Positions 1 to 64,000 of a DNA stretch of 64,000 nt are shown here, in pieces. Position 1 is the first letter of the stretch. Each line of letters starts with the position of its first letter. The DNA is from Asanoa ishikariensis (GTDB taxonomy: Bacteria > Actinomycetota > Actinomycetes > Mycobacteriales > Micromonosporaceae). The position numbers and the translations under genes are program-made. A model generated the notes under the pieces. It was not told the origin of the DNA. It saw nothing but the letters and a program-made list of their open reading frames with translations, and ran no database searches. The stretch spans positions 124,001 to 188,000 of the forward strand of contig NZ_FNQB01000001.1 in assembly GCF_900107455.1 (NCBI RefSeq). Reading direction: 5' to 3'.

Positions 1-625
1 TGGCGTAGCGCGGGATGGCGAGCGCCGCGTCTCCCCCGGCCGCGTTCGGTGCCTGGGCCGCGCTGTCGGCGGCCCCGGCTGTGGTCTCGGCGGAGTTTGT
101 GCCGGTGCCGACCGACTGGTTGATCCACAGTCCGGCGAACGCCGCCACGGCCACCGCGACCAGCACGGGCGCCGCCCAGGCCAGCCAACGCGGCCGCTGC
201 CGGCCCCCGCGGGGCCGACTAGCGGGCCGGGGACCGGCTTCGGGCCGCCGCCCGCCCGGCGCACGGTTCTCCCGCGCCGGCCCAGCGCGAAGCCCGGCGG
301 ACCGCAGCTCGGTGGAGTCCGTGGCCGCGGAACTGGCCGGAGACGTGGGCGCGGCCGGGGACGTCGCCTCAGACCCGGCCTGAGACGTTGCGGGCAGCGC
401 GGCCAACAGTCGCAGCAACACGTCGTCGGGCATGGGCTCGGCGGTCTGCTCCGCGAAGATGGCGAGGTCATCGGCCGTCGCCTCGAGCGCCGCCAGCAGC
501 AGATCGTGCTCCCGGGCCCAGTCGGGATCGGTGGCCACCAACGCCGCCACCCGTTCGTGCTCGGGAGTGCCGACGAGCGCGCCGCCGATGTAGTCGGCCA
601 GCAGATCGAAGTCAGGCTCGCTCAT
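1..625 (-). CDS. Anti-sigma factor, membrane-anchored (3' part missing at window edge)
   Basis: Partial gene running off the left edge; about 208 codons are visible. The first ~80 residues are acidic and helical (start MSEPDFDLLADYIGG), as in the cytoplasmic sigma-binding domain of anti-sigma factors. A Pro/Ala/Ser linker follows, then basic residues and one membrane helix near residues 145-165 (WLAWAAPVLVAVAVAAFAG), and then a Thr/Ala-rich outer segment. No HxxxCxxC zinc motif is visible, so it is not a classical ZAS protein. Its ATG overlaps the sigma factor stop as ATGA, implying translational coupling. That position equals Rv3912 (RsmA) next to sigM in M. tuberculosis. The role is inferred from context and topology; binding to SigM is expected but not shown. 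Confidence 0.75.
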   Translation of the reverse strand, partial: MSEPDFDLLADYIGGALVGTPEHERVAALVATDPDWAREHDLLLAALEATADDLAIFAEQTAEPMPDDVLLRLLAALPATSQAGSEATSPAAPTSPASSAATDSTELRSAGLRAGPARENRAPGGRRPEAGPRPASRPRGGRQRPRWLAWAAPVLVAVAVAAFAGLWINQSVGTGTNSAETTAGAADSAAQAPNAAGGDAALAIPRYA

Positions 626-1329
626 GACACCCCCTCCCCGCTGCTGTCAGGCACCGGACTGCCCGACACTGATCGGACGTCACGGCCGGTCGACCGGTTC
701 CGTGCGGTGGCCGACGGCACGCCGGCGCCGCCGCCACCCGGTCGCAGGTGCCCCAGCAGCATCGCCAACCGGGCCCGGCCCCGCGAGCACCGGCTCTTCA
801 CCGTGCCCTCGGCGACCCCGAGCAGCACGGCCGCCTCGGCCACCGGATAGCCCTGCACGTCGACCAGCAGCAGCGCGGCCCGCTGGTCCTCGGGCAGGCG
901 AGCCAGCGCCTGGCGGACGACGAGCGCGGTGTCATGGTCGGTCACCGGGGCAGCCGGCTCGACACCGCCAGGCCGGTCGGGATCGCCGTGGCCGTCGGGC
1001 AGCGGCACGGTCGGATGCGCCTGGCGCCGGCGGATCCGGTCCAGGCAGGAGTTGACCACGATCCGGTGCAGCCAGGTGGTGACCGCGGCGTCGCCACGAA
1101 AGCGCGGTGCCGCCCGGTGCGCCGAGAGCAGCGCGTCCTGAAGGGCGTCGGCCGCGTCCTCCCGCTCGCCCAGCGTGCGCAGGGCGACCGCCCAGAGTCG
1201 ATCACGGTGCCGGCGGAAAAGCTCGGCGAACGCATCCGGGTCGCCCGCGACGTGGGCGCGCAGAAGCGCCTCGTCGTCTGGTGCGTCGAGGGGTTCAGGG
1301 TCGGCGGGGTCGCGCCGGCCGGCGGTCAC
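622..1329 (-). CDS. sigM: ECF RNA polymerase sigma factor, SigM type
   Basis: Extracytoplasmic-function sigma factor that directs RNA polymerase to a stress or cell-envelope regulon. Sigma region 2 spans about residues 30-100, including the -10 recognition helix (FRGDAAVTTWLHRIVVNS). Region 4 spans about 140-190 and ends in the -35 recognition helix (GVAEGTVKSRCSRGRARL). The C-terminal ~40 residues are a Gly/Ser-rich tail. The start is GTG preceded by AAGGTG. Order (pseudokinase, sigM, anti-sigma; murJ upstream) and orientation match the mycobacterial and Streptomyces sigM locus, which supports the symbol. It lies 42 bp after the pseudokinase gene, so co-transcription is likely. The target promoter motif cannot be told from this window. 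Confidence 0.88.
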   Translation of the reverse strand: MTAGRRDPADPEPLDAPDDEALLRAHVAGDPDAFAELFRRHRDRLWAVALRTLGEREDAADALQDALLSAHRAAPRFRGDAAVTTWLHRIVVNSCLDRIRRRQAHPTVPLPDGHGDPDRPGGVEPAAPVTDHDTALVVRQALARLPEDQRAALLLVDVQGYPVAEAAVLLGVAEGTVKSRCSRGRARLAMLLGHLRPGGGGAGVPSATARNRSTGRDVRSVSGSPVPDSSGEGVS

Positions 1330-1371
1330 GGCTGCACCTTATCGTCGCGGCGCTATCTCCGCGTGACCAGC

Positions 1372-2907
1372 TCAGCCCCGTGCCTGGACCGTGATCTCCT
1401 GGATCTCGAGCCGCATCCGACCGTCCGAGGTGGTCGGCAGCTTCGTGAACCAGATCAGCAGGTACTGGTGCTTCACGTCCGGCGGGAAACCCTGGAACGT
1501 CAGCGTGGTCGCCTCGTGGTTCTCGAACGGCTCGCCGATGCGGGTCTTGTAGTCGGAGACGATCTTCCGGTCGCCGGCGGCGGTGCTGCCGGGGTCGCCC
1601 TGGCCGCTGAACAGCGCGGCCGACGCGCCGGTCGCCGACAGGTTGACCTGCACCGAGCTGACATCGGTCGGCTCGGCAAGCTTGATCAGCACGCCCATGC
1701 CCGACTTGTCGCCGAACGGCAGGTTCCTGTAGGTGTCGCTCTCCCAAGCCGTGTCGCGCTTGCCGTCGACCATCAGCGGGGCGTCGCTGAGCTCGGTGCG
1801 GTCGCCCTCGGGGTCGACGATGCGGACCTGGTCGCGGGTGAGCGCGACCGCCTTCGGCGCGGCCGGGGCGGTGCTCCCACCGGAGGGCTCGTTGGTGGCG
1901 GTCGCCGCGACACCCGGCCCGGGTGCGGCACCGTCGTCGGTGTCGCCGCGGTCGGCCAGCACGCGGATGCCCAGCAACAGGCCCACGGTGGCGACGATCA
2001 GCAGGCTCGCCACGCCCAGCATCAACTTGCGCCGGGTGGCCGGCGGCTGCTCGGGCAGGCCCTCCTCCACGGCGGAGAAGCGCAGCGGGCCGGCGTCGAC
2101 GATGAACGGCTCGTCCGCGGCCACGTCGAGCCGGTCGAGCTCGGCAGCCAGCACGTCGGCCGACGGCAGCGCCAGTCGGTCGTCGAGCAGGTCCATGGTC
2201 AGGTCGTCGAGGTAGGCGGGCACGCCGGCGCGCACCATGCGCGGGGCGGCGATCGCTCCGGATCCGTCGCGCACCGCGTCGGGCAGCGAGGATGGGCCGA
2301 CCTCGGCGTGCGGCCAGTGGCCGGTCAGCGCGAAGTAGAGGATGCCGCCGATCGCGCGGACGTCGGTGTCAGGGGTGTCGCCCTCGGTGGCCCGGGCGTC
2401 GGCGAGCACGACCCTGGAGTCGTGGCCGACCATCACCGTGCCGGGGTGGACGTTGCCGTGCACCATGCCGGTCGCGTGCACCGCGGCGACCGCGCTGGCC
2501 ACCGAGTGGGCGATGGAGGTCGCCCACTCGGCGTCGAGCGGCCCGTCGACCACGAGCTGCCGGAGCGCCTCGCCGTCGATCCACTCGCGCACCACGTACG
2601 CCCGGGTGTCTTCGTCGATCGCGTCGTAGACACCGGCCAGGTTGGGGTGGATGACCCGGCTGGCGGTGACCGCGGCCTGGAGCATCTCCTGGGCGGAGTC
2701 GCCGCCGGGATAGCGCAGCACGACCGCGACCGGGCGGCGGAGGATCACGTCGACGCCCTGCCAGACCTGGCGGCCCGCGGCGTCGTCGTTGATGTGCTCG
2801 GCCAGCTCGTAGCGGTCCGCTAGGACCTCGCCGACCCTCGGTGCACCGACGGTCAGCACGGGCGGTGTGGCCTCTTCGGCCTCCTGGCCCTCGCCGACCT
2901 GGGTCAC
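1372..2907 (-). CDS. Membrane pseudokinase with discoidin-like extracellular domain (MurJ partner)
   Basis: Protein-kinase-fold protein that lacks the catalytic residues. The VAIK lysine position reads PVAVVLRYPG, the HRD loop reads HGN (about residues 150-152), and the DFG position reads LADAR, so phosphotransfer is not expected. One membrane helix lies at about 294-317. A ~150-residue outer domain follows, with a beta-sandwich, F5/8 C-like pattern (DGKRDTAWES, GVLIKLAEP). In M. tuberculosis the equivalent pseudokinase and outer domain are fused to the C terminus of MviN/MurJ (Rv3910), where the phosphorylated pseudokinase recruits FhaA. Here it is a separate gene downstream of murJ. I chose the GTG at 2907 because AAGGAGG sits 4 nt upstream; an ATG at 2940 is the alternative. 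Confidence 0.85.
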   Translation of the reverse strand: MTQVGEGQEAEEATPPVLTVGAPRVGEVLADRYELAEHINDDAAGRQVWQGVDVILRRPVAVVLRYPGGDSAQEMLQAAVTASRVIHPNLAGVYDAIDEDTRAYVVREWIDGEALRQLVVDGPLDAEWATSIAHSVASAVAAVHATGMVHGNVHPGTVMVGHDSRVVLADARATEGDTPDTDVRAIGGILYFALTGHWPHAEVGPSSLPDAVRDGSGAIAAPRMVRAGVPAYLDDLTMDLLDDRLALPSADVLAAELDRLDVAADEPFIVDAGPLRFSAVEEGLPEQPPATRRKLMLGVASLLIVATVGLLLGIRVLADRGDTDDGAAPGPGVAATATNEPSGGSTAPAAPKAVALTRDQVRIVDPEGDRTELSDAPLMVDGKRDTAWESDTYRNLPFGDKSGMGVLIKLAEPTDVSSVQVNLSATGASAALFSGQGDPGSTAAGDRKIVSDYKTRIGEPFENHEATTLTFQGFPPDVKHQYLLIWFTKLPTTSDGRMRLEIQEITVQARG

Positions 2908-3232
2908 CGGTCCTCCTTCGGTGCTGTTCTCGCTCGTCATGCTGACTCGCTCGCCGTCTCGCAGTCACCCGGGGCAGCGCGCAGTGCCCCGTGTGAAGAA
3001 CCGAAGGGCGGTGCCACCTCAATAGCGTAGGGGCTCGGCGCATCTGTCGGGAGCGACCTTACCTGGGACCGACCACACCTCCACAGGCCCTGCTCCCCCG
3101 TTCACAGCGGCGGATCCGAGCCCTTGAGCACCGAAAACAACAGCAAATCAGCCTTTGCAGCGACATGTTCAGAACCCGAAAATGGTACGAATTCTTGTCC
3201 GGCGAGTCGCGCATCCAGGTGTAGGACCAGGG
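2908..3232. other. Gene-free interval between murJ and the pseudokinase gene
   Basis: About 325 bases without a convincing gene. It holds the leader of the pseudokinase gene and the sequence after the murJ stop. A 7-bp inverted repeat (CGGGGCA / TGCCCCG, 2970-2991, 8-nt loop) is the only clear dyad. The stretch near 3130-3200 is less GC-rich than its surroundings and could hold a promoter, so murJ and the pseudokinase may be separate transcription units. No Shine-Dalgarno-supported small ORF was found. Confidence 0.5.
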
Positions 3233-4963
3233 CTAACGGGCGAGCCCCAGCCGCCGCCGGACCATGCCGACGACGCTGGTCACCTCGGTGATCCGCAGTG
3301 CCATCGCGAGGGCGAGATAGCTCAGGCAGATCGCCGAACCGCCGACCAACAGCCGAGCGATCGCGATCATCCGGTCCGCCGAGTCGCTGTTCGGCAGGAG
3401 CAGCAGCACCAGGTAGCCGACCAGCGCCGCGCCGGCCGACGCGACCAGGACCTTGCCGAACGTCTTCATGATCCGGCCGGCACCGATCGGACCGATCCGG
3501 CGGCGCAGCAGCATCGCGAACACCACCGCGGCGGCGACGTACGAGACCGCGTTGCCGAACATCAGGCCGGCCGCGACGGTCGAGGTGGACAGCACCAGGA
3601 ACAGCCCCACCTGCACGATCACCCGCAGCCCGACCACCGGGATGTTGACCAGGGCCGGCGTGCGGGTGTCGGGCAGTGCGTAGAAGGCGAAGGTGAAGAG
3701 CTGGCTGATCGCGAACGGCACCAGGGCCAGGGCGCCGGCGGTCAGGACGACCCCCGTATCCGTAGCGTTGTCCTTGGTGAACGCGCCGTAGTGGAACAGC
3801 ACCACGGAGATCGGGTACGAGAGCATCGCGTAACAGACCGCGATCGGCGCCAGGACCGCCGTCACTGTGCGTGTTCCACGTGAAACGTCATCGGCGAAGT
3901 CGCCGAACCGGCCCTCGGCGGCAGCTGAGCTCATTCTCGGCAGCAGCGCGGTGATGATCGAGACGGCGATGATCCCGTGCGCGGTCATCACCAGCAGGAA
4001 GACGTTGTTGTAGATCAGCGGACCGGGATCGCCATTGGCGCTGGCCGCGTTGGCCAGCTTGACGACGACGATCAGGCCGAGCTGGCTGACCGCGACGTAG
4101 CAGAACATCCAGCCACCGAGTTTGGCCAGGTCGCGCAGACCGAGCTCGCGCCACTGGCCGCGCCAGCGGTAGTGGAAGCCGACCTTGCGCAGCGCCGGCA
4201 CGAGGCCGGCGACCTGGACGATGATGCCGAGCAGCGTGCCGCCGCCGACCAGCAGGATCATCGTGCCGCTCATGTCGCCCGTGGCCAGGTCCTCGCGGGC
4301 GCCGTACAGCCCGATGAACAGCCCGAACGACGCGATCACGATGAAGTTGTTGAGGATCGGCGTGAACATCGGGGCGGCGAAGTGGCCCCGGACGTTGAGG
4401 ATCGCGCTCATCAGTGCTGACAGCCCGCTGAAGAAGATCATCGGGAGCATCAGCAGGGCCAGGATGTTGATCAGGTCGCGGGTGTCGTCCGTCGTGTCAC
4501 GGCCGATGTAGAGCAGCGTGAGCAGGGGCGCGGCCAGCAGCGCGAGCACGGTCGCCACGAACAGCGCCAGGACCACGAGGCTCAGCAGCCGCTGGGTGTA
4601 GAGCTCGCCGCGGTCCCGGTCGGTGTCCCGGCGGCGGACGAGCACCGGGATCAACACGCTGGTCAGCACGCCGCCCATCAGGAACTCGAACACCATGCCG
4701 GGCAGGATCTGGGCGGTCGTGTACGCGTCGCCGACAGCGGCGCCCAGCGCGGCCGTGATGACCAGGGTGCGCAGGAAGCCCGTACCGCGGCTGACGAGGC
4801 TGCCCACCGCCATCACCGCACTGTTGCCGGCGGCGCTGCCGCCCTCCGAGGATGGCTCCTCGATCGCCGGTGGCCCGGCCGGCGGCGGTATGTCGACCGG
4901 ATCGGCCCGGACAATGCCGTCGCCGTGCGCTGCGTGCGCGCTGCGGTAAAGGCCGCTGCTCAC
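3233..4963 (-). CDS. murJ: Lipid II flippase MurJ (MviN)
   Basis: Integral membrane flippase (MOP superfamily) that moves lipid II across the cytoplasmic membrane for peptidoglycan synthesis. The 576-residue product has a ~45-residue hydrophilic N-terminal tail and then about 14 hydrophobic helices throughout, beginning AVMAVGSLVSRGTGFLRTL, the typical MurJ first helix with its conserved arginine. The GTG start is supported by GGAGGT 4 nt upstream; the open frame runs further upstream but would cross into the pcnA promoter and start region. It is divergent from pcnA with about 100 bp between them. Unlike mycobacterial MviN it lacks the pseudokinase extension, which is the next gene. A parS-like site lies inside the coding sequence. 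Confidence 0.93.
   Translation of the reverse strand: MSSGLYRSAHAAHGDGIVRADPVDIPPPAGPPAIEEPSSEGGSAAGNSAVMAVGSLVSRGTGFLRTLVITAALGAAVGDAYTTAQILPGMVFEFLMGGVLTSVLIPVLVRRRDTDRDRGELYTQRLLSLVVLALFVATVLALLAAPLLTLLYIGRDTTDDTRDLINILALLMLPMIFFSGLSALMSAILNVRGHFAAPMFTPILNNFIVIASFGLFIGLYGAREDLATGDMSGTMILLVGGGTLLGIIVQVAGLVPALRKVGFHYRWRGQWRELGLRDLAKLGGWMFCYVAVSQLGLIVVVKLANAASANGDPGPLIYNNVFLLVMTAHGIIAVSIITALLPRMSSAAAEGRFGDFADDVSRGTRTVTAVLAPIAVCYAMLSYPISVVLFHYGAFTKDNATDTGVVLTAGALALVPFAISQLFTFAFYALPDTRTPALVNIPVVGLRVIVQVGLFLVLSTSTVAAGLMFGNAVSYVAAAVVFAMLLRRRIGPIGAGRIMKTFGKVLVASAGAALVGYLVLLLLPNSDSADRMIAIARLLVGGSAICLSYLALAMALRITEVTSVVGMVRRRLGLAR
3872..3887. promoter_or_regulatory. parS-like ParB-binding site inside murJ
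   Basis: The 16-mer TGTTCCACGTGAAACG matches the bacterial parS consensus TGTTNCACGTGAAACA at every specified position except the last. It lies within an origin-proximal gene block, where actinomycete parS sites cluster. In the murJ frame it encodes an ordinary DVSRGT peptide, so the site can be kept without cost to the protein. ParB binding is inferred. Confidence 0.8.
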
Positions 4964-5065
4964 GGGACCTCCAGTCGAGGGTGACGACGTACGCCCGACC
5001 CTAACCTGGCGAACCCTGCCCCACGGCGTCGGCGACCCCGGACAGACAGATAGGCTGGCGGTCCC

Positions 5066-6520
5066 ATGTCCGGAACATCCTCCTCCCGCCGCCTCAGCGA
5101 GGCTCAGGAGACCGCCGTGGCGGAGCTCATCCGCGTCTCGCCGGTCGCCGACGAGCTGGGTCGCCGGTTCGCCAAAGCCGGCCACGAGCTCCACCTGGTC
5201 GGCGGTTCAGTGCGTGACGCGCTGCTCGGTCGGCTCGGCAACGACCTCGACTTCGCGACCGACGCCCACCCCGACCAGACCCTCGCCGTGCTCAAGGGCT
5301 GGGCGGAGGCGACCTGGGAGACCGGCCGGGACTTCGGCACGATCGGCGCCCAGCGCGACGGGCTGCGCCTGGAGATCACGACCTTCCGGGCCGACGTGTA
5401 CGACGGGGTCAGCCGCAACCCGCTGGTCCAGTACGGGTCAAGCCTGGCCGAGGACCTCCGCCGGCGGGACTTCACCGTCAACGCGATGGCGGTCAGCCTC
5501 CCCGACCACGTCTTCACCGACGCGCACGGCGGCCTCGACGACCTGGCCGAACAGGTGCTGCGCACGCCGGGCACGCCGGAGCAGTCCTTCGGTGACGACC
5601 CGCTGCGCATGCTCCGGGCCGCCCGGTTCGCCGCCCAGCTCCGGTTCGCGGTCGACCCCGGTGTGCGCGCCGCGATGGTCGCGATGGCCGCCGACCTCGA
5701 CCGGATCACCGCGGAGCGGATCCGTGACGAGTTCGTCAAGCTGATCTGCGGTGCGGACCCGGTCTACGGCCTGCGGCTGCTGGTCGACACCGGGCTCGCC
5801 GACCGGTTCATCCCGGAGATCTCCGGACTCAAGCTGGAGATCGACGAGCACGCCCAGCACAAGGACGTGTACGAGCACACGCTGATCGTGGTCGCCAACG
5901 CCGTACGCCTCGAAGGTCCTGACGGTCCGGACTTCGTGCTGCGGTTCGCCGCCCTGATGCACGACATCGGCAAGCCGGCCACCAAGGCGGTCACCTCCGA
6001 CGGCCGGGTCAGCTTCCACCACCACGAGGTGGTCGGCGCGCGGATGACCAAGCAGCGGATGAAGGTGATGCGCTTCCCCAAGGACGTCATCGCCGAGGTG
6101 GTCGAGCTCGTCGCGCTGCACCTGCGCTTCTACGGCTACGGCCGGGGCGAGTGGACCGACTCCGCGGTGCGCCGCTACGTCACCGACGCCGGGCCGCTGC
6201 TGTCCCGCCTGCACAAGCTGACCCGCTCCGACGTGACGACCCGCAACCGGCGCAAGGCGGCGCAACTGGCCTCCGACTACGACGCGCTGGAGGAGCGGAT
6301 CGCCCGGATCGAGGCCGAGGAGGACCTGGCGCGGGTCCGTCCGGACCTGGACGGCAACGCGATCATGGAGCTCCTCGGCGTGCCACCCGGGCCGGTCGTC
6401 GGCCGGGCCTGGCGGCACCTCAAGGAGCTGCGGCTGGACCACGGCCCGCTCGACCGCGACGATGCGGAGGCCGAGCTCCTGCGCTGGGCACGGGCGGAAG
6501 GCATCGTCACTCCCGAATGA
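5066..6520 (+). CDS. pcnA: CCA tRNA nucleotidyltransferase
   Basis: Class II CCA-adding enzyme (poly(A) polymerase family) that builds or repairs the 3' CCA of tRNAs from CTP and ATP. The nucleotidyltransferase head has the GG motif in LVGGSVRDALLG (residues 46-47) and the metal-binding DxD in NDLDFATDA (D60/D62). The neck carries RRRDFTVNAMA and DDPLRMLRAARFAAQL. An HD domain follows (MHDIGKP, H299-D300), as in actinobacterial homologues. Length 484 is normal. It is divergent from murJ as in Streptomyces. The NUDIX gene and the large DUF6049-type gene that sit between pcnA and murJ in mycobacteria (Rv3908, Rv3909) are absent here. Confidence 0.95.
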   Translation: MSGTSSSRRLSEAQETAVAELIRVSPVADELGRRFAKAGHELHLVGGSVRDALLGRLGNDLDFATDAHPDQTLAVLKGWAEATWETGRDFGTIGAQRDGLRLEITTFRADVYDGVSRNPLVQYGSSLAEDLRRRDFTVNAMAVSLPDHVFTDAHGGLDDLAEQVLRTPGTPEQSFGDDPLRMLRAARFAAQLRFAVDPGVRAAMVAMAADLDRITAERIRDEFVKLICGADPVYGLRLLVDTGLADRFIPEISGLKLEIDEHAQHKDVYEHTLIVVANAVRLEGPDGPDFVLRFAALMHDIGKPATKAVTSDGRVSFHHHEVVGARMTKQRMKVMRFPKDVIAEVVELVALHLRFYGYGRGEWTDSAVRRYVTDAGPLLSRLHKLTRSDVTTRNRRKAAQLASDYDALEERIARIEAEEDLARVRPDLDGNAIMELLGVPPGPVVGRAWRHLKELRLDHGPLDRDDAEAELLRWARAEGIVTPE

Positions 6521-6534
6521 CAGCGGCCGGCCGT

Positions 6535-6698
6535 AGGCCCTGTTTCGTAACTGAGGCCGGGCTGCGGCGGGCCCAGGCGCCGCCTGGCCGCACGGCACCT
6601 TCACCCGGATACAACACCGGTATCCGGGCAAAGCCGCCGCACACCCAGACAACACCTGAACTCCGCCTCGCCTCGACCCCAGTTACGAAACAGGGCCT
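6535..6698. mobile_element. MITE-like element with 19-bp perfect terminal inverted repeats
   Basis: A 164-bp non-coding segment is bounded by perfect 19-bp inverted repeats: AGGCCCTGTTTCGTAACTG at 6535-6553 and its complement at 6680-6698. Inside are a perfect 7-1-7 palindrome (6573-6587, CCAGGCG / CGCCTGG) and a 9-bp stem with a 7-nt loop (6604-6628, CCCGGATAC / GTATCCGGG). There is no transposase. The TIR sequence resembles termini of IS5-type elements, from memory only. No target-site duplication is obvious. A large cruciform or terminator after pcnA is the alternative reading. Confidence 0.6.
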
Positions 6699-6718
6699 GG
6701 CTCGCTACGGTCACGGGC

Positions 6719-7276
6719 ATGCAGAGCGCCCCCGGCGTCGCGCCGCGTTCGTACCGCGTGCCGATCGTGGTGCTCTCGGTGCTGCTCTTCCTGCTGGTCG
6801 GCGCGATCGTCGTGGTGCAGGCCTCGCGGGCCGGCGAGCGCGCCGCGCTCCGCTGCTCGGTCGGTGAGTGGGACGTGGGGAGCTACCGCGACGCGGTGCA
6901 GGTGCCCCCGTTTCCGGAACCGGTGATCTTCACCGGCGGCGCGGGCACGATCCTGCGGCTGCGCGCCGACGGGACGGGTGAGATCGACTACGGCACCAGG
7001 GTCAGGTTCACGGCCGAGGCGCCCGACGGCCGCCCGATCTGGCTGGAGGTCGGTGGGCCGCTGCGGTTCGACTACGAGCTGCGGCCCGGTTCGATCTTTG
7101 TCACCCCCACCGGCAACGACGCGACCAGCCAGTTGTTCATCGACGGCACGCGCGTCGGGTCGCCGGCGAAGTTCCGGGACGAGGGGGCGGAGGGGCGGTC
7201 GTACCGGCTCACGTGCGCGGGCGACTCGCTCACCCAGGACGACGGTGTGCTGGTCGTCGGCTACCGCCGGCGCTGA
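6719..7276 (+). CDS. Small membrane-anchored protein of unknown function
   Basis: 185-residue product not recognised as a named family. A ~14-residue N-terminal segment precedes one strong membrane helix (about 15-35, VPIVVLSVLLFLLVGAIVV), followed by ~150 outer residues with alternating hydrophobic strands (a beta-rich fold is likely) and two cysteines (about C44 and C165). The pattern is that of a single-pass or uncleaved signal-anchor protein facing outward. It starts 21 bp after the MITE-like element and ends 21 bp before ogt, so it may be co-transcribed with ogt. No function is assigned. Confidence 0.7.
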   Translation: MQSAPGVAPRSYRVPIVVLSVLLFLLVGAIVVVQASRAGERAALRCSVGEWDVGSYRDAVQVPPFPEPVIFTGGAGTILRLRADGTGEIDYGTRVRFTAEAPDGRPIWLEVGGPLRFDYELRPGSIFVTPTGNDATSQLFIDGTRVGSPAKFRDEGAEGRSYRLTCAGDSLTQDDGVLVVGYRRR

Positions 7277-7297
7277 ATGTCGTACCCGCGAGGTTGA

Positions 7298-7786
7298 ATG
7301 GTTGTCATGAGGTGGAGTGTCGTCGACTCGCCGGTCGGCCCGCTGTCGCTGTCGGCCGACGAGGTCGGCCTGTGCCGGCTCAGGTTCGGCGCGGTCGAGG
7401 GTGTCGAGTTCACGCCGCCGGCCGGTGCACTGGCGGCCGCGGTCGAGCAGTTGTCCAGCTATTTCTCCGGTGAGCTCACCGACTTCGACCTACCGCTGTC
7501 CGTGCAGCGCGGCTCGGAGTTCGAGCGGGCCGTGTGGCAGCGGATGACCACGATCGCCTACGGCGAGACCGAGACCTACGGCGAGGTGGCGGCGGTGGTC
7601 GGCGAAGCGGGTGCGGCCCGCGCGGTCGGCGTCGCCTGCAACCGCAACCCGATCGCCATCGTGGTGCCGTGCCATCGCATCGTCGGCGCCGGCGGCAAGC
7701 TGGTTGGCTTCGGTGGCGGGCTGCCCGCCAAGCGCTTCCTCCTGGATCTCGAGGCCGGCATCGCCTGGCAACGCACCTGGGTTTGA
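7298..7786 (+). CDS. ogt: Methylated-DNA-[protein]-cysteine S-methyltransferase
   Basis: Suicide repair protein that transfers alkyl groups from O6-alkylguanine (and O4-alkylthymine) to its own cysteine. The DNA-binding winged-helix part contains FERAVWQRM and YGEVAAVVG, the recognition stretch AARAVGVACNRNPI, and the active site IVVPCHRIVG with acceptor C125. Length 162 equals the short Ogt/MGMT type without an Ada domain. ATG at 7298 has CGAGG 5 nt upstream; a second in-frame ATG lies three codons later. No adaptive-response regulator is adjacent. Confidence 0.93.
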   Translation: MVVMRWSVVDSPVGPLSLSADEVGLCRLRFGAVEGVEFTPPAGALAAAVEQLSSYFSGELTDFDLPLSVQRGSEFERAVWQRMTTIAYGETETYGEVAAVVGEAGAARAVGVACNRNPIAIVVPCHRIVGAGGKLVGFGGGLPAKRFLLDLEAGIAWQRTWV

Positions 7787-7816
7787 CACGATCAGTCGGC
7801 TTTGGACGAAAGGATG

Positions 7817-7828
7817 GACCGATCGGTC
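7817..7828. promoter_or_regulatory. 12-bp perfect palindrome, possible operator
   Basis: GACCGATCGGTC is a perfect palindrome about 80 bp upstream of the Tat-secreted protein gene, and a second short dyad (GGATG-ATC-CATCC, 7853-7865) follows. Palindromes of this form are typical of TetR-class operators, but no regulator gene is adjacent. The regulatory role is inferred. Confidence 0.35.
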
Positions 7829-7905
7829 AATGGCGATCCCTAAGTCGCCCTTGGATGATCCATCCGTCTTTCCACCCTCCTAGCCGATAGACGGGGGATC
7901 CACCC

Positions 7906-8793
7906 ATGTCCAAAGAGACACCTGACTCCTCCCTGGGCCGCCGCCGCCTGCTGCGTCGTGCCGGCACCGTGGCTGCCGGTGTGGTCGGCGCGGGCGCAGT
8001 GAGCGCCGCTGTCGCCGCTCCGGCCCAGGCCGCGCCCGGTGACCCGGTCGTCCAGGGCGAGAACAACAACGGCAACACCGCCGACCCGTTGGTGACGCTC
8101 AACAACCCCGGTGGCCCGGCCCTCAACCTCGCCCCGTCGGGCGAGATCGCGCCCGACGCACCGGTCGGCTCGTTGCGCGTCGACGGCGCCGGCAACATCT
8201 GGACGCTCGCCGTGCCGGGCCTGCCGGAGATGGTGCACACCTCGTTCACCGCGACCCAGCTCGTGCCGATCCTCCCGGAGCGCGTGCTCAACACCCGCAC
8301 CGCCGAGGGTCGCGCCAACGTGATCAACCAGGCGGGCAACTTCGACTCGGCCGGTCGGCTGCTCTCCGGCAAGACCATCCACGTCTACGTCGGCGACCTC
8401 GCGTTCAACGCGGTCGCGCTGCACGGCAACCTCACGGTGACCGCTGCCCTCGGCGACGGCTACCTGACCCTGTGGCCCGGCGGTGCCCCGCGGCCGGCGA
8501 CCTCGGTCATCAACTACGCGGCCAGCACCAAGCTGAACGCGCTCGCCAACCACGTCGTGTCCGGCATCGGCGTCAACGGCGACACCCCCGACGTGATCTC
8601 CATCTTCAACAGCGGCAACGCCGCGCACGTGCTGCTCGACATCAGCGCGTTCACCATCATCTGGGGCTTCTCCGCCGTCTTCGCCGACACCGGCGCGGGC
8701 GCCGCCGCCGCACGCATCAGCGCGGCGGCAGCGGCCAAGCCGATGTCGCGCATGGCCAAGCGCACGGACGGCAAGGCCGTCTGGGACAAGTAA
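7906..8793 (+). CDS. Tat-exported cell-surface protein, actinobacterial beta-rich repeat family
   Basis: 295-residue exported protein. The N terminus has a twin-arginine signal (GRRRLLRRAG, about 11-20), then a hydrophobic Ala/Val segment and an AQA cleavage site near residue 43. The mature part resembles the actinobacterial module with an RVL(D/N)TR motif, a GxLTLWP-type strand and a terminal IFNSGNAAHVLLDISAF strand; here they read ERVLNTRT, GYLTLWPGG and SIFNSGNAAHVLLDIS. The module is found at the ends of secreted enzymes and as stand-alone surface proteins, and its biochemical role is not known to me. A strong bidirectional terminator follows. Confidence 0.75.
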   Translation: MSKETPDSSLGRRRLLRRAGTVAAGVVGAGAVSAAVAAPAQAAPGDPVVQGENNNGNTADPLVTLNNPGGPALNLAPSGEIAPDAPVGSLRVDGAGNIWTLAVPGLPEMVHTSFTATQLVPILPERVLNTRTAEGRANVINQAGNFDSAGRLLSGKTIHVYVGDLAFNAVALHGNLTVTAALGDGYLTLWPGGAPRPATSVINYAASTKLNALANHVVSGIGVNGDTPDVISIFNSGNAAHVLLDISAFTIIWGFSAVFADTGAGAAAARISAAAAAKPMSRMAKRTDGKAVWDK

Positions 8794-8810
8794 CCCGCGA
8801 CTGATCTGAA

Positions 8811-8845
8811 AAAGGGCGGGAACCCCGAGGGGTTCCCGCCCTTTT
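8811..8845. terminator. Bidirectional Rho-independent terminator
   Basis: A 13-bp perfect stem (GGGCGGGAACCCC, 8814-8826, with its complement 8829-8841) is flanked by A-runs on the left and T-runs on the right. It can therefore end both the rightward secreted-protein gene and the leftward ino1 transcript. Confidence 0.92.
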
Positions 8846-8857
8846 GGCGTGCTCGCG

Positions 8858-9937
8858 TCAGCGCTCGATGTCGCCAGTGATGAACGACTCGACGGCGTTG
8901 TGCGCGTCGTGGTCGGCGTACTGCACCGGCGGCGACTTCATGAAGTAGCTCGACGCCGACAGGATCGGACCGCCGATGCCCCGGTCGAGGGCGATCTTCG
9001 CCGCGCGCAGCGCGTCGATGATCACGCCGGCCGAGTTGGGCGAGTCCCAGACCTCGAGCTTGAGCTCGGCGTTCAACGGAGTGTCGCCGAACGAGCGGCC
9101 CTCCAGCCGGATGTAGGCCCACTTGCGGTCGTCCAGCCACGGCACGTGGTCGGACGGGCCGATGTGCACGTCGCTCTTGGCCATCTCGTGCGGCACCTGG
9201 GACGTGACCGACTGGGTCTTCGAGATCTTCTTCGAGACCAGCCGGGTGCGCTCCAGCATGTTCATGAAGTCCATGTTGCCGCCGAAGTTGAGCTGGTACG
9301 TGCGCAGCAGCTCGACACCGCGGTCCTCGAACAGCTTGGCCAGCGCGCGGTGCACGATGGTCGCGCCAACCTGGCTCTTGATGTCGTCGCCGACGATCGG
9401 CAGACCGGCGTCGGTGAACTTCTGCGCCCAGACCGGGTCGGACGCGATGAACACCGGCAGGGCGTTGACGAACGCACAACCGGCGTCGATCGCGGCCTGC
9501 GCGTAGTACTTGTCGGCCTGCTCGGAGCCGACCGGCAGGTAGGCGATCACCACGTCGACGCGGGCGTCGCGCAGCGCCTGGGCCACGTCGACCGGCGCCT
9601 GGTCCGACTCTTCGATGATCTCCCGGTAGTACTGACCGAGACCGTCGAACGTCGGGCCACGCTGGACGAGCACGCCGGTCGGCGGCACGTCACAGAGCTT
9701 GATCGTGTTGTTCTCGCTGGCGACGATCGCCTCCGCGAGGTCCATGCCGACCTTCTTGGCGTCCACGTCGAACGCCGCGACGAACTCCACGTCGGAGACG
9801 TGGTAGTCGCCAAAGGTGACGTGCATGAGACCCGGGACGCGGTCGTTGGGGTCGGCATTGCGGTAGTACTCCACACCCTGGACCAGGGACGAGGCGCAGT
9901 TACCCACACCGACGATGGCGACGCGGATGGAGCCCAT
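8858..9937 (-). CDS. ino1: Inositol-3-phosphate synthase (actinobacterial type)
   Basis: Converts glucose-6-phosphate to myo-inositol-3-phosphate with NAD+ as cofactor. This is the first step to phosphatidylinositol, PIMs and mycothiol. The Rossmann motif [13 protein letters not shown] is at about residues 9-21. The catalytic half contains [12 protein letters not shown], the tetramer core NFGGNMDF and the SKSK-like lysines of [11 protein letters not shown]. Length 359 matches the short actinobacterial class (Rv0046c). The ATG at 9937 has GGAGG 8 nt upstream. The padR gene ends 19 bp upstream on the same strand, so padR-ino1 form an operon like Rv0047c-Rv0046c. Confidence 0.95.
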
Positions 9938-9956
9938 CGCGTTTGCCTCCTTCTTA

Positions 9957-10574
9957 TTACGGCCGCTCGTCCTGGACGTGCGGGCTGGTTTCTGCTGTCC
10001 CGGAGCCCGCGGAACGGGGCTCGGGAGCGCGGCCGGAGCGCTCGTTGACGATGAGCTCCTCCAGCCAGCGCACCTCGCGCTCGCAGGCGTCCAAACCATG
10101 GCGCTGCAGCTCGAGGGTGTACGCGTCGAGGCGCTCGCCCGCGCGGGCGAGCACGTCGCGCATGCTTTCGCGGCGCTCTTCGACCTTGCGGCGGCGGCCT
10201 TCGAGGATCCGGAGGCGGGTCGCCTGGTCGGTGCGCGCGAAAAAAGCGAAGTGGATGCCGAAGCCGGCATCGTCGTAGGTCTCCGGCCCGGCCTGGGCGA
10301 TGAGGTCGGCGAACCGCTCCTTGCCCTCTGCGGTGATCTTGTAGACCACCCGGCCGCGCTTGCTGGTGAGGACCGGAACCTCGGCGGTGGTCGGCGGGGT
10401 CTCGTCGGCCTCCGTGATGTAGCCGGCCGACTGGAGCCGGCGCAGCGTGGGGTAGAGCGTGCCGTAGCTGATCGCGGCGCGGATCGACCCGAGCTTCGCG
10501 GCGAGCTCCTTGCGCAGCTCGTAGCCGTGCATCGGCGACTCGTGGAGGAGGCCGAGGATCGCGAACTCGAGCAA
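9957..10574 (-). CDS. PadR-family transcriptional regulator of the ino1 operon
   Basis: Winged-helix DNA-binding regulator. The N-terminal wHTH reads [20 protein letters not shown] then [17 protein letters not shown], with a wing ending in [11 protein letters not shown]. The C terminus (about 110-180) is the long helical dimerisation arm of the PadR C-terminal domain, followed by a Pro/Ser-rich tail. I prefer the TTG at 10574 (GGAGG 6 nt upstream); the TTG at 10580 abuts the same Shine-Dalgarno with no spacing. A perfect 25-bp dyad lies 22 bp upstream, which suggests autoregulation and control of ino1. The effector is unknown. Confidence 0.88.
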
Positions 10575-10595
10575 CTCCAACCTCCCTCGTGCCTT

Positions 10596-10620
10596 GCGAT
10601 GTATCGCGCCGATACATCGC
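10596..10620. promoter_or_regulatory. PadR operator candidate
   Basis: Perfect 11-3-11 inverted repeat, GCGATGTATCG - CGC - CGATACATCGC. The core ATGTAT...ATACAT fits the ATGT-N-ACAT pattern described for PadR-family operators. It sits just upstream of padR and about 115 bp upstream of the divergent DUF5318 gene, so it could control both directions. Confidence 0.75.
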
Positions 10621-10734
10621 TGCGGTCAACGGTAAGACACTCCGAAGGCTTCCGCAAACCTCTGATTGCGCCCGGGGAATCACGCTCCGTAAGCGTTGTC
10701 GCTCTACGGGCCTCGACCAAGTACCCTCTTCCGC

Positions 10735-11151
10735 ATGCGCACGCAGCGCCAGGTCGTCGACTACTCGCTCCAGAAGCGAGCGGTCCTGCGTGACGTCTAT
10801 TCCGGCCGCGTCGGGACCTATGAGGTCTGCGATGCCTCGCCCTACCTGAAAAGCGCCGCTCGCTTCCACGGCGAGCCCACCGAGCAGCGCTGTCCGATAT
10901 GCCGGCGGGAAAACCTGACGCTCGTCCACTACATTTACGGCGATGAACTCAAGCAGTCCGCGGGACAGGCGCGCACCCTGGCCGAATTGCCGGTGCTTGC
11001 GATGACTCTCCGTGAGTTCCAGGTCTACGTGGTGGAGGTCTGCCAGGGCTGCTCCTGGAACCACCTGGTGGAGCAGTACCTCCTCGGTCGCGACGGTCTG
11101 GTCGTGGCCGACCCCGAGGCAACCGGGCGAAGGAGAGAGGCTCAACGGTGA
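10735..11151 (+). CDS. DUF5318 protein (Rv0049-like)
   Basis: 138-residue conserved actinobacterial protein of unknown function. It has two CxxC pairs, CPICRRENL (about residue 46) and [11 protein letters not shown] (about residue 104), which could form a zinc-ribbon-like metal site. The C terminus is basic. The ATG is the first in-frame start after the divergent padR promoter. The position (padR on one side, the penicillin-binding protein on the other) is the same as Rv0049, which identifies the family. Co-expression with the cell-wall synthase is plausible but unproven. Confidence 0.85.
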
Positions 11152-11336
11152 TCACGCTTCGCCCATCGAATGCGCCGTCTTCGGCTGATGGGCGAATCGT
11201 TAACCGGATAAGTCCGGTTTTTTCAGATATGTCTGTGGCGGGCCGACTCAACAGGGCGACCGCACGACGTGGTCCAACTCACGGCAACCCGGTGGCAGCG
11301 CAGACGCGCGTCACCGCGACCGGCAGGGTGTGACGA

Positions 11337-14090
11337 ATGAACTCGTACGACGAATCCAGTTCCGCGCGCGGCCACGCCCGTCCCACGGGCCCCACTGGCA
11401 ACAGCGGAAGCGGGTCCGGCGGCGATCGCCACTGGCAGAGTGGCGACGGTCTGGGCGGGTGGCCCGACAACGGCGGATACGGCGAGCAGCCGCCCGCCGC
11501 GCGCGGGTCCGCCTCGGGCGGTCGGGCGTCGGTGCCCCGGGCCTCGGCGTCGGTGCCTTCCTCCCCCGCCGGCGGATCGGCCTCCGTGCCGTCGTCGGCC
11601 GGCCGCGCGACCGTCGGTCGCGCCTCCGCCTCCGTACCTTCGAGCCCCGCTTCCGGTTCTTCGGGTCGTGCCTCGGTCGGCAGCGCTTCCGTCGGGAGTG
11701 CCTCTGTGGGCAGCGCCTCTGTGGGCAGTGCGTCGGTCGGCGGCGCGGGCCGGGCGCGGGTCGGCCGCGCTTCGGTCGGTGGACCCGGCGAGAGCGGTCC
11801 GGGCGGTCCGGGTGGTCCGAACGGTCCGGTTGGCCCGGGCAGCCGCAGCCGCTCCGGTGGCAGCCGCCCCAAGCGCTCCCGCCGCAAGAAGATGATCAAC
11901 TGGGCCATCGCCGGCTTTGCCGTGGTGGTCATCCTGGCCGGCGCCGGTCTGGTGGGTGGCACGTACTACACCACCAACGTCGTGGTGCCCGACAAGATCG
12001 ACCTGCCGCTAGCGAGCACGATCTACGCCTCTGACAGCAAGACCCAGATCGCGAAGCTCGGCGAGTACAACCGCACGTTCGTCTCGATCCAACAGATCCC
12101 CGAGTACGTGCAGCACGCGGTGGCCGCCGCCGAGGACCGCAAGTTCTACGAGCACAGCGGCGTCGACTACGTCGGCATCGCCCGAGCCGCGTGGAACAAC
12201 TTCACCGGCGGCGAGCGCCAGGGCGCCTCGACGATCACGCAGCAGTACGCGCGAAACGCGATCAAGGGCCTCGACGACGCGACCTACGGCCGCAAGGTGC
12301 GCGAGGCGGTCATGGCCTCGAAGCTCAACGACGAGTTCGACAAAAACAAGATCATGGAGATGTACCTCAACACGATCTACTTCGGTCGAGGTGCGTACGG
12401 CATCGAAGCGGCCGCGCAGACCTACTTCAGCAAGTCGGTCAGCAAGCTCAGTGTCGCCGAGGGCGCGGTGCTCGCCGGCGTGATCAAGCAGCCGGTGCCG
12501 TCGGCGACCCACAAGGGCTTCGACCCGGGCTACAACAAGGACGAAGCCCAGTCGCGTTGGGCCTACGTGCTCGGCGGCATGGTCGACAAGGGGTGGCTCA
12601 ATGCCGCCGAGAAGCCGACCGAATACCCGAAGGTCAACCCGTTGCCCTCGGACAAGGCCTGCTTCACGGACTGCGGCGTGAACACCCCGCTGGGCAACGT
12701 GATCAACTACGTCCGCGACGAGATGATCGGGATGGACATCCCCGGCTGCGACCTCGAGAACTGCGCGCGGTTGATCAAGGATGGCGGCTTCAAGGTCCAG
12801 ACGACCATCAACATCAACATGCAGCGCGAGATGGAATCCGCGATCCAGCGCAGCAAGAAGGGCTCCGAGCTCGCCGGCCAGCCGAAGAACCTGATGGCGG
12901 CCGGCGTCGCGGTGGACCCGGGATCGGGTCGGGTGCTCGCCTACTACGGCGGTGACAACGGCACGGGCCACGACTACGCGGGCAAGAACGTCGAGGCCGG
13001 GCAGCTGACCGGCGGCCACGCCCCGGGCTCGTCCTTCAAGATCTATACCTTGGCGGCGGCGCTCGAGGCCGGCATCTCGCTCGATTCCCGCTGGGACGCG
13101 ACCGACTACGAGGTGCCCGGCACCGAGATCAAGGTCATCAACGCGGGCCGGAAGCCTAGCTGCGCGAAGAGCTGCACGCTGCGGGAGTCGACCGTCCAGT
13201 CGTACAACGTGCCGTTCTACCACATCGCGGAGAAGGTCGGCGCCGACAAGGTCATCGAAATGGCCCGCCGCGCCGGCGTGTCCACGATGTGGACCAACGA
13301 CCCGGTCAAGCCCTACGACCTCAACAGCAAGAAGACGAAGATCGGCAAGAGCGCGCCGTTCTACTACGTCGTCGGGTACGGCGCGTACCCGATCACCGTG
13401 CTCGACCACGCCAACGGGCTCGCGACGCTGGCCAACCGCGGCGTCTACAACAAGGCCCACTTCGTCATCTCGGTCCAGAAGAAGAACGAGGCCGGTGCCT
13501 GGGAGACCGTCGGTGGCGAGCAGCGCAAGCCTAAGCAGCTGATCAAGACCGAGGTCGCCGACGACGTCAACGACGTGCTCCAGGAGATCTCCGGCGGGCT
13601 CAACGGCGGCCGGCCGGCGACCGGCAAGACCGGCACCTGGGAGCTCAACGAGAAGAGCTCCGACAACGCGCACGCCTGGATGCTCGGCGCGACGCCGCAG
13701 ATCGCGACCGCGGTCTGGGTCGGCAACGTCGGTGGCGAGAAGGCGATCAAGGACAAGTACGGCAACAAGATCCAGGGTGCCAGCCTGCCGAAGGACATCT
13801 GGAAGCGGTTCATGAACGACGCCTCCAAGAACATGGACATCGAACGCTTCAAGCCGGGCACACACATCGGTGACCCGGATGCCGGCAACGGCCAGAAGCA
13901 GCAGGAGCAGCCGACCTGCTTCCCGGGCCAGCCCGACTGCACCAACTTCCCTGGCGGCAATGCGGGCGGCAACGGCAACGGCAACGGTGGACCCGGTGGC
14001 GGAAATGGCAACGGCGGACCAGGTCGAGACAACAACAACGACCAGCCCGCTGACGAGAACCCGTTCACGGTGATACCGCCACCTAACTAG
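11337..14090 (+). CDS. ponA: Class A penicillin-binding protein (transglycosylase/transpeptidase)
   Basis: Bifunctional peptidoglycan synthase anchored in the membrane. Residues 1-180 are a Ser/Gly/Ala/Val-rich cytoplasmic tail. One membrane helix lies at about 186-210. The GT51 transglycosylase follows, with catalytic E266 in AAEDRKFYEH, then QGASTITQQYARN and the NTIYFGRGAYGIEAAA signature. The transpeptidase has S565-x-x-K568 (GSSFK), S622-Y-N624 and K764-T-G766. The C-terminal ~70 residues are Gly/Asn/Pro-rich. Length 917 is long because of the two low-complexity tails. The equivalent in M. tuberculosis is Rv0050 (PonA1). The N-terminal tail carries a pentapeptide tandem repeat. Confidence 0.95.
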   Translation: MNSYDESSSARGHARPTGPTGNSGSGSGGDRHWQSGDGLGGWPDNGGYGEQPPAARGSASGGRASVPRASASVPSSPAGGSASVPSSAGRATVGRASASVPSSPASGSSGRASVGSASVGSASVGSASVGSASVGGAGRARVGRASVGGPGESGPGGPGGPNGPVGPGSRSRSGGSRPKRSRRKKMINWAIAGFAVVVILAGAGLVGGTYYTTNVVVPDKIDLPLASTIYASDSKTQIAKLGEYNRTFVSIQQIPEYVQHAVAAAEDRKFYEHSGVDYVGIARAAWNNFTGGERQGASTITQQYARNAIKGLDDATYGRKVREAVMASKLNDEFDKNKIMEMYLNTIYFGRGAYGIEAAAQTYFSKSVSKLSVAEGAVLAGVIKQPVPSATHKGFDPGYNKDEAQSRWAYVLGGMVDKGWLNAAEKPTEYPKVNPLPSDKACFTDCGVNTPLGNVINYVRDEMIGMDIPGCDLENCARLIKDGGFKVQTTININMQREMESAIQRSKKGSELAGQPKNLMAAGVAVDPGSGRVLAYYGGDNGTGHDYAGKNVEAGQLTGGHAPGSSFKIYTLAAALEAGISLDSRWDATDYEVPGTEIKVINAGRKPSCAKSCTLRESTVQSYNVPFYHIAEKVGADKVIEMARRAGVSTMWTNDPVKPYDLNSKKTKIGKSAPFYYVVGYGAYPITVLDHANGLATLANRGVYNKAHFVISVQKKNEAGAWETVGGEQRKPKQLIKTEVADDVNDVLQEISGGLNGGRPATGKTGTWELNEKSSDNAHAWMLGATPQIATAVWVGNVGGEKAIKDKYGNKIQGASLPKDIWKRFMNDASKNMDIERFKPGTHIGDPDAGNGQKQQEQPTCFPGQPDCTNFPGGNAGGNGNGNGGPGGGNGNGGPGRDNNNDQPADENPFTVIPPPN
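11668..11742 (+). repeat. 15-bp tandem repeat (ASVGS pentapeptide) in the ponA N-terminal tail
   Basis: Five consecutive 15-bp units encode ASVGS (the last unit ends G). Codons vary at third positions (GTC/GTG, TCC/TCT/TCG), so the peptide rather than the DNA may be what is kept. The repeat lies in the cytoplasmic tail before the membrane helix. Confidence 0.8.
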
Positions 14091-14100
14091 CGACTCCTCC

Positions 14101-14136
14101 GCCGAGCGGCCGGGCCTTTTGGCTAGGCCGCTCGGC
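14101..14136 (+). terminator. Hairpin after ponA
   Basis: A perfect 11-bp stem (GCCGAGCGGCC / GGCCGCTCGGC) with a 14-nt loop lies 11 bp after the ponA stop. No U-run follows, so termination is likely but not certain. Confidence 0.65.
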
Positions 14137-14176
14137 GCCCTGCCCAGCACCCGATCCGACAAAATCGGCGCTCCGG

Positions 14177-15688
14177 ATGGGGCACACCGGGTGGGATGCG
14201 GAAAGATGCGTCTTCGTGGGTGCAAACCTGAAGCATGACGACGCCGGCCCGGTCGACCTGCCGTCGCGCTCCGACGGCTTCGTCCGCGGGCTCTCCGAGT
14301 CGATCGGTGGGCCTGTCGGCGAGCACGCGGTCGAGCGATCCGGCGCGGCACGCTCCGGCGGCGGTTTCTGGACCGTCTCCCGGATCGTGCTGGCGTTGAT
14401 GTGCCTGACCCTGGCGCTGCACTGGGTGCAGAAGTCACCGTGCCAGGACGGTGCGTGGCAGGAGCACCGGCAGTACACCCGGTTCTGCTACACCGACGTG
14501 CTGGCCCTCTACTACGCCGAAGGGCTCAACGAGGGCAAGGTTCCCTACGCCGACCACCCGGTCGAATACCCGGTGCTGACCGGCGCGTTCATGGGAGCGC
14601 TCGGGTTGCCGGTGCACGCGCTCGGCAAGGACCGCCCGGAGATCAACCAGGGCCAGTGGTTCTACAACATCAACGCCCTGGTCCTCGGCGCGATCGGCGT
14701 CGGCGCGGTAGGCGCATTGCTCGCCCTGCGCAAGAGACGACCCTGGGACGCGGCGATGTTCGCGCTGTCCCCCGCGCTGCTGGTCACCGCGACAGTCAAC
14801 TGGGATCTGCTGGCGATCGGGCTCGCGGTCTTCGGGATGCTCGCCTGGGCCCGGCACAGACCTGTCGCGGCCGGTGTCCTGCTGGGTCTCGGCTGCGCGG
14901 CCAAACTCTGGCCGCTGTTCATCCTGGGCCCGATCCTTGTGCTGGCGTTCCGGACCAAGCGCTGGCGTGCGGCGATGACCACGGTCGGGGTCGGCGTCGC
15001 CACCGTGCTGGCGGTCAACATCCCGATCGCGCTCGCGTTCCCCGAGGGCTGGAAGCGCTTCTTCGAGCTCAACAGCACCAGGCCGATCGACTGGGGCACG
15101 CTCTGGTACGTCGGCCGCTACCTGGACACGAAGTGGTCCCCGAACTCGGCGGGCCCGTTCCAATGGCTGAGCGACAACATCCCGACCCTGAACTTCCTGT
15201 CGTACGCCCTGTTCGGCATCGCCTGCCTCGGCATCGCGGCCCTGGCCGTCTACGCACCCCGCCGCCCCCGCCTGGCCGCCCTGGCCTTCCTGGTCGTGGC
15301 CGCGTTCCTGATCTTCAGCAAGGTCTGGTCCCAGCAGTACGTGCTGTGGCTGCTCCCCCTGGCGATCCTGGCCCGCCCCCGTTGGGGCGCGTTCCTCGCC
15401 TGGCAGGTGGCGGAGGTCCTGTACTTCGTGGCCTTCTACGGCGAGTTGCTCGGCGCCTCCGGCAAGCAGGTCTTCCCGGAGGGCGTGTTCGTGCTGGCCG
15501 CGACGCTGCGACTGGCCACCGTGGTCGTGCTCTGCTACTTCGTGATCCGCGACATCCTGCGCCCGGAGCTCGACCCGGTCCGCGCCACCTACGCCGACGA
15601 CCCGGACGGCGGCGACTTCGACGGCGCACCGGACCCCGGCGACCGCTTCTTGGAACCGGCCGCGGACCCGGTGCCGGCGCGAGCCTGA
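14177..15688 (+). CDS. GT87-family membrane glycosyltransferase (Rv0051-like)
   Basis: Polytopic membrane protein of the GT-C fold, about 10-12 helices. The first helix begins near residue 65 (SRIVLALMCLTLALHW). An outer loop with YADHPVEYPVLTG (a short acidic/His catalytic-type loop) follows, then helices including CAAKLWPLFILGPILVLAF. The C terminus is acidic. GT87 enzymes use polyprenyl-phosphate sugars, typically mannose, outside the membrane; substrate and acceptor are unknown here. The gene is equivalent to Rv0051, next to ponA. The start is uncertain: ATG at 14177 opens the frame, but a GTG at 14216 would begin nearer the conserved part (LPSRSDGFVRGLSE). Confidence 0.82.
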   Translation: MGHTGWDAERCVFVGANLKHDDAGPVDLPSRSDGFVRGLSESIGGPVGEHAVERSGAARSGGGFWTVSRIVLALMCLTLALHWVQKSPCQDGAWQEHRQYTRFCYTDVLALYYAEGLNEGKVPYADHPVEYPVLTGAFMGALGLPVHALGKDRPEINQGQWFYNINALVLGAIGVGAVGALLALRKRRPWDAAMFALSPALLVTATVNWDLLAIGLAVFGMLAWARHRPVAAGVLLGLGCAAKLWPLFILGPILVLAFRTKRWRAAMTTVGVGVATVLAVNIPIALAFPEGWKRFFELNSTRPIDWGTLWYVGRYLDTKWSPNSAGPFQWLSDNIPTLNFLSYALFGIACLGIAALAVYAPRRPRLAALAFLVVAAFLIFSKVWSQQYVLWLLPLAILARPRWGAFLAWQVAEVLYFVAFYGELLGASGKQVFPEGVFVLAATLRLATVVVLCYFVIRDILRPELDPVRATYADDPDGGDFDGAPDPGDRFLEPAADPVPARA

Positions 15689-15690
15689 TC

Positions 15691-15723
15691 CGCGCGGGCC
15701 GGATTGCCTGTCCGGCCCGCGCG
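15691..15723. terminator. Bidirectional hairpin between convergent genes
   Basis: A 13-bp perfect GC-rich stem (15691-15703 with 15711-15723) and a 7-nt loop exactly fill the gap between two convergent stop codons. It probably serves both transcripts, though it lacks U-tracts. Confidence 0.75.
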
Positions 15724-15729
15724 ACCTGG

Positions 15730-18700
15730 TCAGAGCCGGTAGACCACCACGGAGCCGACGTCCTCGCGGGTGATGCCGAGCGAGTCGACCGGCAGCTCGA
15801 TCGCCGTCAGCAACGGTGAACCGGACTCGAGCATGTCGCGCGCCACGACGACGTTGCGGACGCCCATCTGGCGCAGGTAGTTGATGCTGTTCTGGTCGGG
15901 GAACGTCGCGGTGACCTGGCGTACCTCTTCGAGCTTCTTGGGCACGAACCCGCTGCCGCCGTTGACGATGTCCTGGAACTTCGTGGTCGACCAGAGCATC
16001 GCGTTCTCGTCGTGGAGCTGGTCGCTGGGCAGGATCAAAAGCGGGCCTTCGACGGTACGCATCGCGGCCGGCTGAGCCGGCACGATCGGGTGCTTCGTGG
16101 TGTTGATGCCCTCGACGAGCACGAGCGCCAGCGGGATCAGCGTGACCAGGCGCAGCCACGGGCTCGGCCACGGCGGGACCCGGTTGGCCGAGATCTCCTT
16201 GACCCGATCGACGAACGCGCACACCGTGCCGGCGGCCAGGATGCCGAGCAGCAAAGTCACCCACAGCATCAGCCGGCCCGGAGTCCGGATGCCGTCCCAG
16301 CCGGGCACGTGCTCGAGCAGCGGCAGGTAGGTGTAGCGGCCGTCCTGGAACTCGCTGCCCATCGCGAGGATGGCGCCGACCACGATGCCGAGCGTCAGCA
16401 GCAGGCGCTGGCGGACCGACCAGATCGTGAAGAACAGGCCGGCCAGAGCCAGGCCGATCAGCGCGAAGCCGGGCAGCAGCGTCATCTCCGGCGCCCAGCC
16501 GAGCGAGTTACGCAGCGGCTCGTGCAGACCGCCCCAGAGCCACGACTCGGGTGGCGCGGTGAAGAAGCCACGCAACGGCGGCGAGTAGAGCTGGATCTCC
16601 TCGACACCACGCCGCGCGTACGGGTGGTCGTCGGCGACCTCGAAGTACGGGATCGCCAGCAGCCCACCGACGGCCACGAAGATCGCACCACCGGCCAGGT
16701 CGGCGAAGAACAGCTTGCGACCGAACGGGCGGCGCTCCTTCCACACCCGGAAGCGCTTGAAGATCCAGGTGAGCAGTGCGCCGACGCCGAGCAATGCCAG
16801 CACGTACGCGAAAACCAGCCCGATCCCGAAGCCCAGGCTCAGTTGCCACGCGGCGACCAACCACCCGGCCAGCGCCCACCCGGCATGCCGGCGCTCGGGC
16901 CGATAGCCGTGCCGGAACGAGAAACCGTGCCCCCGGGCGAGCATCGCCAGGGCCAGCGGGATGCCGCCGTTGGAGATGATGTGCAGGTGACCGGCCTGGG
17001 CGAGCAGCCACGGCGCGTACGTGTAGCCGGCCGCCGCGACCGCGCTGCCGGTGCGCCCGGCGCCGAGCTGGCGCACCAGCATGTAGGCACCGAACGCCGC
17101 GAGCGCGTGCGCCAACACGAAGACGATGTTGTAGCGGACGACCGCCGCGACCGGACCCTCGCCGATCATGCCCAGTGGCGCGTAGCCGAGCAGCGAGTCC
17201 GAGAACGCGAACGTCCAGAGCTCCGGATAGAAGGCGTTGGAGTGCCAGATCCTGCCCGGGTCGGTCAGCAGGCTGTGCCCGGACCAGGACATCTGCCAGG
17301 CCTGGAGAGTCGGATCCCAGATGTCCTGCGGGATGGTGTGCCGCGGATACCGCAGCGTCGGCCACGTCATCACCACAGCGGCCGCCATCGAGATCAACGC
17401 GGCCAGGGTGAACTCATGGCGCAGGAACCGCCCCACGCGCCGCCCGACCCGCACCGCGACATTCGGCGGCGGCTCAGTCCGCCCGGCGAACTCCGCCCAC
17501 CGGTCAGGCTCCCTGCCCGCGTCGTCCGCGTCCTTCTCGGCGACCGCGGTCCCCGTCGCGCCGCCTGCGTCCTTTTCGGCGATCGCGGTGCCTGTCGCGC
17601 TGCCGGCGGGCTTGCCCTCGGCGTCCTTTTCGGCGACCGCCGTGCGTGTCGCGGTGCCGGCGGGCTTGCCGTCGGCGTCCTTCTCCGCGATCGCGGTGGC
17701 TGTCGCATCGCCGGCTGGTTTGCCGCTGGCGTCCTTCTCGGCTACCGCGGTGCCCGTTGCACCGCTGGCTGGCTTGCCCTTGGCGGCGGCGTCCTTGTCG
17801 GTTTTGCCCGAGTCCACTTCAGTGGCTGTCTTCGCGGCTTCGCCGACGTCGGCGGCGTGCCGGCCGGGACGTTCACCGTCGGCCTTGTTCGCCGTGCCCT
17901 TGTCGACGCCGTCAGATTCGGCAGCGTGCCGGCCGGATGCGCCCGCATCCAGATCTCGGCCGGTGGCACCACTGTCTGAGCTCGTGCCGCTGGAGTCCGC
18001 GTCAGCGGCCTGCAGGGCCGCGTCGGACTTCGCCTCGGTCGAGGTGTCGCTGGTCTGCTCTGGGTCCTTCGTGGCAGCGGGAGGCGCTGCGGCGCTGGCC
18101 GTGGCGGCGACCTCGCGGGTCGACCGCCGGAACGGCCACCAGCGACGAGACTTCGCCTTCGGCGCCTCGGTCGCGGCGTCGCGTTCAGCAGCCAGCTTGG
18201 CGGCGTCGCTTTCAGCAGCCAGCTTGGCGGCGTCGCTTTCAGCGGCCGGCTTGGCGGCGTCGTCGTTCTCAGCCGGGACCACCTCAGCCGACATCGTGCC
18301 GTTTGCCGCGGCCGGAGCGTCCTGGGCGGCAGCCGACGGCTGCTCATGCTCGGCGTCCGGAGTCTCCTCCTGCGTCTGCGACTTCGCGCCGCCCCGCTGC
18401 TGCGGTGCCACGACCGGTTCCGGTGCGGCGTCAGCCTCACCCGGCTTGGGCTTGGTGGTGGCAGCCCGGCGGCTCCGCGCCTTCGGAGGAGCCGCACCTT
18501 CGGTCGCCGCAGTGCCGTCCGTCGCGCCGGCTACCGGAGTCTCGGCGTCGACCCCGGCCGCGGTGCCACGACGGGCACGACTCCTGGCCTTCGGCGCGGC
18601 GGACCCGACCGCCTCGTCCGCGGGTTGACCCTCGACTGTCGCCTCGGCGTCGCCTGTGCGCTTCGCTCGTCCCCGAGTCGCGCCGGCGCTGACATCTCCA

Positions 18701-19407
18701 GCCGATTCCGCTGCGCTCACGGCTCCGACAGCACCCATCGCGACCGCGGCCGCCGCCCCAGAAGCGGCTACAGCGCGCTTCCGCGCGCCGCGGCTCCGCG
18801 TCGGGACAGCATCGTCGGCGGACTTCGCACCCGCGCCGGCCGACCCGGCGGAGGCCGGACCAGACGGGTCATCGGCACCTGCTGCCGCCGTGCCCGTTGC
18901 GGTCAGGTTCGCGCCGGCCGTCGAAGCAGCCACGTCAGAGCCATCAGCGGCGGAGGCCGGACCGGACGGGTCGTCGGCACCTGCTGCCGCCGTGGCCGTC
19001 GCGGTCAGGTTCGCGCCGGCCGTCGAAGCAGCCAGGTCAAAGCCTTCGTCGGCGGAGAGATCGGCACCACCGTCAACCGAGCTGGCGGTGTGCGTCCCGT
19101 CAGCGGAGACCGAAGCCGTCATGTCGCCCGCGGAACCAGCGTCGCCCAGCGAGACTGCGTGCCGCACGCCGCCTGACGGCGGGTCCGCATCGGAACCCGG
19201 GCCCGGGCGCTCGGCGGCCGACACGGCGTCACCTGAGCCGTGCCCGTTGCTCGCGCCGTCGTCGCGGGCCTGCGGCGCCGCATTGGCCGCCGACTCGCCG
19301 ACGTAAGGCTCGTCGGGCTCCTCCTCACTGGCGATGGAGGGCCTGCGGGTGGGCTCGGGTCCGGGAGCCGCTTGACGCGCGGTCCTCGGCGGTTGTTCCG
19401 AGTTCAT
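15730..19407 (-). CDS. Giant GT-C-like membrane protein with ~600-residue repetitive disordered N terminus
   Basis: 1225-residue product in two halves. The first ~620 residues are Ala/Asp/Glu/Ser/Thr-rich, lack predicted globular structure and contain several internal repeats: AVAEKDAxGKPA units, SDAAKLAAE units, and a duplicated STAGANLTATxTAAAGADD block. The last ~600 residues are polytopic, starting HEFTLAALISMAAAVVMTWP. An outer loop with DIWDPTLQAWQMSW, helices with YAPWLLAQAGHLHIISNG, and a C-terminal soluble domain of about 150 residues follow. The membrane half resembles GT-C/YfhO-type transferases in topology, but I recognise no specific family. The ATG at 19407 has AGAAAGAG upstream; an open frame extends 30 codons further. 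No signal peptide is seen, so the long N-terminal half should be cytoplasmic. Confidence 0.75.
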   Translation of the reverse strand: MNSEQPPRTARQAAPGPEPTRRPSIASEEEPDEPYVGESAANAAPQARDDGASNGHGSGDAVSAAERPGPGSDADPPSGGVRHAVSLGDAGSAGDMTASVSADGTHTASSVDGGADLSADEGFDLAASTAGANLTATATAAAGADDPSGPASAADGSDVAASTAGANLTATGTAAAGADDPSGPASAGSAGAGAKSADDAVPTRSRGARKRAVAASGAAAAVAMGAVGAVSAAESAGDVSAGATRGRAKRTGDAEATVEGQPADEAVGSAAPKARSRARRGTAAGVDAETPVAGATDGTAATEGAAPPKARSRRAATTKPKPGEADAAPEPVVAPQQRGGAKSQTQEETPDAEHEQPSAAAQDAPAAANGTMSAEVVPAENDDAAKPAAESDAAKLAAESDAAKLAAERDAATEAPKAKSRRWWPFRRSTREVAATASAAAPPAATKDPEQTSDTSTEAKSDAALQAADADSSGTSSDSGATGRDLDAGASGRHAAESDGVDKGTANKADGERPGRHAADVGEAAKTATEVDSGKTDKDAAAKGKPASGATGTAVAEKDASGKPAGDATATAIAEKDADGKPAGTATRTAVAEKDAEGKPAGSATGTAIAEKDAGGATGTAVAEKDADDAGREPDRWAEFAGRTEPPPNVAVRVGRRVGRFLRHEFTLAALISMAAAVVMTWPTLRYPRHTIPQDIWDPTLQAWQMSWSGHSLLTDPGRIWHSNAFYPELWTFAFSDSLLGYAPLGMIGEGPVAAVVRYNIVFVLAHALAAFGAYMLVRQLGAGRTGSAVAAAGYTYAPWLLAQAGHLHIISNGGIPLALAMLARGHGFSFRHGYRPERRHAGWALAGWLVAAWQLSLGFGIGLVFAYVLALLGVGALLTWIFKRFRVWKERRPFGRKLFFADLAGGAIFVAVGGLLAIPYFEVADDHPYARRGVEEIQLYSPPLRGFFTAPPESWLWGGLHEPLRNSLGWAPEMTLLPGFALIGLALAGLFFTIWSVRQRLLLTLGIVVGAILAMGSEFQDGRYTYLPLLEHVPGWDGIRTPGRLMLWVTLLLGILAAGTVCAFVDRVKEISANRVPPWPSPWLRLVTLIPLALVLVEGINTTKHPIVPAQPAAMRTVEGPLLILPSDQLHDENAMLWSTTKFQDIVNGGSGFVPKKLEEVRQVTATFPDQNSINYLRQMGVRNVVVARDMLESGSPLLTAIELPVDSLGITREDVGSVVVYRL
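17526..17790 (-). repeat. Tandem repeat in the giant membrane protein (AVAEKDA units)
   Basis: Five imperfect units of about 40-60 bp encode T(A)xAEKDAxGKPAG(x)AT, close to the point where the disordered half meets the membrane half. Units differ mainly at one or two codons, as in recently expanded repeats. Confidence 0.75.
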
Positions 19408-19516
19408 GCCGCTCTTTCTCTCGACCGACCGGAGGCCGGGATTCGCGGAAGACCGCACCGCCGACTGGTGGCGGTTGCGCCCTGACCCACGAAGCACCCC
19501 CTAGTGGCGCCTAACG

Positions 19517-20287
19517 TCACACCTTGCCGCGTAGAAACGCGATGTCGGCCGCTTGGCCTTCGGCGTCGCCCGGAGTCTCCACGATGACCGGTGCACCGGC
19601 CGCGCGGACGACGGCGACGAGCAGCTCTGGGTCGATCATTCCGGAACCTAGGTTGTCGTGTCGATCCCGGCCCGAGTCGAACGGGTCCTTGGAGTCGTTG
19701 CAGTGGATCAGATCGATGCGGCCCGTGATCGCCTTGACCCGGTCGACCAGGCCGAGCAGGTCTTCCCCGCCGGCGTGGGCGTGGCAGGTGTCGAGGCAGA
19801 AGCCGACCTCGTAGTCGCCGACCGCGTCCCAGAGCCGGGCCAGCATGTCGAGCTTGCGGGCGCACGCGTGGTCACCGCCCGCGGTGTTCTCGATCAGCAC
19901 GGGGGTGAGGAAACCACCTTGTTCCTGCGCGTACGCGAACGTCTTGCGCCAGTTGTCGAAACCCGTCGCCAATTCGTCGACCGCGCCCACGTGTCCGCCG
20001 TGGACGATCAGCGCCTTGGCGCCCACGTCGGCGGCGCCCGCGGCGTGCGCGAGCAGCAGCTTGCGGCTCGGAATGCGAATTTTGTTGTTGAGCGTCGCCA
20101 CGTTGATCAGGTAGGGCGCGTGGATGTAGATGTCGACCTCGGACGCCTTGAGCGCCTCGGCATCGGCCCGCGGTTTCGGCGACTTGTAACCCTGCGGGTC
20201 GGTCAGGAAGAACTGCACCGCGTCGGCCTCGCGGGCCGTCGCTGCTGCCAACGGGTCGGTCGGATCGACATGGGCTCCGATGCGCAT
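19517..20287 (-). CDS. nfo: Deoxyribonuclease IV (AP endonuclease family 2)
   Basis: TIM-barrel, zinc-dependent AP endonuclease that cuts 5' to abasic sites in base-excision repair. Metal-ligand and conserved motifs seen are [60 protein letters not shown] and IVETPG. Length 256 is slightly short of the E. coli enzyme (285), as is usual for actinobacterial members. I used the internal ATG at 20287 (MRIGAHVDP) because the family begins with this strand; the frame is open upstream. A xylose-isomerase-like role is less likely given the complete endonuclease motif set. Confidence 0.88.
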
Positions 20288-20463
20288 GGAGGCGAGCCTA
20301 CGTCGCGGGTACGACAACCGCGCAACGGTGCCTGCTTCCGGAATTCCTCGCAAATCGACCAGTGGCCTGCGTCACCGGCGCCCGTTCCGCGTCGTTACCC
20401 CCATAGACCAGCCGGGGGGCCAAAGCATCCCGCGGCACCGGCCGACCACGGGAGTTGTGAACG

Positions 20464-21339
20464 TTGCACGCCATCCGACGCCGTACCGTCGCGTCCGTTG
20501 TCGCGGCCTTTTTCGTCGCGGCACCGCTGGCCGTCGGCGGCGCCGCCTTCGCCGATCCGGCGCAGGAGACCAACAGTCAGGTCACCTTCAGCGGCGACGG
20601 GCTGCTCGGGGTGGCCTGCGGCGCCAAGCCGAGCGCCGCGTCGGTGACCGTGCCGGCCGAGAGCACGCTGCGGGTCGTCAACAACACCGGCCGCAAGGCC
20701 AAGCTGCTACTCGACGGCGCGACCCGCGGTGAGGTGGCCTCCGGCGCGACCGCCGACGTGCTGTTCCACCGTGGCCCGGTCGAGCTCGCCCTCAAGCCGG
20801 ACTGCATGCTCGCCGACGAGAAGTCGGTGCGCGTCGAGGTGATGGCACCTCCGCCGCCCGCGGCGACCGGCAACGACACCCCGGCCAACCCGCCGACGCT
20901 CCCGTTCGGCAACGGCGGCACTTCCAGCGGCGGCGACGACCAGAACGCGGGCGGCGACAACCCGGGCGACCAGAACCAGCGCCCCGGTGCCAACGGCGAG
21001 AACCCCGACCCGGCCGCCGCTGCCTCCCCGGGTGCGGTCGACCCGAACAACCCGGACGCCGACCCGGCGAAGCCCGCCAACCCGGACGACCCGGCCAACG
21101 CCGACGCCGCGGCGCTCGCGGTGGACAGCTTCGCCAACCCCGGCGGGGGTACGGGCCTGGACGGCGCGACCACCGTCGCCGGCGCGGCGGCCGAGCCGCT
21201 GGCCTCGGTCGACCCGGTGAGCGACAGCGGTCCGACGGGCCTGCTCGCACTGATCGCGACGGTCTGCCTGGTGGGTGTGTCTGCTGGGGCAATTCGGGCT
21301 ATTGTCGCTCAACGTGCAAGCCGGACTCGGGCCGCGTAA
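20464..21339 (+). CDS. Secreted, C-terminally membrane-anchored Pro/Asn-rich protein
   Basis: 291-residue exported protein of unknown function. A Sec signal peptide occupies about residues 1-31 (RRRTVASVVAAFFVAAPLAV, cleavage near AFA-DP). A ~100-residue beta-rich domain with two cysteines (GVACGAKP, KPDCMLAD) follows, probably a disulfide, then a ~110-residue Pro/Asn/Asp/Gly-rich linker. A C-terminal helix (LLALIATVCLVGVSAGAIRAIV) ends in a basic RASRTRAA tail. This is the layout of a wall-spanning surface protein, but there is no LPxTG. The start is TTG with GGGAG 9 nt upstream. Confidence 0.78.
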   Translation: MHAIRRRTVASVVAAFFVAAPLAVGGAAFADPAQETNSQVTFSGDGLLGVACGAKPSAASVTVPAESTLRVVNNTGRKAKLLLDGATRGEVASGATADVLFHRGPVELALKPDCMLADEKSVRVEVMAPPPPAATGNDTPANPPTLPFGNGGTSSGGDDQNAGGDNPGDQNQRPGANGENPDPAAAASPGAVDPNNPDADPAKPANPDDPANADAAALAVDSFANPGGGTGLDGATTVAGAAAEPLASVDPVSDSGPTGLLALIATVCLVGVSAGAIRAIVAQRASRTRAA

Positions 21340-21456
21340 ACTAAATATCATCACAAGGCTCCGCGGGGCGCCTGCGTCCAACCTCGTCGGTGTGGTCGTT
21401 CCTCCCCAGGTCCCACCCAAAGAATGCGGATAAAAGGCGCTCCGCGGCTCTGCACC

Positions 21457-21485
21457 AAGGGCCCCTTCTCAGTGAAGGGGCCCTT
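21457..21485 (+). terminator. 12-bp hairpin in the rpsF leader
   Basis: Perfect 12-bp stem AAGGGCCCCTTC / GAAGGGGCCCTT with loop TCAGT, between the secreted-protein gene and rpsF. It could terminate the upstream gene, or act as an attenuator or repeated extragenic palindrome. The GGGGCCCCTT-type core resembles a palindrome I recall as common in Micromonospora intergenic DNA (from memory). No U-run follows. Confidence 0.55.
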
Positions 21486-21626
21486 AGCACGCCCGGACCG
21501 AGTCGTACCCAGGAGCTCCGGTATTGTGGTGGGGTTGTCCGCACCAGCAGGGTGCTTGGGCAACGACGCACGACCTCCTGCCGCGGAAGGACCGCGGCCG
21601 CCAAGCCCATAGGAGGTGAGCACGTC

Positions 21627-21917
21627 TTGCGTCATTACGAAGTTATGGTGATCCTCGATCCCAGTCTCGAGGAGCGCACCGTCGCCCCGTCGCTCGACAC
21701 GTATCTCAACGTGATTCGGACCGCGGGCGGCTCGGTGGAGAAGCTCGACGTGTGGGGCCGCCGGCGCCTCTCGTTCGAGATCAACAAGAAGGCCGAGGGC
21801 ATCTACGCCGTCATCGATCTGCAGGCGGAGCCTGCGGCGGTGGCTGAGCTGGACCGTCAGCTGCGACTCAACGAGTCAGTGCTGCGCACCAAGGTCATCC
21901 GGCCCGAGACGCGCTAA
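21627..21917 (+). CDS. rpsF: 30S ribosomal protein bS6
   Basis: Binds 16S rRNA together with bS18 in the platform of the small subunit. The product begins [16 protein letters not shown] and contains the typical [22 protein letters not shown] strand pair. The 96 residues are the actinobacterial length without the acidic C-terminal tail. The start is TTG, placed by AGGAGGTGAG about 7 nt upstream; the upstream open frame has no support. First gene of the rpsF-ssb-rpsR-rplI operon, in the same order as in Mycobacterium and Streptomyces. Confidence 0.95.
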
Positions 21918-22018
21918 GCGCGTTCTCTGCGGCCTACCGAACCAAGCCGCACTAACTCTGTCGTACGGCTCTGGCAGCCTTACGGCAGAGACTCGATGAG
22001 TGGCACGAGGAGACGGTC

Positions 22019-22543
22019 ATGGCAGGAGACACCACCATCACGGTCATCGGCAACCTGACCGATGATCCCGAGTTGCGCTTCACTCCGTCGGGCGCGGCGG
22101 TTGCCAAGTTCCGCGTGGCTTCGACCCCGCGGATCATGGACCGCACGACCAACGAGTGGAAAGACGGCGAGCCACTCTTCCTTGCTTGCACCGTGTGGCG
22201 GCAGGCGGCCGAACACGTCGCCGAGTCGCTGCAGCGCGGTGCTCGGGTCATCGTTTCGGGCCGGCTCAAGCAGCGGTCCTACGAAACCCGCGAGGGTGAG
22301 AAGCGCACCGTCATCGAACTCGAGGTCGACGAGATCGGCCCGTCTCTGCGCTACGCCACGGCGAAGGTGCAGAAGATGAACCGCTCCAGCGGTGGTGGTG
22401 GCGGCTTCGGCTCCGGTGGTGGCGGCGGCCAGGGTGGCGGCGGAGGCAACTCCGACGACCCTTGGGCGACGGCCGCGCCGGCGGGCGCCTCCAGCGGTTC
22501 GGGCAGGTCGAACAGCTACTCCGACGACGAGCCCCCGTTCTAA
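22019..22543 (+). CDS. ssb: Single-stranded DNA-binding protein
   Basis: Homotetrameric OB-fold protein that coats ssDNA in replication and repair. The OB domain covers residues 1-120 ([61 protein letters not shown]). A Gly-rich linker (about 128-150) follows, and the acidic tip DDEPPF recruits partner proteins. Length 174 is typical. The ATG is preceded by GAGGAGA. Second gene of the operon; co-transcription with bS6 and bS18 is the rule in bacteria. Confidence 0.97.
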
Positions 22544-22564
22544 AAATCACCAGGAGCACGAGCA

Positions 22565-22804
22565 ATGGCTAAGGCTGCCGCGCTACGCAAGCCGAAGAAG
22601 AAGGTGAACCCTCTAGACAAGGAGGGGATCACCTACATCGATTACAAGGACACCGCGCTGCTGCGCAAGTTCATCTCTGACCGGGGCAAGATCCGTGCCC
22701 GCCGGGTCACCGGTGTGACGTCCCAGCAGCAGCGTCAGATCGCGCGTGCCGTGAAGAACGCGCGCGAGATGGCGCTCCTTCCGTACACCGCAACGGCTCG
22801 CTGA
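22565..22804 (+). CDS. rpsR: 30S ribosomal protein bS18 (cysteine-free form)
   Basis: Partner of bS6 in the 30S platform. The core reads [28 protein letters not shown] (quoted in pieces: [22 protein letters not shown]) and then [21 protein letters not shown]. The 79-residue product has no cysteine at all. In organisms with two bS18 genes, C-plus and C-minus forms differ in zinc binding, and this is the zinc-independent C-minus form. AGGAG lies 9 nt upstream of the ATG. Confidence 0.96.
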
Positions 22805-22818
22805 GAGGAGGCACCGAC

Positions 22819-23268
22819 ATGAAGGTCATCCTGACTCAGGAGGTGTCCGGTCTCGGCACGCCGGGCGACGTGGTGGAGGTCAAGGACGGCTACGGCCGCA
22901 ACTACCTCCTGCCGCAGGGCTTCGGCATCCGCTGGAGCAAGGGTGCGGAGAAAGAGGTCGTCAACATCAAGCGGGCCCGTGGGGCTCGTGAGATCCGCGA
23001 CCTCGGCCAGGCCAACGAGGTGAAGGCCCAGCTCGAGGGCCTCAAGGTGAGCCTGCAGGTGCGCGCCGGCGACGGCGGCCGCCTGTTCGGCTCGGTCACC
23101 CCGGTGGAGATCGTCGACGCGGTCAAGGCGGCGGGTGGCCCGTCGCTCGACCGGCGCCGGCTGGAACTGCCGAGCGCGATCAAGTCGATCGGCAGCTACC
23201 CCGTCAAGGTCAAGCTGCACCCTGAGGTGACGGCCAACTTCGACGTGACCGTCAACCGCAGCAAGTAG
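22819..23268 (+). CDS. rplI: 50S ribosomal protein bL9
   Basis: Two-domain protein bound near the L1 stalk of the large subunit. The N-terminal domain has the signature [22 protein letters not shown] (seen in pieces [11 protein letters not shown] and RNYLLPQG). A long connecting helix (about 42-75) follows, and then the C-terminal domain with [14 protein letters not shown] and a terminal DVTVNRSK. The 149 residues are full length. GAGAGGAGG precedes the ATG, 14 bp after rpsR. It ends the operon at a strong terminator. Confidence 0.97.
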
Positions 23269-23280
23269 GCGACACAGCGA

Positions 23281-23314
23281 AAGGGCGTCGCACCGGTCAC
23301 GGTGCGGCGCCCTT
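23281..23314 (+). terminator. Terminator of the rpsF operon
   Basis: A 15-bp stem with one G-U pair (AAGGGCGTCGCACCG / CGGTGCGGCGCCCTT) and a 4-nt loop lies 12 bp after the rplI stop. Because rplI converges on the next gene, it probably works in both directions. Confidence 0.88.
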
Positions 23315-23332
23315 CGTGTTTCCGGAGGTCGG

Positions 23333-26300
23333 TCAGCCCAACGGTTGACCGGTGAAGATGCTGTTGAACACCGTGGCCAACCCGCCACCGACGACCGCGG
23401 CGGCCAGGCCGACGCTGCCGGCCCGCCAACTATGGCCGAGCCAGCGCAGCAGGACGGCGGCGATCAGGCTGATCCCGAGCGCGATGCCGAACTGCGGCAC
23501 CCCGGACAGCAGCCCCTCCAGTGCCTGCGCGCGCGGCGACTCACAGCCGCCCCCGGTGATGTCGCTGACGCAGTCGTCGATCGCGACCGCGGGCAGGGTC
23601 ATCAACCAGATGCCGAAGGCCAGCACGGGTACGGCGTACCACGCAGCGGCATAGAGCACCGCGGCCATGAACCCGCCGTTGTCGGGGTCGAGCTGTTCGA
23701 ACTCCTCCTGCTGCCAGCCCATGGAGCGGCGCTGCGGGGGGTACTGCTGCCTCTGCGGCGCCGGTGCGGACCGCGCCGGCGCCGACTCACGACGGGCCGT
23801 CGAGCGGGCCGGCGCACCCCAGCCGGGGTCGGTGGCGTCGACGGGCGGCATGGCCGCACGGGCCAGCGTGTCGGGGCGTCCGGCGTCGGCGCCTGGCCGG
23901 CCGCGACGGGGTCCGTCACCGTCGTCGTAGTCGTCGGGTTCGGGGCGGCGTGGCTCCGGCAACCCGACGGCGGGCGAGCGCGGCGCCGTCGCGGGCGTCT
24001 CCACCCAGCGCGGGTCGTCGCCGGCCAGTCGGTGCCCAGACCAGAACGCCTCGAACTTCTCCTCGGCCTCTTCGTCTTCGATGCTGCCGACCAGTCGATC
24101 CCACTCACCCGTCGAGGTGGTGCTGTCGTACTGTCCGGTGTCCGTCATCCGTTCCCACGACCCGGTGTCGTGGGCGTCGTCGCGCGTGCTGCCCGGGCGA
24201 TGCCCGGAGTCGCCGCGCCGACCGCGCTCGTCGGTGCGCCAGCTACCGGTGTCGGCGCCGCCGTCGCCGGTCGCCGCCCGCCGGCCGCGGGGCGCGCCGT
24301 CCCGATCCGGGCGGTCGTCGGGTCCAGGACCGCGCCGATCGTCGCCACGGTCGGGACCAGGCTCGATCGGGGCCATGGCCCGACGGGACCACTCACCGGT
24401 CATGTCCGGGTGCCGCCAGCGGTCCGAGTCGGGCTCGCCGGCCCAGGTACCGCGGTCGCCACCCTGGCCGGGCGGCCCGGGCGCCTCAGGCGCCGAGCGC
24501 CTCCCACCGCGACCCCGACCCGACTGATCGCCGGGGTCGTCGTCTCGGCTGCGGCGGCCGGGCAGGTCAGGTTCCTCGCCGCGGCTGCGGCGTCCTGGCA
24601 CGTCGGGTTCGTCGTTGCGGCCACGACGCCGCTGGGTGGGTACGTCGGCCGAGGCCGCCTCGTCCCGCCAGCCTCGGGCGGCCGGATCGACCTGGCCGCT
24701 GTCGCCGCCTCGCCGGCCGCCCCTGGTCCCGCCGGCTTCGTCACGCCAGTCGCGGGCCGGCGCACTCGGTGCGCGCTCGTCTGTGCGGCCGCGAGCGGCC
24801 GGAACGTCAACGCCGGGCTCGTCGGTCCGGCCGAGGCGCGCGCGACCGACCGGCTCGATCGAACCCGTCTCGTCGGTCCGGCCGCGCCGGGTGCGGCCGG
24901 CGGACTCGATCGCGTCGGGTTCGTCGGTGCGTGCGCGCCGGGCGCGGCCGACGGGCTCGATCGCGTCGGGTTCGTCGGTGCGTGCGCGCCGGGCGCGGCC
25001 GATGGGCTCGGTCGGGTCGGGCTCGGCGGTCCTGGCGCGCCGACCGCGGCTGACCGGCTCGATGGGGTCGGGCTCGTCGGTGCGGGCACGGCGACTGCGG
25101 CTGACCGGCTCGATGGGGTCGGTCTCCGCGTGCCGGCTGCGGCGCCGGGCGGCGTCGTCGAGCCCTTCGCTCCAGCTCCCGTGCCCGGTCTGCGAGATCG
25201 GGTCGGCGTCGCCGTGCCGGCCGTTGCGGCCCGCGGAGTCGAGGGCGGCCGGATGATCGTCGCGCCGGGAGCGGCGGCCGCGGGCCGGCTCGTCTTCGGC
25301 GCGGCTGCGCCGGCCGGTGGTCGACGTGTCGGTCGCGTCCAGGTAGCCGGTTCCGGTCGACCCGGCGGACCACCCGCTGGAGCCGGTCGAGTCGCCGTCG
25401 CCGTCGTGGCGGGACCGTCGGCTGCGGCCGGTCGGCTCGCTGTGCCAGGACTGACTTGGCTGATCGGCCGGGTCGGCGTCGTCGGAGTGCCGGTTGCGCC
25501 GTCCCCGGAGCGGCACTTGGATCGAGCCGGTGTCGGTCTGCCGGGCGATGCCGGGCAACTCGGTGTCGGTCTGTTCGGTCTGCCAACTCGGCGCACCGGT
25601 CGCGTCGGCCGCGCCACGCCGGCGCCTGGCCCGGCTGACCGGCTCGCTGTCGGCGGCCTCGTCGCGTCGTGCCCGCCGGCTGCCGGTCTCGATCGCGCCG
25701 GTCGAGTAGCCGATGCTCGGCAATGCCGTGTCGGTCACCTCGTCCTGCCAGCTCCGCCGGCCGACACCCGGCTCGGGGTCAGCCTCGTCGCGCCGGCGCC
25801 GACCACGACTGACCGGCGGCTCGGCCGCGGCGTCGTCAACGCGCCGGCGTCCGCCGCTGGGTAGCTCGAGCCCCGTGCGCGAGTCGCTGATGTCGTCGCG
25901 CCTGCGGCGCCCGCCGCTGGTCAGCTCGATGTCGTCGGCGCGCACGCGCCCGGTATAGGAGTCGCTGGCGTCGCGCTGGCGTCGTCCGCCGCTGGAGAGC
26001 TCGATCTCGTCGTCGTAGCCGCGACCGGTGCGGGAGTCCGAAATGTCCCGTGAGCGTCGTCCGCCGCTGGACAGTTCGATGTCATCCGGGCGCACGCGCC
26101 CAGCGCGGGAGTCGCCGGCGTCGCGCTGGCGTCGTCCGCCGCTGGAAAGCTCGATCTCGTCGTCCCGAACGCGGCCCGCACGGGAGTCGCTGACGTCACG
26201 CTGACGTCGTCCGCCGCTGGAGAGCTCGATCTCGTCGTCACGCCGACGGGCAACCCGCGAGTCGCTGACGTCGCGCTGGCGTCGCCCCCCGCTGGAGAGC

Positions 26301-27190
26301 TCGATCTCGTCGTCGTAGCCGCGACCGGTGCGCGAGTCCGAAATGTCCCGTGAGCGCCGTCCACCACTGGACAGTTCGATCTCGTCGTCCCGCAGGCGGC
26401 CGGTCCGAGAGTCGCTGACGTCGCGCGGACGTCGCCCGCCGCTGGAAAGTTCGATGTCGTCGTCCCGGACGCGGCCGGCACGGGAGTCGCTGACGTCGCG
26501 CGGACGTCGCCCGCCACTGGAGAGCTCGATCTCGTCATCACGCCGGCGTCCGGTGCGGGAGTCGCTGGCGTCGAGGCGGCGTCGTCCGCCGCTGGAGAGC
26601 TCGATCTCGTCGTAGTCCCGACCGGTCCGCGAATCCGAAATATCCCGCGAACGCCGGCCACCACTGGACAGTTCGATGTCGTCGTCCCGGACCGGCCGCC
26701 CGGTCCGCGAGTCGCTGACGTCGCGTCGGCGCCGGCCACCGCTGGACAGCTCGACGTCGTCGTCAAAGTCGTCGTCATCGCGACGTCGGCGACGGGCTGC
26801 GGGCTCGTCGTCGCGGCGGGAACCACGGCCACCGCCGGTCGGGACGACGACCATGTCGTCGTCGGACCCGGGCTCGTCTTTCCAGAACTCCTTGGGCAGC
26901 TTCAGCGAGGCGGTGTCCTCGAGCTGCGTGATGGCGGCGAGCTCGCTGCCCGACGCACCCAGCGGATCCCACTGGGACACAGCGTCAGGAGTGGCCTCAG
27001 CAGCCGTAGGCCGGTTGCCCCGTCGGCCACCGGTGCGGCGCGGGCGGTCTTCGGATCGGGGCGAGCGAGACCTCGGCGACGTCGCCGAGGGTTCGTCACC
27101 GCGCGCCCAATCCCGATAGTCCACGGCCGGAGCGTGACCTTCCTGTATCGGATCGCAATCGTCCGTCACGGCAACACGCACAGATCTCAA
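23333..27190 (-). CDS. Giant Arg/Asp/Ser/Gly repeat protein with C-terminal membrane helices
   Basis: Up to 1285 residues with no family I can name. Layout: a ~140-residue acidic/basic N terminus; twelve near-identical 24-25-residue repeats of the form xIELSSGGRRxRDxSDSRxGRxRDD; a long region of looser Arg/Asp/Ser/Thr repeats; a second ~17-residue repeat block (EPDxIEPVGRARRARTD); then Gly/Asp/Arg-rich sequence. Only the last ~130 residues are hydrophobic, with three helices (AAVLYAAAWYAVPVLAFGIWL, IALGISLIAAVLLRWL, VGLAAAVVGGGLATVF). The bulk is therefore a highly charged disordered tail on a small membrane anchor. It converges on rplI and is divergent from dnaB. The start is uncertain (TTG 27190 or GTG 27181, both with weak ribosome sites). 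Confidence 0.7.
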   Translation of the reverse strand: MRSVRVAVTDDCDPIQEGHAPAVDYRDWARGDEPSATSPRSRSPRSEDRPRRTGGRRGNRPTAAEATPDAVSQWDPLGASGSELAAITQLEDTASLKLPKEFWKDEPGSDDDMVVVPTGGGRGSRRDDEPAARRRRRDDDDFDDDVELSSGGRRRRDVSDSRTGRPVRDDDIELSSGGRRSRDISDSRTGRDYDEIELSSGGRRRLDASDSRTGRRRDDEIELSSGGRRPRDVSDSRAGRVRDDDIELSSGGRRPRDVSDSRTGRLRDDEIELSSGGRRSRDISDSRTGRGYDDEIELSSGGRRQRDVSDSRVARRRDDEIELSSGGRRQRDVSDSRAGRVRDDEIELSSGGRRQRDAGDSRAGRVRPDDIELSSGGRRSRDISDSRTGRGYDDEIELSSGGRRQRDASDSYTGRVRADDIELTSGGRRRRDDISDSRTGLELPSGGRRRVDDAAAEPPVSRGRRRRDEADPEPGVGRRSWQDEVTDTALPSIGYSTGAIETGSRRARRDEAADSEPVSRARRRRGAADATGAPSWQTEQTDTELPGIARQTDTGSIQVPLRGRRNRHSDDADPADQPSQSWHSEPTGRSRRSRHDGDGDSTGSSGWSAGSTGTGYLDATDTSTTGRRSRAEDEPARGRRSRRDDHPAALDSAGRNGRHGDADPISQTGHGSWSEGLDDAARRRSRHAETDPIEPVSRSRRARTDEPDPIEPVSRGRRARTAEPDPTEPIGRARRARTDEPDAIEPVGRARRARTDEPDAIESAGRTRRGRTDETGSIEPVGRARLGRTDEPGVDVPAARGRTDERAPSAPARDWRDEAGGTRGGRRGGDSGQVDPAARGWRDEAASADVPTQRRRGRNDEPDVPGRRSRGEEPDLPGRRSRDDDPGDQSGRGRGGRRSAPEAPGPPGQGGDRGTWAGEPDSDRWRHPDMTGEWSRRAMAPIEPGPDRGDDRRGPGPDDRPDRDGAPRGRRAATGDGGADTGSWRTDERGRRGDSGHRPGSTRDDAHDTGSWERMTDTGQYDSTTSTGEWDRLVGSIEDEEAEEKFEAFWSGHRLAGDDPRWVETPATAPRSPAVGLPEPRRPEPDDYDDGDGPRRGRPGADAGRPDTLARAAMPPVDATDPGWGAPARSTARRESAPARSAPAPQRQQYPPQRRSMGWQQEEFEQLDPDNGGFMAAVLYAAAWYAVPVLAFGIWLMTLPAVAIDDCVSDITGGGCESPRAQALEGLLSGVPQFGIALGISLIAAVLLRWLGHSWRAGSVGLAAAVVGGGLATVFNSIFTGQPLG
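24790..25150 (-). repeat. ~51-bp tandem repeat block encoding EPDxIEPVGRARRARTD
   Basis: About seven imperfect 17-codon units lie within the giant repeat protein. Each carries an acidic half (DEPDAIE) and a basic half (RARRART), so charge alternates along the chain. Confidence 0.75.
25860..26765 (-). repeat. ~75-bp tandem repeat array, 12 copies, in the giant repeat protein
   Basis: Twelve units of 24-25 codons share IELSSGGRR at the start and SDSRTGR in the middle. Variation is confined to residue 10 (S/R/P/Q), the D-x-SDSR position and the last five residues. DNA identity between units is high, which indicates recent amplification or gene-conversion-like homogenisation. A thirteenth, degenerate unit (LELPSGGRRR) follows. 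Confidence 0.88.
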
Positions 27191-27539
27191 GTAACGGACG
27201 CGTAGAGATGGTAGTCGACCGAGAGAGTGGTCGCTGGTCCTGGATGCCTCGGATTTCTTTCCTCCACACGTTGGGGATCGAGGATCCGCACGTCAGAGGC
27301 GTGCAGTGGAGCGGTTCACAGTGGTCATACACAGGCTGTGCACAGCCCTTTGCACACCCTCTGGCCTGCTGTCCACAGGTTGTCCAAAGGTTCGTCCACC
27401 AGCCTCTTTGCCCTGTCGCGCCATGGGCTCATATGGTTGCCGTTCGGTTCGCGACGAACCGGCGCGGCATCCCCCGGTCGTGTCGGGGGCAGACCGATCA
27501 TGTTTCGGTTATAGTACAACCGTACGAGAGGGGGCTCCC
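27191..27539. other. Divergent control region upstream of dnaB
   Basis: 349 bases without a gene, between the giant repeat protein and dnaB. Visible elements are DnaA-box-like 9-mers (27369-27388), a 7-3-7 inverted repeat CGGTTCG-CGA-CGAACCG (27445-27461), a CCCCCG / CGGGGG hairpin (27471-27489) and a TATAGT -10-like hexamer at 27510-27515, about 25 nt before the dnaB start. I see no good -35 for it. Confidence 0.55.
27369..27388 (+). promoter_or_regulatory. Pair of DnaA-box-like 9-mers upstream of dnaB
   Basis: CTGTCCACA (27369-27377) and TTGTCCAAA (27380-27388) each match the high-GC actinobacterial DnaA box TTGTCCACA at 8 of 9 positions, in the same orientation and 2 bp apart. A weaker CTGTGCACA lies about 30 bp upstream. 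DnaA control of dnaB is an inference. Confidence 0.45.
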
Positions 27540-28952
27540 GTGTCGATCAGTGACGACGTGCGCGGTGGCCGCCCAGCCGGCCCGCCGCAGCAGGACGCCC
27601 CTCCGCCGCAGCGCGAGGGCGGCGGCTACGACAAGACGCCACCGCAAGATGTCGCGGCCGAGCAGAGCGTGCTCGGCGGCATGCTGCTCTCCAAGGACGC
27701 GATCGCCGACGTCATCGAGATCCTCAAGACCGGCGACTTCTACCGCCCGATCCACGCGACCGTCTTCGACGCGATCCTTGATCTCTACGGCCGCGGTGAG
27801 CCCGCCGACGCGGTGACCGTGTCCGCGGCGCTGGCCGACTCCGGCGACCTGATGCGCATCGGCGGCGCGCCCTACCTCCAGACGCTGATGGCCAGCGTGC
27901 CGACGGCGGCCAACGCCGGCTACTACGCGCGCATCGTCGCCGAGCGCGCGGTGCTGCGCCGGCTGGTCGAGGCCGGCACCCGGATCGTCCAGCTCGGCTA
28001 CGGCTCCGCCTCCGGCGCCGGTCGCGACGTCGACGACGTGGTCGACCTGGCCCAGCAGGCTATCTACGACGTCACCGAGAAGCGGGTCAGCGAAGACTTC
28101 GCGATCCTCGCCGACATGCTGCAGCCGACCCTCGACGAGATCGAGGCCGTCGGCGCGCAGGGCGGCGTGATGACCGGCGTCCCGACCGGCTTCAGCGACC
28201 TCGACCGCCTGCTCAACGGCCTGCACCCCGGGCAGCTCATCATCGTTGCCGGCCGTCCCGGCCTCGGCAAAAGCACGGCCTCAATGGACTTTGCCCGCAA
28301 TGCGGCAATTAGGCATAACTGCGCCAGCGCTATCTTCTCGCTCGAAATGAGCAAGGTCGAGATCGTCATGCGACTGCTCTCGGCCGAGGCGCGAGTGCCG
28401 CTGCACGTGCTCCGCTCCGGGCAGCTCTCCGACGACGACTGGACCAAGCTGGCCCGCCGCATGGGTGAGATCAGCGAGGCCCCGCTGTTCGTCGACGACA
28501 CGCCCAACATGAACCTGATGGAGATCCGGGCCAAGGCCCGGCGGCTCAAGCAGCGCCACGACCTCAAGATGATCGTGGTCGACTACCTCCAGCTCATGAG
28601 CTCGCCCAAGCGCACCGAGAGCCGGCAGCAGGAGGTCGCGGAGCTGTCCCGTGGCCTCAAGCTGCTCGCCAAAGAGGTCGAGTGCCCGGTGATCGCCGTG
28701 TCGCAGCTCAACCGTGGTCCCGAGCAGCGCACCGACAAGCGCCCGCAGCTCTCCGACCTGCGTGAGTCGGGTTCGATCGAGCAGGACGCCGACGTCGTGA
28801 TCCTGCTGCACCGCGACGACTACTACGACAAGGAGTCGCCGCGCGCGGGCGAGGCCGACTTCATCGTGGCCAAGCACCGAAACGGCCCCACCGACACGGT
28901 GACGGTGGCCGCCCAGTTGCACCTGTCGCGCTTTGTCGACATGGCGATCTGA
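27540..28952 (+). CDS. dnaB: Replicative DNA helicase DnaB
   Basis: Hexameric 5'-3' helicase at the replication fork. The N-terminal primase-interaction domain (about 35-140) begins PPQDVAAEQSVLGGMLLS. The RecA-like motor has Walker A GRPGLGKST (238-246), then FSLEMSKVEIVMRLLSAEA, Walker B MIVVDYLQLM, VIAVSQLNRGPEQRTDKRPQLSDLRESG (seen in pieces) and ILLHRDDYYD. The 470 residues are full length and uninterrupted. M. tuberculosis DnaB has an intein; none is present here. The start is GTG with GAGAGGGGG 5 nt upstream; the upstream open frame is not supported. Confidence 0.97.
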   Translation: MSISDDVRGGRPAGPPQQDAPPPQREGGGYDKTPPQDVAAEQSVLGGMLLSKDAIADVIEILKTGDFYRPIHATVFDAILDLYGRGEPADAVTVSAALADSGDLMRIGGAPYLQTLMASVPTAANAGYYARIVAERAVLRRLVEAGTRIVQLGYGSASGAGRDVDDVVDLAQQAIYDVTEKRVSEDFAILADMLQPTLDEIEAVGAQGGVMTGVPTGFSDLDRLLNGLHPGQLIIVAGRPGLGKSTASMDFARNAAIRHNCASAIFSLEMSKVEIVMRLLSAEARVPLHVLRSGQLSDDDWTKLARRMGEISEAPLFVDDTPNMNLMEIRAKARRLKQRHDLKMIVVDYLQLMSSPKRTESRQQEVAELSRGLKLLAKEVECPVIAVSQLNRGPEQRTDKRPQLSDLRESGSIEQDADVVILLHRDDYYDKESPRAGEADFIVAKHRNGPTDTVTVAAQLHLSRFVDMAI

Positions 28953-28977
28953 ACAGCGACACAGGAGACAACACCCG

Positions 28978-29337
28978 ATGGCTGACCGTGTGGTCGAACG
29001 TGCCGGTGTCCTGGTGCTGGTCTGCGATCCCGACGGTGCGCCGGTCGCTGGTCCGCAGGACGCGCTGGATCTGATCGGAGCCAGCTATGGCGCGACGGAT
29101 GTGGTCGCCCTGCCCGTCGCGCGGCTCGACCCGCGGTTCTTCACACTCTCCAACGGCTTGGCCGGCGAGATCATGCAGAAGTTCGTCAACTATCGGGTCC
29201 GGCTGGCGGTGGTCGGCGACGTGTCCGCCCACGTCGCCACCAGCAATGCCTTGCGCGACCTGATCATCGAGTCCAACCGGGGCAAGCAGATCTGGTTCGT
29301 CGACGACCTGGCCGCGCTCGACGCTCGACTCACCTGA
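28978..29337 (+). CDS. DUF4180 protein
   Basis: 119-residue conserved protein of unknown biochemical role. An N-terminal strand-rich part (VLVLVCDPDGAPV) is followed by DLIGASYGATDVVALPVARLDPRFFTLSNGLAGEIMQKFVNYRVRLAVVGD in the DUF4180 pattern (quoted loosely; key pieces DPRFF, LSNGLAGEI, QKFVNYR). It ends in an Asn-Arg-Gly/Trp segment. It starts 25 bp after dnaB with ACAGGAG upstream, so it may ride on the dnaB transcript, and it converges on the next gene with only 3 bp between stop codons. Confidence 0.82.
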   Translation: MADRVVERAGVLVLVCDPDGAPVAGPQDALDLIGASYGATDVVALPVARLDPRFFTLSNGLAGEIMQKFVNYRVRLAVVGDVSAHVATSNALRDLIIESNRGKQIWFVDDLAALDARLT

Positions 29338-29340
29338 AGC

Positions 29341-30024
29341 TCACGACAGCAGCGGGAACCAGCCAGCCGCCTCGCCGAGTGCGACCCGGTCCCGTTGCGT
29401 CAGTGACTTCCGCCCGCTGGCCTTGAGCAGATAATCGGTCGGCGACCAGCTCATCGGCCGGACCACCTCGTCGCTCAGCAGCCCGTCCATCGTGGACACG
29501 GCGACGGCCAGCGCGACGTCCGGCGGTTCCACCGGTGCCGGCAGTTCGACGGACAGGTCGAGATGGTGGACGACCGCCTCGGTCACCAGCGTCGCCACGA
29601 AGTCGGAGACCGCCAGCACATGGCCCTGCGTCGCCACGAACAGCGCCGGGTCCGCCGCGGTCGCGGCCCGCACGGCGGCGGGTGCGGTCTCCGCCCAGAC
29701 CGCCACGATCGTCGACGGCCGGTCGTACGCGCTCGCCGCCCGCCGCGTCTGCCAGGCCTGGTGCCGGCTCACGGCCGGATCGCCACTGCCCGGGCACGCC
29801 GACCAGTAGCTCACGTAGTCCACATCGGACGGCCCAGGAACCGTGCTGGTCAAGGTCACCAGTGCCCGCCGCGCGTCATCGAGCAGGTGGTGCAGCACGT
29901 CGGCGACCACCCAGCCCCGGCATCGGGTGCCGCGCAGCAGGTCGTCGTCGGTCAGCGGCAGCACCGTCGCGGTGACCGCGTCATAGGCCGCGGCAAGGGC
30001 GGCAGCGCCGGCGTGGGCCGTCAT
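29341..30024 (-). CDS. Mycothiol-dependent maleylpyruvate-isomerase-like (DinB-fold) protein
   Basis: 227-residue four-helix-bundle protein of the MDMPI/DinB superfamily. The N-terminal helix pair contains GTRCRGWVVADVLHHLLDD, with the conserved histidine pair of the metal site, and the third ligand is likely in TLVTEAVVHHLDLSVEL. In this family a divalent metal binds three histidines and activates mycothiol, giving thiol transfer or isomerisation; the specific substrate cannot be read from sequence. Actinobacteria carry many paralogues. It converges on the DUF4180 gene and appears monocistronic. Confidence 0.8.
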   Translation of the reverse strand: MTAHAGAAALAAAYDAVTATVLPLTDDDLLRGTRCRGWVVADVLHHLLDDARRALVTLTSTVPGPSDVDYVSYWSACPGSGDPAVSRHQAWQTRRAASAYDRPSTIVAVWAETAPAAVRAATAADPALFVATQGHVLAVSDFVATLVTEAVVHHLDLSVELPAPVEPPDVALAVAVSTMDGLLSDEVVRPMSWSPTDYLLKASGRKSLTQRDRVALGEAAGWFPLLS

Positions 30025-30098
30025 ATCTAGACGATCTCACGCGAAACGGGGGCCGGCAGCCCACAAACGGTCACCGACCCCCGCGCGCGTGCAGTGGC

Positions 30099-30488
30099 TC
30101 AGTCGAACAGCTCGCCCAGGAAGCCCTTCTTGTGGCGCTTGTTGCGGTAGTGGCCGTGATAGCCGTAATGCCCGCCCTGCTGACCGTAGGCCGGCTGCGG
30201 CGGGTAGTGCGCCGGCGGCGGGGGCTGCGGCACGTGGCCCGGCTGTGCGTAAGGCTGGCCGTGTCCGCCCGGCGGCGGGGGCGGCGGCGCGTAACCGCCC
30301 TGAGCCGGCTGGCCCGGTGCGACCGGTGCGCCCTGCTGGCGGTTCCAGTTGGCCTCGGCCTCGAAGAGCTTCTCGAGCTCGCCACGGTCGAGGAAGATCC
30401 CACGGCACTCGCCGCACTGGTCGATGGTTACGCCACTGCGCTCGTAGGTACGCATCTCGCCGCGACACTTCGGACAGGTCATCTGCAT
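30099..30488 (-). CDS. TFIIB-type zinc-ribbon protein
   Basis: 129 residues. The N-terminal zinc ribbon has ligands CPKCRGEM (about 5-8) and QCGECRGIFLDRGELEKL (about 25-28), the zf-TFIIB pattern with its typical FLDRGELE helix. A Pro/Gly/Tyr/Gln-rich tail and a basic end (KRHKKGFLGELFD) follow. It is a small cytoplasmic nucleic-acid- or protein-binding candidate of unknown role. The start is ATG at 30488 (MQMTCPKC), with a second ATG two codons later. It lies 2 bp after the phosphoribosyltransferase stop on the same strand, so the two are co-transcribed. Confidence 0.83.
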   Translation of the reverse strand: MQMTCPKCRGEMRTYERSGVTIDQCGECRGIFLDRGELEKLFEAEANWNRQQGAPVAPGQPAQGGYAPPPPPPGGHGQPYAQPGHVPQPPPPAHYPPQPAYGQQGGHYGYHGHYRNKRHKKGFLGELFD

Positions 30489-30490
30489 CA

Positions 30491-31147
30491 CTAGACGGTA
30501 CCGGGTGGACGCACGTCGGCCGAGTCGAGCGCTGCGGCCACCTCGGCGTCGGTCACTTGGTGGAAGTCGTAGTAGAACTCGCTCACCGCGCCGAACGCCG
30601 CCGGCCGCAACGGACAGACCAGTTCGTCGACGAGCGGACGCAACGCCGTCAGGGCCCGTGGCGAGCCGACCGGAACGGCGAGCACCACCCGCTCGGCGTC
30701 GAGCGCGCGAGCCACTCCGACCGCCGCGCGCGCCGACGCACCGGTCGCCAGGCCGTCGTCGACGAGCACGGCGACGGTGCCGCGTAACACCAGTGGCGGG
30801 CGGCCTCCGCGGTAGACGGCCTCGCGCCGGGCGAGCTCCGCGGACTCGCGATCCAGCACCGCGTCGGCGTCGTGCTGTTCGAGCCGCGCGGCCACGTCCT
30901 CGTTGCGCACCACGACGCCGCCCGGCCCGAGCGCGCCGAACGCGACCTCCGGCGCCCACGGCACGCCCAGCTTGCGGATGACCAGGGCGTCGAGGGTGAG
31001 GCCGAGCCGGTTGGCCACTTCGACGGCGACCGGGATGCCACCGCGCACCAGTCCCAGCACGATCGCGTCGGGCCGCCGGGCATAGCCGGCCAGCGCCTCA
31101 GCGAGCGCCGCGCCGGCCGCTGCCCGGTTCGGGAACGAGCCCTCCAC
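30491..31147 (-). CDS. Phosphoribosyltransferase-family protein
   Basis: Type I PRTase fold. The PRPP-binding loop VAVLVDDGLATGASARAAV (about 145-163) carries the paired acidic residues and TGAS turn. An upstream PPi-loop segment reads GLVRGGIPVAVEVA, and IRKLGVPWAPEVAFGALG is typical of the bacterial stand-alone family often annotated as putative PRTase. Substrate unknown. The GTG at 31147 lies 4 bp after the upstream stop; an ATG at 31210 would add 21 residues overlapping the upstream gene. Part of a leftward operon that begins with the GGDEF-EAL gene. Confidence 0.82.
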   Translation of the reverse strand: MEGSFPNRAAAGAALAEALAGYARRPDAIVLGLVRGGIPVAVEVANRLGLTLDALVIRKLGVPWAPEVAFGALGPGGVVVRNEDVAARLEQHDADAVLDRESAELARREAVYRGGRPPLVLRGTVAVLVDDGLATGASARAAVGVARALDAERVVLAVPVGSPRALTALRPLVDELVCPLRPAAFGAVSEFYYDFHQVTDAEVAAALDSADVRPPGTV

Positions 31148-31151
31148 CCAT

Positions 31152-32414
31152 TCAGGTGTACGCCGTCGCGCGCCCGTCCGTCGTCTCTTCCACCCGATCG
31201 AGCGGCTCATGCGTCGGCGTGCGGGCCGAGGCGGCCAGCGCCGGCGCCCAGGCCAGCAGCGCGACCGGGTACAGCAGATAGCCGAACCGCGTGGCTGGCA
31301 TCAGCAGGATCGCCGCCAGCAGTCCGTACCCACTGATCATCGCTACGGCGGCCGCGGTGCGCGGCGGGCGCCGGATGATCCAGATCGCGATGGCCAACCC
31401 GGCGAGCCCGAGCAGGCCGGCCGCGATTAACCGGCCGCCGGGCAGGCCGGTGGCGATGAGGTGACCGGGGAACGGCGACGCGGCCGGGCTGCTGACCACT
31501 CCGTGCCCGAGCGGGAAGCCGATCACGTTGTCGAACAGCGCGCCCGGGTCGCGCAGCAGCGGCGGCACGACAGCGAGCACGGGCAGCCCGAGCGCGCCGA
31601 GCGCGAACGGACCGAGCCGTCGTCGGGTCAGCGCGTGGATCAACAGCACCACGACGATCGGCAGCGCGAACAGCTTGAGCGCGCCGGCCAGCCCGGCCGC
31701 GACACCGGCCCAGACCCAGCGCTCCCGGGCGCACAGCGCCAGCGCCAGCAGGCACAGTGCGAGCACCGGCAGGTCGTCGCCGCCGGTCGCGGTGGTCAGC
31801 GCGCAGACCGGCAGCACCGTGGTCAACTGCACCGCGCGCAGCACGTGCGGCCCGCGGGTCAACGAGATCGCGAGTGCGAGCGCGGCGGTGGTGGCGAGCA
31901 GGAACCAGATCCGCGCGTCCGTCCACCACGCGTCACCGGCCACCGCGCGCGGCAGACCGAACAACGACATGCCCGGTTGGTACGGGAGGTAGCCGAGCAG
32001 CCGCTCGTCGGCGGGCAGCCGGGCGATGGTGTCGTCCGAGAGGTAGGGCGTCGCGTGGTGCAGCAGCCGGCTGCCGCCGTCCTCGACGACGAGCACCTCT
32101 TCTTGCGCCCGGTCGGTCCGACCGCCGGCCCGCTCGACGCTCTGGATCAACGTCGGCAGCCAGGCGGTGGCGAGCCAGGCGAGACCGGTGATCGCCGCGC
32201 GCAGCCGTGGGTCGCGGTTGCCGGCGAGCCATTGCACCAGGACGGCGACCGCCGCGGCGGCGTACCCGTAGGCCGCGACCGAGCCCCACGCGCGGTGTGG
32301 CAGCAGCGTCGAGGTGGCCGCGGTGACCACGGCGAAGCCGGCGGACAGCGCGTAGAGCCCGAGGTCGAAGGCCAGGCCGCCGGCCGCCCGGTCGAGCCGG
32401 GACCAGGTGATCAC
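31152..32414 (-). CDS. GT-C-type polytopic membrane protein (GT87-like)
   Basis: 420-residue membrane protein with about 10 helices, beginning ITWSRLDRAAGGLAFDLGLYALSAGFAVV. An outer loop carries LLGYLPYQPGMSLFGLPRAV, and mid-protein helices contain GLAGALKLFALPIVVVLLI, the KLFALP-type motif of GT87/DUF2029 enzymes. It probably transfers a sugar from a lipid carrier; donor and acceptor are unknown. Its GTG start overlaps the TGA of the GGDEF-EAL gene (GTGA), so its translation is coupled to that of the c-di-GMP protein. No conventional Shine-Dalgarno is needed or seen. Confidence 0.78.
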   Translation of the reverse strand: MITWSRLDRAAGGLAFDLGLYALSAGFAVVTAATSTLLPHRAWGSVAAYGYAAAAVAVLVQWLAGNRDPRLRAAITGLAWLATAWLPTLIQSVERAGGRTDRAQEEVLVVEDGGSRLLHHATPYLSDDTIARLPADERLLGYLPYQPGMSLFGLPRAVAGDAWWTDARIWFLLATTAALALAISLTRGPHVLRAVQLTTVLPVCALTTATGGDDLPVLALCLLALALCARERWVWAGVAAGLAGALKLFALPIVVVLLIHALTRRRLGPFALGALGLPVLAVVPPLLRDPGALFDNVIGFPLGHGVVSSPAASPFPGHLIATGLPGGRLIAAGLLGLAGLAIAIWIIRRPPRTAAAVAMISGYGLLAAILLMPATRFGYLLYPVALLAWAPALAASARTPTHEPLDRVEETTDGRATAYT

Positions 32415-34936
32415 CCGCCCAAGTGTGGCAAACGCTCGCTGCGCTGGCGCGGCACCGCTCGCCGGTGCGGGCTGAGGCGGATCACGGCGCCCTCGTCGTG
32501 CAGTGCGGGCGCGAGGGTCCCCGGTCGCCCGCCGGAACCGCGGTGCAGCGAGGCCAGCAGTCGTGCGGCGGTCATCGGGCGGGCGAACAGGTGGCCCTGA
32601 CCAGCGTTGCAGCCCATCTCCCACAGTGCCCGGCGCTGCGGTTCGCTGTCGACGCCCTCCGCCACGACCGCGAGGTTGAGGCTGCGGCCGAGGTCGACCG
32701 TCGACCGGATGACCGCACCGGCCTCCGGCGAGGTCTCCATCGCGCTGACGAACTCACTGTCGATCTTCAGCTCGTGTACGGGGATCCGGGACAGCACCGA
32801 CAACGACGAGTAGCCGGTGCCGAAGTCGTCGAGCGCCAGCCGCACGCCCTCGTCGCGGAGCCGGCCGAGGACCCGGTCGACGACCTCGAGCTGGCTGATC
32901 GTCAGTGTCTCGGTCAGTTCCAGGATGAGCCGGTCGGGCGGCAGGTCATGGGTGCGCAGCCGGGTCACCACGGAGCCCGGGAAGCGCGGGTCGAGCAGGC
33001 TGCGCGGCGCGACGTTGACCGCCACCGGCAGGTCGAAGCCGGCCTCGCGCCAGGAGACGCAGGCCAGCAGCGCCTGGTCGAGCACGGCTTCGGCGAAGGC
33101 GGGGAGCAGGCCGCTGCGTTCGACCGTCTCCAGGAACCGCAACGGGTCGACGGTGCCGTGGTCGGGGTGGTGCCAGCGGGCCAGCGCCTCGGCCGCGAGC
33201 ACCTCGCCGCTGGCCAGGTCGACGATGGGCTGGAAGTCGACGGTGAGCGTGCCGTCGGCGACCGCGCTGGTGAGGCCGCCGGTGATCGCGAACCGGCCGA
33301 TGTCGGCGGTGTCGCGGGCGTGCGAGTAGGTGGCGATCCGTTGGCCCGAGCGCTTGGCCTGGTACATCGCGACGTCGGCGCGCCGCAGCAGCTCGGCGAT
33401 GCCGCCGGTGCCCGGCGGGGTCGCGATGCCGCCGCTGGCCTCGACGGTGATCCACATGCCCTCGACCTCGATCGGCTCCTGCAGCGCGCTGATCAGTCGC
33501 TCGGCCCGATGCGTGGCGACGGCCGGCGCCGGCAGGCCGGTCAGCAGGACCGCGAACTCGTCGCCGCCGAGCCGGGAAACCAGGTCACTCTCGCGGGCAG
33601 CCGCCTTGAGCCGGTCGGCCACCTGCTTGAGCACCTCGTCGCCGGCGGCGTGGCCGAGCGTGTCGTTGACCTCTTTGAAGTGGTTGAGGTCGAGCAGGAG
33701 CAGCGCGATGACGCCGTCGGCGTGGGCTTCGGTGATCACCTTCTGGCCCTGGTCGAGCAGTTGCCGGCGGTTGGCCAGCCCGGTCAACGCGTCGTGTGCC
33801 GCCTCGTGCGCGTGCACGATGGCAACCCGTTGCAGCTCGGCGTACGCGGATGCGTTTCGGATGGCCGTGTTCAATGCCGAGGCGAAGGTGCGGAGCTTGT
33901 AGTTCTCCATTTCGTTGAGCGTGACCGGCCCACGAAAACGGAGCCGGAACTCGCCGATCGGGCGCTTGTCGGCGCGGCCCTCGAGAACGGTGGTGATGAC
34001 GAAAGCGTCACTGGGCCATTCGCCCTCACCGTCCGGATCCACGTTGCCGCCGGCGCCACGGACCAACTGCGGCGGATCGGTGTGGAATACCTCGACTTCG
34101 GCGCCGTCGGCGGAAAAGAGCTTGGGCGCCCACTCGACCGCTACTTCCATGACCCGGCGCAGGTCGACGTCGTTGAGCGCTTCGGCCGACGTGGCCAGAC
34201 CCTGCCAGGAAAGCCGTTCGTCCCGCTTGCGGACGCGCCACAGGTACCACAGATGCACGGTGAAGATCAGCAGCGGCGCTACGAGCAGCAATTGAGCACC
34301 GCGGTCAATGGACAACAGCCAGACGAGCAGCAGCGCGACGAGGATGCGGGCAGCCATGAATCCGAGTCGGATATCGAGGTGCCGGCGAACCTGCTTGGCC
34401 AAAGGCGTGTGCGTGGCCAACGCGACGACAGGATTGACGAGGAGCTCGTCGACCACCGTGATGGCCACGAGAACGAGAAGCTGCCCGACGGGATGGAACT
34501 GCGGATCATCGCCCGCGTAGGCGGCGCCGGTCGCGTATGCCACCAATCCACCTACGGCCACGGCGATGGTGTCCTTGCCGACGCCGAATGCGGTCTTCAT
34601 CGGCCCGACCCGACCGCCCAGCCACCCGATGACGATGCCGACGGCGGTGCACAACACCATCCACGGCGGCGGCAGGAGCGTCAGGCCGACGAGAAAGAGG
34701 ATGTCCTTCCAGCCCTGGCCGTATTTGTTGGCGCCCAGCCGAATGGTGATGTTCGTGCGGTGCGAGGCCATCGCCGCCAGGGTCAACGCCAGAATCATCC
34801 ACAGTGGCGGGGTTTGGACCCGGTCTGTGGTGACCGCATAAATCGATCCGACCACCGCTACCGAGGCCACAAACACCACGAGACCGACGAGCAGCCGTAG
34901 CTGCCGATCGGTCGCGTTGTGGTGTGCCTTGGTCAA
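32411..34936 (-). CDS. Membrane GGDEF-EAL c-di-GMP turnover protein
   Basis: 841 residues. Six or so membrane helices lie at about 12-235 (a MASE-type sensor). A GAF-like linker occupies about 255-395. A GGDEF domain has an intact RLGGDEF near residue 456 and LLLDLNHFKEVNDTLGH. The EAL domain has AEALARW near 582, then ELTETL, LDDFGTGYSS, LKIDSEFV and AEGVDS, so both catalytic centres look complete. It can therefore in principle both make and degrade c-di-GMP. A ~40-residue basic tail follows the EAL domain. The start is TTG with GGGGAT upstream. First gene of a leftward operon with a coupled membrane glycosyltransferase. Confidence 0.92.
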   Translation of the reverse strand: MTKAHHNATDRQLRLLVGLVVFVASVAVVGSIYAVTTDRVQTPPLWMILALTLAAMASHRTNITIRLGANKYGQGWKDILFLVGLTLLPPPWMVLCTAVGIVIGWLGGRVGPMKTAFGVGKDTIAVAVGGLVAYATGAAYAGDDPQFHPVGQLLVLVAITVVDELLVNPVVALATHTPLAKQVRRHLDIRLGFMAARILVALLLVWLLSIDRGAQLLLVAPLLIFTVHLWYLWRVRKRDERLSWQGLATSAEALNDVDLRRVMEVAVEWAPKLFSADGAEVEVFHTDPPQLVRGAGGNVDPDGEGEWPSDAFVITTVLEGRADKRPIGEFRLRFRGPVTLNEMENYKLRTFASALNTAIRNASAYAELQRVAIVHAHEAAHDALTGLANRRQLLDQGQKVITEAHADGVIALLLLDLNHFKEVNDTLGHAAGDEVLKQVADRLKAAARESDLVSRLGGDEFAVLLTGLPAPAVATHRAERLISALQEPIEVEGMWITVEASGGIATPPGTGGIAELLRRADVAMYQAKRSGQRIATYSHARDTADIGRFAITGGLTSAVADGTLTVDFQPIVDLASGEVLAAEALARWHHPDHGTVDPLRFLETVERSGLLPAFAEAVLDQALLACVSWREAGFDLPVAVNVAPRSLLDPRFPGSVVTRLRTHDLPPDRLILELTETLTISQLEVVDRVLGRLRDEGVRLALDDFGTGYSSLSVLSRIPVHELKIDSEFVSAMETSPEAGAVIRSTVDLGRSLNLAVVAEGVDSEPQRRALWEMGCNAGQGHLFARPMTAARLLASLHRGSGGRPGTLAPALHDEGAVIRLSPHRRAVPRQRSERLPHLGG

Positions 34937-35624
34937 TCGATCCCCATCGGCGTGGCGTCTACGAGTGACGCCAGGGTACCGGACGGTGACCGCGTGTCGG
35001 TCGACGAATTCACTGCCAGTCGCTGCTGCGCATGTCCCGCTCCCGCAATGCTCTAGCCGGCTTGTTCCGGCGATGGGGCAAGCGTAGGTTGTGATCCGCG
35101 AGATTTGAACCGGGATATGTCAATATGAGCAGGATTCGCTAACAGTAGACCGTTTTGTCACGATGTGTTCTCATGTGAATGCGTAGCGCATTCACCGCGG
35201 TGCGGTTTGTACTATTCGGTCCGAAGCGTTGGCGGAATCGAACTTTCGCGGGCGGTCAGCGATTGTGTGCGGTGCGTGGCAATGGTTGTCCCACAGATAT
35301 TGTCGGACGATCGGCGGTAAGGAGCCACCCCCTCTCGCGTGACTTATGTCAACGCTCCGCATCTGCATACTTTGACAAACCCGGATAAGGCCGGATGAAT
35401 TTCCCGGGATCATCCCTCGAAGCGCCACGCTGTGTAGCCGATCAGTCGACGCGCTATGCACCATGTGGTGGTCACGAATAACCGCCTTCGCCTATTCCCG
35501 CCGTGCCATTAACAAACGCTCGGGAAGCGGACAAAATTTGTGCGATAGTACGAGATCGATATAACTGAGCCGGAAGACGTTCCACCGCACACGGTGTCCG
35601 ACCTGGCACCGATAGGCTCACAGC
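34937..35624. other. 688-bp gene-free region, less GC-rich than its surroundings
   Basis: Divergent interval between the GGDEF-EAL gene and moaC. Both flanking genes start away from it, so it must hold two promoters. I see an 8-3-8 inverted repeat TGAATGCG-TAG-CGCATTCA (35176-35194) and a moaC-side promoter candidate (35538-35565). Two short open frames (69 and 90 codons) lack ribosome sites and normal codon bias, so I do not call them. No tRNA or known riboswitch was recognised. Confidence 0.55.
35538..35565 (+). promoter_or_regulatory. Candidate promoter of the moaC operon
   Basis: TTGTGC and TATAAC are separated by 16 nt, an SigA/HrdB-type arrangement, 60 bp before the moaC GTG. Match by eye only. 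Confidence 0.45.
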
Positions 35625-36110
35625 GTGGGCGAGACCAACCTGACGCACGTCGACGAGAGCGGAGCGGCCCGCATGGTCGACGTCTCCGCGAAGGACGTCT
35701 CCGCCCGGCGGGCCACCGCTACGGGCGAGCTCCGCACCACCGCGGAGGTGATCGACCTGTTGCGGCGCGACGGCCTGCCGAAGGGCGACGCACTGGCGGT
35801 GGCGCGGATCGCGGGCATCATGGGCGCGAAGAAGACCCCCGACCTGGTGCCGCTGTGCCACCCGATCGCGCTGACCGGGGTGACCGTCGACTTCACGCTC
35901 GGCGAGACCACGGTGGAGATCACCGCGGTGACCCGCACCGCTGACCGCACCGGTGTGGAGATGGAGGCGCTGACCGCGGTCGCCACCGCCGGCCTCGCCC
36001 TGGTCGACATGGTCAAGGCGGTCGACCCGGCCGCCTCCATCAACGGCATCCGGGTGCTGCGCAAAGAAGGCGGCAAGACCGGTCTTTGGACCAGGGAGGA
36101 CGAGCAGTGA
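35625..36110 (+). CDS. moaC: Cyclic pyranopterin monophosphate synthase MoaC
   Basis: Converts the MoaA product 3',8-cyclo-GTP to cyclic pyranopterin monophosphate in Moco synthesis. Signature stretches are MVDVSAKDVSARRATA near the N terminus, IMGAKKTPDLVPLCHPI with the active-site histidine, TGVEMEALTAVATAGLALVDMVKA, and a C-terminal LRKEGGKTG. The 161 residues are normal. The start is GTG (MGETNLTHVD). Its stop overlaps the next gene by GTGA, so a tight operon moaC-mog-moeA-moaE is implied. The partner gene moaA lies about 13 kb away on the opposite strand. Confidence 0.95.
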   Translation: MGETNLTHVDESGAARMVDVSAKDVSARRATATGELRTTAEVIDLLRRDGLPKGDALAVARIAGIMGAKKTPDLVPLCHPIALTGVTVDFTLGETTVEITAVTRTADRTGVEMEALTAVATAGLALVDMVKAVDPAASINGIRVLRKEGGKTGLWTREDEQ

Positions 36111-36592
36111 TCCGCGCCCGCGTCATCGTGGCCTCCAACCGGGCGGCCGCCGGCGTCTACGCCGACACCAGCGGTCCGATCCTGGTCGAGGGCCTCCGGC
36201 AGATCGGCTGCGAGGTCGGCGAGCCGATCGTCGTGCCGGACGGCGAGCCGGTCGCGCAGGCGCTGCGGATGTCCATCGCCGAAGGCATCGAGGTCGTGGT
36301 GACCAGCGGCGGCACCGGCATCACGCCGACCGACCAGACGCCCGAGATGACCAAGCTGCTGCTCGACTACGAGGTGCCGGGCATCGCCGAGGCGATCCGG
36401 GCGCACAGCCGCGAGCAGATCCCGGCCGCCGCACTGTCCCGCGGCGTGGCCGGCGTGGCCGGCCGGACACTGGTGATCAACCTGCCCGGCTCGAAGGGCG
36501 GCGCCCGCGACGGCCTCGCCGTGCTCGGCCCGATCCTGGTGCACGCGGTCGACCAACTCCGCGGCGGAGATCATCCCGGCTCCGGCATCTAG
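36107..36592 (+). CDS. mog: Molybdopterin adenylyltransferase-type protein (MogA/MoaB family)
   Basis: Adenylates molybdopterin before metal insertion. The MPT-binding motif VVTSGGTGITPTDQTPEM is at about 62-79. The C-terminal part reads LSRGVAGVAGRTLVINLPGSKGG, typical of the single-domain MogA/MoaB fold. 161 residues. GTG at 36107 overlaps the moaC TGA, with AGGGAGGA upstream. Whether it is the true MogA or a MoaB paralogue cannot be settled by sequence alone, but no other candidate is in the window. Confidence 0.9.
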   Translation: MIRARVIVASNRAAAGVYADTSGPILVEGLRQIGCEVGEPIVVPDGEPVAQALRMSIAEGIEVVVTSGGTGITPTDQTPEMTKLLLDYEVPGIAEAIRAHSREQIPAAALSRGVAGVAGRTLVINLPGSKGGARDGLAVLGPILVHAVDQLRGGDHPGSGI

Positions 36593-36673
36593 GCGTGTCC
36601 TGGCGTCTGGTCTGGCCGGCCGCGATGATCGGCAGGACGGGTCCTGGGGTCTGGCCGGCGATAGGCTCGCAAG

Positions 36674-37912
36674 GTGACCGCTGAAACTGTCGCGACCACC
36701 GCGCCGACCGCGTGGGACCGGGCCCGCACGTTGATGTACGAAGCCGGTCGTGCTGCCGCGCCGGCTCCTGTCGAAGTGCCGGTCGACGATGCCGACGGGC
36801 TGACCCTGGCGCAGGACCTGGTCACGTTGACCAGCCTGCCGGCCTTCCCCACGTCGAGTGTGGACGGCTTCGCGGTGCGTGGGCCGGCGCCGTGGCGGGT
36901 GGTCGGCAAGGTGCTGGCCGGCAACTCCCCCGCGCCGCTCGCCGACGACGGCACCGCAGTAGAGATCGCCACCGGCGGGATGCTGCCGCCCGGCGCGGAC
37001 GCCGTGCTGCGGGTCGAGGAGTCCACCCGCACCAAGGACGGCCGGATCACCGGCCGGTTGCGCGAGACGGTCGAGTGGCGGCGGCCCGGCGAAGAGGCCG
37101 ATCTCGGTGAGCTGCTGATCCCGGCGGGCACCCCGGTCGACCCGGGCGTGCTCGGGCTCGCGGCGTCGTGCGGCTACGACACCCTGGCGGTGCGCCCGCG
37201 GCCACGCGCGGCGGTCCGGATCTTCGGCGACGAGCTGCTCACCCAGGGCCCGCCCGGCGACGGCCGCGTCCGGGACGCGCTCGGTCCGAACGTCCCCGCC
37301 CTGCTCCGCCGGTACGGATGCCAGGTCGCGCCCGGCGCCGTCGTCGGCCCGGTCGAGGACACCCTCGACGCGCACATCGCGGCGATCCGGTCCGCGCTCG
37401 CCGACGCCGACCTCGTCTGCACCACCGGCGGCACGATGCACGGCCCGGTCGACCACCTGCACCCGGCGCTCGCCGCGCTGGGCGCCGAATACCTGGTCAA
37501 CACCGTCGCCGTCCGGCCCGGCTTCCCGATGTTGGTCGCCCGCGTGACCGGCGACGACGGTCGGGACAGGTTCATCGCCGGCCTGCCCGGCAACCCCCAG
37601 TCGGCGCTGGTCGCGCTCGCGTCGCTGGTGGAGCCGCTGCTCGCCGGTCTGCGTGGGCGCGCCCTGCCGACGCTCGGCTCGGTCCTGCTGGCCGAACCGG
37701 TGCCGGGCCGCGGCGACTACACGCATCTCGCCCTCGTCCACGTCGACGCCGCTTCGGGCACGGCCAAGCCGCTGCGCCACGTCGGCTCGGCCATGCTGCG
37801 CGGGCTCGCCTCGGCACACGGCTTCGCGGCCATCGCGCCGGGTACGTCGGGCGAGGCCGGTGCACGAGTACCGTTCGTACCTTTGCCGCTACTTCCGGGA
37901 GAACGACCGTGA
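36674..37912 (+). CDS. moeA: Molybdopterin molybdenumtransferase MoeA
   Basis: Inserts molybdate into adenylylated molybdopterin. Domain order is as expected: an N-terminal DALT-type core (LPAFPTSSVDGFAVRG), PPGADAVLRVEE, then the MogA-like domain with IFGDELLTQG and TTGGTMHGPVDHL, and a C-terminal beta domain (LPGNPQSALVALASLVEPLL). The canonical SxGDE segment reads IFGDELL. 412 residues, full length. GTG start, 81 bp after mog. Its stop overlaps the moaE start by GTGA. Confidence 0.94.
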   Translation: MTAETVATTAPTAWDRARTLMYEAGRAAAPAPVEVPVDDADGLTLAQDLVTLTSLPAFPTSSVDGFAVRGPAPWRVVGKVLAGNSPAPLADDGTAVEIATGGMLPPGADAVLRVEESTRTKDGRITGRLRETVEWRRPGEEADLGELLIPAGTPVDPGVLGLAASCGYDTLAVRPRPRAAVRIFGDELLTQGPPGDGRVRDALGPNVPALLRRYGCQVAPGAVVGPVEDTLDAHIAAIRSALADADLVCTTGGTMHGPVDHLHPALAALGAEYLVNTVAVRPGFPMLVARVTGDDGRDRFIAGLPGNPQSALVALASLVEPLLAGLRGRALPTLGSVLLAEPVPGRGDYTHLALVHVDAASGTAKPLRHVGSAMLRGLASAHGFAAIAPGTSGEAGARVPFVPLPLLPGERP

Positions 37913-38319
37913 TCGTCAGCGTGACGTCGGATCCGCTCGACCTGGCCGCACACGAGGCGGCGGTAGCCGACCCGCGAGCCGGTGCCGTCGTGTCGTTCCA
38001 GGGCGTGGTCCGTGACCACGACGGCGGCCGTTCGGTGGTGTCCCTCGACTACGAGGGCCACCCGTCGGCGCTCGAGGTGCTGCGCGACGTCGCGGCCGAG
38101 ATCGCCAAGGAGCCCGAGGTGTACGCGGTGGCGTTGTCCCACCGGGTCGGCGCCCTGCGGATCGGTGACGTCGCCATCGTCGCCGCGGTCAGCACGGCCC
38201 ACCGCGGCGCGGCCTTCACCGCCTGCGGCCGCCTGGTCGACGAGGCGAAGGCCCGGCTACCGATCTGGAAGCGCCAGGTATTCGCGGACGGCACAGAAGA
38301 ATGGGTCAACTGCCCCTGA
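37909..38319 (+). CDS. moaE: Molybdopterin synthase catalytic subunit MoaE
   Basis: Large subunit of MPT synthase, which uses MoaD thiocarboxylate to put the dithiolene sulfurs on cPMP. Signature pieces are GAVVSFQGVVRDHDGG, LDYEGHPSALEVL, LSHRVGALRIGDVAIV, HRGAAFTACGRLVDEAK and the C-terminal PIWKRQ, which holds the catalytic lysine. 136 residues. GTG start coupled to the moeA stop. The small subunit MoaD is encoded ~9.4 kb away, so the two subunits are not co-transcribed. Confidence 0.95.
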   Translation: MIVSVTSDPLDLAAHEAAVADPRAGAVVSFQGVVRDHDGGRSVVSLDYEGHPSALEVLRDVAAEIAKEPEVYAVALSHRVGALRIGDVAIVAAVSTAHRGAAFTACGRLVDEAKARLPIWKRQVFADGTEEWVNCP

Positions 38320-38331
38320 CACGGAGTCACC

Positions 38332-38345
38332 GTTCCACGTGGAAC
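38332..38345. promoter_or_regulatory. Perfect palindrome GTTCCACGTGGAAC, parS-like
   Basis: Perfect 14-bp palindrome with the parS CACGTG core, 12 bp after the moaE stop. The 16-mer (38331-38346) differs from TGTTNCACGTGAAACA at two specified positions. It is intergenic and about 34 kb from the better match in murJ. Could be a second, weaker ParB site or an operator of an unrelated regulator. Confidence 0.55.
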
Positions 38346-38563
38346 AAAACACGCGGCGTGACCGCATCAGCTCCGTCGCGTTAGAAGGCGCCCAACGGTG
38401 ACGCGCGCGGCTAGCGGGTCCGTGCTTAGCGAAGCTCGCCGCCGACGCGCTGTTTTGCTCTGAGCGCGACCGGCGGCGGATCTGGCAAGCGAAGCGATCC
38501 CCGGCGGGAGCGACGGTCGCGCCCCCGGCGGGCCCGGGACATGCCTTCGTTCTTGGTCTTGAT

Positions 38564-40021
38564 TTAGCGCTGGTGGATGGCGCGCCTGTCGATGCGGATG
38601 GTCTCCGGGTAGAAGGCCGGTTCCGCGCCCGGGCGCCACGGGAGGGTGGCGACCAGGATGATCAGGGCGAGCGCCAGCGAGTTCTCCATGAGGGCGCCCC
38701 AGAGGCCGTCCTCGTAGTGGGAGAACTCGGGTAGTTGGTGCTCGTAGGGCCAGATCGGCGAGTACAGGAAGAGCAGGTAGACGCCGACCGCGGCGCTGGC
38801 GTGGCGGAGGCCGGTCAGGGCCGGGAACCAGATCGGTGTGCGCAGCGGTGCCAGGCCACCCATGTTGGCGCTGGGTGTCAGGCCGCGTCGGGTCAGTCGG
38901 CGACCGCTCTCCAGGCCGCGGCTCGCGTCGCGGCGGCGCATCGCGGCGTCGGCCAGGACCACGATGGCCGGGATGACGAAGACCAGGTGGTGGGTCCAGG
39001 AGATCGGGCTGATCACGTTGGCGGTCAGTCCGACCAGGACGAACGCGGTGAGTTCGTCGCCGTCGGCGTGGGCACGGGAGGCGCGGGACAGGCCCAGCGC
39101 CAGCATCAGCACGGCGAACGACAGCCACAGCAGGGTGGGTGCCTCGACCGTGTCATACAGGCGCGCCAGCACCCCGGCCAGCGACTGGTTGGGCGTCATG
39201 TCGGCCGCGCCGACCCGTTCGGTCTCGAAGACCACGCGCAGCCAGTAGGCGGCCGAGTCCTTGCCGGCGACCATGAAGGTCGCCGCGGTGACGCCGATGG
39301 CTGTGGCCACTGCCGTGGTCGCGGCCCGCCACTGGCGGGTGACCAGGAAGTAGACGACGAACAGCGCGGGGGTCAGCTTGATCGAGGCGGCCAGGCCGAT
39401 GCCGACACCGGCCCACGCGCCGCCTCGGACGAAGCGGACCAGTGCGCCGCCGGTCGGCAGGAAACCCGCGCTGGCGCGGGCACGCCAGCGCAGCGCGACC
39501 ATGTCCGCCATGATCAGCAGGAACAGCAGCAGGTTGATCTGGCCGTAGCCGAGCGTCTCGCGGACCGGTTCGATCGCCGCGGCCGCGGCCACGGAGAGTC
39601 CGGTCGCGAACCAGCGTGACCAGCCATAACGCCGGGAGATCGGGCCTAGCAGCGCCCACATCACCACCGCGAGCGCCAGCAGGCTGGCGATCACGTTGAT
39701 CCAGGCGGCGGCCGCGAAGGGCACTCTCGCCATCGGTGACATGAGCAGACCGGCGAAGGGTGGGTAGGTGAAACCCAGCCCCGTGTCCGGCGCCGCATAT
39801 GCGTAGAGATCGTGTCCGCTCGCCCACCAGACAGCCGCACCGTGGTAGATCTTCATGTCGAAGAAGTTGTACGGCCGCCCGAACGCACCAATGGCGTACC
39901 AGGCCGTAACGAGCGCTCCGGCGAGGACGCCGAGACGCACGATGTTTCGACTGTAGATCCCACGGACAGGGCTGTTGGTCGGGACGAGGCGGTCCATCCG
40001 TCTTCCGACGGTCGCCGGCAT
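38564..40021 (-). CDS. GT87-family membrane mannosyltransferase-like protein
   Basis: 485-residue polytopic protein of the GT-C class. An N-terminal helix (VRLGVLAGALVTAWYAIGAF) is followed by an outer loop with FFDMKIYHGAAVWWASG; the DMKIYH-type loop is where GT87 alpha-(1,2)-mannosyltransferases such as PimE carry a catalytic aspartate. YPPFAGLLMSPMA, GYGQINLLLFLL and ASIKLTPALFVVYFL also fit GT87. It probably uses polyprenyl-phosphate-mannose to extend PIM, LAM or related glycolipids; the exact product is unknown. The C-terminal ~20 residues are cytoplasmic and basic. The start may instead be an ATG 8 codons later. Confidence 0.85.
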   Translation of the reverse strand: MPATVGRRMDRLVPTNSPVRGIYSRNIVRLGVLAGALVTAWYAIGAFGRPYNFFDMKIYHGAAVWWASGHDLYAYAAPDTGLGFTYPPFAGLLMSPMARVPFAAAAWINVIASLLALAVVMWALLGPISRRYGWSRWFATGLSVAAAAAIEPVRETLGYGQINLLLFLLIMADMVALRWRARASAGFLPTGGALVRFVRGGAWAGVGIGLAASIKLTPALFVVYFLVTRQWRAATTAVATAIGVTAATFMVAGKDSAAYWLRVVFETERVGAADMTPNQSLAGVLARLYDTVEAPTLLWLSFAVLMLALGLSRASRAHADGDELTAFVLVGLTANVISPISWTHHLVFVIPAIVVLADAAMRRRDASRGLESGRRLTRRGLTPSANMGGLAPLRTPIWFPALTGLRHASAAVGVYLLFLYSPIWPYEHQLPEFSHYEDGLWGALMENSLALALIILVATLPWRPGAEPAFYPETIRIDRRAIHQR

Positions 40022-40204
40022 GGCGTGGCCACCCCCGTACCCTTTGTAACGTGCCGTCCAGGTCCGTCCACGAGCCTAAAGGGGCCCGTCATCCGTCACC
40101 CGTCGCGTTATCCGACCGTGTCCGATCCCACACTAGTTCGCGACATTTCGTCCGCGTTAACGCGGGGCGACTGGTTCATGTGCTTCGGGTAGTTACTGTC
40201 TGAT

Positions 40205-40813
40205 TCAGCTCGGTAGCTTACGGCCCGCAGCCGCGGCGCGGTAAGCGATCCTCGCTTCGCGCTTCGCGGTCTTCGCAGTCCGGCGCAGCGACTGTCCGCT
40301 GTGCCCGATCGTGTGCAGACCATGCTCCACGTTGTGCCGGCCGTGCTCGAGAGCGTGTCGGCTGTGTCCCGCATAGTGGCTCGCCCGCCACGCCAGGCCC
40401 GGTTTGCCCTGGGTGTCGGCCGCGGCGAGCAGCAGCCCGCCGAGCAGGCCCAGGTTCTTCATGAAATGCGACTGCTGGTGCTGCCGCTCCTGCGGGTCCT
40501 TGATCGTCCAGAAGGGATGCGCGCTCAGCGTCGTCGGCACCAGCGTGCCGGCGAGCACCAGCGCGGCGGGTCGGGTGAACCGGCCCGTCGCCAGCATGAG
40601 CCCGGCCGCCACCTGTGCCGCACCGTTGAGCCGGACCAGCGTCGCGGCGTCGGTCGGCAGGCTCCGGTGGGTCTTCTCGAAGAGCGGCCCGACCTTCTCG
40701 GCGACCTTCTTGGCCTGGGGCACCCACGGCGTGGGCCGGGCGACCGAGCGGGCGCCGCTGACCACGAAGATCGTGCTGAGGAACAGACGCGCGACCGTGC
40801 GTACGGGACTCAT
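40205..40813 (-). CDS. DoxX-family membrane protein
   Basis: 202 residues. Four hydrophobic helices of the DoxX/DoxD type occupy about 5-135 (ARLFLSTIFVVSGARSVARP, LNGAAQVAAGLMLATGRF, AALVLAGTLVPTTLSAHPFW, KNLGLLGGLLLAAADT). A His/Arg/Gly-rich cytoplasmic tail follows (repeated HxxEHGxHxxxHG pattern) with a basic end. DoxX proteins are linked to thiol and oxidative stress in mycobacteria (partners SodA, SseA); neither partner is nearby. The histidine-rich tail is unusual and could bind metal. It stands alone between two gaps. Confidence 0.85.
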   Translation of the reverse strand: MSPVRTVARLFLSTIFVVSGARSVARPTPWVPQAKKVAEKVGPLFEKTHRSLPTDAATLVRLNGAAQVAAGLMLATGRFTRPAALVLAGTLVPTTLSAHPFWTIKDPQERQHQQSHFMKNLGLLGGLLLAAADTQGKPGLAWRASHYAGHSRHALEHGRHNVEHGLHTIGHSGQSLRRTAKTAKREARIAYRAAAAGRKLPS

Positions 40814-40864
40814 GGCTTAGTTCTTACCCCGTCGGGGCCAGCCGTATCCCCCAAACGGTGCGAC

Positions 40865-42070
40865 TCAGGGTTGCGTGCGCAGATACCGTCCGAAGTGGGG
40901 GACCGTGAAGGCGACCGTCCCGCGCTCGCCCGAGTAGATCAGGCCCTTCTTGATGAGCGCGTCCCTGGCGGGGGACAGGCTGGCCGGCTTGCGGCCCAGC
41001 GCCTGTGCGACCTCGGACGTGGCCACCGCGATGTCCATGTCGTCGCCGCGGCTGGCCGCCGACAGGGTCGCCATCGCCCGCATGTACTCCCGCTCGGCCG
41101 GCGTCGCGCGCTCGAAGCGGGAGCCGAAGAAGCCCACCGCGAGCTCGGCCTCGGCTTCCGGTGCGGCCATCCGGACATCATCGGGAGTGATCGGCGTACG
41201 CGGGGCGTGGTCCCAGGTCGCCTTCCCGTACGCCTGGACGAAGTAGGGGTATCCGCCGGACTTCTCGTAGAGCAGGTCGAGTGCTTTCGCCTCGTATTCG
41301 ACCTCTTCCCGCTCCGCGGGCGCGGCCAGCGCCTGGTCGGCCGCGATCCGGTCGAGCCGGTCGATCCGCTGGTAGCGGAACAGCCGCTCCGAGTAGGACT
41401 TGGCCGCCGAGAGCACCGCCGGCAGGTGGGGCAGGCCGGCGCCGACCACGATCAGCGGCGCGCCGAGCTGCGACAGCTCGTGGCAGGCGGCACAGAGTGC
41501 CGAGATGTCGTCCGGCGGGACGTCCTGCATCTCGTCGATGAACAGGGCGACACCGGTGCCCACGTCGGTGGCCACGGCGGCGGCGTCGGTGAACAGCTCG
41601 ACCAGGTCGATCTCGATGTCGCCGGAGTCGGCCCGCCCGGTCTTCACCGGCACGTCGATGCCGGGTTGCCACCGGTCGCGCAGCTTGGCGTTGGCCTGGT
41701 TGGACCGCAACGCGAACGCCTTGAGCACGCCGAGGAAGTCGTCGATCCGGTCAGGCGCGCGGTGTCGCGGCGCGAGCTCACGGACGGCCATGTGCAACGC
41801 CGCGGCCACCGGGCGGCGCAGAGACTGGTCGGGGCGGGCCTCGATCTTCCCGGTGCCCCAGAGCCGGCCGATCGCCTGCGAGCGCAGCGAGTTGAGCAGG
41901 ACGGTCTTGCCGACGCCGCGCAGGCCGGTCAGCACCAGGCTGCGTTCGGGGCGGCCGCGGGCGACCCGCTCGAGCACCACGTCGAAGACGTCGAGCTCGC
42001 GGTCGCGCCCAGCCAACTCCGGCGGCCGCTGGCCGGCACCGGGTGCGTAGGGGTTGCGCACCGGATCCAT
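40865..42070 (-). CDS. AAA ATPase with C-terminal winged helix (Orc1/Cdc6-like architecture)
   Basis: 401 residues. Residues 15-30 hold an RxxE entry motif (ELAGRDRELDVF). Walker A GLRGVGKTVLL is at about 49-59, Walker B VALFIDEMQDVPP at about 172, and a sensor-like segment reads LIVVGAGLPHLPA. A lid domain (ALDLLYEKSGGYPYFVQAYGKATWD) and a C-terminal wHTH (about 330-400) follow. The layout is that of STAND/Orc-type P-loop ATPases that couple nucleotide state to DNA or protein binding. Partner and target are unknown. It is not a helicase and has no nuclease domain. Flanked by a strong hairpin on its upstream side. Confidence 0.8.
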   Translation of the reverse strand: MDPVRNPYAPGAGQRPPELAGRDRELDVFDVVLERVARGRPERSLVLTGLRGVGKTVLLNSLRSQAIGRLWGTGKIEARPDQSLRRPVAAALHMAVRELAPRHRAPDRIDDFLGVLKAFALRSNQANAKLRDRWQPGIDVPVKTGRADSGDIEIDLVELFTDAAAVATDVGTGVALFIDEMQDVPPDDISALCAACHELSQLGAPLIVVGAGLPHLPAVLSAAKSYSERLFRYQRIDRLDRIAADQALAAPAEREEVEYEAKALDLLYEKSGGYPYFVQAYGKATWDHAPRTPITPDDVRMAAPEAEAELAVGFFGSRFERATPAEREYMRAMATLSAASRGDDMDIAVATSEVAQALGRKPASLSPARDALIKKGLIYSGERGTVAFTVPHFGRYLRTQP

Positions 42071-42145
42071 GTCGATGACCGTATCGGTCGATCTAGCAAA
42101 GACCCTAGAAATGCGTAGAGGCCGGTACGGCGTGTCTTTCTTGAT

Positions 42146-42181
42146 CTAGGGCCGTCTAGCTGTCGCGCTAGACGGCCCTAG
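42146..42181. terminator. 15-bp perfect hairpin
   Basis: CTAGGGCCGTCTAGC (42146-42160) and its exact complement (42167-42181) with a 6-nt loop, 7 bp after the stop of the leftward membrane protein gene and upstream of the AAA ATPase gene. It most likely ends the membrane-protein transcript. The CTAG tetramers, rare in GC-rich genomes, occur three times in the stem region. Confidence 0.75.
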
Positions 42182-42187
42182 TTTCGG

Positions 42188-43054
42188 CTAGGCGCCGCGA
42201 AGCTTGAGGCAGAGGACGTAGTCGTTGAGGTCGAGCGGGCTGTCGAAGAAGTACCAGTCCGTGTAGCCGTCGACGTCCTTGCACTTCTTCTCGGCGTCGT
42301 CCTGGCCGGTGGTGGCCGCGTCGAAACGGGCCAGCACCTGGTACGTCTTCGACGCGCACTTGGCGATCTCGAGCTTCGGGTCCTCGGTCGAGCCGACGTT
42401 CTTGACGCACTGGCCCTTCTTGACGAAGCGGGCATCGGCCGACGACTCCGCGGTGGGCTGCCCGGACGGCTTCCCGGACGCGCTCGGTCCCGCCGACGGG
42501 GTGCCCGTCGACTCGGCGGCGACATTCTGCTTGTCGTCCGGGTCGGGGCGACCGACGAAGTAGACCGCTGCCGCGCCGCCGCCACACACCAGCACCGTCA
42601 GCGCGATGACCAGCGCGAGGATCGGGCTGAAGCGCTTCTTGCGCGGTGGCTCCTCGGGCGCGGTCCAGGCCGGCTCGGTGCCGTACTGCGGGAAGTTCTG
42701 GTCGTACTGGGTGGGCTGGGCGCCGTAAGGGGGTTGGCCGTAGCCTGGCTGGCCGCCATACGTCGGCTGACCGCCGTAGCCGGGCTGGCCCTGACCTTGG
42801 CCCTGGTTGGGGTAGCCGCCGCCCGGGGTCTGGTCGCCGTAGCCGGGGTTGCCGTAGTCGCCGCCGCCACCTCCGCCGTAGCTCGGTGAGCCGGGTCCGC
42901 CGGGTGGGCTTGACTGCGGCTGGCCGCCCCACGGGTCCTGTCCACCCCAAGGATCCGATGGCTGGCCGTACGGGTCGTTCGACGAACGACCTTGCCAGGG
43001 CTCCTGCGGCTGGCCGGGGTACGGTCCACCGTTGGGCGGTCCGTAGTTCGACAT
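42188..43054 (-). CDS. Pro/Gly/Tyr-rich single-pass membrane protein (LppU-like)
   Basis: 288 residues. Residues 1-135 are a Pro/Gly/Gln/Tyr-rich cytoplasmic tail with QPGYGGQP-type repeats. A basic stop-transfer (PPRKKRFSP) precedes the membrane helix (about 143-167). A Ser/Pro/Thr linker and a ~95-residue outer domain follow, with four cysteines (GQCVKN, AKCASK, KKCKDV, VLCLKL) that could form two disulfides. The outer domain resembles the LppU/SCO-type actinobacterial family of unknown function. ATG has AGGAGG 8 nt upstream. Single gene, ended by a hairpin. Confidence 0.78.
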   Translation of the reverse strand: MSNYGPPNGGPYPGQPQEPWQGRSSNDPYGQPSDPWGGQDPWGGQPQSSPPGGPGSPSYGGGGGGDYGNPGYGDQTPGGGYPNQGQGQGQPGYGGQPTYGGQPGYGQPPYGAQPTQYDQNFPQYGTEPAWTAPEEPPRKKRFSPILALVIALTVLVCGGGAAAVYFVGRPDPDDKQNVAAESTGTPSAGPSASGKPSGQPTAESSADARFVKKGQCVKNVGSTEDPKLEIAKCASKTYQVLARFDAATTGQDDAEKKCKDVDGYTDWYFFDSPLDLNDYVLCLKLRGA

Positions 43055-43183
43055 GGACGTTCCTCCTGGCCGAGGGGAGTTCTCATCGATTGCGGCGCGG
43101 TGCTCTTGGTCACCGTAGCGGCTTACCGGGTGGTGCTCACCTCCCGGAACCGCGCCAAACCTACCGCCGGCCCAGCGTACGGG

Positions 43184-46100
43184 TCAGATCAGGCGCAGTT
43201 GACGGTCCTTCGGCCGGCGTTCCTCTGTCGCGCCGAGCCGTTCGAACAAGCCGGCGTCGATCGCGTCGAGGAACGGCGACGGGCCGGTGTCACGCTCCGT
43301 GCCGAGGCGGAAGCGGCGCTGGGCGTGTGACACGTACAGCCGGTCCTGCGCCCTGGTCAGCCCGACGAAGAACAGCCGACGCTCTTCGGCCAGGTCGTCG
43401 TCGGTGGTGCGGCCGTCGAAGAAGCGCAGCGGGAGCAGGCCGTCCTCGCAGCCGACCAGGAAGACGACCGGGAACTCGAGCCCCTTGGCCGCGTGCAGGG
43501 TGAGCAGCGTGACCGCTTCGGCGCGGGCGTCCAGGGCGTCGACCTCGGCGCCGGTGGCCAACTGCGAGAGGAACTGCTCCACATCGTCGCCGCAGCGCTG
43601 GGCCAGCGGGGTGAGCACCTCGACGGCCGACCACACGTCCGCCGGACTCGGGCTGCCGGTGCTGTCCAGGGTGGGCGTCGCGAACCGTTCGGCGAGGAGC
43701 TGACCGGCACGGCGTACGCGCGCGGGAAGCTGACCTTCGTTTGTTGGTCCCGCCAGCCGCAGCTCCCGGGCGATCGCCGCCACGCCCGCTCGGTCGCGGA
43801 GCCGGTTGTGCGAGCGCTTCTGGACCGGGATGCCGGCCCGGGCCAGCGCCTCGACGATCGGCGCGGCCTGCTGGTCGGTGCGGTAGAGCACGGCGACGTC
43901 GGAGAACGAGATGCCGGCGGCGTTGCCGCTGATCCGGCCCGAGTCCAGCGACCGGTGGGAAAGGCCACCGACCAGGTCGTCGACGGTACGGGCGACGAAG
44001 TCGGCCTCGTCGGTGGCGGAGCTCGCCGGGTAGCGGCCGACCAGCGGCGCCTCGGGATCGAGCCGGGCGGGGTCCAGTCGCCGTCCTCTCACCAGTGACG
44101 AGGGCGCGATCGCCTGCACGGCGGCGGCCAGGATCGGCGCGGAGGAGCGGTAGTTGCGGGTCAGCCGGACCAGCCGGGCGTCGATGAAGTCCTCGGCGAA
44201 CCGCAGGAAGTAGCCGACGTCGGCGCCGCGGAACGAGTAGATCGCCTGGTCGGGGTCGCCGATCGCGCACAGGTTGCCGTCCGGCGGGCAGAGCAGGCGG
44301 AGCAGCTCGTACTGGGTCTCGTCGACGTCCTGGTACTCGTCGACGAACAGCCACCGCCAGCGGCCCTGGTAGCGGTCGACCAGGTCGGCGTCCTCGGCCA
44401 GCAGCCGCAGCGGCAGTGTGACCAGCTCGTCGAGGTCGACCAGGTCCTGGTTGCGGAGGAGCTTTTGATAGGCGGCGTCGTCGTCACCGGCCTCCTTGCG
44501 CGCGGCCTCCCGCTCGGTGTCGTCGGCGATGCGGAAGTCTTTCGGCAGTCCGGCCGCGGCGGCGTTCTCGCGGAGGATGGCCAGGCCGAGCGAGTGGAAG
44601 GTCGCGACGGTGACGTCGGAGGCGACCGGTCCCATCAGGCCGTCGAGCCTGGTCCGTAGCTCCTCGGCGGCTCGTCTGGTGAACGTGATCGCCAGGCAAT
44701 GTTCGGCGAAGACGCCCAGCTCGGCGCAGAGATAGGCGATCCGGTGGGTGAGTGTCCTGGTCTTGCCGGTGCCGGGGCCGGCGACGATCAGCATGGGACC
44801 GCCGGGGGCCGACGCGGCGACGCGCTGCATCGCGTCCAGGCGGTCGAGCAGGCCGGTGCCGACCTCTTCCATGCCCGCGAGCATCGGCTCGAAGGGCTCG
44901 TGCGGGGAGGCCTGTTGGGGTGGCGGTGGCGGCACGGCGGGTTCGACGCGTTTGACCGGGCCGCGGCGGGCTGATCCCTCTGACGGGCGGTCCGGCTGGG
45001 TTTTTGCGGCTTTGCGTTTGATCTGCGGCGGTACGTCGAAGAGGGTGTCCGCCTGGGGTTCCTTGCTCGGCAGTTCGTTCTTGTCGAAGACGCGGATGAT
45101 GCCGTAGGCGCCGTCGTAGCCGGGGATGCGGTGCACCTCGGCACGGCGTAGGCGGCGGATGGCCTCTTCGAGGTGGTCGCCGCCGGCCTTCTTGATGTCG
45201 TCCAGCGGGGTGTCGCGGAGGATGGTCAGCTCTGGGCCGAGGGCCGCGACCAGGGTGTTGAGCTTGCCTTCGACGGTTTTCGATCTTGGTCCGACGCCGG
45301 CGATCTCGCCGAGGATCTCGGCCAGGGCGAGCAGGTGCTGGACCGGCTTGGGGTCTTTTCGGATTTGTCCAGCTTGCCGGTCGGCCAGCTCCTCGACACG
45401 GCTCAGGACACCCACGGTCAGCGGTTTGTGGCATTCGGGGCAGAGGCCGCCGGCCGCCTGGGTCTGGTTCGGTTGCCAGTTGACGCCGCAGAGCCGGTGG
45501 CCGTCGGCGTGGTACTTGCCCTCCTCGGGGAAGAACTCCAGCGTGCCGGCCAGGCCGTTGCCGGTGCGGAGGGCGTCGCGGACGGCGAAGTAGTCGAGTT
45601 CGGTGGCCAGCACGGTGGCCTCGCGGGCCAGGGCCGGCGGCGAGTGCGCGTCCGAGTTGGACACCAGTTGGTAGCGGTCGAGGCTCGACACCCGCCAGTT
45701 CATCGCGGGGTCGGAGCTCAGGCCCGTCTCGACGGCGAAGATGTGGTCGGCGAGGTCGGCGTAGCAGTCGGCGATCGCATCGAAACCGGATTTGCTGCCC
45801 AGCGCGGAGAACCAGGGCGTCCAGATGTGCGCCGGGACCAGGTAGCCGTCCGGGCTCGCCTCCAGCGTGATCTCCAGGAGATCGCGCGAGTCGAGACCGA
45901 GAATCGGCCGGCCGTCAGAGGCGAGGTTGCCGATCCGCCCGAGCGCCGTGTTGAACCGCGCGGCGGCGTCGAGGTCGGGCAGGTAGATCAGGTGATGCAC
46001 CTTGCGGGTGCGGTCGTCCCGCTTGTAGATCGTCGAGATCTCGACCGACAGCGTGAAGCGGACCTGCTCCTCGGAGCTCGCCAGCCGCGGCGGAAGCTGC

Positions 46101-46360
46101 TGGGTCGCCGCTCGTTCGGCGTCCCGACTCAGCCGGAACAGTCCGGGTTCGGCCGGTTGAAGGTTTTCCCTCAGGTGGTCGAACCAGGCCGGATGGGTGA
46201 AATCGCCGGTGCCGAGCAGCGTGACGCCTTTGCGGCGGGCCCACAGCGCGAGGTTGGGCAGGGTTAGGTCGCGACTGCAGGCGCGGGAGTACTTGGAGTG
46301 GATGTGCAGGTCCGCCACGAAGGGTGCGGCGCTGTACGGGAGCACGCCGCATAGTGCCAT
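43184..46360 (-). CDS. PHP-domain / UvrD-family helicase fusion protein
   Basis: 1058 residues joining two enzymes. Residues ~1-330 are a PHP-type metal phosphoesterase: H19-x-H21 in ADLHIHSKYSRAC, GTGDFTHP, VHHLIYLPDL, PAHIWTPWF and SNSDAHSPP supply the expected metal ligands. A zinc-ribbon-like segment (LCGVNW...CPECHK, about 292-310) and a helix-hairpin-helix-like stretch (IAGVGPRSKTVEGKL) follow, then a Pro-rich linker. From ~500 is a superfamily 1A helicase: Q motif, Walker A AGPGTGKTRT, motif Ia AITFTRRAAEEL, Walker B FVDEYQDVDETQY, motif III GDPDQAIYSFRGA, motif IV RLTRNYRSS, motif V LTLHAAKGLEFPVVF and motif VI GLTRAQDRLYVS. All helicase motifs look intact. ATG at 46360 chosen because it begins just before the PHP strand. 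Role in DNA repair or defence is inference. Confidence 0.9.
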   Translation of the reverse strand: MALCGVLPYSAAPFVADLHIHSKYSRACSRDLTLPNLALWARRKGVTLLGTGDFTHPAWFDHLRENLQPAEPGLFRLSRDAERAATQQLPPRLASSEEQVRFTLSVEISTIYKRDDRTRKVHHLIYLPDLDAAARFNTALGRIGNLASDGRPILGLDSRDLLEITLEASPDGYLVPAHIWTPWFSALGSKSGFDAIADCYADLADHIFAVETGLSSDPAMNWRVSSLDRYQLVSNSDAHSPPALAREATVLATELDYFAVRDALRTGNGLAGTLEFFPEEGKYHADGHRLCGVNWQPNQTQAAGGLCPECHKPLTVGVLSRVEELADRQAGQIRKDPKPVQHLLALAEILGEIAGVGPRSKTVEGKLNTLVAALGPELTILRDTPLDDIKKAGGDHLEEAIRRLRRAEVHRIPGYDGAYGIIRVFDKNELPSKEPQADTLFDVPPQIKRKAAKTQPDRPSEGSARRGPVKRVEPAVPPPPPQQASPHEPFEPMLAGMEEVGTGLLDRLDAMQRVAASAPGGPMLIVAGPGTGKTRTLTHRIAYLCAELGVFAEHCLAITFTRRAAEELRTRLDGLMGPVASDVTVATFHSLGLAILRENAAAAGLPKDFRIADDTEREAARKEAGDDDAAYQKLLRNQDLVDLDELVTLPLRLLAEDADLVDRYQGRWRWLFVDEYQDVDETQYELLRLLCPPDGNLCAIGDPDQAIYSFRGADVGYFLRFAEDFIDARLVRLTRNYRSSAPILAAAVQAIAPSSLVRGRRLDPARLDPEAPLVGRYPASSATDEADFVARTVDDLVGGLSHRSLDSGRISGNAAGISFSDVAVLYRTDQQAAPIVEALARAGIPVQKRSHNRLRDRAGVAAIARELRLAGPTNEGQLPARVRRAGQLLAERFATPTLDSTGSPSPADVWSAVEVLTPLAQRCGDDVEQFLSQLATGAEVDALDARAEAVTLLTLHAAKGLEFPVVFLVGCEDGLLPLRFFDGRTTDDDLAEERRLFFVGLTRAQDRLYVSHAQRRFRLGTERDTGPSPFLDAIDAGLFERLGATEERRPKDRQLRLI

Positions 46361-46414
46361 GCCCCGCCGACGAATGCGGTGACCGTCCACCGTGGTGCGG
46401 CGTGTCGCACTTCC

Positions 46415-47710
46415 TTATGGGCTACGAAGTTCCACAAGGGTGACTTGTGGTGGTGCGCCGACCCGAACGGGCGGCCCCCAGAATCCGGCACCGTTGGTGA
46501 CGTAGAGCTGGGTGTCACCGAACCGCGCGTAGCCGTTGACGACGGGCTGCTCGAGCCGGACCAGGAAGTTGAACGGGACCATTTGCCCGCCGTGGGTGTG
46601 TCCGGAGAGCTGCAGGTCAACCTTGTTGTCGGCGGCGTCGTGGACCTGGATGGGCTGATGTGCGAGCAGGACGACGGGTATGCCCGGATCACGGTCCCGC
46701 AGGGCGCCCGCGATGTCCGGCCCGCCGGTGCTGGTGCCCTCACCCGCGATGTCGTTGACCCCGGCGAGGTCGATCGCGCCACCGCGCGCGGTGATGAGCT
46801 GGCGCTGGTTTCGCAACGTACGGATGCCGAGGCGCTCGACCTCGGCCAGCCACTCCTCGGCGCCGGAGTAGTACTCGTGGTTACCGGTCACGAAGAAGGC
46901 GCCGTGCTTGGACTGGATGTCGCGCAGCGGCGCGGCGGCGGCGCCGAGCTCAGCGACGCTGCCGTCGACCAGGTCACCGACAACGGCCACGAGGTCGGCC
47001 TGGGTCCGGTTGATGGCGGCGACCACGCGTTCGGTGTGCGCACGACCGGCGAGCGGGCCGAGGTGGATGTCGGAGACGGTCGCGATGCGGAAGCCGTCCA
47101 TGCTGCGGGGGAGCTTGGCCAGGGTGATCTGGACCCGGTCGAGCCGCGGGGCGCTGAGGGCGGTCCGCGCTCCGTAGGCGGTGATGCCGGTGGCGGTGAG
47201 CCCGGCGAAGATGGCGGCTCCGCGGGCGAGCAGCAGTCGCCGCTCGATGCCGGGCGGTGTTGGGCTCGGGTCGTCGTCGCGTGGCTGCGGTGCGGTCGTG
47301 GTGGTGCCGGCGGGTTGCTCTTTCACGGGCAGAGGTTCCGCGTTCGCGCCGGCGGCGGTGGCCGCGGGCACGGCTTCGCTGAGGTCAGCGGTGGCGGTTT
47401 CCGCGGTGGTCGCGCGGCGGCGGAGTGCGATGCGGACGAGCAGCATCGGGATCTCCAGCAGGAGCAGCACGACCAGCAGGTAGAACATCAGCGCGATCCA
47501 CAGATACCCGGGCCAGGCGAGCGCCGTGGCGCCGGTGCGGGTGCCGATCAACGTGGCAGGCACCAGCAAGCCCAGGACGACGGCCAAGACCGCACCGGCC
47601 CGCCGAACCCGCCCGGGACGCGTCGTGTCCCGGACAAGCCGTTTCCAGATGTAGAAGTGGATCAGACCGATGACGGCAAAAGCGACGACGACCAGCAGAA
47701 CGATGCCCAC
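46415..47710 (-). CDS. Membrane-anchored metallophosphoesterase
   Basis: 431 residues. Three or four helices lie at about 1-95, then a Thr/Ala/Pro linker and another hydrophobic segment with arginines (RRLLLARGAAIFAGLTATGITAYG). The calcineurin-like phosphoesterase follows: D214-x-H216 (VSDIHLG), D246 (VGDLVDG), N277-H278 (GNHEY), the later histidine in LLAHQP, and GHTHGGQ. All metal ligands are present. This is the YkuE/YaeI-type family active at the membrane face, possibly on UDP-diacylglucosamine or phospholipid substrates; the true substrate is unknown. The GTG start directly follows the moaD stop. Confidence 0.9.
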   Translation of the reverse strand: MGIVLLVVVAFAVIGLIHFYIWKRLVRDTTRPGRVRRAGAVLAVVLGLLVPATLIGTRTGATALAWPGYLWIALMFYLLVVLLLLEIPMLLVRIALRRRATTAETATADLSEAVPAATAAGANAEPLPVKEQPAGTTTTAPQPRDDDPSPTPPGIERRLLLARGAAIFAGLTATGITAYGARTALSAPRLDRVQITLAKLPRSMDGFRIATVSDIHLGPLAGRAHTERVVAAINRTQADLVAVVGDLVDGSVAELGAAAAPLRDIQSKHGAFFVTGNHEYYSGAEEWLAEVERLGIRTLRNQRQLITARGGAIDLAGVNDIAGEGTSTGGPDIAGALRDRDPGIPVVLLAHQPIQVHDAADNKVDLQLSGHTHGGQMVPFNFLVRLEQPVVNGYARFGDTQLYVTNGAGFWGPPVRVGAPPQVTLVELRSP

Positions 47711-47986
47711 TTACCCACCCGCGAACGGCGGAAGGACGTCGACCTCGGCCCCAGCCGGAAGCGGCCGCTGACCGTCCCGCCAAGCGACCCCGTCGACCAG
47801 AAAACTGGCGACCTTGAGCACGGTCGCCAACCGGTCGCCATGCCGCTCAGCCAGCTCGGCGACAAAGCCGTCATGCGTCAACCCGGCGGCCACGCTGGTT
47901 TCCGCGACCCCGGCAGCCGCCCGCGCACCGGCGAAAAACCGGACGGTGACGACCCCCGACGCCGACCCGTCGACGGAACTACCCAT
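47711..47986 (-). CDS. moaD: MoaD/ThiS-family sulfur carrier
   Basis: 91-residue ubiquitin-fold protein ending in PPFAGG, the Gly-Gly tail that is adenylylated and thiocarboxylated by an E1-like enzyme before sulfur donation. The fold core reads TVRFFAGARAAAGV and PAGAEVDVLPP. With MoaE it would form molybdopterin synthase. The ATG at 47986 is preferred over an upstream open-frame start. The metallophosphoesterase gene begins at the very next base after its stop, so they share a transcript. No MoeB-type gene is in the window. Confidence 0.87.
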   Translation of the reverse strand: MGSSVDGSASGVVTVRFFAGARAAAGVAETSVAAGLTHDGFVAELAERHGDRLATVLKVASFLVDGVAWRDGQRPLPAGAEVDVLPPFAGG

Positions 47987-48020
47987 GACGATCAGCCTAT
48001 CTCCCACCCAAACCGGTCCA

Positions 48021-48360
48021 GCGCGGGAGAGCGCCAACGTGCCGCGGTGGCGAGGTGTCGGTGTTGCGCTCAGGCGGGGAGCGCGAACGCGCGGCGGTGG
48101 CGAGGTGTCGGTGTTTGGGCTCTCGCAGGGAGCGCCAGCGTGCGGCGGTGGCGAGGTGTCGCTGTTTGGGCTCTCGCGGAGAGTGCGAACGTGGCGAGGT
48201 GTCGGTGTTGGGCTCAGACGGAGAGCCTGAACGCGCCGCGGTAGCGAGGTGTTGGTGTTGGGCTCACGCGGGGAGCGAACGCGCCGCGGGGGCGAGCTGT
48301 CTGTGTTGGGCTCACGCGGAGAGTGCGGGCAGGCCCAGGTGGCGAGGGTGCTGGCGCTGG
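48021..48360. repeat. Intergenic tandem array, ~50-bp unit, 7 copies
   Basis: The core CGAGGTGTC (or one-base variants) recurs at 48051, 48101, 48152, 48195, 48245, 48293 and 48343, a period of 43-51 bp. Most units read like GGGCTCACGCGGGGAGCG then AACGCGCCGCGGTGGCGA. Several frames stay open because 51 is a multiple of three, but there is no start or ribosome site and codon use is unnatural, so I treat it as non-coding. It fills the gap between the divergent moaD start and the 3' end of moaA. Confidence 0.85.
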
Positions 48361-48454
48361 GTTCGCCGGACGGCAGGGCGTGCTCGACCGCACCGTGTCG
48401 GAACCGTCGAAGAAGGGCCCGACGTGCAGGAAGTCGTTCCAGTTCGGTTTGTCG

Positions 48455-49468
48455 TCAGCCGCCGATGGCGGACATCGGTCGTGCCGGCTGGAGGAACGAC
48501 GGGTCGTCGATGCCGTGGCCGGCGCGCTTGACCCACATCGCGGACTGCCAGCGGCTCGCTAGCTCCTCGTCCGTGGCGCCGCCGCGTAGCGCGCCGCGCA
48601 GATCGGACTCGTCCGTCGCGAACAGACAATTGCGGATCTGCCCGTCAGCGGTGAGCCGGGTCCGATCGCAGTCACCGCAGAACGGCCGCGTCACGCTGCC
48701 GATCACACCGACCCGAGCGGGCCCGCCGTCACTGGCCTGGTGGCCGTCCACCAGCCACGTCTCAGCCGGCGCCCCACCCCGCTCGACCGGATCCGGCAGC
48801 AGCGTGTAGCTGGCCCGCAACGCCTCCAGGATCTCGTCGGCGGTGACCATCGTCGCGCGATCCCAGCTGTGTTGCGCGTCGAGCGGCATCTGCTCGATGA
48901 ACCGCAACTCGTAGCCGTGCTCCAGGGCGAACCGCACCAGCTCCGGTGCCTCGTCGTCGTTGACGCCGCGCATCAGCACTGAGTTGATTTTCACGGGGAC
49001 GAGCCCGGCGTCGGCTGCCGCCTCGAGCCCTGAGATCACGGAGGCGTGCCGGTCGCGCCGGGTCAGCGTCTTGAACCGCGCCGGATCCAACGTGTCGAGC
49101 GAGACGTTGACCCGATCGAGGCCCGCGCTCTTCAGCGCGGGGGCGAGCCGCTCCAGCCCGATCCCGTTGGTGGTGACCGACATTTTCGGCCGGGGCCGCA
49201 GATCGGCACACGCCCGGACGATCTCCACCAGCCCGGGCCGGATCAGTGGCTCTCCGCCGGTGAACCGGACATTCGTAACACCCAACAATTCGACCGCGAT
49301 CCGCACCAACCGCACGATCTCGCCGTCGCTCAACAACTCTTCGCGCGGCAGCCACGCGAGCCCCTCAGCAGGCATGCAGTAAGTGCAGCGGAGGTTGCAC
49401 CGATCGGTAAGCGACACCCGCAGATCGGTAGCTACCCGCCCGAAGCGGTCGCCTAGCGCCCCGTTCAT
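48455..49468 (-). CDS. moaA: GTP 3',8-cyclase MoaA
   Basis: Radical SAM enzyme that starts Moco synthesis by cyclising GTP. The N-terminal SAM cluster is C24-x3-C28-x2-C31 (DRCNLRCTYCMP). Further motifs are RFTGGEPLIRPG, VTTNGIGLERLA and INSVLMRGVND. The second 4Fe-4S cluster is FCGDCDRTRLT with the third cysteine in IRNCLF, and the GTP-binding arginine lies within it. 337 residues from the ATG at 49468, which has CGAGGT 8 nt upstream; a GTG 8 codons earlier is possible. The open frame continues far upstream but is not coding. Expressed apart from moaC. Confidence 0.94.
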   Translation of the reverse strand: MNGALGDRFGRVATDLRVSLTDRCNLRCTYCMPAEGLAWLPREELLSDGEIVRLVRIAVELLGVTNVRFTGGEPLIRPGLVEIVRACADLRPRPKMSVTTNGIGLERLAPALKSAGLDRVNVSLDTLDPARFKTLTRRDRHASVISGLEAAADAGLVPVKINSVLMRGVNDDEAPELVRFALEHGYELRFIEQMPLDAQHSWDRATMVTADEILEALRASYTLLPDPVERGGAPAETWLVDGHQASDGGPARVGVIGSVTRPFCGDCDRTRLTADGQIRNCLFATDESDLRGALRGGATDEELASRWQSAMWVKRAGHGIDDPSFLQPARPMSAIGG

Positions 49469-49680
49469 CGCACGGACCTCGGATATCGTCACCGTTCGAC
49501 CGTATCGCGTGATGCCCCATCTCGTGGATGCCCGCAAAGGCCGATCCCAGCGTGCCCTAGCGTCCGCTCGCAATCGACGCCGCTCATAGGCCATCCGCTC
49601 CAGCAGAGGTCCAGCGGCATTTCGACCGGCGGCTGGGCGCGTCCTTTGCCTCGGCAGCACCTGCCCACCCTGCTGCGGCG

Positions 49681-50571
49681 CTAGGTGCGCAGCAGGGTGT
49701 CGACGGCCTGCCGGACTGCCGATTGGTAGGCCGAACCGAACAGCGCCGTGTGCACGAGCAGGAGCTGTAGCTGATGCAATGGCACCCGCCGCTGCCAGCC
49801 CTCCGCGAGCGGCCACTCCTCCCGGTAGGCGTCGATGATCGTCGCCAGCTCTGGTGCCCCGCCAAAGAGAGCGAGTTGGGCCAGATCCGTCTCCCGATGG
49901 CCACCGTGCGCCGCAGGGTCGATCAGCCAGGCCCGGCCGTCGGCAGCCCAGTGCAGGTTGCCGGGCCACAGGTCGCCGTGGATGCGGGACGGCGGCTCGG
50001 CACCGCCGTACACCTCGATCTGGTCGATCACCTGCTCCGTCGCTGTGGCGTCGGCCGCGGAGAGCGCACCACCATCCACTGACTGCCGCAAGTAGGGCTG
50101 TAGCCGCCGTTCGGCGAACCACTGCGGCCACGCTTGCGCGGAGGGCGCGTTGTCCTGATGCAGCGCGCCGATGAAACCAGGCCATTGCGCGCCGAAGGAC
50201 GGCGCGCCGGCGCGATGCATGGCCGCCAACTGTCGGCCGAAGAGCTCGGCACCCACCCTGGTCGGCTCCCCGGAATCGACCCATTCCAGCGCCAACAGGT
50301 CCGGCAGGGCGACCAGGACCTCGGGCAACGGCGGGCCATCGGGGGTCCGCAGCCACTCGATGCCGGACGCCTCCGACGTGAAGAAGCCTTCGGGAATCGG
50401 CTCGGGCGACCGCTCGGGCCAGGTCTTGACGAACAGCGAGGCGCCGTCGTCGAGCGTCAGGCGGGAGGCGGCGGAGATGCTGCCACCGGCGACAGGGGTC
50501 TCGCGGATCCGCTGGTGCTTGAGAAACGTGGGCAGATGTTGCGGATGTGACCGGAGGTAGGCCAGGTCCAT
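49681..50571 (-). CDS. Fructosamine/ketosamine-3-kinase-family protein
   Basis: 296 residues of the protein-kinase-like APH/FN3K fold. The N-lobe has GGSISAASRLTLDDGASLFVKTW with the ATP-binding lysine. The C-lobe has RIHGDLWPGNLHW, the HGD-type catalytic loop of FN3K/APH enzymes, and LIDPAAHGGHRETDLAQLALFGG as the metal-binding segment. Members phosphorylate ketoamines on glycated proteins so that the sugar falls off (deglycation). ATG at 50571 gives the usual family start (MDLAYLRSH); weaker starts lie upstream. Divergent from the GNAT gene. Confidence 0.87.
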   Translation of the reverse strand: MDLAYLRSHPQHLPTFLKHQRIRETPVAGGSISAASRLTLDDGASLFVKTWPERSPEPIPEGFFTSEASGIEWLRTPDGPPLPEVLVALPDLLALEWVDSGEPTRVGAELFGRQLAAMHRAGAPSFGAQWPGFIGALHQDNAPSAQAWPQWFAERRLQPYLRQSVDGGALSAADATATEQVIDQIEVYGGAEPPSRIHGDLWPGNLHWAADGRAWLIDPAAHGGHRETDLAQLALFGGAPELATIIDAYREEWPLAEGWQRRVPLHQLQLLLVHTALFGSAYQSAVRQAVDTLLRT

Positions 50572-50641
50572 GAGGCCCAAGTCTGAACCCCTGTCGTGCA
50601 TCGGGTTCCGCCGGGTCGCTTCGGAGAGTAAGCATGAAGAC

Positions 50642-51145
50642 ATGACGGATGTGGTGGTCCGCCCCTATCGTCCCCAGGACCACTCCGCGGGTCGGGCACT
50701 GTGGGTCGAACTCGCGGAGACGCGTAGCGGTCTCTATGGCAGGTCGGCCGGTGCCGACCCAGGCGCCGGCTTCGAGGAATATCTGACCCGGCTCGACCTG
50801 TCGGGAATCTGGGTCGCTGAAGACTCGGAGGGCATCATCGGCCTGGTCGGTCTGCTGATGTTCGGCACCAGCGGTGAGGTGGAGCCGATCGTCGTCTCGG
50901 CCAGCCGCCGGGGAGCGGGTGTGGGTGCCGCGCTGCTGAAGCACGTAAGCGGCGAGGCGAAGAAGCGGTCGCTGGCGCGCCTCACCATCCGACCGGAGTC
51001 GCGCAACGTCGAAGCTCTGAAGTCGCTTCATGCTGCTGGTTTCGACCTCCTCTCCGCTGTCGAGCTCAGCCTTGACCTGCGCTCTTCGCCGTCCACCGTG
51101 GACAACATCGAGATCGATCTGCACGGGCTGCGCTTCCGGGGTTGA
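50642..51145 (+). CDS. GNAT-family N-acetyltransferase
   Basis: 167 residues. The acetyl-CoA site is motif A, VEPIVVSASRRGAGVGAALLKHV, with the R-x-x-G-x-G/A pyrophosphate loop. Motif B contains RPESRNVEALKSLHAAGFDLL, the usual Asn-x-x-Ala/Gly-Phe pattern. The substrate is unknown; single-domain GNATs act on amines of proteins or small molecules. GGAGAG lies upstream of the ATG. Divergent from the fructosamine-kinase-like gene; its 3' side leads into the DnaA-box dyad. Confidence 0.88.
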   Translation: MTDVVVRPYRPQDHSAGRALWVELAETRSGLYGRSAGADPGAGFEEYLTRLDLSGIWVAEDSEGIIGLVGLLMFGTSGEVEPIVVSASRRGAGVGAALLKHVSGEAKKRSLARLTIRPESRNVEALKSLHAAGFDLLSAVELSLDLRSSPSTVDNIEIDLHGLRFRG

Positions 51146-51188
51146 GTGTGTCGGGCCGGAGGGCCTCGGCGGGGATCTTCGCGGCTGC

Positions 51189-51237
51189 CTGTGGATAACT
51201 TTGTGCCCCGAATTCGCCGGGGCGAAGTTATCCACAG
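51189..51237. promoter_or_regulatory. Inverted pair of perfect DnaA boxes
   Basis: CTGTGGATAACTT (51189-51201) and its exact complement (51225-51237) contain two perfect TTATCCACA DnaA boxes facing inward (51190-51198 and 51228-51236). The 23-bp centre itself has a 6-bp stem (GCCCCG / CGGGGC, 7-nt loop), so the whole can fold into one long hairpin. It is intergenic, 54 bp upstream of the DUF4192 gene. Confidence 0.75.
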
Positions 51238-51290
51238 TCGCGCTTCGTGGGGTGGCGATCACACAGCGACATCGACCACGCTTCCGCGCC

Positions 51291-52421
51291 ATGACCGCTA
51301 CCGAGGCGCCACCCATCACCTTGCGTTCCTGCGCCGACCTCATCGCGTCGGTGCCTTACCTGCTCGGCTTTCATCCGGCCGAGAGCATCGTGGTCATCGC
51401 GATCGTCGACGACCGGGTGCGCTTCGTGGCGCGCGGCGACCTACCCGATGCGGTCACTTCGGAGCACGTCGCCGGGCGCCTGGTCTCGCTGCTGCTCCGC
51501 GACCCCGTCGACGCGATCGCGATCGTCGGCTACGGGCCCTCGAGCTCGGTAACCCCCGTTGCGGAGGCGGTGTGCGTCGCGCTGCGGTCCACGGACATCA
51601 CCACCCTCGACGTCCTTCGCGTCGACGGAGGTCGCTATTGGTCATATGTCTGCGCGAACGCGGCCTGCTGCCCACCCGAGGGCAAGCCCTTCGATCTGAC
51701 CACGACCTGTGTGGGCGCCTCCGCCGTCTACGCGGGCCGGGTCGCGCTGCCCGACCGCGAGGCGGTGGCGGCGTCCCTCGCACCGGTCGACGGAGTGGCC
51801 CGAGCGGCGATGACGGAAGCGACCGCACGCGCCGACGCGCGCCTGACCAAGCTCGTCGAGACCGCTCGCGCCGCCGCCGACAGTGCTCCACCGCGGCTCC
51901 GGCCGATGTCGGCGCAGGCGGCCGGCGCGGCCGTGCGCGCCAACGCCCGCGTGGCCAAGGCGTTGCGCGCCGCGGGCGACGAGGCGGTGGAAGACGCCGT
52001 CGACCGTTATCGCGCCGGCCGGCGCCTCGGGGACGACGAGGTGGCGTGGCTCAGCGTCCTGCTGGTCCACCTGCCGGTGCGCGACCACGCGTGGGAACAC
52101 ATCACCGACGACGACTGGCAGGTCGACCTCTGGAGCGACATGGTGCGACGGGTCGACCCGCCACTCGCCGCCGCGCCTGCGAGCCTCTTGGCCTTCGCGG
52201 CCTGGCGGGCGGGGCATGGCGCACTCGCGGCGATCGCCGTCGAGCGAGCGCTCGCGGTCGACCCGGACTACGCGCTGGCCCGGATGGTCGACGAAGTCCT
52301 CGACCAGTGCCTGCCGCCGTCGATCATGGTGGACGCGGCCGAGCAACCGCATCGAGCACCGGGCCGTCGGGCGCGGCGTCGCTGGATCGGTCCGCACATC
52401 GGGCTCGAGCAGGCGAGCTGA
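51291..52421 (+). CDS. DUF4192 protein
   Basis: 376-residue conserved actinobacterial protein of unknown function. The DUF4192 N-terminal signature is clear: LRSCADLIASVPYLLGFHPAESIVVI at about 9-34 (pieces LIASVPYLLGF and HPAESIVV). The GGRYWSYVCANAACCPPEGKPF segment has cysteines that recur in the family, and the C-terminal half is helical with many alanines (TPR-like LLAFAAWRAGHGALAAIAVERALAVDP). Cytoplasmic, no membrane helix. ATG at 51291 is the natural start after the DnaA-box dyad; the upstream frame overlaps the GNAT gene. Confidence 0.85.
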   Translation: MTATEAPPITLRSCADLIASVPYLLGFHPAESIVVIAIVDDRVRFVARGDLPDAVTSEHVAGRLVSLLLRDPVDAIAIVGYGPSSSVTPVAEAVCVALRSTDITTLDVLRVDGGRYWSYVCANAACCPPEGKPFDLTTTCVGASAVYAGRVALPDREAVAASLAPVDGVARAAMTEATARADARLTKLVETARAAADSAPPRLRPMSAQAAGAAVRANARVAKALRAAGDEAVEDAVDRYRAGRRLGDDEVAWLSVLLVHLPVRDHAWEHITDDDWQVDLWSDMVRRVDPPLAAAPASLLAFAAWRAGHGALAAIAVERALAVDPDYALARMVDEVLDQCLPPSIMVDAAEQPHRAPGRRARRRWIGPHIGLEQAS

Positions 52422-52936
52422 ACATGGCGACGTCATCGCGAGGAATCGCGGAACCGTCCCAGCCGTCTCCGACGGTGCTCACGGCGGAGACGATGCCGGC
52501 TGCGCGGCCGGTCTCGGCGGCCGAGGCGGCGCTGGCATCCAGGGTGGTGCCGGCGGGCGAGGTGGCGCTGGCGGGCGACGTGGCGCTGGCGGTTGAGGTG
52601 GCGCTGGCGGTTGAGGTGGTGCCGGCGGTTGAGGTGGTGCCGGCGGTTGAGGTGGTGCCGGCGGTTGAGGTGGTGCCGGCGGGCGAGGTGGTGCCGGCGG
52701 GCGAGGTGGTGCCGGCGGCCGAGGTGGCGCTGGCGGCCGAGGCGGCGCTGGCGGCCCAATTGACGGCGGCCAGAGCGATGCCCGCTGCCGGCGCGGTGCG
52801 GGCCGTTCCGGTGGTGGTGGCGGTCCAGGCCTGCAACGGCGTTGTCCGGTGCGCCTTGCCGATCTCGTGGGTGGCCCTGCGCGCCTCAGTCGCGGCCGCC
52901 CTGGTGCTGGCGGCGATCGGCGCGATCAGACGGGCA
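52422..52936. other. 515-bp gene-free interval holding a minisatellite
   Basis: Between DUF4192 and fdhD (convergent). Nearly half is the 18-bp tandem repeat listed separately. An open frame beginning ATG at 52424, two bases after the DUF4192 stop, runs through the repeat and a hydrophobic stretch (ALRASVAAALVLAAIGAIRR), but then continues to 54019 antisense to fdhD. I therefore do not call it a gene, though a frameshifted short protein of ~170 residues is conceivable. Confidence 0.55.
52523..52756. repeat. 18-bp minisatellite, 13 copies
   Basis: Thirteen contiguous 18-bp units with the consensus GAGGTGGTGCCGGCGGTT. The first two units and the last two are more degenerate than the centre, the usual pattern of an array that grows from within. 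On the plus strand it would encode E-V-(V/A)-(P/L)-A-x hexapeptides; on the minus strand, Thr/Ala/Ser hexapeptides. Confidence 0.9.
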
Positions 52937-53821
52937 TCAGCGGGTGGCTTGCGACGCCGTCTTGTCCGGGTCGGGCTCGGTGATGCGGTGGGCGCCCGCG
53001 TACACGTTCATCGTCAGGCCGCGCAGGAAGCCGACCAGCGTCATTCCGGCCTCCTGCGCCAGGTCGACGGCGAGCGAGCTCGGAGCCGACACCGCGGCGA
53101 GCACCGGGATGCCGGCCATCCAGGCCTTCTGGGTGAGTTCGAAGCTCGCCCGACCGGAAACCAGGAGCACGTGCTCACGCAGCGGCAACCGATGCTCCGT
53201 GGCCGCCCGCCCGATGACCTTGTCCACGGCGTTGTGGCGTCCGACGTCCTCCCGCACCAGCACCGGCTCGCCGTCGGCGGTGAACAGGCCGGCGGCGTGC
53301 AACCCGCCAGTGCGGTCGAAGGCCTGTTGGGCGGCCCGCAGCCGGTTGGGCAGGGCGGCCAGCACGTGGGGGCTGACGGTCATCGGGTGGTCGGCGAGGC
53401 GCCATGGCGACCGGGTACGGATCGCGTCGATGCTCGCCTTGCCGCAGACGCCGCACGAACTGGTCGTGTAGAAGGCGCGAGCGGGATCAGTGTCGGGCGC
53501 GGGTACGCCGTCGGCGAGCACGATGTCGACCACGTTGTAGGTGTTGGGGGTGTCCGTGCCGGCGCAGAGCTGGGCGGTGACGATGTCGCCGGCGTCCCGG
53601 ATGACGCCCTCGGTCAGCAGAAAGCCGATCGCGAGATCGATGTCGTCCCCGGGCGTACGCATGGTGACGGCGAGCGGCCGGCGAGGCCCGGACCCGTCGG
53701 CGCGGCGACCCACCCGGATCTCCAGCGGCTCCTCGCCGGAGATCGAGTCCATCCGGCGCACCGCGGTAGCAGCCGAGAGGTCGATGCGGACGATCTCGCG
53801 CCGGTCGGTAACACGTCCCAC
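52937..53821 (-). CDS. fdhD: Sulfurtransferase FdhD for formate dehydrogenase
   Basis: Transfers sulfur from an IscS-type desulfurase to the Mo-bisPGD cofactor of formate dehydrogenase, activating it. Signature pieces are EEPLEIRVG near the N terminus, GFLLTEGVI, the catalytic CGVCGK loop (about 122-127), [14 protein letters not shown] and the cofactor-binding [31 protein letters not shown] (in pieces). 294 residues from the GTG at 53821; a GTG 7 codons earlier is possible. No formate dehydrogenase gene is in the window. Divergent from mobA across a ~375-bp gap. Confidence 0.93.
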
Positions 53822-54196
53822 GCCACCATCCTGCCCCGGCACCCGCCCCGCCGCCGAGGGATGTCCGGCAAACGCCGCCCGCCGGACGTGACTGGCCTAC
53901 GGTCCGAGGTTTTGCTCGGCCTGGGCTCGGCGGTGCTGGCCGGACGGGCCAGCACCGCCGACCGCTCAGGGCGATGGGTGAGCGTCGCCGGACGCTGCGG
54001 ACAGAAGGGAGCCGAATAGCGGCGCTGTTGGCCCAGGCGAGGGGTGCGACGCGAGCCGGTGGTCCTGGGAGGCCGGGCGGGCCGACCTGAGCCAGTTCCC
54101 GTCGTTGGTCTCGGGAATGCCCTCAGCAGAGCGACCCGCCCGTGTCTGGGCCCGCACGTACGCGGAACCGGCCCCGTAGGGTCGGAGAGGAGGTTC
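53822..54196. other. Divergent fdhD-mobA control region with a 15-bp hairpin
   Basis: 375 bases without a supported gene. The outstanding element is a perfect 15-bp inverted repeat (53927-53941 with 53947-53961, arms TCGGCGGTGCTGGCC / GGCCAGCACCGCCGA) with a 5-nt loop. Neither flanking gene ends here, so it is not an ordinary terminator. The mobA frame is open from 54044 but has no ribosome site before 54197. Confidence 0.65.
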
Positions 54197-54850
54197 GTGG
54201 CCGAGAGGAGCGCTGTGGCGGGGTTTGCGGCCGTGGTGTTGGCGGGCGGCTCGGCTCGGCGGATGGGCGGCAACGACAAGCCGTCGGTGGTCGTGTTCGG
54301 GCGGTCGATGCGTGATCGCGTCCTGGACGCGCTGGGTGCGGCCGAGCCGACGGTCGTCGTCGGTGGAAACGTCGATGTGCCGGCGGGAGTGGGCTACACC
54401 CGGGAAGAGCCGCCAGGTGGCGGCCCGGTTGCGGCCGTCGCGGCCGGGCTGGCGGCGGTCGGCCCGGATGCGGCGGAGGTAGCGATCGTCGCCGGAGACC
54501 TGCCGTTGTTGACCGCGGACGCGGTGAACGTCCTCCGCGACCGTCTGTCCACTGCCGACGGTGCGCTCTACGTCGATCGCGACGGACGGCGACAGTTGCT
54601 GTGCGGCGTGTGGCAAGCCAAGGCCTTGCGGCATCGGCTCGCGGAGATGCTGCCCGGCACCGGCGCGAGCACAGGCTTCGACGCCGGACCCCGCGGCGTA
54701 CGGGGTGCCTCGATGCGTGCGCTGATCGAACCGCTGCATGTAGTCGAGGTGGCCTGGAGCGGCGACGGACCGCCGCCATGGTTCGACTGCGACACCGACG
54801 ACGACCTCCGTAAGGTGCGGGAATGGCTGACAGCGAGAGGAGCGGAATGA
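54197..54850 (+). CDS. mobA: Molybdenum cofactor guanylyltransferase (MobA-like NTP transferase)
   Basis: Adds GMP to Mo-MPT to give the dinucleotide cofactor. The N-terminal nucleotide-binding loop is VVLAGGSARRMGGNDK (about 13-28), with the lysine in the expected place. VAIVAGDLPLLTADAV holds the metal-binding aspartate, and PPPWFDCDTDDDLRKVREWL is the family C terminus. 217 residues. GTG at 54197 sits just after GGAGAGGAGG; a GTG at 54212 with GAGGAG is an equally good start. It overlaps the DUF6457 gene by ATGA. Confidence 0.9.
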   Translation: MAERSAVAGFAAVVLAGGSARRMGGNDKPSVVVFGRSMRDRVLDALGAAEPTVVVGGNVDVPAGVGYTREEPPGGGPVAAVAAGLAAVGPDAAEVAIVAGDLPLLTADAVNVLRDRLSTADGALYVDRDGRRQLLCGVWQAKALRHRLAEMLPGTGASTGFDAGPRGVRGASMRALIEPLHVVEVAWSGDGPPPWFDCDTDDDLRKVREWLTARGAE

Positions 54851-55080
54851 CGCTCGACGAATGGGTGCGGGCCGCGTGCACGGAGTTGGGCATCGCGCCG
54901 GCGGAGGCTCAGGTTTCGCTCGTGCTTGATCTGGCTCGGGACGTCGCGCACAACACCGTGCGGCCCGCGGCGCCGGTTACCGCCTTTCTGCTCGGGCTCG
55001 CTGTCGGGCGCGGTGCGGATGCCCAAGAGGCCGCAGCGCGGCTGACCGTCCTCGCGAAAGCACAGGCCGCCGACCGATAA
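54847..55080 (+). CDS. DUF6457 small protein, MobA-associated
   Basis: 77-residue helical cytoplasmic protein. The pattern TLDEWVRAACTELGI, LVLDLARDVAHNTVRPAAPVTAFLLGLAVGRG and a terminal LTVLAKAQ is the DUF6457 domain, which occurs fused to or next to MobA in actinobacteria. The ATG overlaps the mobA stop (ATGA) with GAGGAGCGG upstream, so it is translationally coupled and probably assists or partners MobA. Its function is unknown beyond this association. The start is placed by the overlap rather than the upstream in-frame ATG at 54823. Confidence 0.85.
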   Translation: MTLDEWVRAACTELGIAPAEAQVSLVLDLARDVAHNTVRPAAPVTAFLLGLAVGRGADAQEAAARLTVLAKAQAADR

Positions 55081-55084
55081 GGCA

Positions 55085-55116
55085 GCGGGCCAGACGGTCA
55101 TCTGGCACCGGCCCGC
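55085..55116 (+). terminator. Hairpin after DUF6457
   Basis: GCGGG / CCCGC outer stem and CCAGA / TCTGG inner stem with a 6-nt bulge, 5 bp after the stop. Plausible end of the mobA transcript; no U-run. Confidence 0.45.
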
Positions 55117-55324
55117 GGCTAACCCCCGCAATCCTCGCGTTGGTTCGGATGCTGGAACATCGCTGGTCGATTCGCTGCTCAGGTTGGAAGCTCGAACAGG
55201 GCACGCGGGGTCCCGGTCAGCAGACCGGGTGTAAGCGCGGTGTAATGCCGTTATCCGACTCACACCGGCCTATCCGTGGGGACCGGTGCCCTGGGTAGGG
55301 TGTGCCTGACGGACGGAGGCGATC

Positions 55325-56416
55325 ATGACGTCAGCGCAGCTAGCGAGCACGGGGGACGACGGCTTTACGGATGCCATCCTGCTGGACGAGGCGAGTACCG
55401 CCGACCTGCGGGGCAAGGTCATCGAGGCCTGGCGTGACTTCGCGCGTGCGTTGTCGAAGGTGGTCCCTGAGCTGCCGGTCGGCGCGCGGGTCGAGTTGAC
55501 CCTTGATCCGACCGCCTCGGGCACGGGTGCGGCGGTCTACTCCGTCGAGCTTCAGATCATCGGTGACGGGATGGTCCGGGCGCTGGCGGTCGGCAACGCC
55601 GGGCTGCCGGACGGTTACCGGCTCGACCGTGGAGCGGTCGCCGACCTCGTCGCGCTCGGGTGGTCGCCGCCCGGGGTGCTGCCGGACTCCGGTGAGCAGT
55701 TCGGGTTGCACGCGCCGACCAAGGACGCGTCCAGGATCGCTACGACCGTTTCGCGTACGTTGCGGGACGTCTACGGGGCGCCCCACCCCGCCTTCCTCGT
55801 CTACCTCGTGCACGACTCCGAGGACGAGCCGATCGCGGTCGAGCCGCTCGCCACCGCGCGGCCCGAGCTTGCCGGCAGCCTTGACCTCGACAGTGCGATA
55901 AAGGCCGGGCAGGAGATGGCCGGTCGCGGGGACGACGCCGGCGAGGACGACACCGTGGCCCTCGAGGAGCGGGTTCGGACCGTGGTGGCCGCGCTCATGA
56001 AGTCCGACGCTGAGGCACTCAAGGTCGACTCGGACGGCGACATCGGCATTCGGGCCGGTTCCGCGATGGTGTTCGTACGCGTCCGCGACAACCCGCCGCT
56101 GGTCGACGTCTTCTCGCCCGTGCTGACCGACGTCGAGCCGACCGAGCAGCTCTACGTGAAGCTCTCCGAGCTGACCAACCGCATGCCGATCGGCCGCCTC
56201 TACTGCACCAACGACACCGTCTGGGCGTCGATCCCGGTGTTCGGTCGCAACTTCCAGGCGACCCACCTGATGCTCGCCGTCCAGGTGATGACGGGCCTGG
56301 CCGACGAGCTCGACGACCGCCTGCACGGCGAGTTCGGTGGCAAGCGCTTCTTCGGCGAAGGAGACAAGCCAGCGAACCGCGCCGCCCAGGAGCCCAAGAC
56401 GGGCATGTACCTCTAA
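55325..56416 (+). CDS. YbjN/CesT-like (TY-Chap) putative chaperone
   Basis: 363 residues with two related alpha/beta modules. The C-terminal ~150 residues (VRTVVAALMKSDAEALKVDSDGDIGIRAGSAMVFVRVRDNPPLVDVFSPVL in pieces) show the YbjN/T3SS-chaperone-like fold with the strand-turn GDIGIRAGSAMVFVRV. The N-terminal module (about 40-160) looks like a distant copy. Cytoplasmic, acidic linker at 205-215. Family members are predicted peptide-binding chaperones in actinobacteria, sometimes tied to secretion systems; none is nearby. A 15-bp tandem repeat overlaps its stop codon. Confidence 0.75.
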   Translation: MTSAQLASTGDDGFTDAILLDEASTADLRGKVIEAWRDFARALSKVVPELPVGARVELTLDPTASGTGAAVYSVELQIIGDGMVRALAVGNAGLPDGYRLDRGAVADLVALGWSPPGVLPDSGEQFGLHAPTKDASRIATTVSRTLRDVYGAPHPAFLVYLVHDSEDEPIAVEPLATARPELAGSLDLDSAIKAGQEMAGRGDDAGEDDTVALEERVRTVVAALMKSDAEALKVDSDGDIGIRAGSAMVFVRVRDNPPLVDVFSPVLTDVEPTEQLYVKLSELTNRMPIGRLYCTNDTVWASIPVFGRNFQATHLMLAVQVMTGLADELDDRLHGEFGGKRFFGEGDKPANRAAQEPKTGMYL

Positions 56417-56457
56417 GAACGCCAGGAATAAGAACGCCAGGAATAAGAACGCCAGGC
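56415..56457 (+). repeat. 15-bp tandem repeat overlapping a stop codon
   Basis: AAGAACGCCAGGAAT is repeated 2.9 times. The first copy contributes the last two bases of the TAA stop of the YbjN-like gene. The unit is a multiple of three, so copy change would not affect the protein. Confidence 0.85.
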
Positions 56458-56492
56458 ACCAGTCGGCGCCGGGCGATGCCAGCAGGCACCGG

Positions 56493-58391
56493 CTACGCGT
56501 ACGGGATCCAGGCCTGGTCGCGCATCGAGGTCGAGTCGGTCGCGCGTAGGCCGGCATCCGAAACGGTCCACAGTGTCCCGTCAACGATCAGCGACCGCCG
56601 GATCATCGGCTCGTAGCCAAGGCCAAGGCTCGGAGTCGACGGGTGGCGCACCGTCCCGACCTGCTCGAGCCCCGACTCCGTGACCCGCAGGGCCAGCATG
56701 CCGACCTGCGACTGCGCGCTCATCGGCACGACGAGAAGCTTGGACGCCGGCCAATAGAGGAAAGCGTGCGGATCTCCCTCCGCCTCGGACCAACCGTCCC
56801 TCACCCGGTGCTGGGCGACCCGGCGCGGCGAGGACAGGTCGCTCACGTCGAACACCGAGATCTGGGCGCCGAGCACCCGACCGCGCGAGTCGGCGTCCTG
56901 GCCGATGCCGATCAGCCGGCCGGCGTCCAGCGGGTGCAGGTACGACGAGTACCCATTGATCTTCAGCTCGCCGCGTACCTTCGGGGCCGAAGGGTCGCCG
57001 AGGTCCAGTGTGTAGAGCGGGTCCGTCTGGCGGAAGGTCACGACATAGCCGACCGATCCCGCGAACCGCACCGCGTAGATCCGCTCACCCTTGCCGAGCC
57101 CGTCGACCACACCGGTGCGCACCATGTCGGCGGCGCGCAGCACGTACACGGACGACGAGTTCTCCGACAGCGTCGCCGCGACGCGCAGGTGGCCGTCGAA
57201 CTCCGACATCGCGTACTGGTTGATCAGGTTGCCGGGCACCGAACCCGCGGCCACGTAGCGGGGTGTTCCCACACCGGTGATGTCGAAGCGGTAGATGACC
57301 GTCGAAAGATCCTGCACCGCGGCAGGGCGGCCGCGCATGACCCGCCACCGCTGGTCGTTGGCCACGTACAGGCTGGTGCCGTTGCTGTAGACCAGATCGC
57401 CGTCGGCCACGATCGTGGTCGGGTCGCCGGTGCCGTACGCGCTGCCGATGTCGAAGCTCAGCACCGTCATCAGCGACGTGCCCGAGTACGCGTCCGGACT
57501 GCGCAGCGCACCGCAGTCGATCCGGCCGCGGCGTTTCTCGCCGCCGTTGTCAGTCGACCAGCGCGGCAGCCAGTCATCGATCGTGGACCGGTCGACGAGA
57601 GCCCGGTTCGCGCGCAGCCGTTGGGTGTCCGTGGCGTTCTCGCGGTAGGGGAAGTCGATCCGCGGCCGACTGCGCACCACGATCCGCGCCGTCGAACCCA
57701 CCTGGCGCGCGTCGACCACGGAGCCGTCGATCGTGTACGAGCCGACCACCACGGGCCGAGTCCCGGCGAGGTCGACGGTCACCAGCCGGACCATCGTGTC
57801 GCCCCAGGGCCGAAGGCTCTTGCGGGCGCTGTGCGAGACCGGCACCACGGCCGGCATGAGCACCATCGCGCGGTCACCGGAGAGCAGCAGGTTCGCCTCG
57901 CCGAAGTGGCCCGCGTCGTCGGCCAGGTCGACTTTGCCGGTCATCCGGCGCGTGGCCGGGTCGATCACGCGCAGTGTGCCGCCCGAGACCGTCACGATCC
58001 TGCGGCCGTCGGTCTTGACCAGGTCAGGCTCGTCGACTCCGGCCTCGTGGGTGTTGGTGCCGGAGTATCCCGACTGCTCGGACCCGGGCGCCTGCTTGGC
58101 GGCGGGCGCAGCGGCGGCGAGGTCCTCCTGCGCACCGGTGCGGGAGGCTATGCCGCCGCGGTACCCGCCGAAATCGTCGAACCCCCATGCCGTGACCACG
58201 TCCTTCGCGGCCCGCTTCAGCCCGCTCAGCACGTCGTCGCACGAGTCGAACGCGACCAGCCGGAAGGCCGGTGCCGGCAGGGCAACCGGGGCAGGCGACG
58301 CCGCGCGCGGCGAAGGGCCGGGCGAGTTGGTGCACCCGGACACGAGCAACACAGCGACGACGGCGTACGCGCCGCGGCGGGCGATGGTCAT
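56493..58391 (-). CDS. Secreted beta-propeller lipoprotein
   Basis: 632 residues. The N-terminal lipoprotein signal has lipobox LVSGC (cysteine at about residue 20), then a Ser/Pro linker. The body is the Beta_propel family: THEAGVDEPDLVKTDGRRIVTVSGGTLRVID is its typical opening (pieces EAGVDEPDLVKTDG and VSGGTLRVID). Blades follow with repeated V-x-V/D-S/T strands, and the end reads TLWTVSDAGLRATD. Such proteins occur in archaea and actinobacteria with no known catalytic role; surface binding is likely. The ATG at 58391 gives a proper signal peptide; the frame is open 13 codons further. Monocistronic. Confidence 0.87.
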   Translation of the reverse strand: MTIARRGAYAVVAVLLVSGCTNSPGPSPRAASPAPVALPAPAFRLVAFDSCDDVLSGLKRAAKDVVTAWGFDDFGGYRGGIASRTGAQEDLAAAAPAAKQAPGSEQSGYSGTNTHEAGVDEPDLVKTDGRRIVTVSGGTLRVIDPATRRMTGKVDLADDAGHFGEANLLLSGDRAMVLMPAVVPVSHSARKSLRPWGDTMVRLVTVDLAGTRPVVVGSYTIDGSVVDARQVGSTARIVVRSRPRIDFPYRENATDTQRLRANRALVDRSTIDDWLPRWSTDNGGEKRRGRIDCGALRSPDAYSGTSLMTVLSFDIGSAYGTGDPTTIVADGDLVYSNGTSLYVANDQRWRVMRGRPAAVQDLSTVIYRFDITGVGTPRYVAAGSVPGNLINQYAMSEFDGHLRVAATLSENSSSVYVLRAADMVRTGVVDGLGKGERIYAVRFAGSVGYVVTFRQTDPLYTLDLGDPSAPKVRGELKINGYSSYLHPLDAGRLIGIGQDADSRGRVLGAQISVFDVSDLSSPRRVAQHRVRDGWSEAEGDPHAFLYWPASKLLVVPMSAQSQVGMLALRVTESGLEQVGTVRHPSTPSLGLGYEPMIRRSLIVDGTLWTVSDAGLRATDSTSMRDQAWIPYA

Positions 58392-58434
58392 GCCGGGTTG
58401 GACGCCGCCACGGGCGGCATCGTTCCCCAAGAGT

Positions 58435-58893
58435 TCAGTGCGGCGCCGGCACGATGTTGGGCGAGTCGACCAGTCGACTCAGGACGATCATGCTGCGGGT
58501 CGAGGTGACGAAGGGTTCGGCCCGCAGCCGCTCCAGCGCCTGCTCCAGGTGGGCGATGTCGGCGGCCCGCAGGTGCACCAGGGCGTCCGCCTCGCCCGAC
58601 ACCGTGTAGGCGCCGACCACCTCCGGGTGCCGCCGGGTCGCCACGGTGAGCTGGGCGGGGGTGGTCCGTCCGGTGCAGTAGAGCTCCACGAACGCCTCGG
58701 TGGTCCAGCCGACCGCGGCCGGGTCGACCACCGCGGTGAACCCCCGGATCACCCCGGCGGAGCGCAGCCGATCGACGCGCCTCTTTACGGCGGGGGCGGA
58801 AAGCGAGACCCGTTCACCGATCTCCGAGTACGAGGCTCGAGCGTCAGCGACGAGTGACGCAATGATTCGCTGGTCTACGTCGTCGATCTGCAA
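58435..58893 (-). CDS. Lrp/AsnC-family transcriptional regulator
   Basis: 152 residues. The N-terminal wHTH (IDDVDQRIIASLVADARASYSEIGERVSLSAPAVKRRVDRL in pieces) is followed by the RAM ligand-binding domain, with TVSGEADALVHLRAADIAHLEQAL carrying the family GxxD turn. TTG start chosen because GAGAGG lies 7 nt upstream and the protein then begins at the canonical helix. Divergent from the dimethylargininase-like gene with an 82-bp shared control region, as Rv2324 is to Rv2323c. It is expected to sense an amino acid and to regulate itself and its neighbour. Confidence 0.92.
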   Translation of the reverse strand: MQIDDVDQRIIASLVADARASYSEIGERVSLSAPAVKRRVDRLRSAGVIRGFTAVVDPAAVGWTTEAFVELYCTGRTTPAQLTVATRRHPEVVGAYTVSGEADALVHLRAADIAHLEQALERLRAEPFVTSTRSMIVLSRLVDSPNIVPAPH

Positions 58894-58975
58894 CGTTTCG
58901 CCTCTCGCAAGCAAGAGATTCGGCTGTCTTGACCACGAAGAGTACCTGATCATGGTGATCGTGAAGGACGAGCGG

Positions 58976-59785
58976 ATGTCGCGTAAGCGGACATATCTCA
59001 TGTGCCCGCCAGAGCGTTTCGCGGTCGCGTACGCGATCAACCCGTGGATGGACACCAGCGCGCCGGTCGACGCCGAGCTCGCCCTCAAACAGTGGCAGCT
59101 ACTTCGGGAGACGCTCGCGGGGCTCGGCCACACGGTGCACGTGCTCCCGGCCGAGGACGGGCTCCCGGACATGGTCTACGCCGCCAACGGCGCCTTCACC
59201 GTCGACGGTACGGCGTTCGGAGCCCGGTTCCGCTATCCCCAGCGCGCCGAGGAAGCCAGAGCCCACCGGGCCTTCTACGACGAGCAGGGCTGGGCGTACG
59301 TCGAGCCGACGGAGATCAACGAGGGCGAGGGTGATTTCGCCTACCTGCCCGACGCGTACGGCGGCATGATCCTCGCTGGTCACGGCTTCCGCACCGAGGC
59401 CGTGGCGCACAGCCACGCCCAGGAGGCGCTGGGCCGCCCGGTGATCTCGCTCCAGCTCGTCGACCCGCGCTTCTACCACCTCGACGTGGCCCTGGCCGCG
59501 CTCGACGACAAAAGGATCACCTACTACCCGGGCGCCTTCTCGGCCGGCTCGCAGCGCGTGCTGGCCCAGCTCTTCCCCGACGCCCTGCTCGCCGACGAGG
59601 CCGACGCCCTGGCGTTCGGCCTCAACCTCGTCAGCGACGGTCGCAACGTCGTGTTCAACGCCGAGGCCACGGGCCTTTCGGCGAAGCTGGCACACGCCGG
59701 CTACACGCCCGTCCCGGTCGAGCTGAGCGAGCTGAAGAAGGGTGGCGGCAGCGTGAAGTGCTGCGTCGCCGAGCTGAGGGCCTGA
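58976..59785 (+). CDS. ddaH: Dimethylargininase-like amidinohydrolase (Rv2323c type)
   Basis: 269-residue enzyme of the pentein superfamily, which hydrolyses arginine-like guanidino groups to ureido products through a cysteine. Motifs are YLMCPPERFAVAYAINPWM near the start, DMVYAANGAFTVDG, the acidic EINEGEGDFAYL with its metal-free catalytic His/Glu context, FYHLDVALAAL with the catalytic histidine, and GGGSVKCCVAEL holding the nucleophilic cysteine. ATG at 58976 has AAGGA 7 nt upstream. Divergent from AsnC. The ornithine aminotransferase that accompanies the mycobacterial homologue is missing here. Substrate (dimethylarginine or arginine) is not decided by sequence. Confidence 0.87.
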   Translation: MSRKRTYLMCPPERFAVAYAINPWMDTSAPVDAELALKQWQLLRETLAGLGHTVHVLPAEDGLPDMVYAANGAFTVDGTAFGARFRYPQRAEEARAHRAFYDEQGWAYVEPTEINEGEGDFAYLPDAYGGMILAGHGFRTEAVAHSHAQEALGRPVISLQLVDPRFYHLDVALAALDDKRITYYPGAFSAGSQRVLAQLFPDALLADEADALAFGLNLVSDGRNVVFNAEATGLSAKLAHAGYTPVPVELSELKKGGGSVKCCVAELRA

Positions 59786-59786
59786 G

Positions 59787-60989
59787 TCAGCCCAGCGTCT
59801 CCAATTCGCTGATCACCACGTTGGACAGCACGGGGCCGTCCCGGCGCACCTGACGCAGGTACCACTTCTGCTGCGGCGTGCGGGTCTGGTTGAACTGCCA
59901 CTCGCCGCGCGGGCTGTCGATCAGGCCGATTTTGCCCAGAGCGAGGTTGACCGCCTGCGGCGTCGGGTCAGCGCCGGCGAGGCGCACCGCCTTGTCGATC
60001 ACCTGGGCGGCGTCGTAGGAGGCGACCGCGTAGGTGGTCGGCGTCGCGCCGTACTTGTTGCGGAAGAGCGTCGCGAACTCGCGGTTGGCGGCGTTGTTGA
60101 GATCCGGCGAGTAGTTGAGCGCGGTGAAGACATCGTTCGCCTCGTTGCGCTTCAGCTCGCCGAGCACCTCGCCCTCGGTGAGGAAGCCCGGGGCGTAGAC
60201 CGCGCCGCGGTAGCCGTCGTCGTGCAACTGGCGCAGGAACTCGACCGCGGCCTGTCCACTGTAGAAGCAGTAGATGGCCTTCGGGTTGCCCTGGCGCACC
60301 TTGTCGATCTCGCTCTTGAAGAACGTCTTGGTGGGCTCGGTGACGTACTCCGTCCACACCGGACCGGCGGAGAGCCGGGAGTCGCTGACGCCGAAGGCGG
60401 TGCGGAACCCGTCGACGGCGTCGCGGCCCGCCTCGTAGTTGGGCGCGATGATGCCGACCTTGCCGTCGACCTCCTCGCCGACGTAGCGGCCGAGCGCCGC
60501 GCCCGCCTCGTTGTTCACATAGGACGTGCGCCAGATGTAGACCACGCTCTGCAGGGCGGACGGCGAGGCGCAGGAGCCGATCAGCGGGATCCGGGCCTGC
60601 TCGACGGTGTCCCGGATGCCGAGCATCACGGTCGAGCTGACGACGCCGGTCAGCGCCAGCACGCCCTGCTTGAGCAGCCCGTCGAGGGCCGCCTTGCCGG
60701 ACTCGACCGTCTCGCCCTCGTCGGCCACCGCGAGCTGCACGTGGTGGCCGCCCAGTCGCTGGTCGTTCATCTCCAGGTAGAGGTTGAAGCCCCGGGTGAG
60801 CTCGTCTCCGACGCTCTTGTAGCCGGCTGTCTGCGGCACGATCAGGCCGATTTTGATCGGCTCATCGCTGACCAGCCGGTTGCCGTCGGCCGCGTCCGCG
60901 CTGTCGTCATTGCCGCACGCGGCTAGGAAGCCCGCGGCACCCAAACCCGCGAACAACCGCAACGCCTGGCGGCGATCTATCTGCGACAC
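59787..60989 (-). CDS. ABC-type branched-chain amino acid/amide solute-binding lipoprotein
   Basis: 400 residues, Periplasmic_binding type I fold (LivJ/UrtA/AmiC-like). The N terminus has a twin-arginine-like DRRQALRLFAGLG, then lipobox LAAC (cysteine at about residue 25), so a Tat- or Sec-exported lipoprotein. Core motifs are IKIGLIVPQTAGYKSVGDE, GVVSSTVMLGIRDTVEQARIPLIGSCASP and VGIIAPNYEAGRDAV. GTG at 60989 has GGAGGG upstream. There are no permease or ATPase genes beside it; its stop converges on ddaH with 1 bp between. An orphan receptor for an amino acid, amide or urea is the best reading. Confidence 0.87.
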   Translation of the reverse strand: MSQIDRRQALRLFAGLGAAGFLAACGNDDSADAADGNRLVSDEPIKIGLIVPQTAGYKSVGDELTRGFNLYLEMNDQRLGGHHVQLAVADEGETVESGKAALDGLLKQGVLALTGVVSSTVMLGIRDTVEQARIPLIGSCASPSALQSVVYIWRTSYVNNEAGAALGRYVGEEVDGKVGIIAPNYEAGRDAVDGFRTAFGVSDSRLSAGPVWTEYVTEPTKTFFKSEIDKVRQGNPKAIYCFYSGQAAVEFLRQLHDDGYRGAVYAPGFLTEGEVLGELKRNEANDVFTALNYSPDLNNAANREFATLFRNKYGATPTTYAVASYDAAQVIDKAVRLAGADPTPQAVNLALGKIGLIDSPRGEWQFNQTRTPQQKWYLRQVRRDGPVLSNVVISELETLG

Positions 60990-61076
60990 GGAAACGACCC
61001 TCCCCGACCGGTGGGCTGATTGCCACACTCCCCCGGGGTTCCTACCGCCTGGACGACGCTGCGTCAATGAATATGA

Positions 61077-61892
61077 TCACCGCCGCAAGGACCGCAACGC
61101 CTCCGTCACCTTTCGCCACGCTGCGGACCGCGGATCAATCAGCTCGAAATGCCCTACTTCGCGGAGTTCCAAGAGCGTAATTTCGTTATCAACCGCGCCG
61201 GCCTCCGCAACGAACCGGCGGCTCAGGGCGATCGGAACTTGCACATCCGTCGTTCCATGAAGGATCACTGTCGGTAACCGCAGCGGTATCGACGGGAGTG
61301 GGTCCGCCGCGGCGTAGGCCTCGGCCCGCGCCTCGGGGCCGCCGCCGAGCAGCGCTTCGACCGCGCCACCGTCGAGGTCCAGCCGATGGGCCTCGGCCAG
61401 ATCCGCGACCGGTGCCAGCGCTAGAACCCCGTCGGGTACGGCCTCCGCCGGGGCGTGTGCGGCGTACCAGAGCGCGAGGTGGCCGCCGGCGGAGTGACCG
61501 ACCAGGATCGGTGGCCCCTCGTCCGGCACCGGCCGGCCCAACTCCCGCGCGGCGGCGGCGACCAACGCCGGCAGAGCGCCCACGCCGGCCACCACGTCCT
61601 CGAAGGTGGCCGGCCAGCCACCCTCGGCGCCGGGGCCGGTCCGGCGGTACTCGAGCTGGGCGACCGCGTACCCCAGGTCGGCCAGGGCGGCGGCCAGGTG
61701 TCCGGTGTGCGCACGGTCGTACTCGTCGCGCCAGAACCCGCCGTGGATGACCACCACCAGCGGCCCCGAGCCGGCCCGCGGCAGCCGGACGTCGGCGACG
61801 TGGTCCGCGTGTGGCCCGTAGCGCACCACGGTGTCCGGCGGAGGCGCCGGCAGTACGAGCACGTCGCGTGGGTCCGGTTCGCTCGCGGGCAT
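61077..61892 (-). CDS. Alpha/beta hydrolase (esterase / kynurenine formamidase-like)
   Basis: 271 residues. The oxyanion motif HGGFW is near residue 50 and the nucleophile elbow is GHSAGGH near 132-138. The acid is likely the Asp in LHGTTDVQVP and the histidine in EVGHFELI, a complete catalytic triad. Together these are the BD-FAE/kynurenine-formamidase subfamily pattern. No kynurenine-pathway gene is close. Divergent from bpa with a 65-bp gap. The physiological substrate is unknown; small esters or N-formyl compounds are likely. Confidence 0.84.
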   Translation of the reverse strand: MPASEPDPRDVLVLPAPPPDTVVRYGPHADHVADVRLPRAGSGPLVVVIHGGFWRDEYDRAHTGHLAAALADLGYAVAQLEYRRTGPGAEGGWPATFEDVVAGVGALPALVAAAARELGRPVPDEGPPILVGHSAGGHLALWYAAHAPAEAVPDGVLALAPVADLAEAHRLDLDGGAVEALLGGGPEARAEAYAAADPLPSIPLRLPTVILHGTTDVQVPIALSRRFVAEAGAVDNEITLLELREVGHFELIDPRSAAWRKVTEALRSLRR

Positions 61893-61957
61893 GTGCGGAA
61901 CGCTAGCTTGCCGGGTCCGGGGAGCACCGTCGGCCGGGGTTGGGGAAAGATGGGACC

Positions 61958-62542
61958 ATGACCGATACCCCAGGAGCGCCGGACGAGCAGGTCGAGCCCA
62001 ACCGGCGGTCAGGCACCGTGGTGGTGGTCGGGCCGGACGGCCGGCCGGTCGGCACGGTCGACACCGACAACGGTGGCGAGGAAGACCCCGGCCGCCAGAT
62101 CGAGCAGCCGGCCAAGGTCATGCGGATCGGCAGCATGATCAAGCAGTTGCTGGAAGAGGTCCGGGCGGCGCCCCTCGACGAGGCCAGCCGCGTGCGCCTG
62201 CGCGACATACACCAGCGCTCGATCATCGAGCTCGAAGACGGGCTGTCGCCGGAGCTGCGCGACGAGCTGGAGCGGCTCTCACTGCCGTTCAGCGAGACGT
62301 CGACGCCGAGCGAGGGCGAGCTGCGGGTGGCCCAGGCCCAGCTCGTCGGCTGGCTGGAAGGGCTGTTCCACGGCATCCAGGCGGCCCTGGTGGCCCAGCA
62401 GATGGCCGCCCGCATGCAGTTGGAGCAGATGCGTGGTGGCCGCCCCGCGCTGCCGCCCGGCGCCGTACCCGGCGTGATCCCGGGCATGCCCGGCACCAAC
62501 CCGCCGCAAGAGGGCGGGAAGGGCACCGGCCAATATCTCTAA
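61958..62542 (+). CDS. bpa: Bacterial proteasome activator Bpa
   Basis: 194-residue ATP-independent proteasome activator (Rv3780 family). The helical core (about 55-150) contains AKVMRIGSMIKQLLEEVR, ASRVRLRDIHQRSIIELEDGL and LFHGIQAALVAQQMAARMQLEQMRGG. The extreme C terminus GQYL is the docking motif that opens the 20S proteasome gate, as known for M. tuberculosis Bpa. The N-terminal ~50 residues are acidic and disordered. ATG at 61958 with GGGGAAAG upstream. It ends 4 bp inside the convergent HAD gene. No proteasome subunit gene is in the window. Confidence 0.94.
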   Translation: MTDTPGAPDEQVEPNRRSGTVVVVGPDGRPVGTVDTDNGGEEDPGRQIEQPAKVMRIGSMIKQLLEEVRAAPLDEASRVRLRDIHQRSIIELEDGLSPELRDELERLSLPFSETSTPSEGELRVAQAQLVGWLEGLFHGIQAALVAQQMAARMQLEQMRGGRPALPPGAVPGVIPGMPGTNPPQEGGKGTGQYL

Positions 62543-63333
62543 GGGAGCAACTGCTCCAGGTAGGTCGCGACGCCGTCGTCTTCGTTGCTCGCGACCACCT
62601 CGTCGGCGATCTCCTTCACCGCCGGGTGCGCGTTGCCCACGGCGACCGCATGCCCGGCCCAGGCCAGCATCGGCACGTCGTTCGGCATGTCGCCGAACGC
62701 GGTCACCTCGGCGGCCGGCACGCCGAGCCGGGCGCAGTACCAGGCCAGCCCGGCCGCCTTGGTGACGCCCGACGCGGACACCTCGACCAGCCCGGACGTC
62801 GACGAATGGGTTGCCTCGCCCACCCCGGCCAGGGCCTTGGCGATCTGGTCGGCGAACTCGTCCGGGTCCCGGTCGCCGGCCCGCACCAGCAGTTTGACCG
62901 CGGGCTCGGTGAGCAGTTCGGCGATCGCCCGCACGGCCTGGACGCCGCCGTGCTCGCTGTCCCAGCGCATCGGGTAGTCGATGTGATGCCGCATCTCCCG
63001 GCCGTCCATGATCTCGACCGCGAGCACCGCCTCGGGCACCTCTTCGGCCAGCCGGCGGGCGATCTCCTCGAGCGCCTCGGGTGCCAGGGGGTCGGCCCGC
63101 AGCACCTGGTCGCGCATCGGGTCGTAGACCACGGCGCCGTTGGCGCACACGGCCGGCAGCGGGATGGCCAACTGCGCGTAGACCGTACGGAGCCAGCGGA
63201 TCGGGCGCCCGGTCACCAGCACCACCGGCACGTCCGCGGCGGCGGCCCGCTCGAGTGCCTCGGTCGTCCGGGCGCTGATTGTCTTGTCGGCGCGCAGCAG
63301 GGTTCCGTCGAGGTCGGTGGCGATCAACATCAT
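62539..63333 (-). CDS. Cof-type HAD phosphatase
   Basis: 264 residues with the four HAD motifs: DLDGTLL (nucleophile aspartate at about residue 8), VVLVTGRPI, the lysine in VEVSASGVTKAAGL, and FGDMPNDVPMLAWAG. A C2-type cap lies between motifs II and III (about 85-185), placing it in the Cof/IIB subfamily that dephosphorylates sugar phosphates or FMN. The start overlaps the stop of the upstream paralogue (ATGA), so the two are translationally coupled. Its stop overlaps the convergent bpa stop by 4 bp. Confidence 0.9.
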   Translation of the reverse strand: MMLIATDLDGTLLRADKTISARTTEALERAAAADVPVVLVTGRPIRWLRTVYAQLAIPLPAVCANGAVVYDPMRDQVLRADPLAPEALEEIARRLAEEVPEAVLAVEIMDGREMRHHIDYPMRWDSEHGGVQAVRAIAELLTEPAVKLLVRAGDRDPDEFADQIAKALAGVGEATHSSTSGLVEVSASGVTKAAGLAWYCARLGVPAAEVTAFGDMPNDVPMLAWAGHAVAVGNAHPAVKEIADEVVASNEDDGVATYLEQLLP

Positions 63334-64000
63334 CTAGACAGTAGCCGGTCTAGATATACGGCCACGCCGTCGTCCTCGTTGCTCGAGGTGATCTCGTCGG
63401 CGGCGGCCTGGACCAGCGGGTGCGCGTTGGCCACAGCCACCCGGCCCCAGCCGGCCCACGCGAACATCGGCAGGTCGTTGGGCATGTCACCGAAGACCAG
63501 CACGTCGCCGGGGTCGACGCCGATGGCCTCCGCGACGACCGCGAGGCCGGTGGCCTTGTCGACGCCGGGCGGGAGGATCTCGATGAAGCCGAGCCCGGCC
63601 TGCGTCACCGTGGCGATGGCGGGGTCGACGATCCGGGCGGCCGCGGCGAGGAGCTCGTCGACGTCGTGACCCGGCGCGCGGGCGAAGGCCTTGATGACGT
63701 CGCCGGTGAAGCAGTCCGCGCGGGCGCGCGGCTCCAAACGGTCGGGGTAGCGCCACGCCGGGTCGGGGTCGCCCCAGAGGGGGTCGTCGTGTCCGTCGAG
63801 CGCCTCGACCATCACGGTCAGCGGCCCGACCGCGGCCTCCAACTCGGCGATCACGGGGGCGAGCACCCGGCCGGACAGGCGCGCGTCGCGCAGCACGATC
63901 GGGTCCACCGGGTCGGTCTGGTCGACCACGCGGCCGCCGTTGGCCATCACCAGGAAGTCGGCGTCGCGGATGTCGTTGCGGGTGAGCTCGGTGAGGCGGG
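63330..64000 (-). CDS. Cof-type HAD phosphatase, tandem paralogue (5' part beyond window)
   Basis: The 3' ~223 codons of a second HAD gene; the N terminus with the DxDGT nucleophile lies past the right edge. The cap, the lysine motif (FIEILPPGVDKATGL) and motif IV (FGDMPNDLPMFAWAG) are seen and closely match the downstream neighbour, as does the C-terminal SNEDDGVAVYLDRLL. The pair therefore arose by tandem duplication, and ATGA overlap couples their translation. Confidence 0.87.
   Translation of the reverse strand, partial: RLTELTRNDIRDADFLVMANGGRVVDQTDPVDPIVLRDARLSGRVLAPVIAELEAAVGPLTVMVEALDGHDDPLWGDPDPAWRYPDRLEPRARADCFTGDVIKAFARAPGHDVDELLAAAARIVDPAIATVTQAGLGFIEILPPGVDKATGLAVVAEAIGVDPGDVLVFGDMPNDLPMFAWAGWGRVAVANAHPLVQAAADEITSSNEDDGVAVYLDRLLSR

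Follow-up and report, generated by a model that had tools for sequence, protein, structure and literature searches.

What might a single polypeptide that joins a PHP-type metal phosphoesterase to a UvrD-type helicase do in a bacterial cell? The question is raised by a gene of Asanoa ishikariensis (family Micromonosporaceae), located in the 64,000-nucleotide stretch of DNA analyzed here (the window). According to the original prediction, the protein carries a full set of PHP ligands, a zinc ribbon, an HhH-like stretch and all SF1A helicase motifs in one chain, a layout considered compatible with either DNA repair or anti-phage defense.

The fusion gene and its EndoQ half

The gene occupies the minus strand (Table 1), and frame 1 of the plus strand contains stops across the same span. 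The strand had not been given in the original prediction. Residues are numbered here from the ATG; the alternative GTG start opens a single unbroken frame of 1068 codons, with the stop at 43184–43186. The fusion is 96% identical over its full length to a protein from one genome of the same genus. Many genomes have matches of full or nearly full length, so an assembly artifact is not a credible origin of the fusion.

Table 1. Positions of the fusion gene, its parts and its immediate neighbors in the window.
Feature	Position	Strand	Basis or remark
EndoQ-UvrD fusion gene, 1058 aa from the ATG at 46360 (alternative GTG at 46390)	43184..46360	-	
EndoQ-like domain, residues 16-426: PHP metal site, zinc ribbon, C-terminal region	45083..46315	-	phmmer to PfuEndoQ 5zb8/7k30; TIGR00375 E 7e-41
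HxH metal ligands H19-I-H21, equivalent to PfuEndoQ His8 and His10	46298..46306	-	
Junction motif QADTLF, residues 436-441, where standalone EndoQ has its C-terminal clamp motif; close to consensus only	45038..45055	-	
Variable linker, residues 427-499	44864..45082	-	between EndoQ and helicase domain matches
UvrD/PcrA-type SF1A helicase, residues 500-1043; motifs I-VI intact, short spacings in 1B and 2B regions	43232..44863	-	
C-terminal QLRLI, candidate near-consensus sliding-clamp-binding motif	43187..43201	-	Gln column invariant in 19 aligned linked helicases
Upstream neighbor: calcineurin-like metallophosphoesterase, 54 nt from the fusion ATG	46415..47710	-	same neighbor present in 4 of the 7 fusion regions compared
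Downstream neighbor: uncharacterized 288-aa protein without Pfam match	42188..43054	-	

The N-terminal half matches the crystal structure of Endonuclease Q (EndoQ; PDB 5zb8) over residues 16–426 (E 3e-43). The alignment runs in two stretches, in which residues 16–77 and 116–425 of the fusion pair with residues 5–66 and 79–383 of 5zb8 (E 1.6e-44). TIGR00375, a hypothetical equivalog model, scores 140.9 bits (E 7e-41), under its curated cut-off of 326.6. EndoQ makes a nick on the 5' side of uracil, hypoxanthine, xanthine and AP sites in DNA, an activity described in the available text of PMC4357722. The PHP half is thus homologous to an enzyme of assigned function, and the original statement that none was assigned fails for this half. 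As for the fusion itself, no describing paper was found in the literature searched, with figures and subscription papers lying outside that scope.

The metal site is intact. It comprises the HxH motif (H19, H21), GDFTH (D53, H56), E107, H122, H178 and NSDAH (D237, H239), all within the single frame. H19, H21, E107, H122, H178 and D237 match PfuEndoQ His8, His10, Glu76, His84, His139 and Asp193, the E107–Glu76 equivalence being set by position, as E107 lies in the stretch skipped by the PDB alignment. All nine residues, together with G213 and S215, are unchanged in all 77 distinct fusion rows (82 rows minus five second fetches of the same gene). Loss of the metal site in close homologs, which had been named as a possible objection, is therefore ruled out. 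Counterparts of His139, Gly169 and Ser171, assigned to the deaminated-base pocket in the available text of PMC8307549, are likewise present in 77/77 rows. The zinc ribbon is also there, in the form H288-x2-C291...C307-x2-C310, with C310 kept in 76 of the 77 rows. The first cysteine of the four-cysteine site is replaced by histidine in the window, a change shared by 64 of the 65 bacterial EndoQ rows that lack a helicase in frame. The supposedly HhH-like stretch aligns to the C-terminal part of EndoQ. Judged by these alignments, the N-terminal half is an EndoQ homolog whose metal site and base pocket are intact.

The helicase half

By the same kind of evidence, the C-terminal half is a UvrD/PcrA-type SF1A helicase. 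It is matched by PF00580 (E 1e-62) and by PcrA (1pjr; E 7e-81), scores that, like the EndoQ match, lie well outside chance, and motifs I, Ia, II (DEYQD), III (GDPDQ), IV (NYRS), V (TLHAAKG) and VI (VGLTRA) all align to PcrA, in agreement with the original prediction. The score against the pcrA equivalog TIGR01073 (365.4 bits) is under the curated cut-off of 911.2. The spacing from TFH to DExQD is 87 residues in the window versus 127–156 in 21 other helicases measured, and that from motif IV to motif V is 218 versus 259–299 in 18 others; as read from the alignment, these short spacings are smaller 1B and 2B regions. In several distant fusions the motifs are normally spaced.

In the helicase tree, the 29 helicases linked to EndoQ, whether by fusion or by adjacency, fall on one branch, apart from 22 others (support 100/99). 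These 22 come from the Asanoa genome itself, from 12 genomes reached through the loci and from two neighboring genes (L093, L096). The tree omits parts shorter than 380 residues (L129, L146, L148), the cut L172, the divergent L194 and the duplicate fetches L004 and L005. An ordinary PcrA/UvrD helicase with a chance N-terminal neighbor is ruled out by this tree and by the single open frame found in many phyla.

In 26 genomes with standalone EndoQ, no full-length helicase of the linked type was seen apart from EndoQ. The search gave matches in 22 of the 26, and 30 of the 36 listed matches were read. Because the profile had been trained on linked helicases, scores alone were not relied on, and the C-terminal motif described below was used as a criterion. 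A shrunken relative of the helicase half (~400 aa) does occur without EndoQ in some genomes of the host family, and an apparent helicase without EndoQ among the relatives (G044) sits at a contig end. The phylogeny thus places the helicase half in a distinct UvrD branch, whose full-length members are seen here only fused to EndoQ or directly beside it.

Distribution and sliding-clamp-type motifs

The search across genomes that the original prediction had proposed showed that the EndoQ–helicase fusion occurs in several other phyla. In-frame fusions were found in 17 of the best 80 genome_contigs loci, a count that is no census, as the loci are those most similar to one standalone EndoQ among the matches listed. 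The patterns of the contig scan exclude archaeal PAHAFTPW forms. At three loci (L101, L122 and L163), EndoQ and the helicase are separate, adjacent genes on the same strand. EndoQ without a helicase in frame or next door is common (55 complete frames among the best 80 loci), which indicates that EndoQ in general does not need the helicase. In the host family, TIGR00375 matches were present in 272 of 300 sampled genomes and reached the curated cut-off of 326.6 in none of the 300. According to the available text of PMC4357722, EndoQ is known mainly from archaea and from a few bacteria. In the EndoQ tree, 32 fused or re-split EndoQs cluster together (SH-aLRT 99, the sole support type), and next to them stand the split pairs L101 and L122 and a group of 12 standalone rows, mainly from Nitrospirota.

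Sequences resembling attachment points for the replication clamp are found in both halves. QxxLF is a general motif for binding the beta clamp, whose dimer offers two sites (available text of PMC12309361). Archaeal EndoQ is reported to bind PCNA and to be stimulated by it, and the same source had already remarked on a beta-clamp consensus at bacterial EndoQ C-termini (PMC4858679, in part). Here, QxxLF fell within the last nine residues of 44 of the 60 complete EndoQ frames that have no helicase in frame, versus 0 of 477 background ORFs; the corresponding Fisher value, 2e-51, is overstated because the EndoQ rows are related. Once split pairs and interrupted fusions are removed, the tail is found in 41 of 55 frames, and 10 of the 60 lack even a loose C-terminal clamp motif. 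Background ORFs were mechanical, non-overlapping frames of at least 150 codons. Five loci of the window's phylum were excluded from the tail counts, their other ORFs being kept in the background, and three EndoQ frames cut by contig ends were dropped from both the tail counts and the EndoQ tree.

In the fusions, QxxLF is present at the junction in 11 of 17 and at the helicase C-terminus in 11 of the 14 with a complete end. Moreover, all six helicase frames adjoining an EndoQ frame end in it. The same C-terminus was found in 0 of 19 other UvrD-type helicases from the Asanoa genome and 12 further genomes, and in 0 of 29 complete helicase ends from genomes with standalone EndoQ. The motifs in the window only approach the consensus: QADTLF is longer than QxxLF by one residue, and QLRLI does not end in F. 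Within the window's own group, strict QxxLF occurs at 14 of 63 distinct junctions. In most distant relatives, as far as sequence can tell, sliding-clamp-type motifs close both halves. What is new here is the frequency of the QxxLF tail in EndoQ frames that have no helicase in frame, together with its presence at the junction, and again at the helicase end, of most distant fusions.

A proposed repair function and its relation to known systems

An EndoQ nuclease, a helicase and clamp-like signals in both halves together suggest an all-in-one DNA repair enzyme. We consider it probable that the fusion is a clamp-tethered enzyme for deaminated bases and abasic sites, joining incision and strand removal. 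The EndoQ half would flip out a uracil, hypoxanthine, xanthine or abasic residue and cut the strand on the 5' side of that residue, which would yield a 3'-OH and put a 5'-phosphate on the damaged end. The helicase, whose strand and 3'-to-5' direction are taken from the UvrD class, would load at the nick on the intact strand and peel the damaged 5' end away into a flap. The 3'-OH could then be extended by DNA polymerase, the flap trimmed by a 5' nuclease and the strand sealed by ligase. Through the two motifs, both halves may be tethered to the beta-clamp dimer, probably behind replication, so that incision, unwinding and resynthesis would take place in one spot. We give an even chance to the broader proposal of a bacterial, glycosylase-independent excision repair machine. 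Fastened to the clamp through two motifs, it would incise DNA 5' of deaminated bases and also displace the damaged strand on its own; it would have arisen from joined EndoQ–helicase neighbors and spread over several phyla.

Other readings must be weighed against this proposal. The helicase might act first, opening or tracking DNA at forks or R-loops while EndoQ inspects and nicks single strands and other enzymes process the nick. Clamp motifs fit work at forks, and EndoQ is reported to be active on both duplex and single-stranded DNA (available text of PMC8307549). The present data do not distinguish the order of action, but EndoQ frames commonly lack a helicase, and we regard such a scanner as unlikely. 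More doubtful still is general processing of AP sites or nicks, with the EndoQ half drifted to another lesion and the helicase serving recombination or conflict resolution. The activity of the fusion is predicted only and its score is under the TIGR00375 cut-off; in addition, hypoxanthine and uracil are given as poorer PfuEndoQ substrates than an abasic analog (PMC11354406, in part). However, the pocket residues of EndoQ are unchanged throughout the fusions.

The defense part of the original prediction is not supported. An effector against modified, for example uracil-containing, phage DNA, akin to helicase–nuclease pairs such as Gabija, would be in line with a possible antiviral role of Bacillus EndoQ mentioned in a review (PMC8307549, in part) and with PADLOC GajB models falling on the helicase half (E 2e-72). 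These, however, are generic SF1A matches. The eight neighbors (GT87, DoxX, an AAA ATPase, a protein without Pfam match, the calcineurin-like phosphoesterase, ThiS/MoaD, MoaA and fructosamine kinase) are not defense-like. They include no nuclease, as originally noted, and upstream gene order is preserved in four of seven fusion regions examined. PADLOC gave a single weak match (to mad8) among seven neighbors scanned and no GajA-like partner. At E 1e-5, neither the 50,697 phage records nor the 72,556 plasmid records searched gave an EndoQ match, and scanning viral contigs by pattern gave none either. We regard such an effector as highly improbable and reject a defense role in view of the non-defense neighbors, the wide spread (including most sampled genomes of the host family) and this absence from the sets searched. 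Of the two original options, repair remains plausible, by an enzyme that works without a nuclease encoded next to it.

The proposed EndoQ–UvrD pathway would be redundant in the host, since its genome has four UDG-superfamily matches and one EndoV-like match. There is also a NucS match, and no match to MutS in the host genome. If correct, the proposal would describe a nick-and-unwind counterpart of MutH/L–UvrD mismatch repair in such a genome. If genes of this kind are annotated only as helicases, uracil and hypoxanthine repair activity may be overlooked.

Compared with known systems, the fusion shares with PfuEndoQ, TkoEndoQ and B. pumilus EndoQ homology over residues 16–426, the metal ligands, the base pocket, the position of the zinc ribbon and, in most relatives, a clamp-type motif closing the EndoQ part. 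It differs from them in the fused helicase, the histidine in the ribbon, the lower TIGR00375 score and an activity that is predicted. Its helicase aligns with PcrA, UvrD and Rep over motifs I–VI, but lies on a separate branch, has smaller 1B and 2B regions and falls short of the PcrA cut-off; the other helicases compared lack the QxxLF-type C-terminus of the linked ones. With Gabija, the fusion shares a UvrD-type helicase (GajB), whereas EndoQ takes the place of a GajA-like partner and the locus is chromosomal. The closest parallel in mechanism is the EndoQ- and PCNA-dependent repair of Thermococcales (available text of PMC4858679), in which EndoQ incision is coupled to the clamp, as predicted for the fusion. 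There, displacement of the damaged 5' end after the nick has been proposed and is assigned to the polymerase, whereas the fusion includes a helicase of its own, itself bearing a clamp-type motif, which makes this step testable with one purified protein.

Domain composition and active sites

The fusion is present in one copy in its own genome and matches UvrD helicase families in Pfam (PF00580, E = 1e-62; PF13361, E = 2e-32). In NCBIfam it matches PcrA-type helicases and TIGR00375 (E = 7e-41), every match lying below the curated cut-off; since neither cut-off is reached, we assign it to neither the TIGR00375 nor the PcrA equivalog and regard it as a variant. Among solved structures, residues 1–433 detected only entries for Pyrococcus furiosus Endonuclease Q (EndoQ; 5zb8 and 7k30-33; best E = 1.6e-44), and the top matches of the C-terminal part were PcrA, UvrD and Rep.

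Features discussed in the text, with their positions
Feature	Sequence	Position	Strand	Description
EndoQ-UvrD fusion gene	window	43184-46360	-	single open frame; 1058 aa from ATG 46360, 1068 aa from GTG 46390
288-aa protein	window	42188-43054	-	adjoins fusion; Gly/Pro/Gln-rich N-terminal part, cysteine-bearing C-terminal part; no Pfam match
Tandem array	window	48022-48327		about six copies of a unit of about 50 bp (77% matches), between ThiS/MoaD and MoaA genes
Standalone EndoQ of the window's phylum	L030	1435-2931	-	HxH reads D-Y-I-H, first metal His substituted

According to published accounts, EndoQ nicks 5' of hypoxanthine, uracil, xanthine and AP sites, leaving 5'-phosphate and 3'-OH ends (PMC4357722); its activity requires the zinc site Glu76, His84 and His139, and a pocket excluding normal bases is formed by His139, Gly169 and Ser171 (PMC8307549). 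We aligned 77 distinct fusion rows with 65 EndoQ rows having no in-frame helicase. Equivalents of all these residues, as well as of His8, His10, Asp193 and His195, are present in 77 of the 77 fusions; in the 65 other rows, the first His is absent in two and the Ser in one. With few exceptions, both sets carry a zinc ribbon of the form H-x2-C...C-x2-C. The retained catalytic and pocket residues lead us to predict deaminated bases and AP sites as the substrate class of the EndoQ half. Either a mistake in the sequence or a changed site may explain the substituted His of L030.

Motifs I to VI of the helicase half can be aligned to PcrA. Two regions, which correspond to subdomains 1B and 2B, are shortened: TFH and DExQD are 87 residues apart, compared with 127–156 in other helicases (n = 21 measured), and motifs IV and V 218 apart, compared with 259–299 (n = 18 measured). 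In helicases fused to or adjoining an EndoQ, the first spacing takes values of 61–211 and the second of 145–297; shortening is thus no general trait of linked helicases.

Lineage, distribution and neighbourhood

In a tree of the helicase part, one branch separates 29 EndoQ-linked helicases from 22 others, mostly from the same genomes (ultrafast bootstrap 100, SH-aLRT 99), and it recurs in 100% of 200 bootstrap trees. In the EndoQ tree, where SH-aLRT is the only support, 32 fused or re-split rows cluster (SH-aLRT 99) beside a group of 12 standalone rows and two split pairs. Both trees place the split locus L163 inside the cluster of fused sequences. The simplest history would start from adjacent genes that fused once; the fusion would later have moved between phyla and split again at least once (L163).

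Among the best 80 EndoQ loci from a scan of species genomes, 17 have an in-frame helicase, 60 are complete EndoQ frames without one and three are cut. Three of the 60 adjoin a separate helicase gene (L101, L122, L163), two appear to be interrupted fusions (L140, L153) and 55 stand alone. Judged by record title, all but one of the fused loci belong to Elusimicrobia, Chloroflexi, Fibrobacteres, Desulfobacterota/'Deltaproteobacteria', Bacteroidota (Prolixibacteraceae), Planctomycetota (Pirellulaceae) and KSB1; one of them (L160) lies on the Desulfonema magnum chromosome. The phage, plasmid and viral-contig sets searched gave no EndoQ matches. The frame is broken in or after the linker at L140, L153 and L162, and the helicase frame stops short at L051; sequencing error and real splitting are both compatible with these interruptions.

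Of 300 genomes from the family (Micromonosporaceae), 272 have a TIGR00375 match; across the phylum (Actinomycetota) the figure is 7 of 396. Five of these seven lie in frames of more than 1000 aa that include the helicase, a contig end truncates another, and the last is L030. Four of seven fusion regions examined share the gene order fructosamine kinase, MoaA, ThiS, metallophosphoesterase, fusion, and three of the four also keep the downstream genes at least partly. The fusion's own genome further encodes four UDG-superfamily matches, a partial EndoV-like match and a NucS match; a search there for MutS_I gave none.

Reduced kin of the helicase half, of about 400 aa and without EndoQ, also occur in the family (L037-L040, L225-L236). 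Detected in 31 of 300 genomes (E <= 7.5e-42), they are found in 26 of the 28 genomes without a TIGR00375 match (8 of the 28 by inference) and in 5 of the 272 with one. The four that were read retain Walker A, have an altered DEYQD (e.g. DDLHD) and end in QPRLL; in three regions checked, they are not flanked by any of the fusion's neighbour genes. Such EndoQ-less kin weigh slightly against an exclusive EndoQ–helicase pair.

Clamp-type motifs at the ends of the EndoQ and helicase parts

Archaeal EndoQ binds PCNA, and the beta-clamp consensus at bacterial EndoQ ends has already been pointed out (both in PMC4858679). That motif is given as QL[S/D]LF, more generally QxxLF, with two sites per clamp dimer (PMC12309361). 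Of the 60 complete EndoQ frames from the best 80 loci, 44 have QxxLF in their final nine residues (50 with a looser pattern), including 41 of the 55 standalone frames (47 loosely). The background is 0 of 477 other ORFs of the EndoQ loci and five further loci (3 of 477 loosely). Among the 17 fusions of the same set, 11 keep QxxLF at the old EndoQ end (13 loosely), and 11 of the 14 with a complete C-terminus have it there. Each of the six helicase frames encoded after an EndoQ frame (L101, L122, L140, L153, L162, L163) ends in QxxLF. No such end was found among 19 complete distinct ends of other UvrD-type helicases from the fusion's own and 12 further genomes, or among 29 helicases of genomes with a standalone EndoQ.

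The motifs are weaker in the window's group. Its C-termini read Q[LM]RL[IL] in 30 of 35 distinct ends, a weaker form than QxxLF. At all 63 distinct junctions the residue after LF is D, E, P or A; 38 have Q two or three residues ahead of LF, and 14 carry strict QxxLF. For comparison, NucS from the fusion's own genome has the C-terminus ELTLF.

Proposed function and relation to known systems

At the level of sequence, homology, intact sites, EndoQ–helicase pairing and the motifs are established. We consider it fairly probable that the fusion is a clamp-tethered nick-and-unwind repair enzyme for deaminated bases and abasic sites. The EndoQ half would first nick 5' of the lesion; the 3'-to-5' helicase would then travel along the intact strand toward the damaged side and displace the damaged 5' end, which would leave the 3'-OH free for a polymerase.

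Our searches of open-access text turned up no description of an EndoQ–UvrD fusion. EndoQ and helicases of this kind are each known; what is new is a dedicated fused helicase carrying its own clamp-type motif. In the archaeal EndoQ pathway, as modelled in PMC4858679, the same displacement step is carried out by polymerase strand displacement together with Fen1, whereas the fusion is proposed to use its own helicase.
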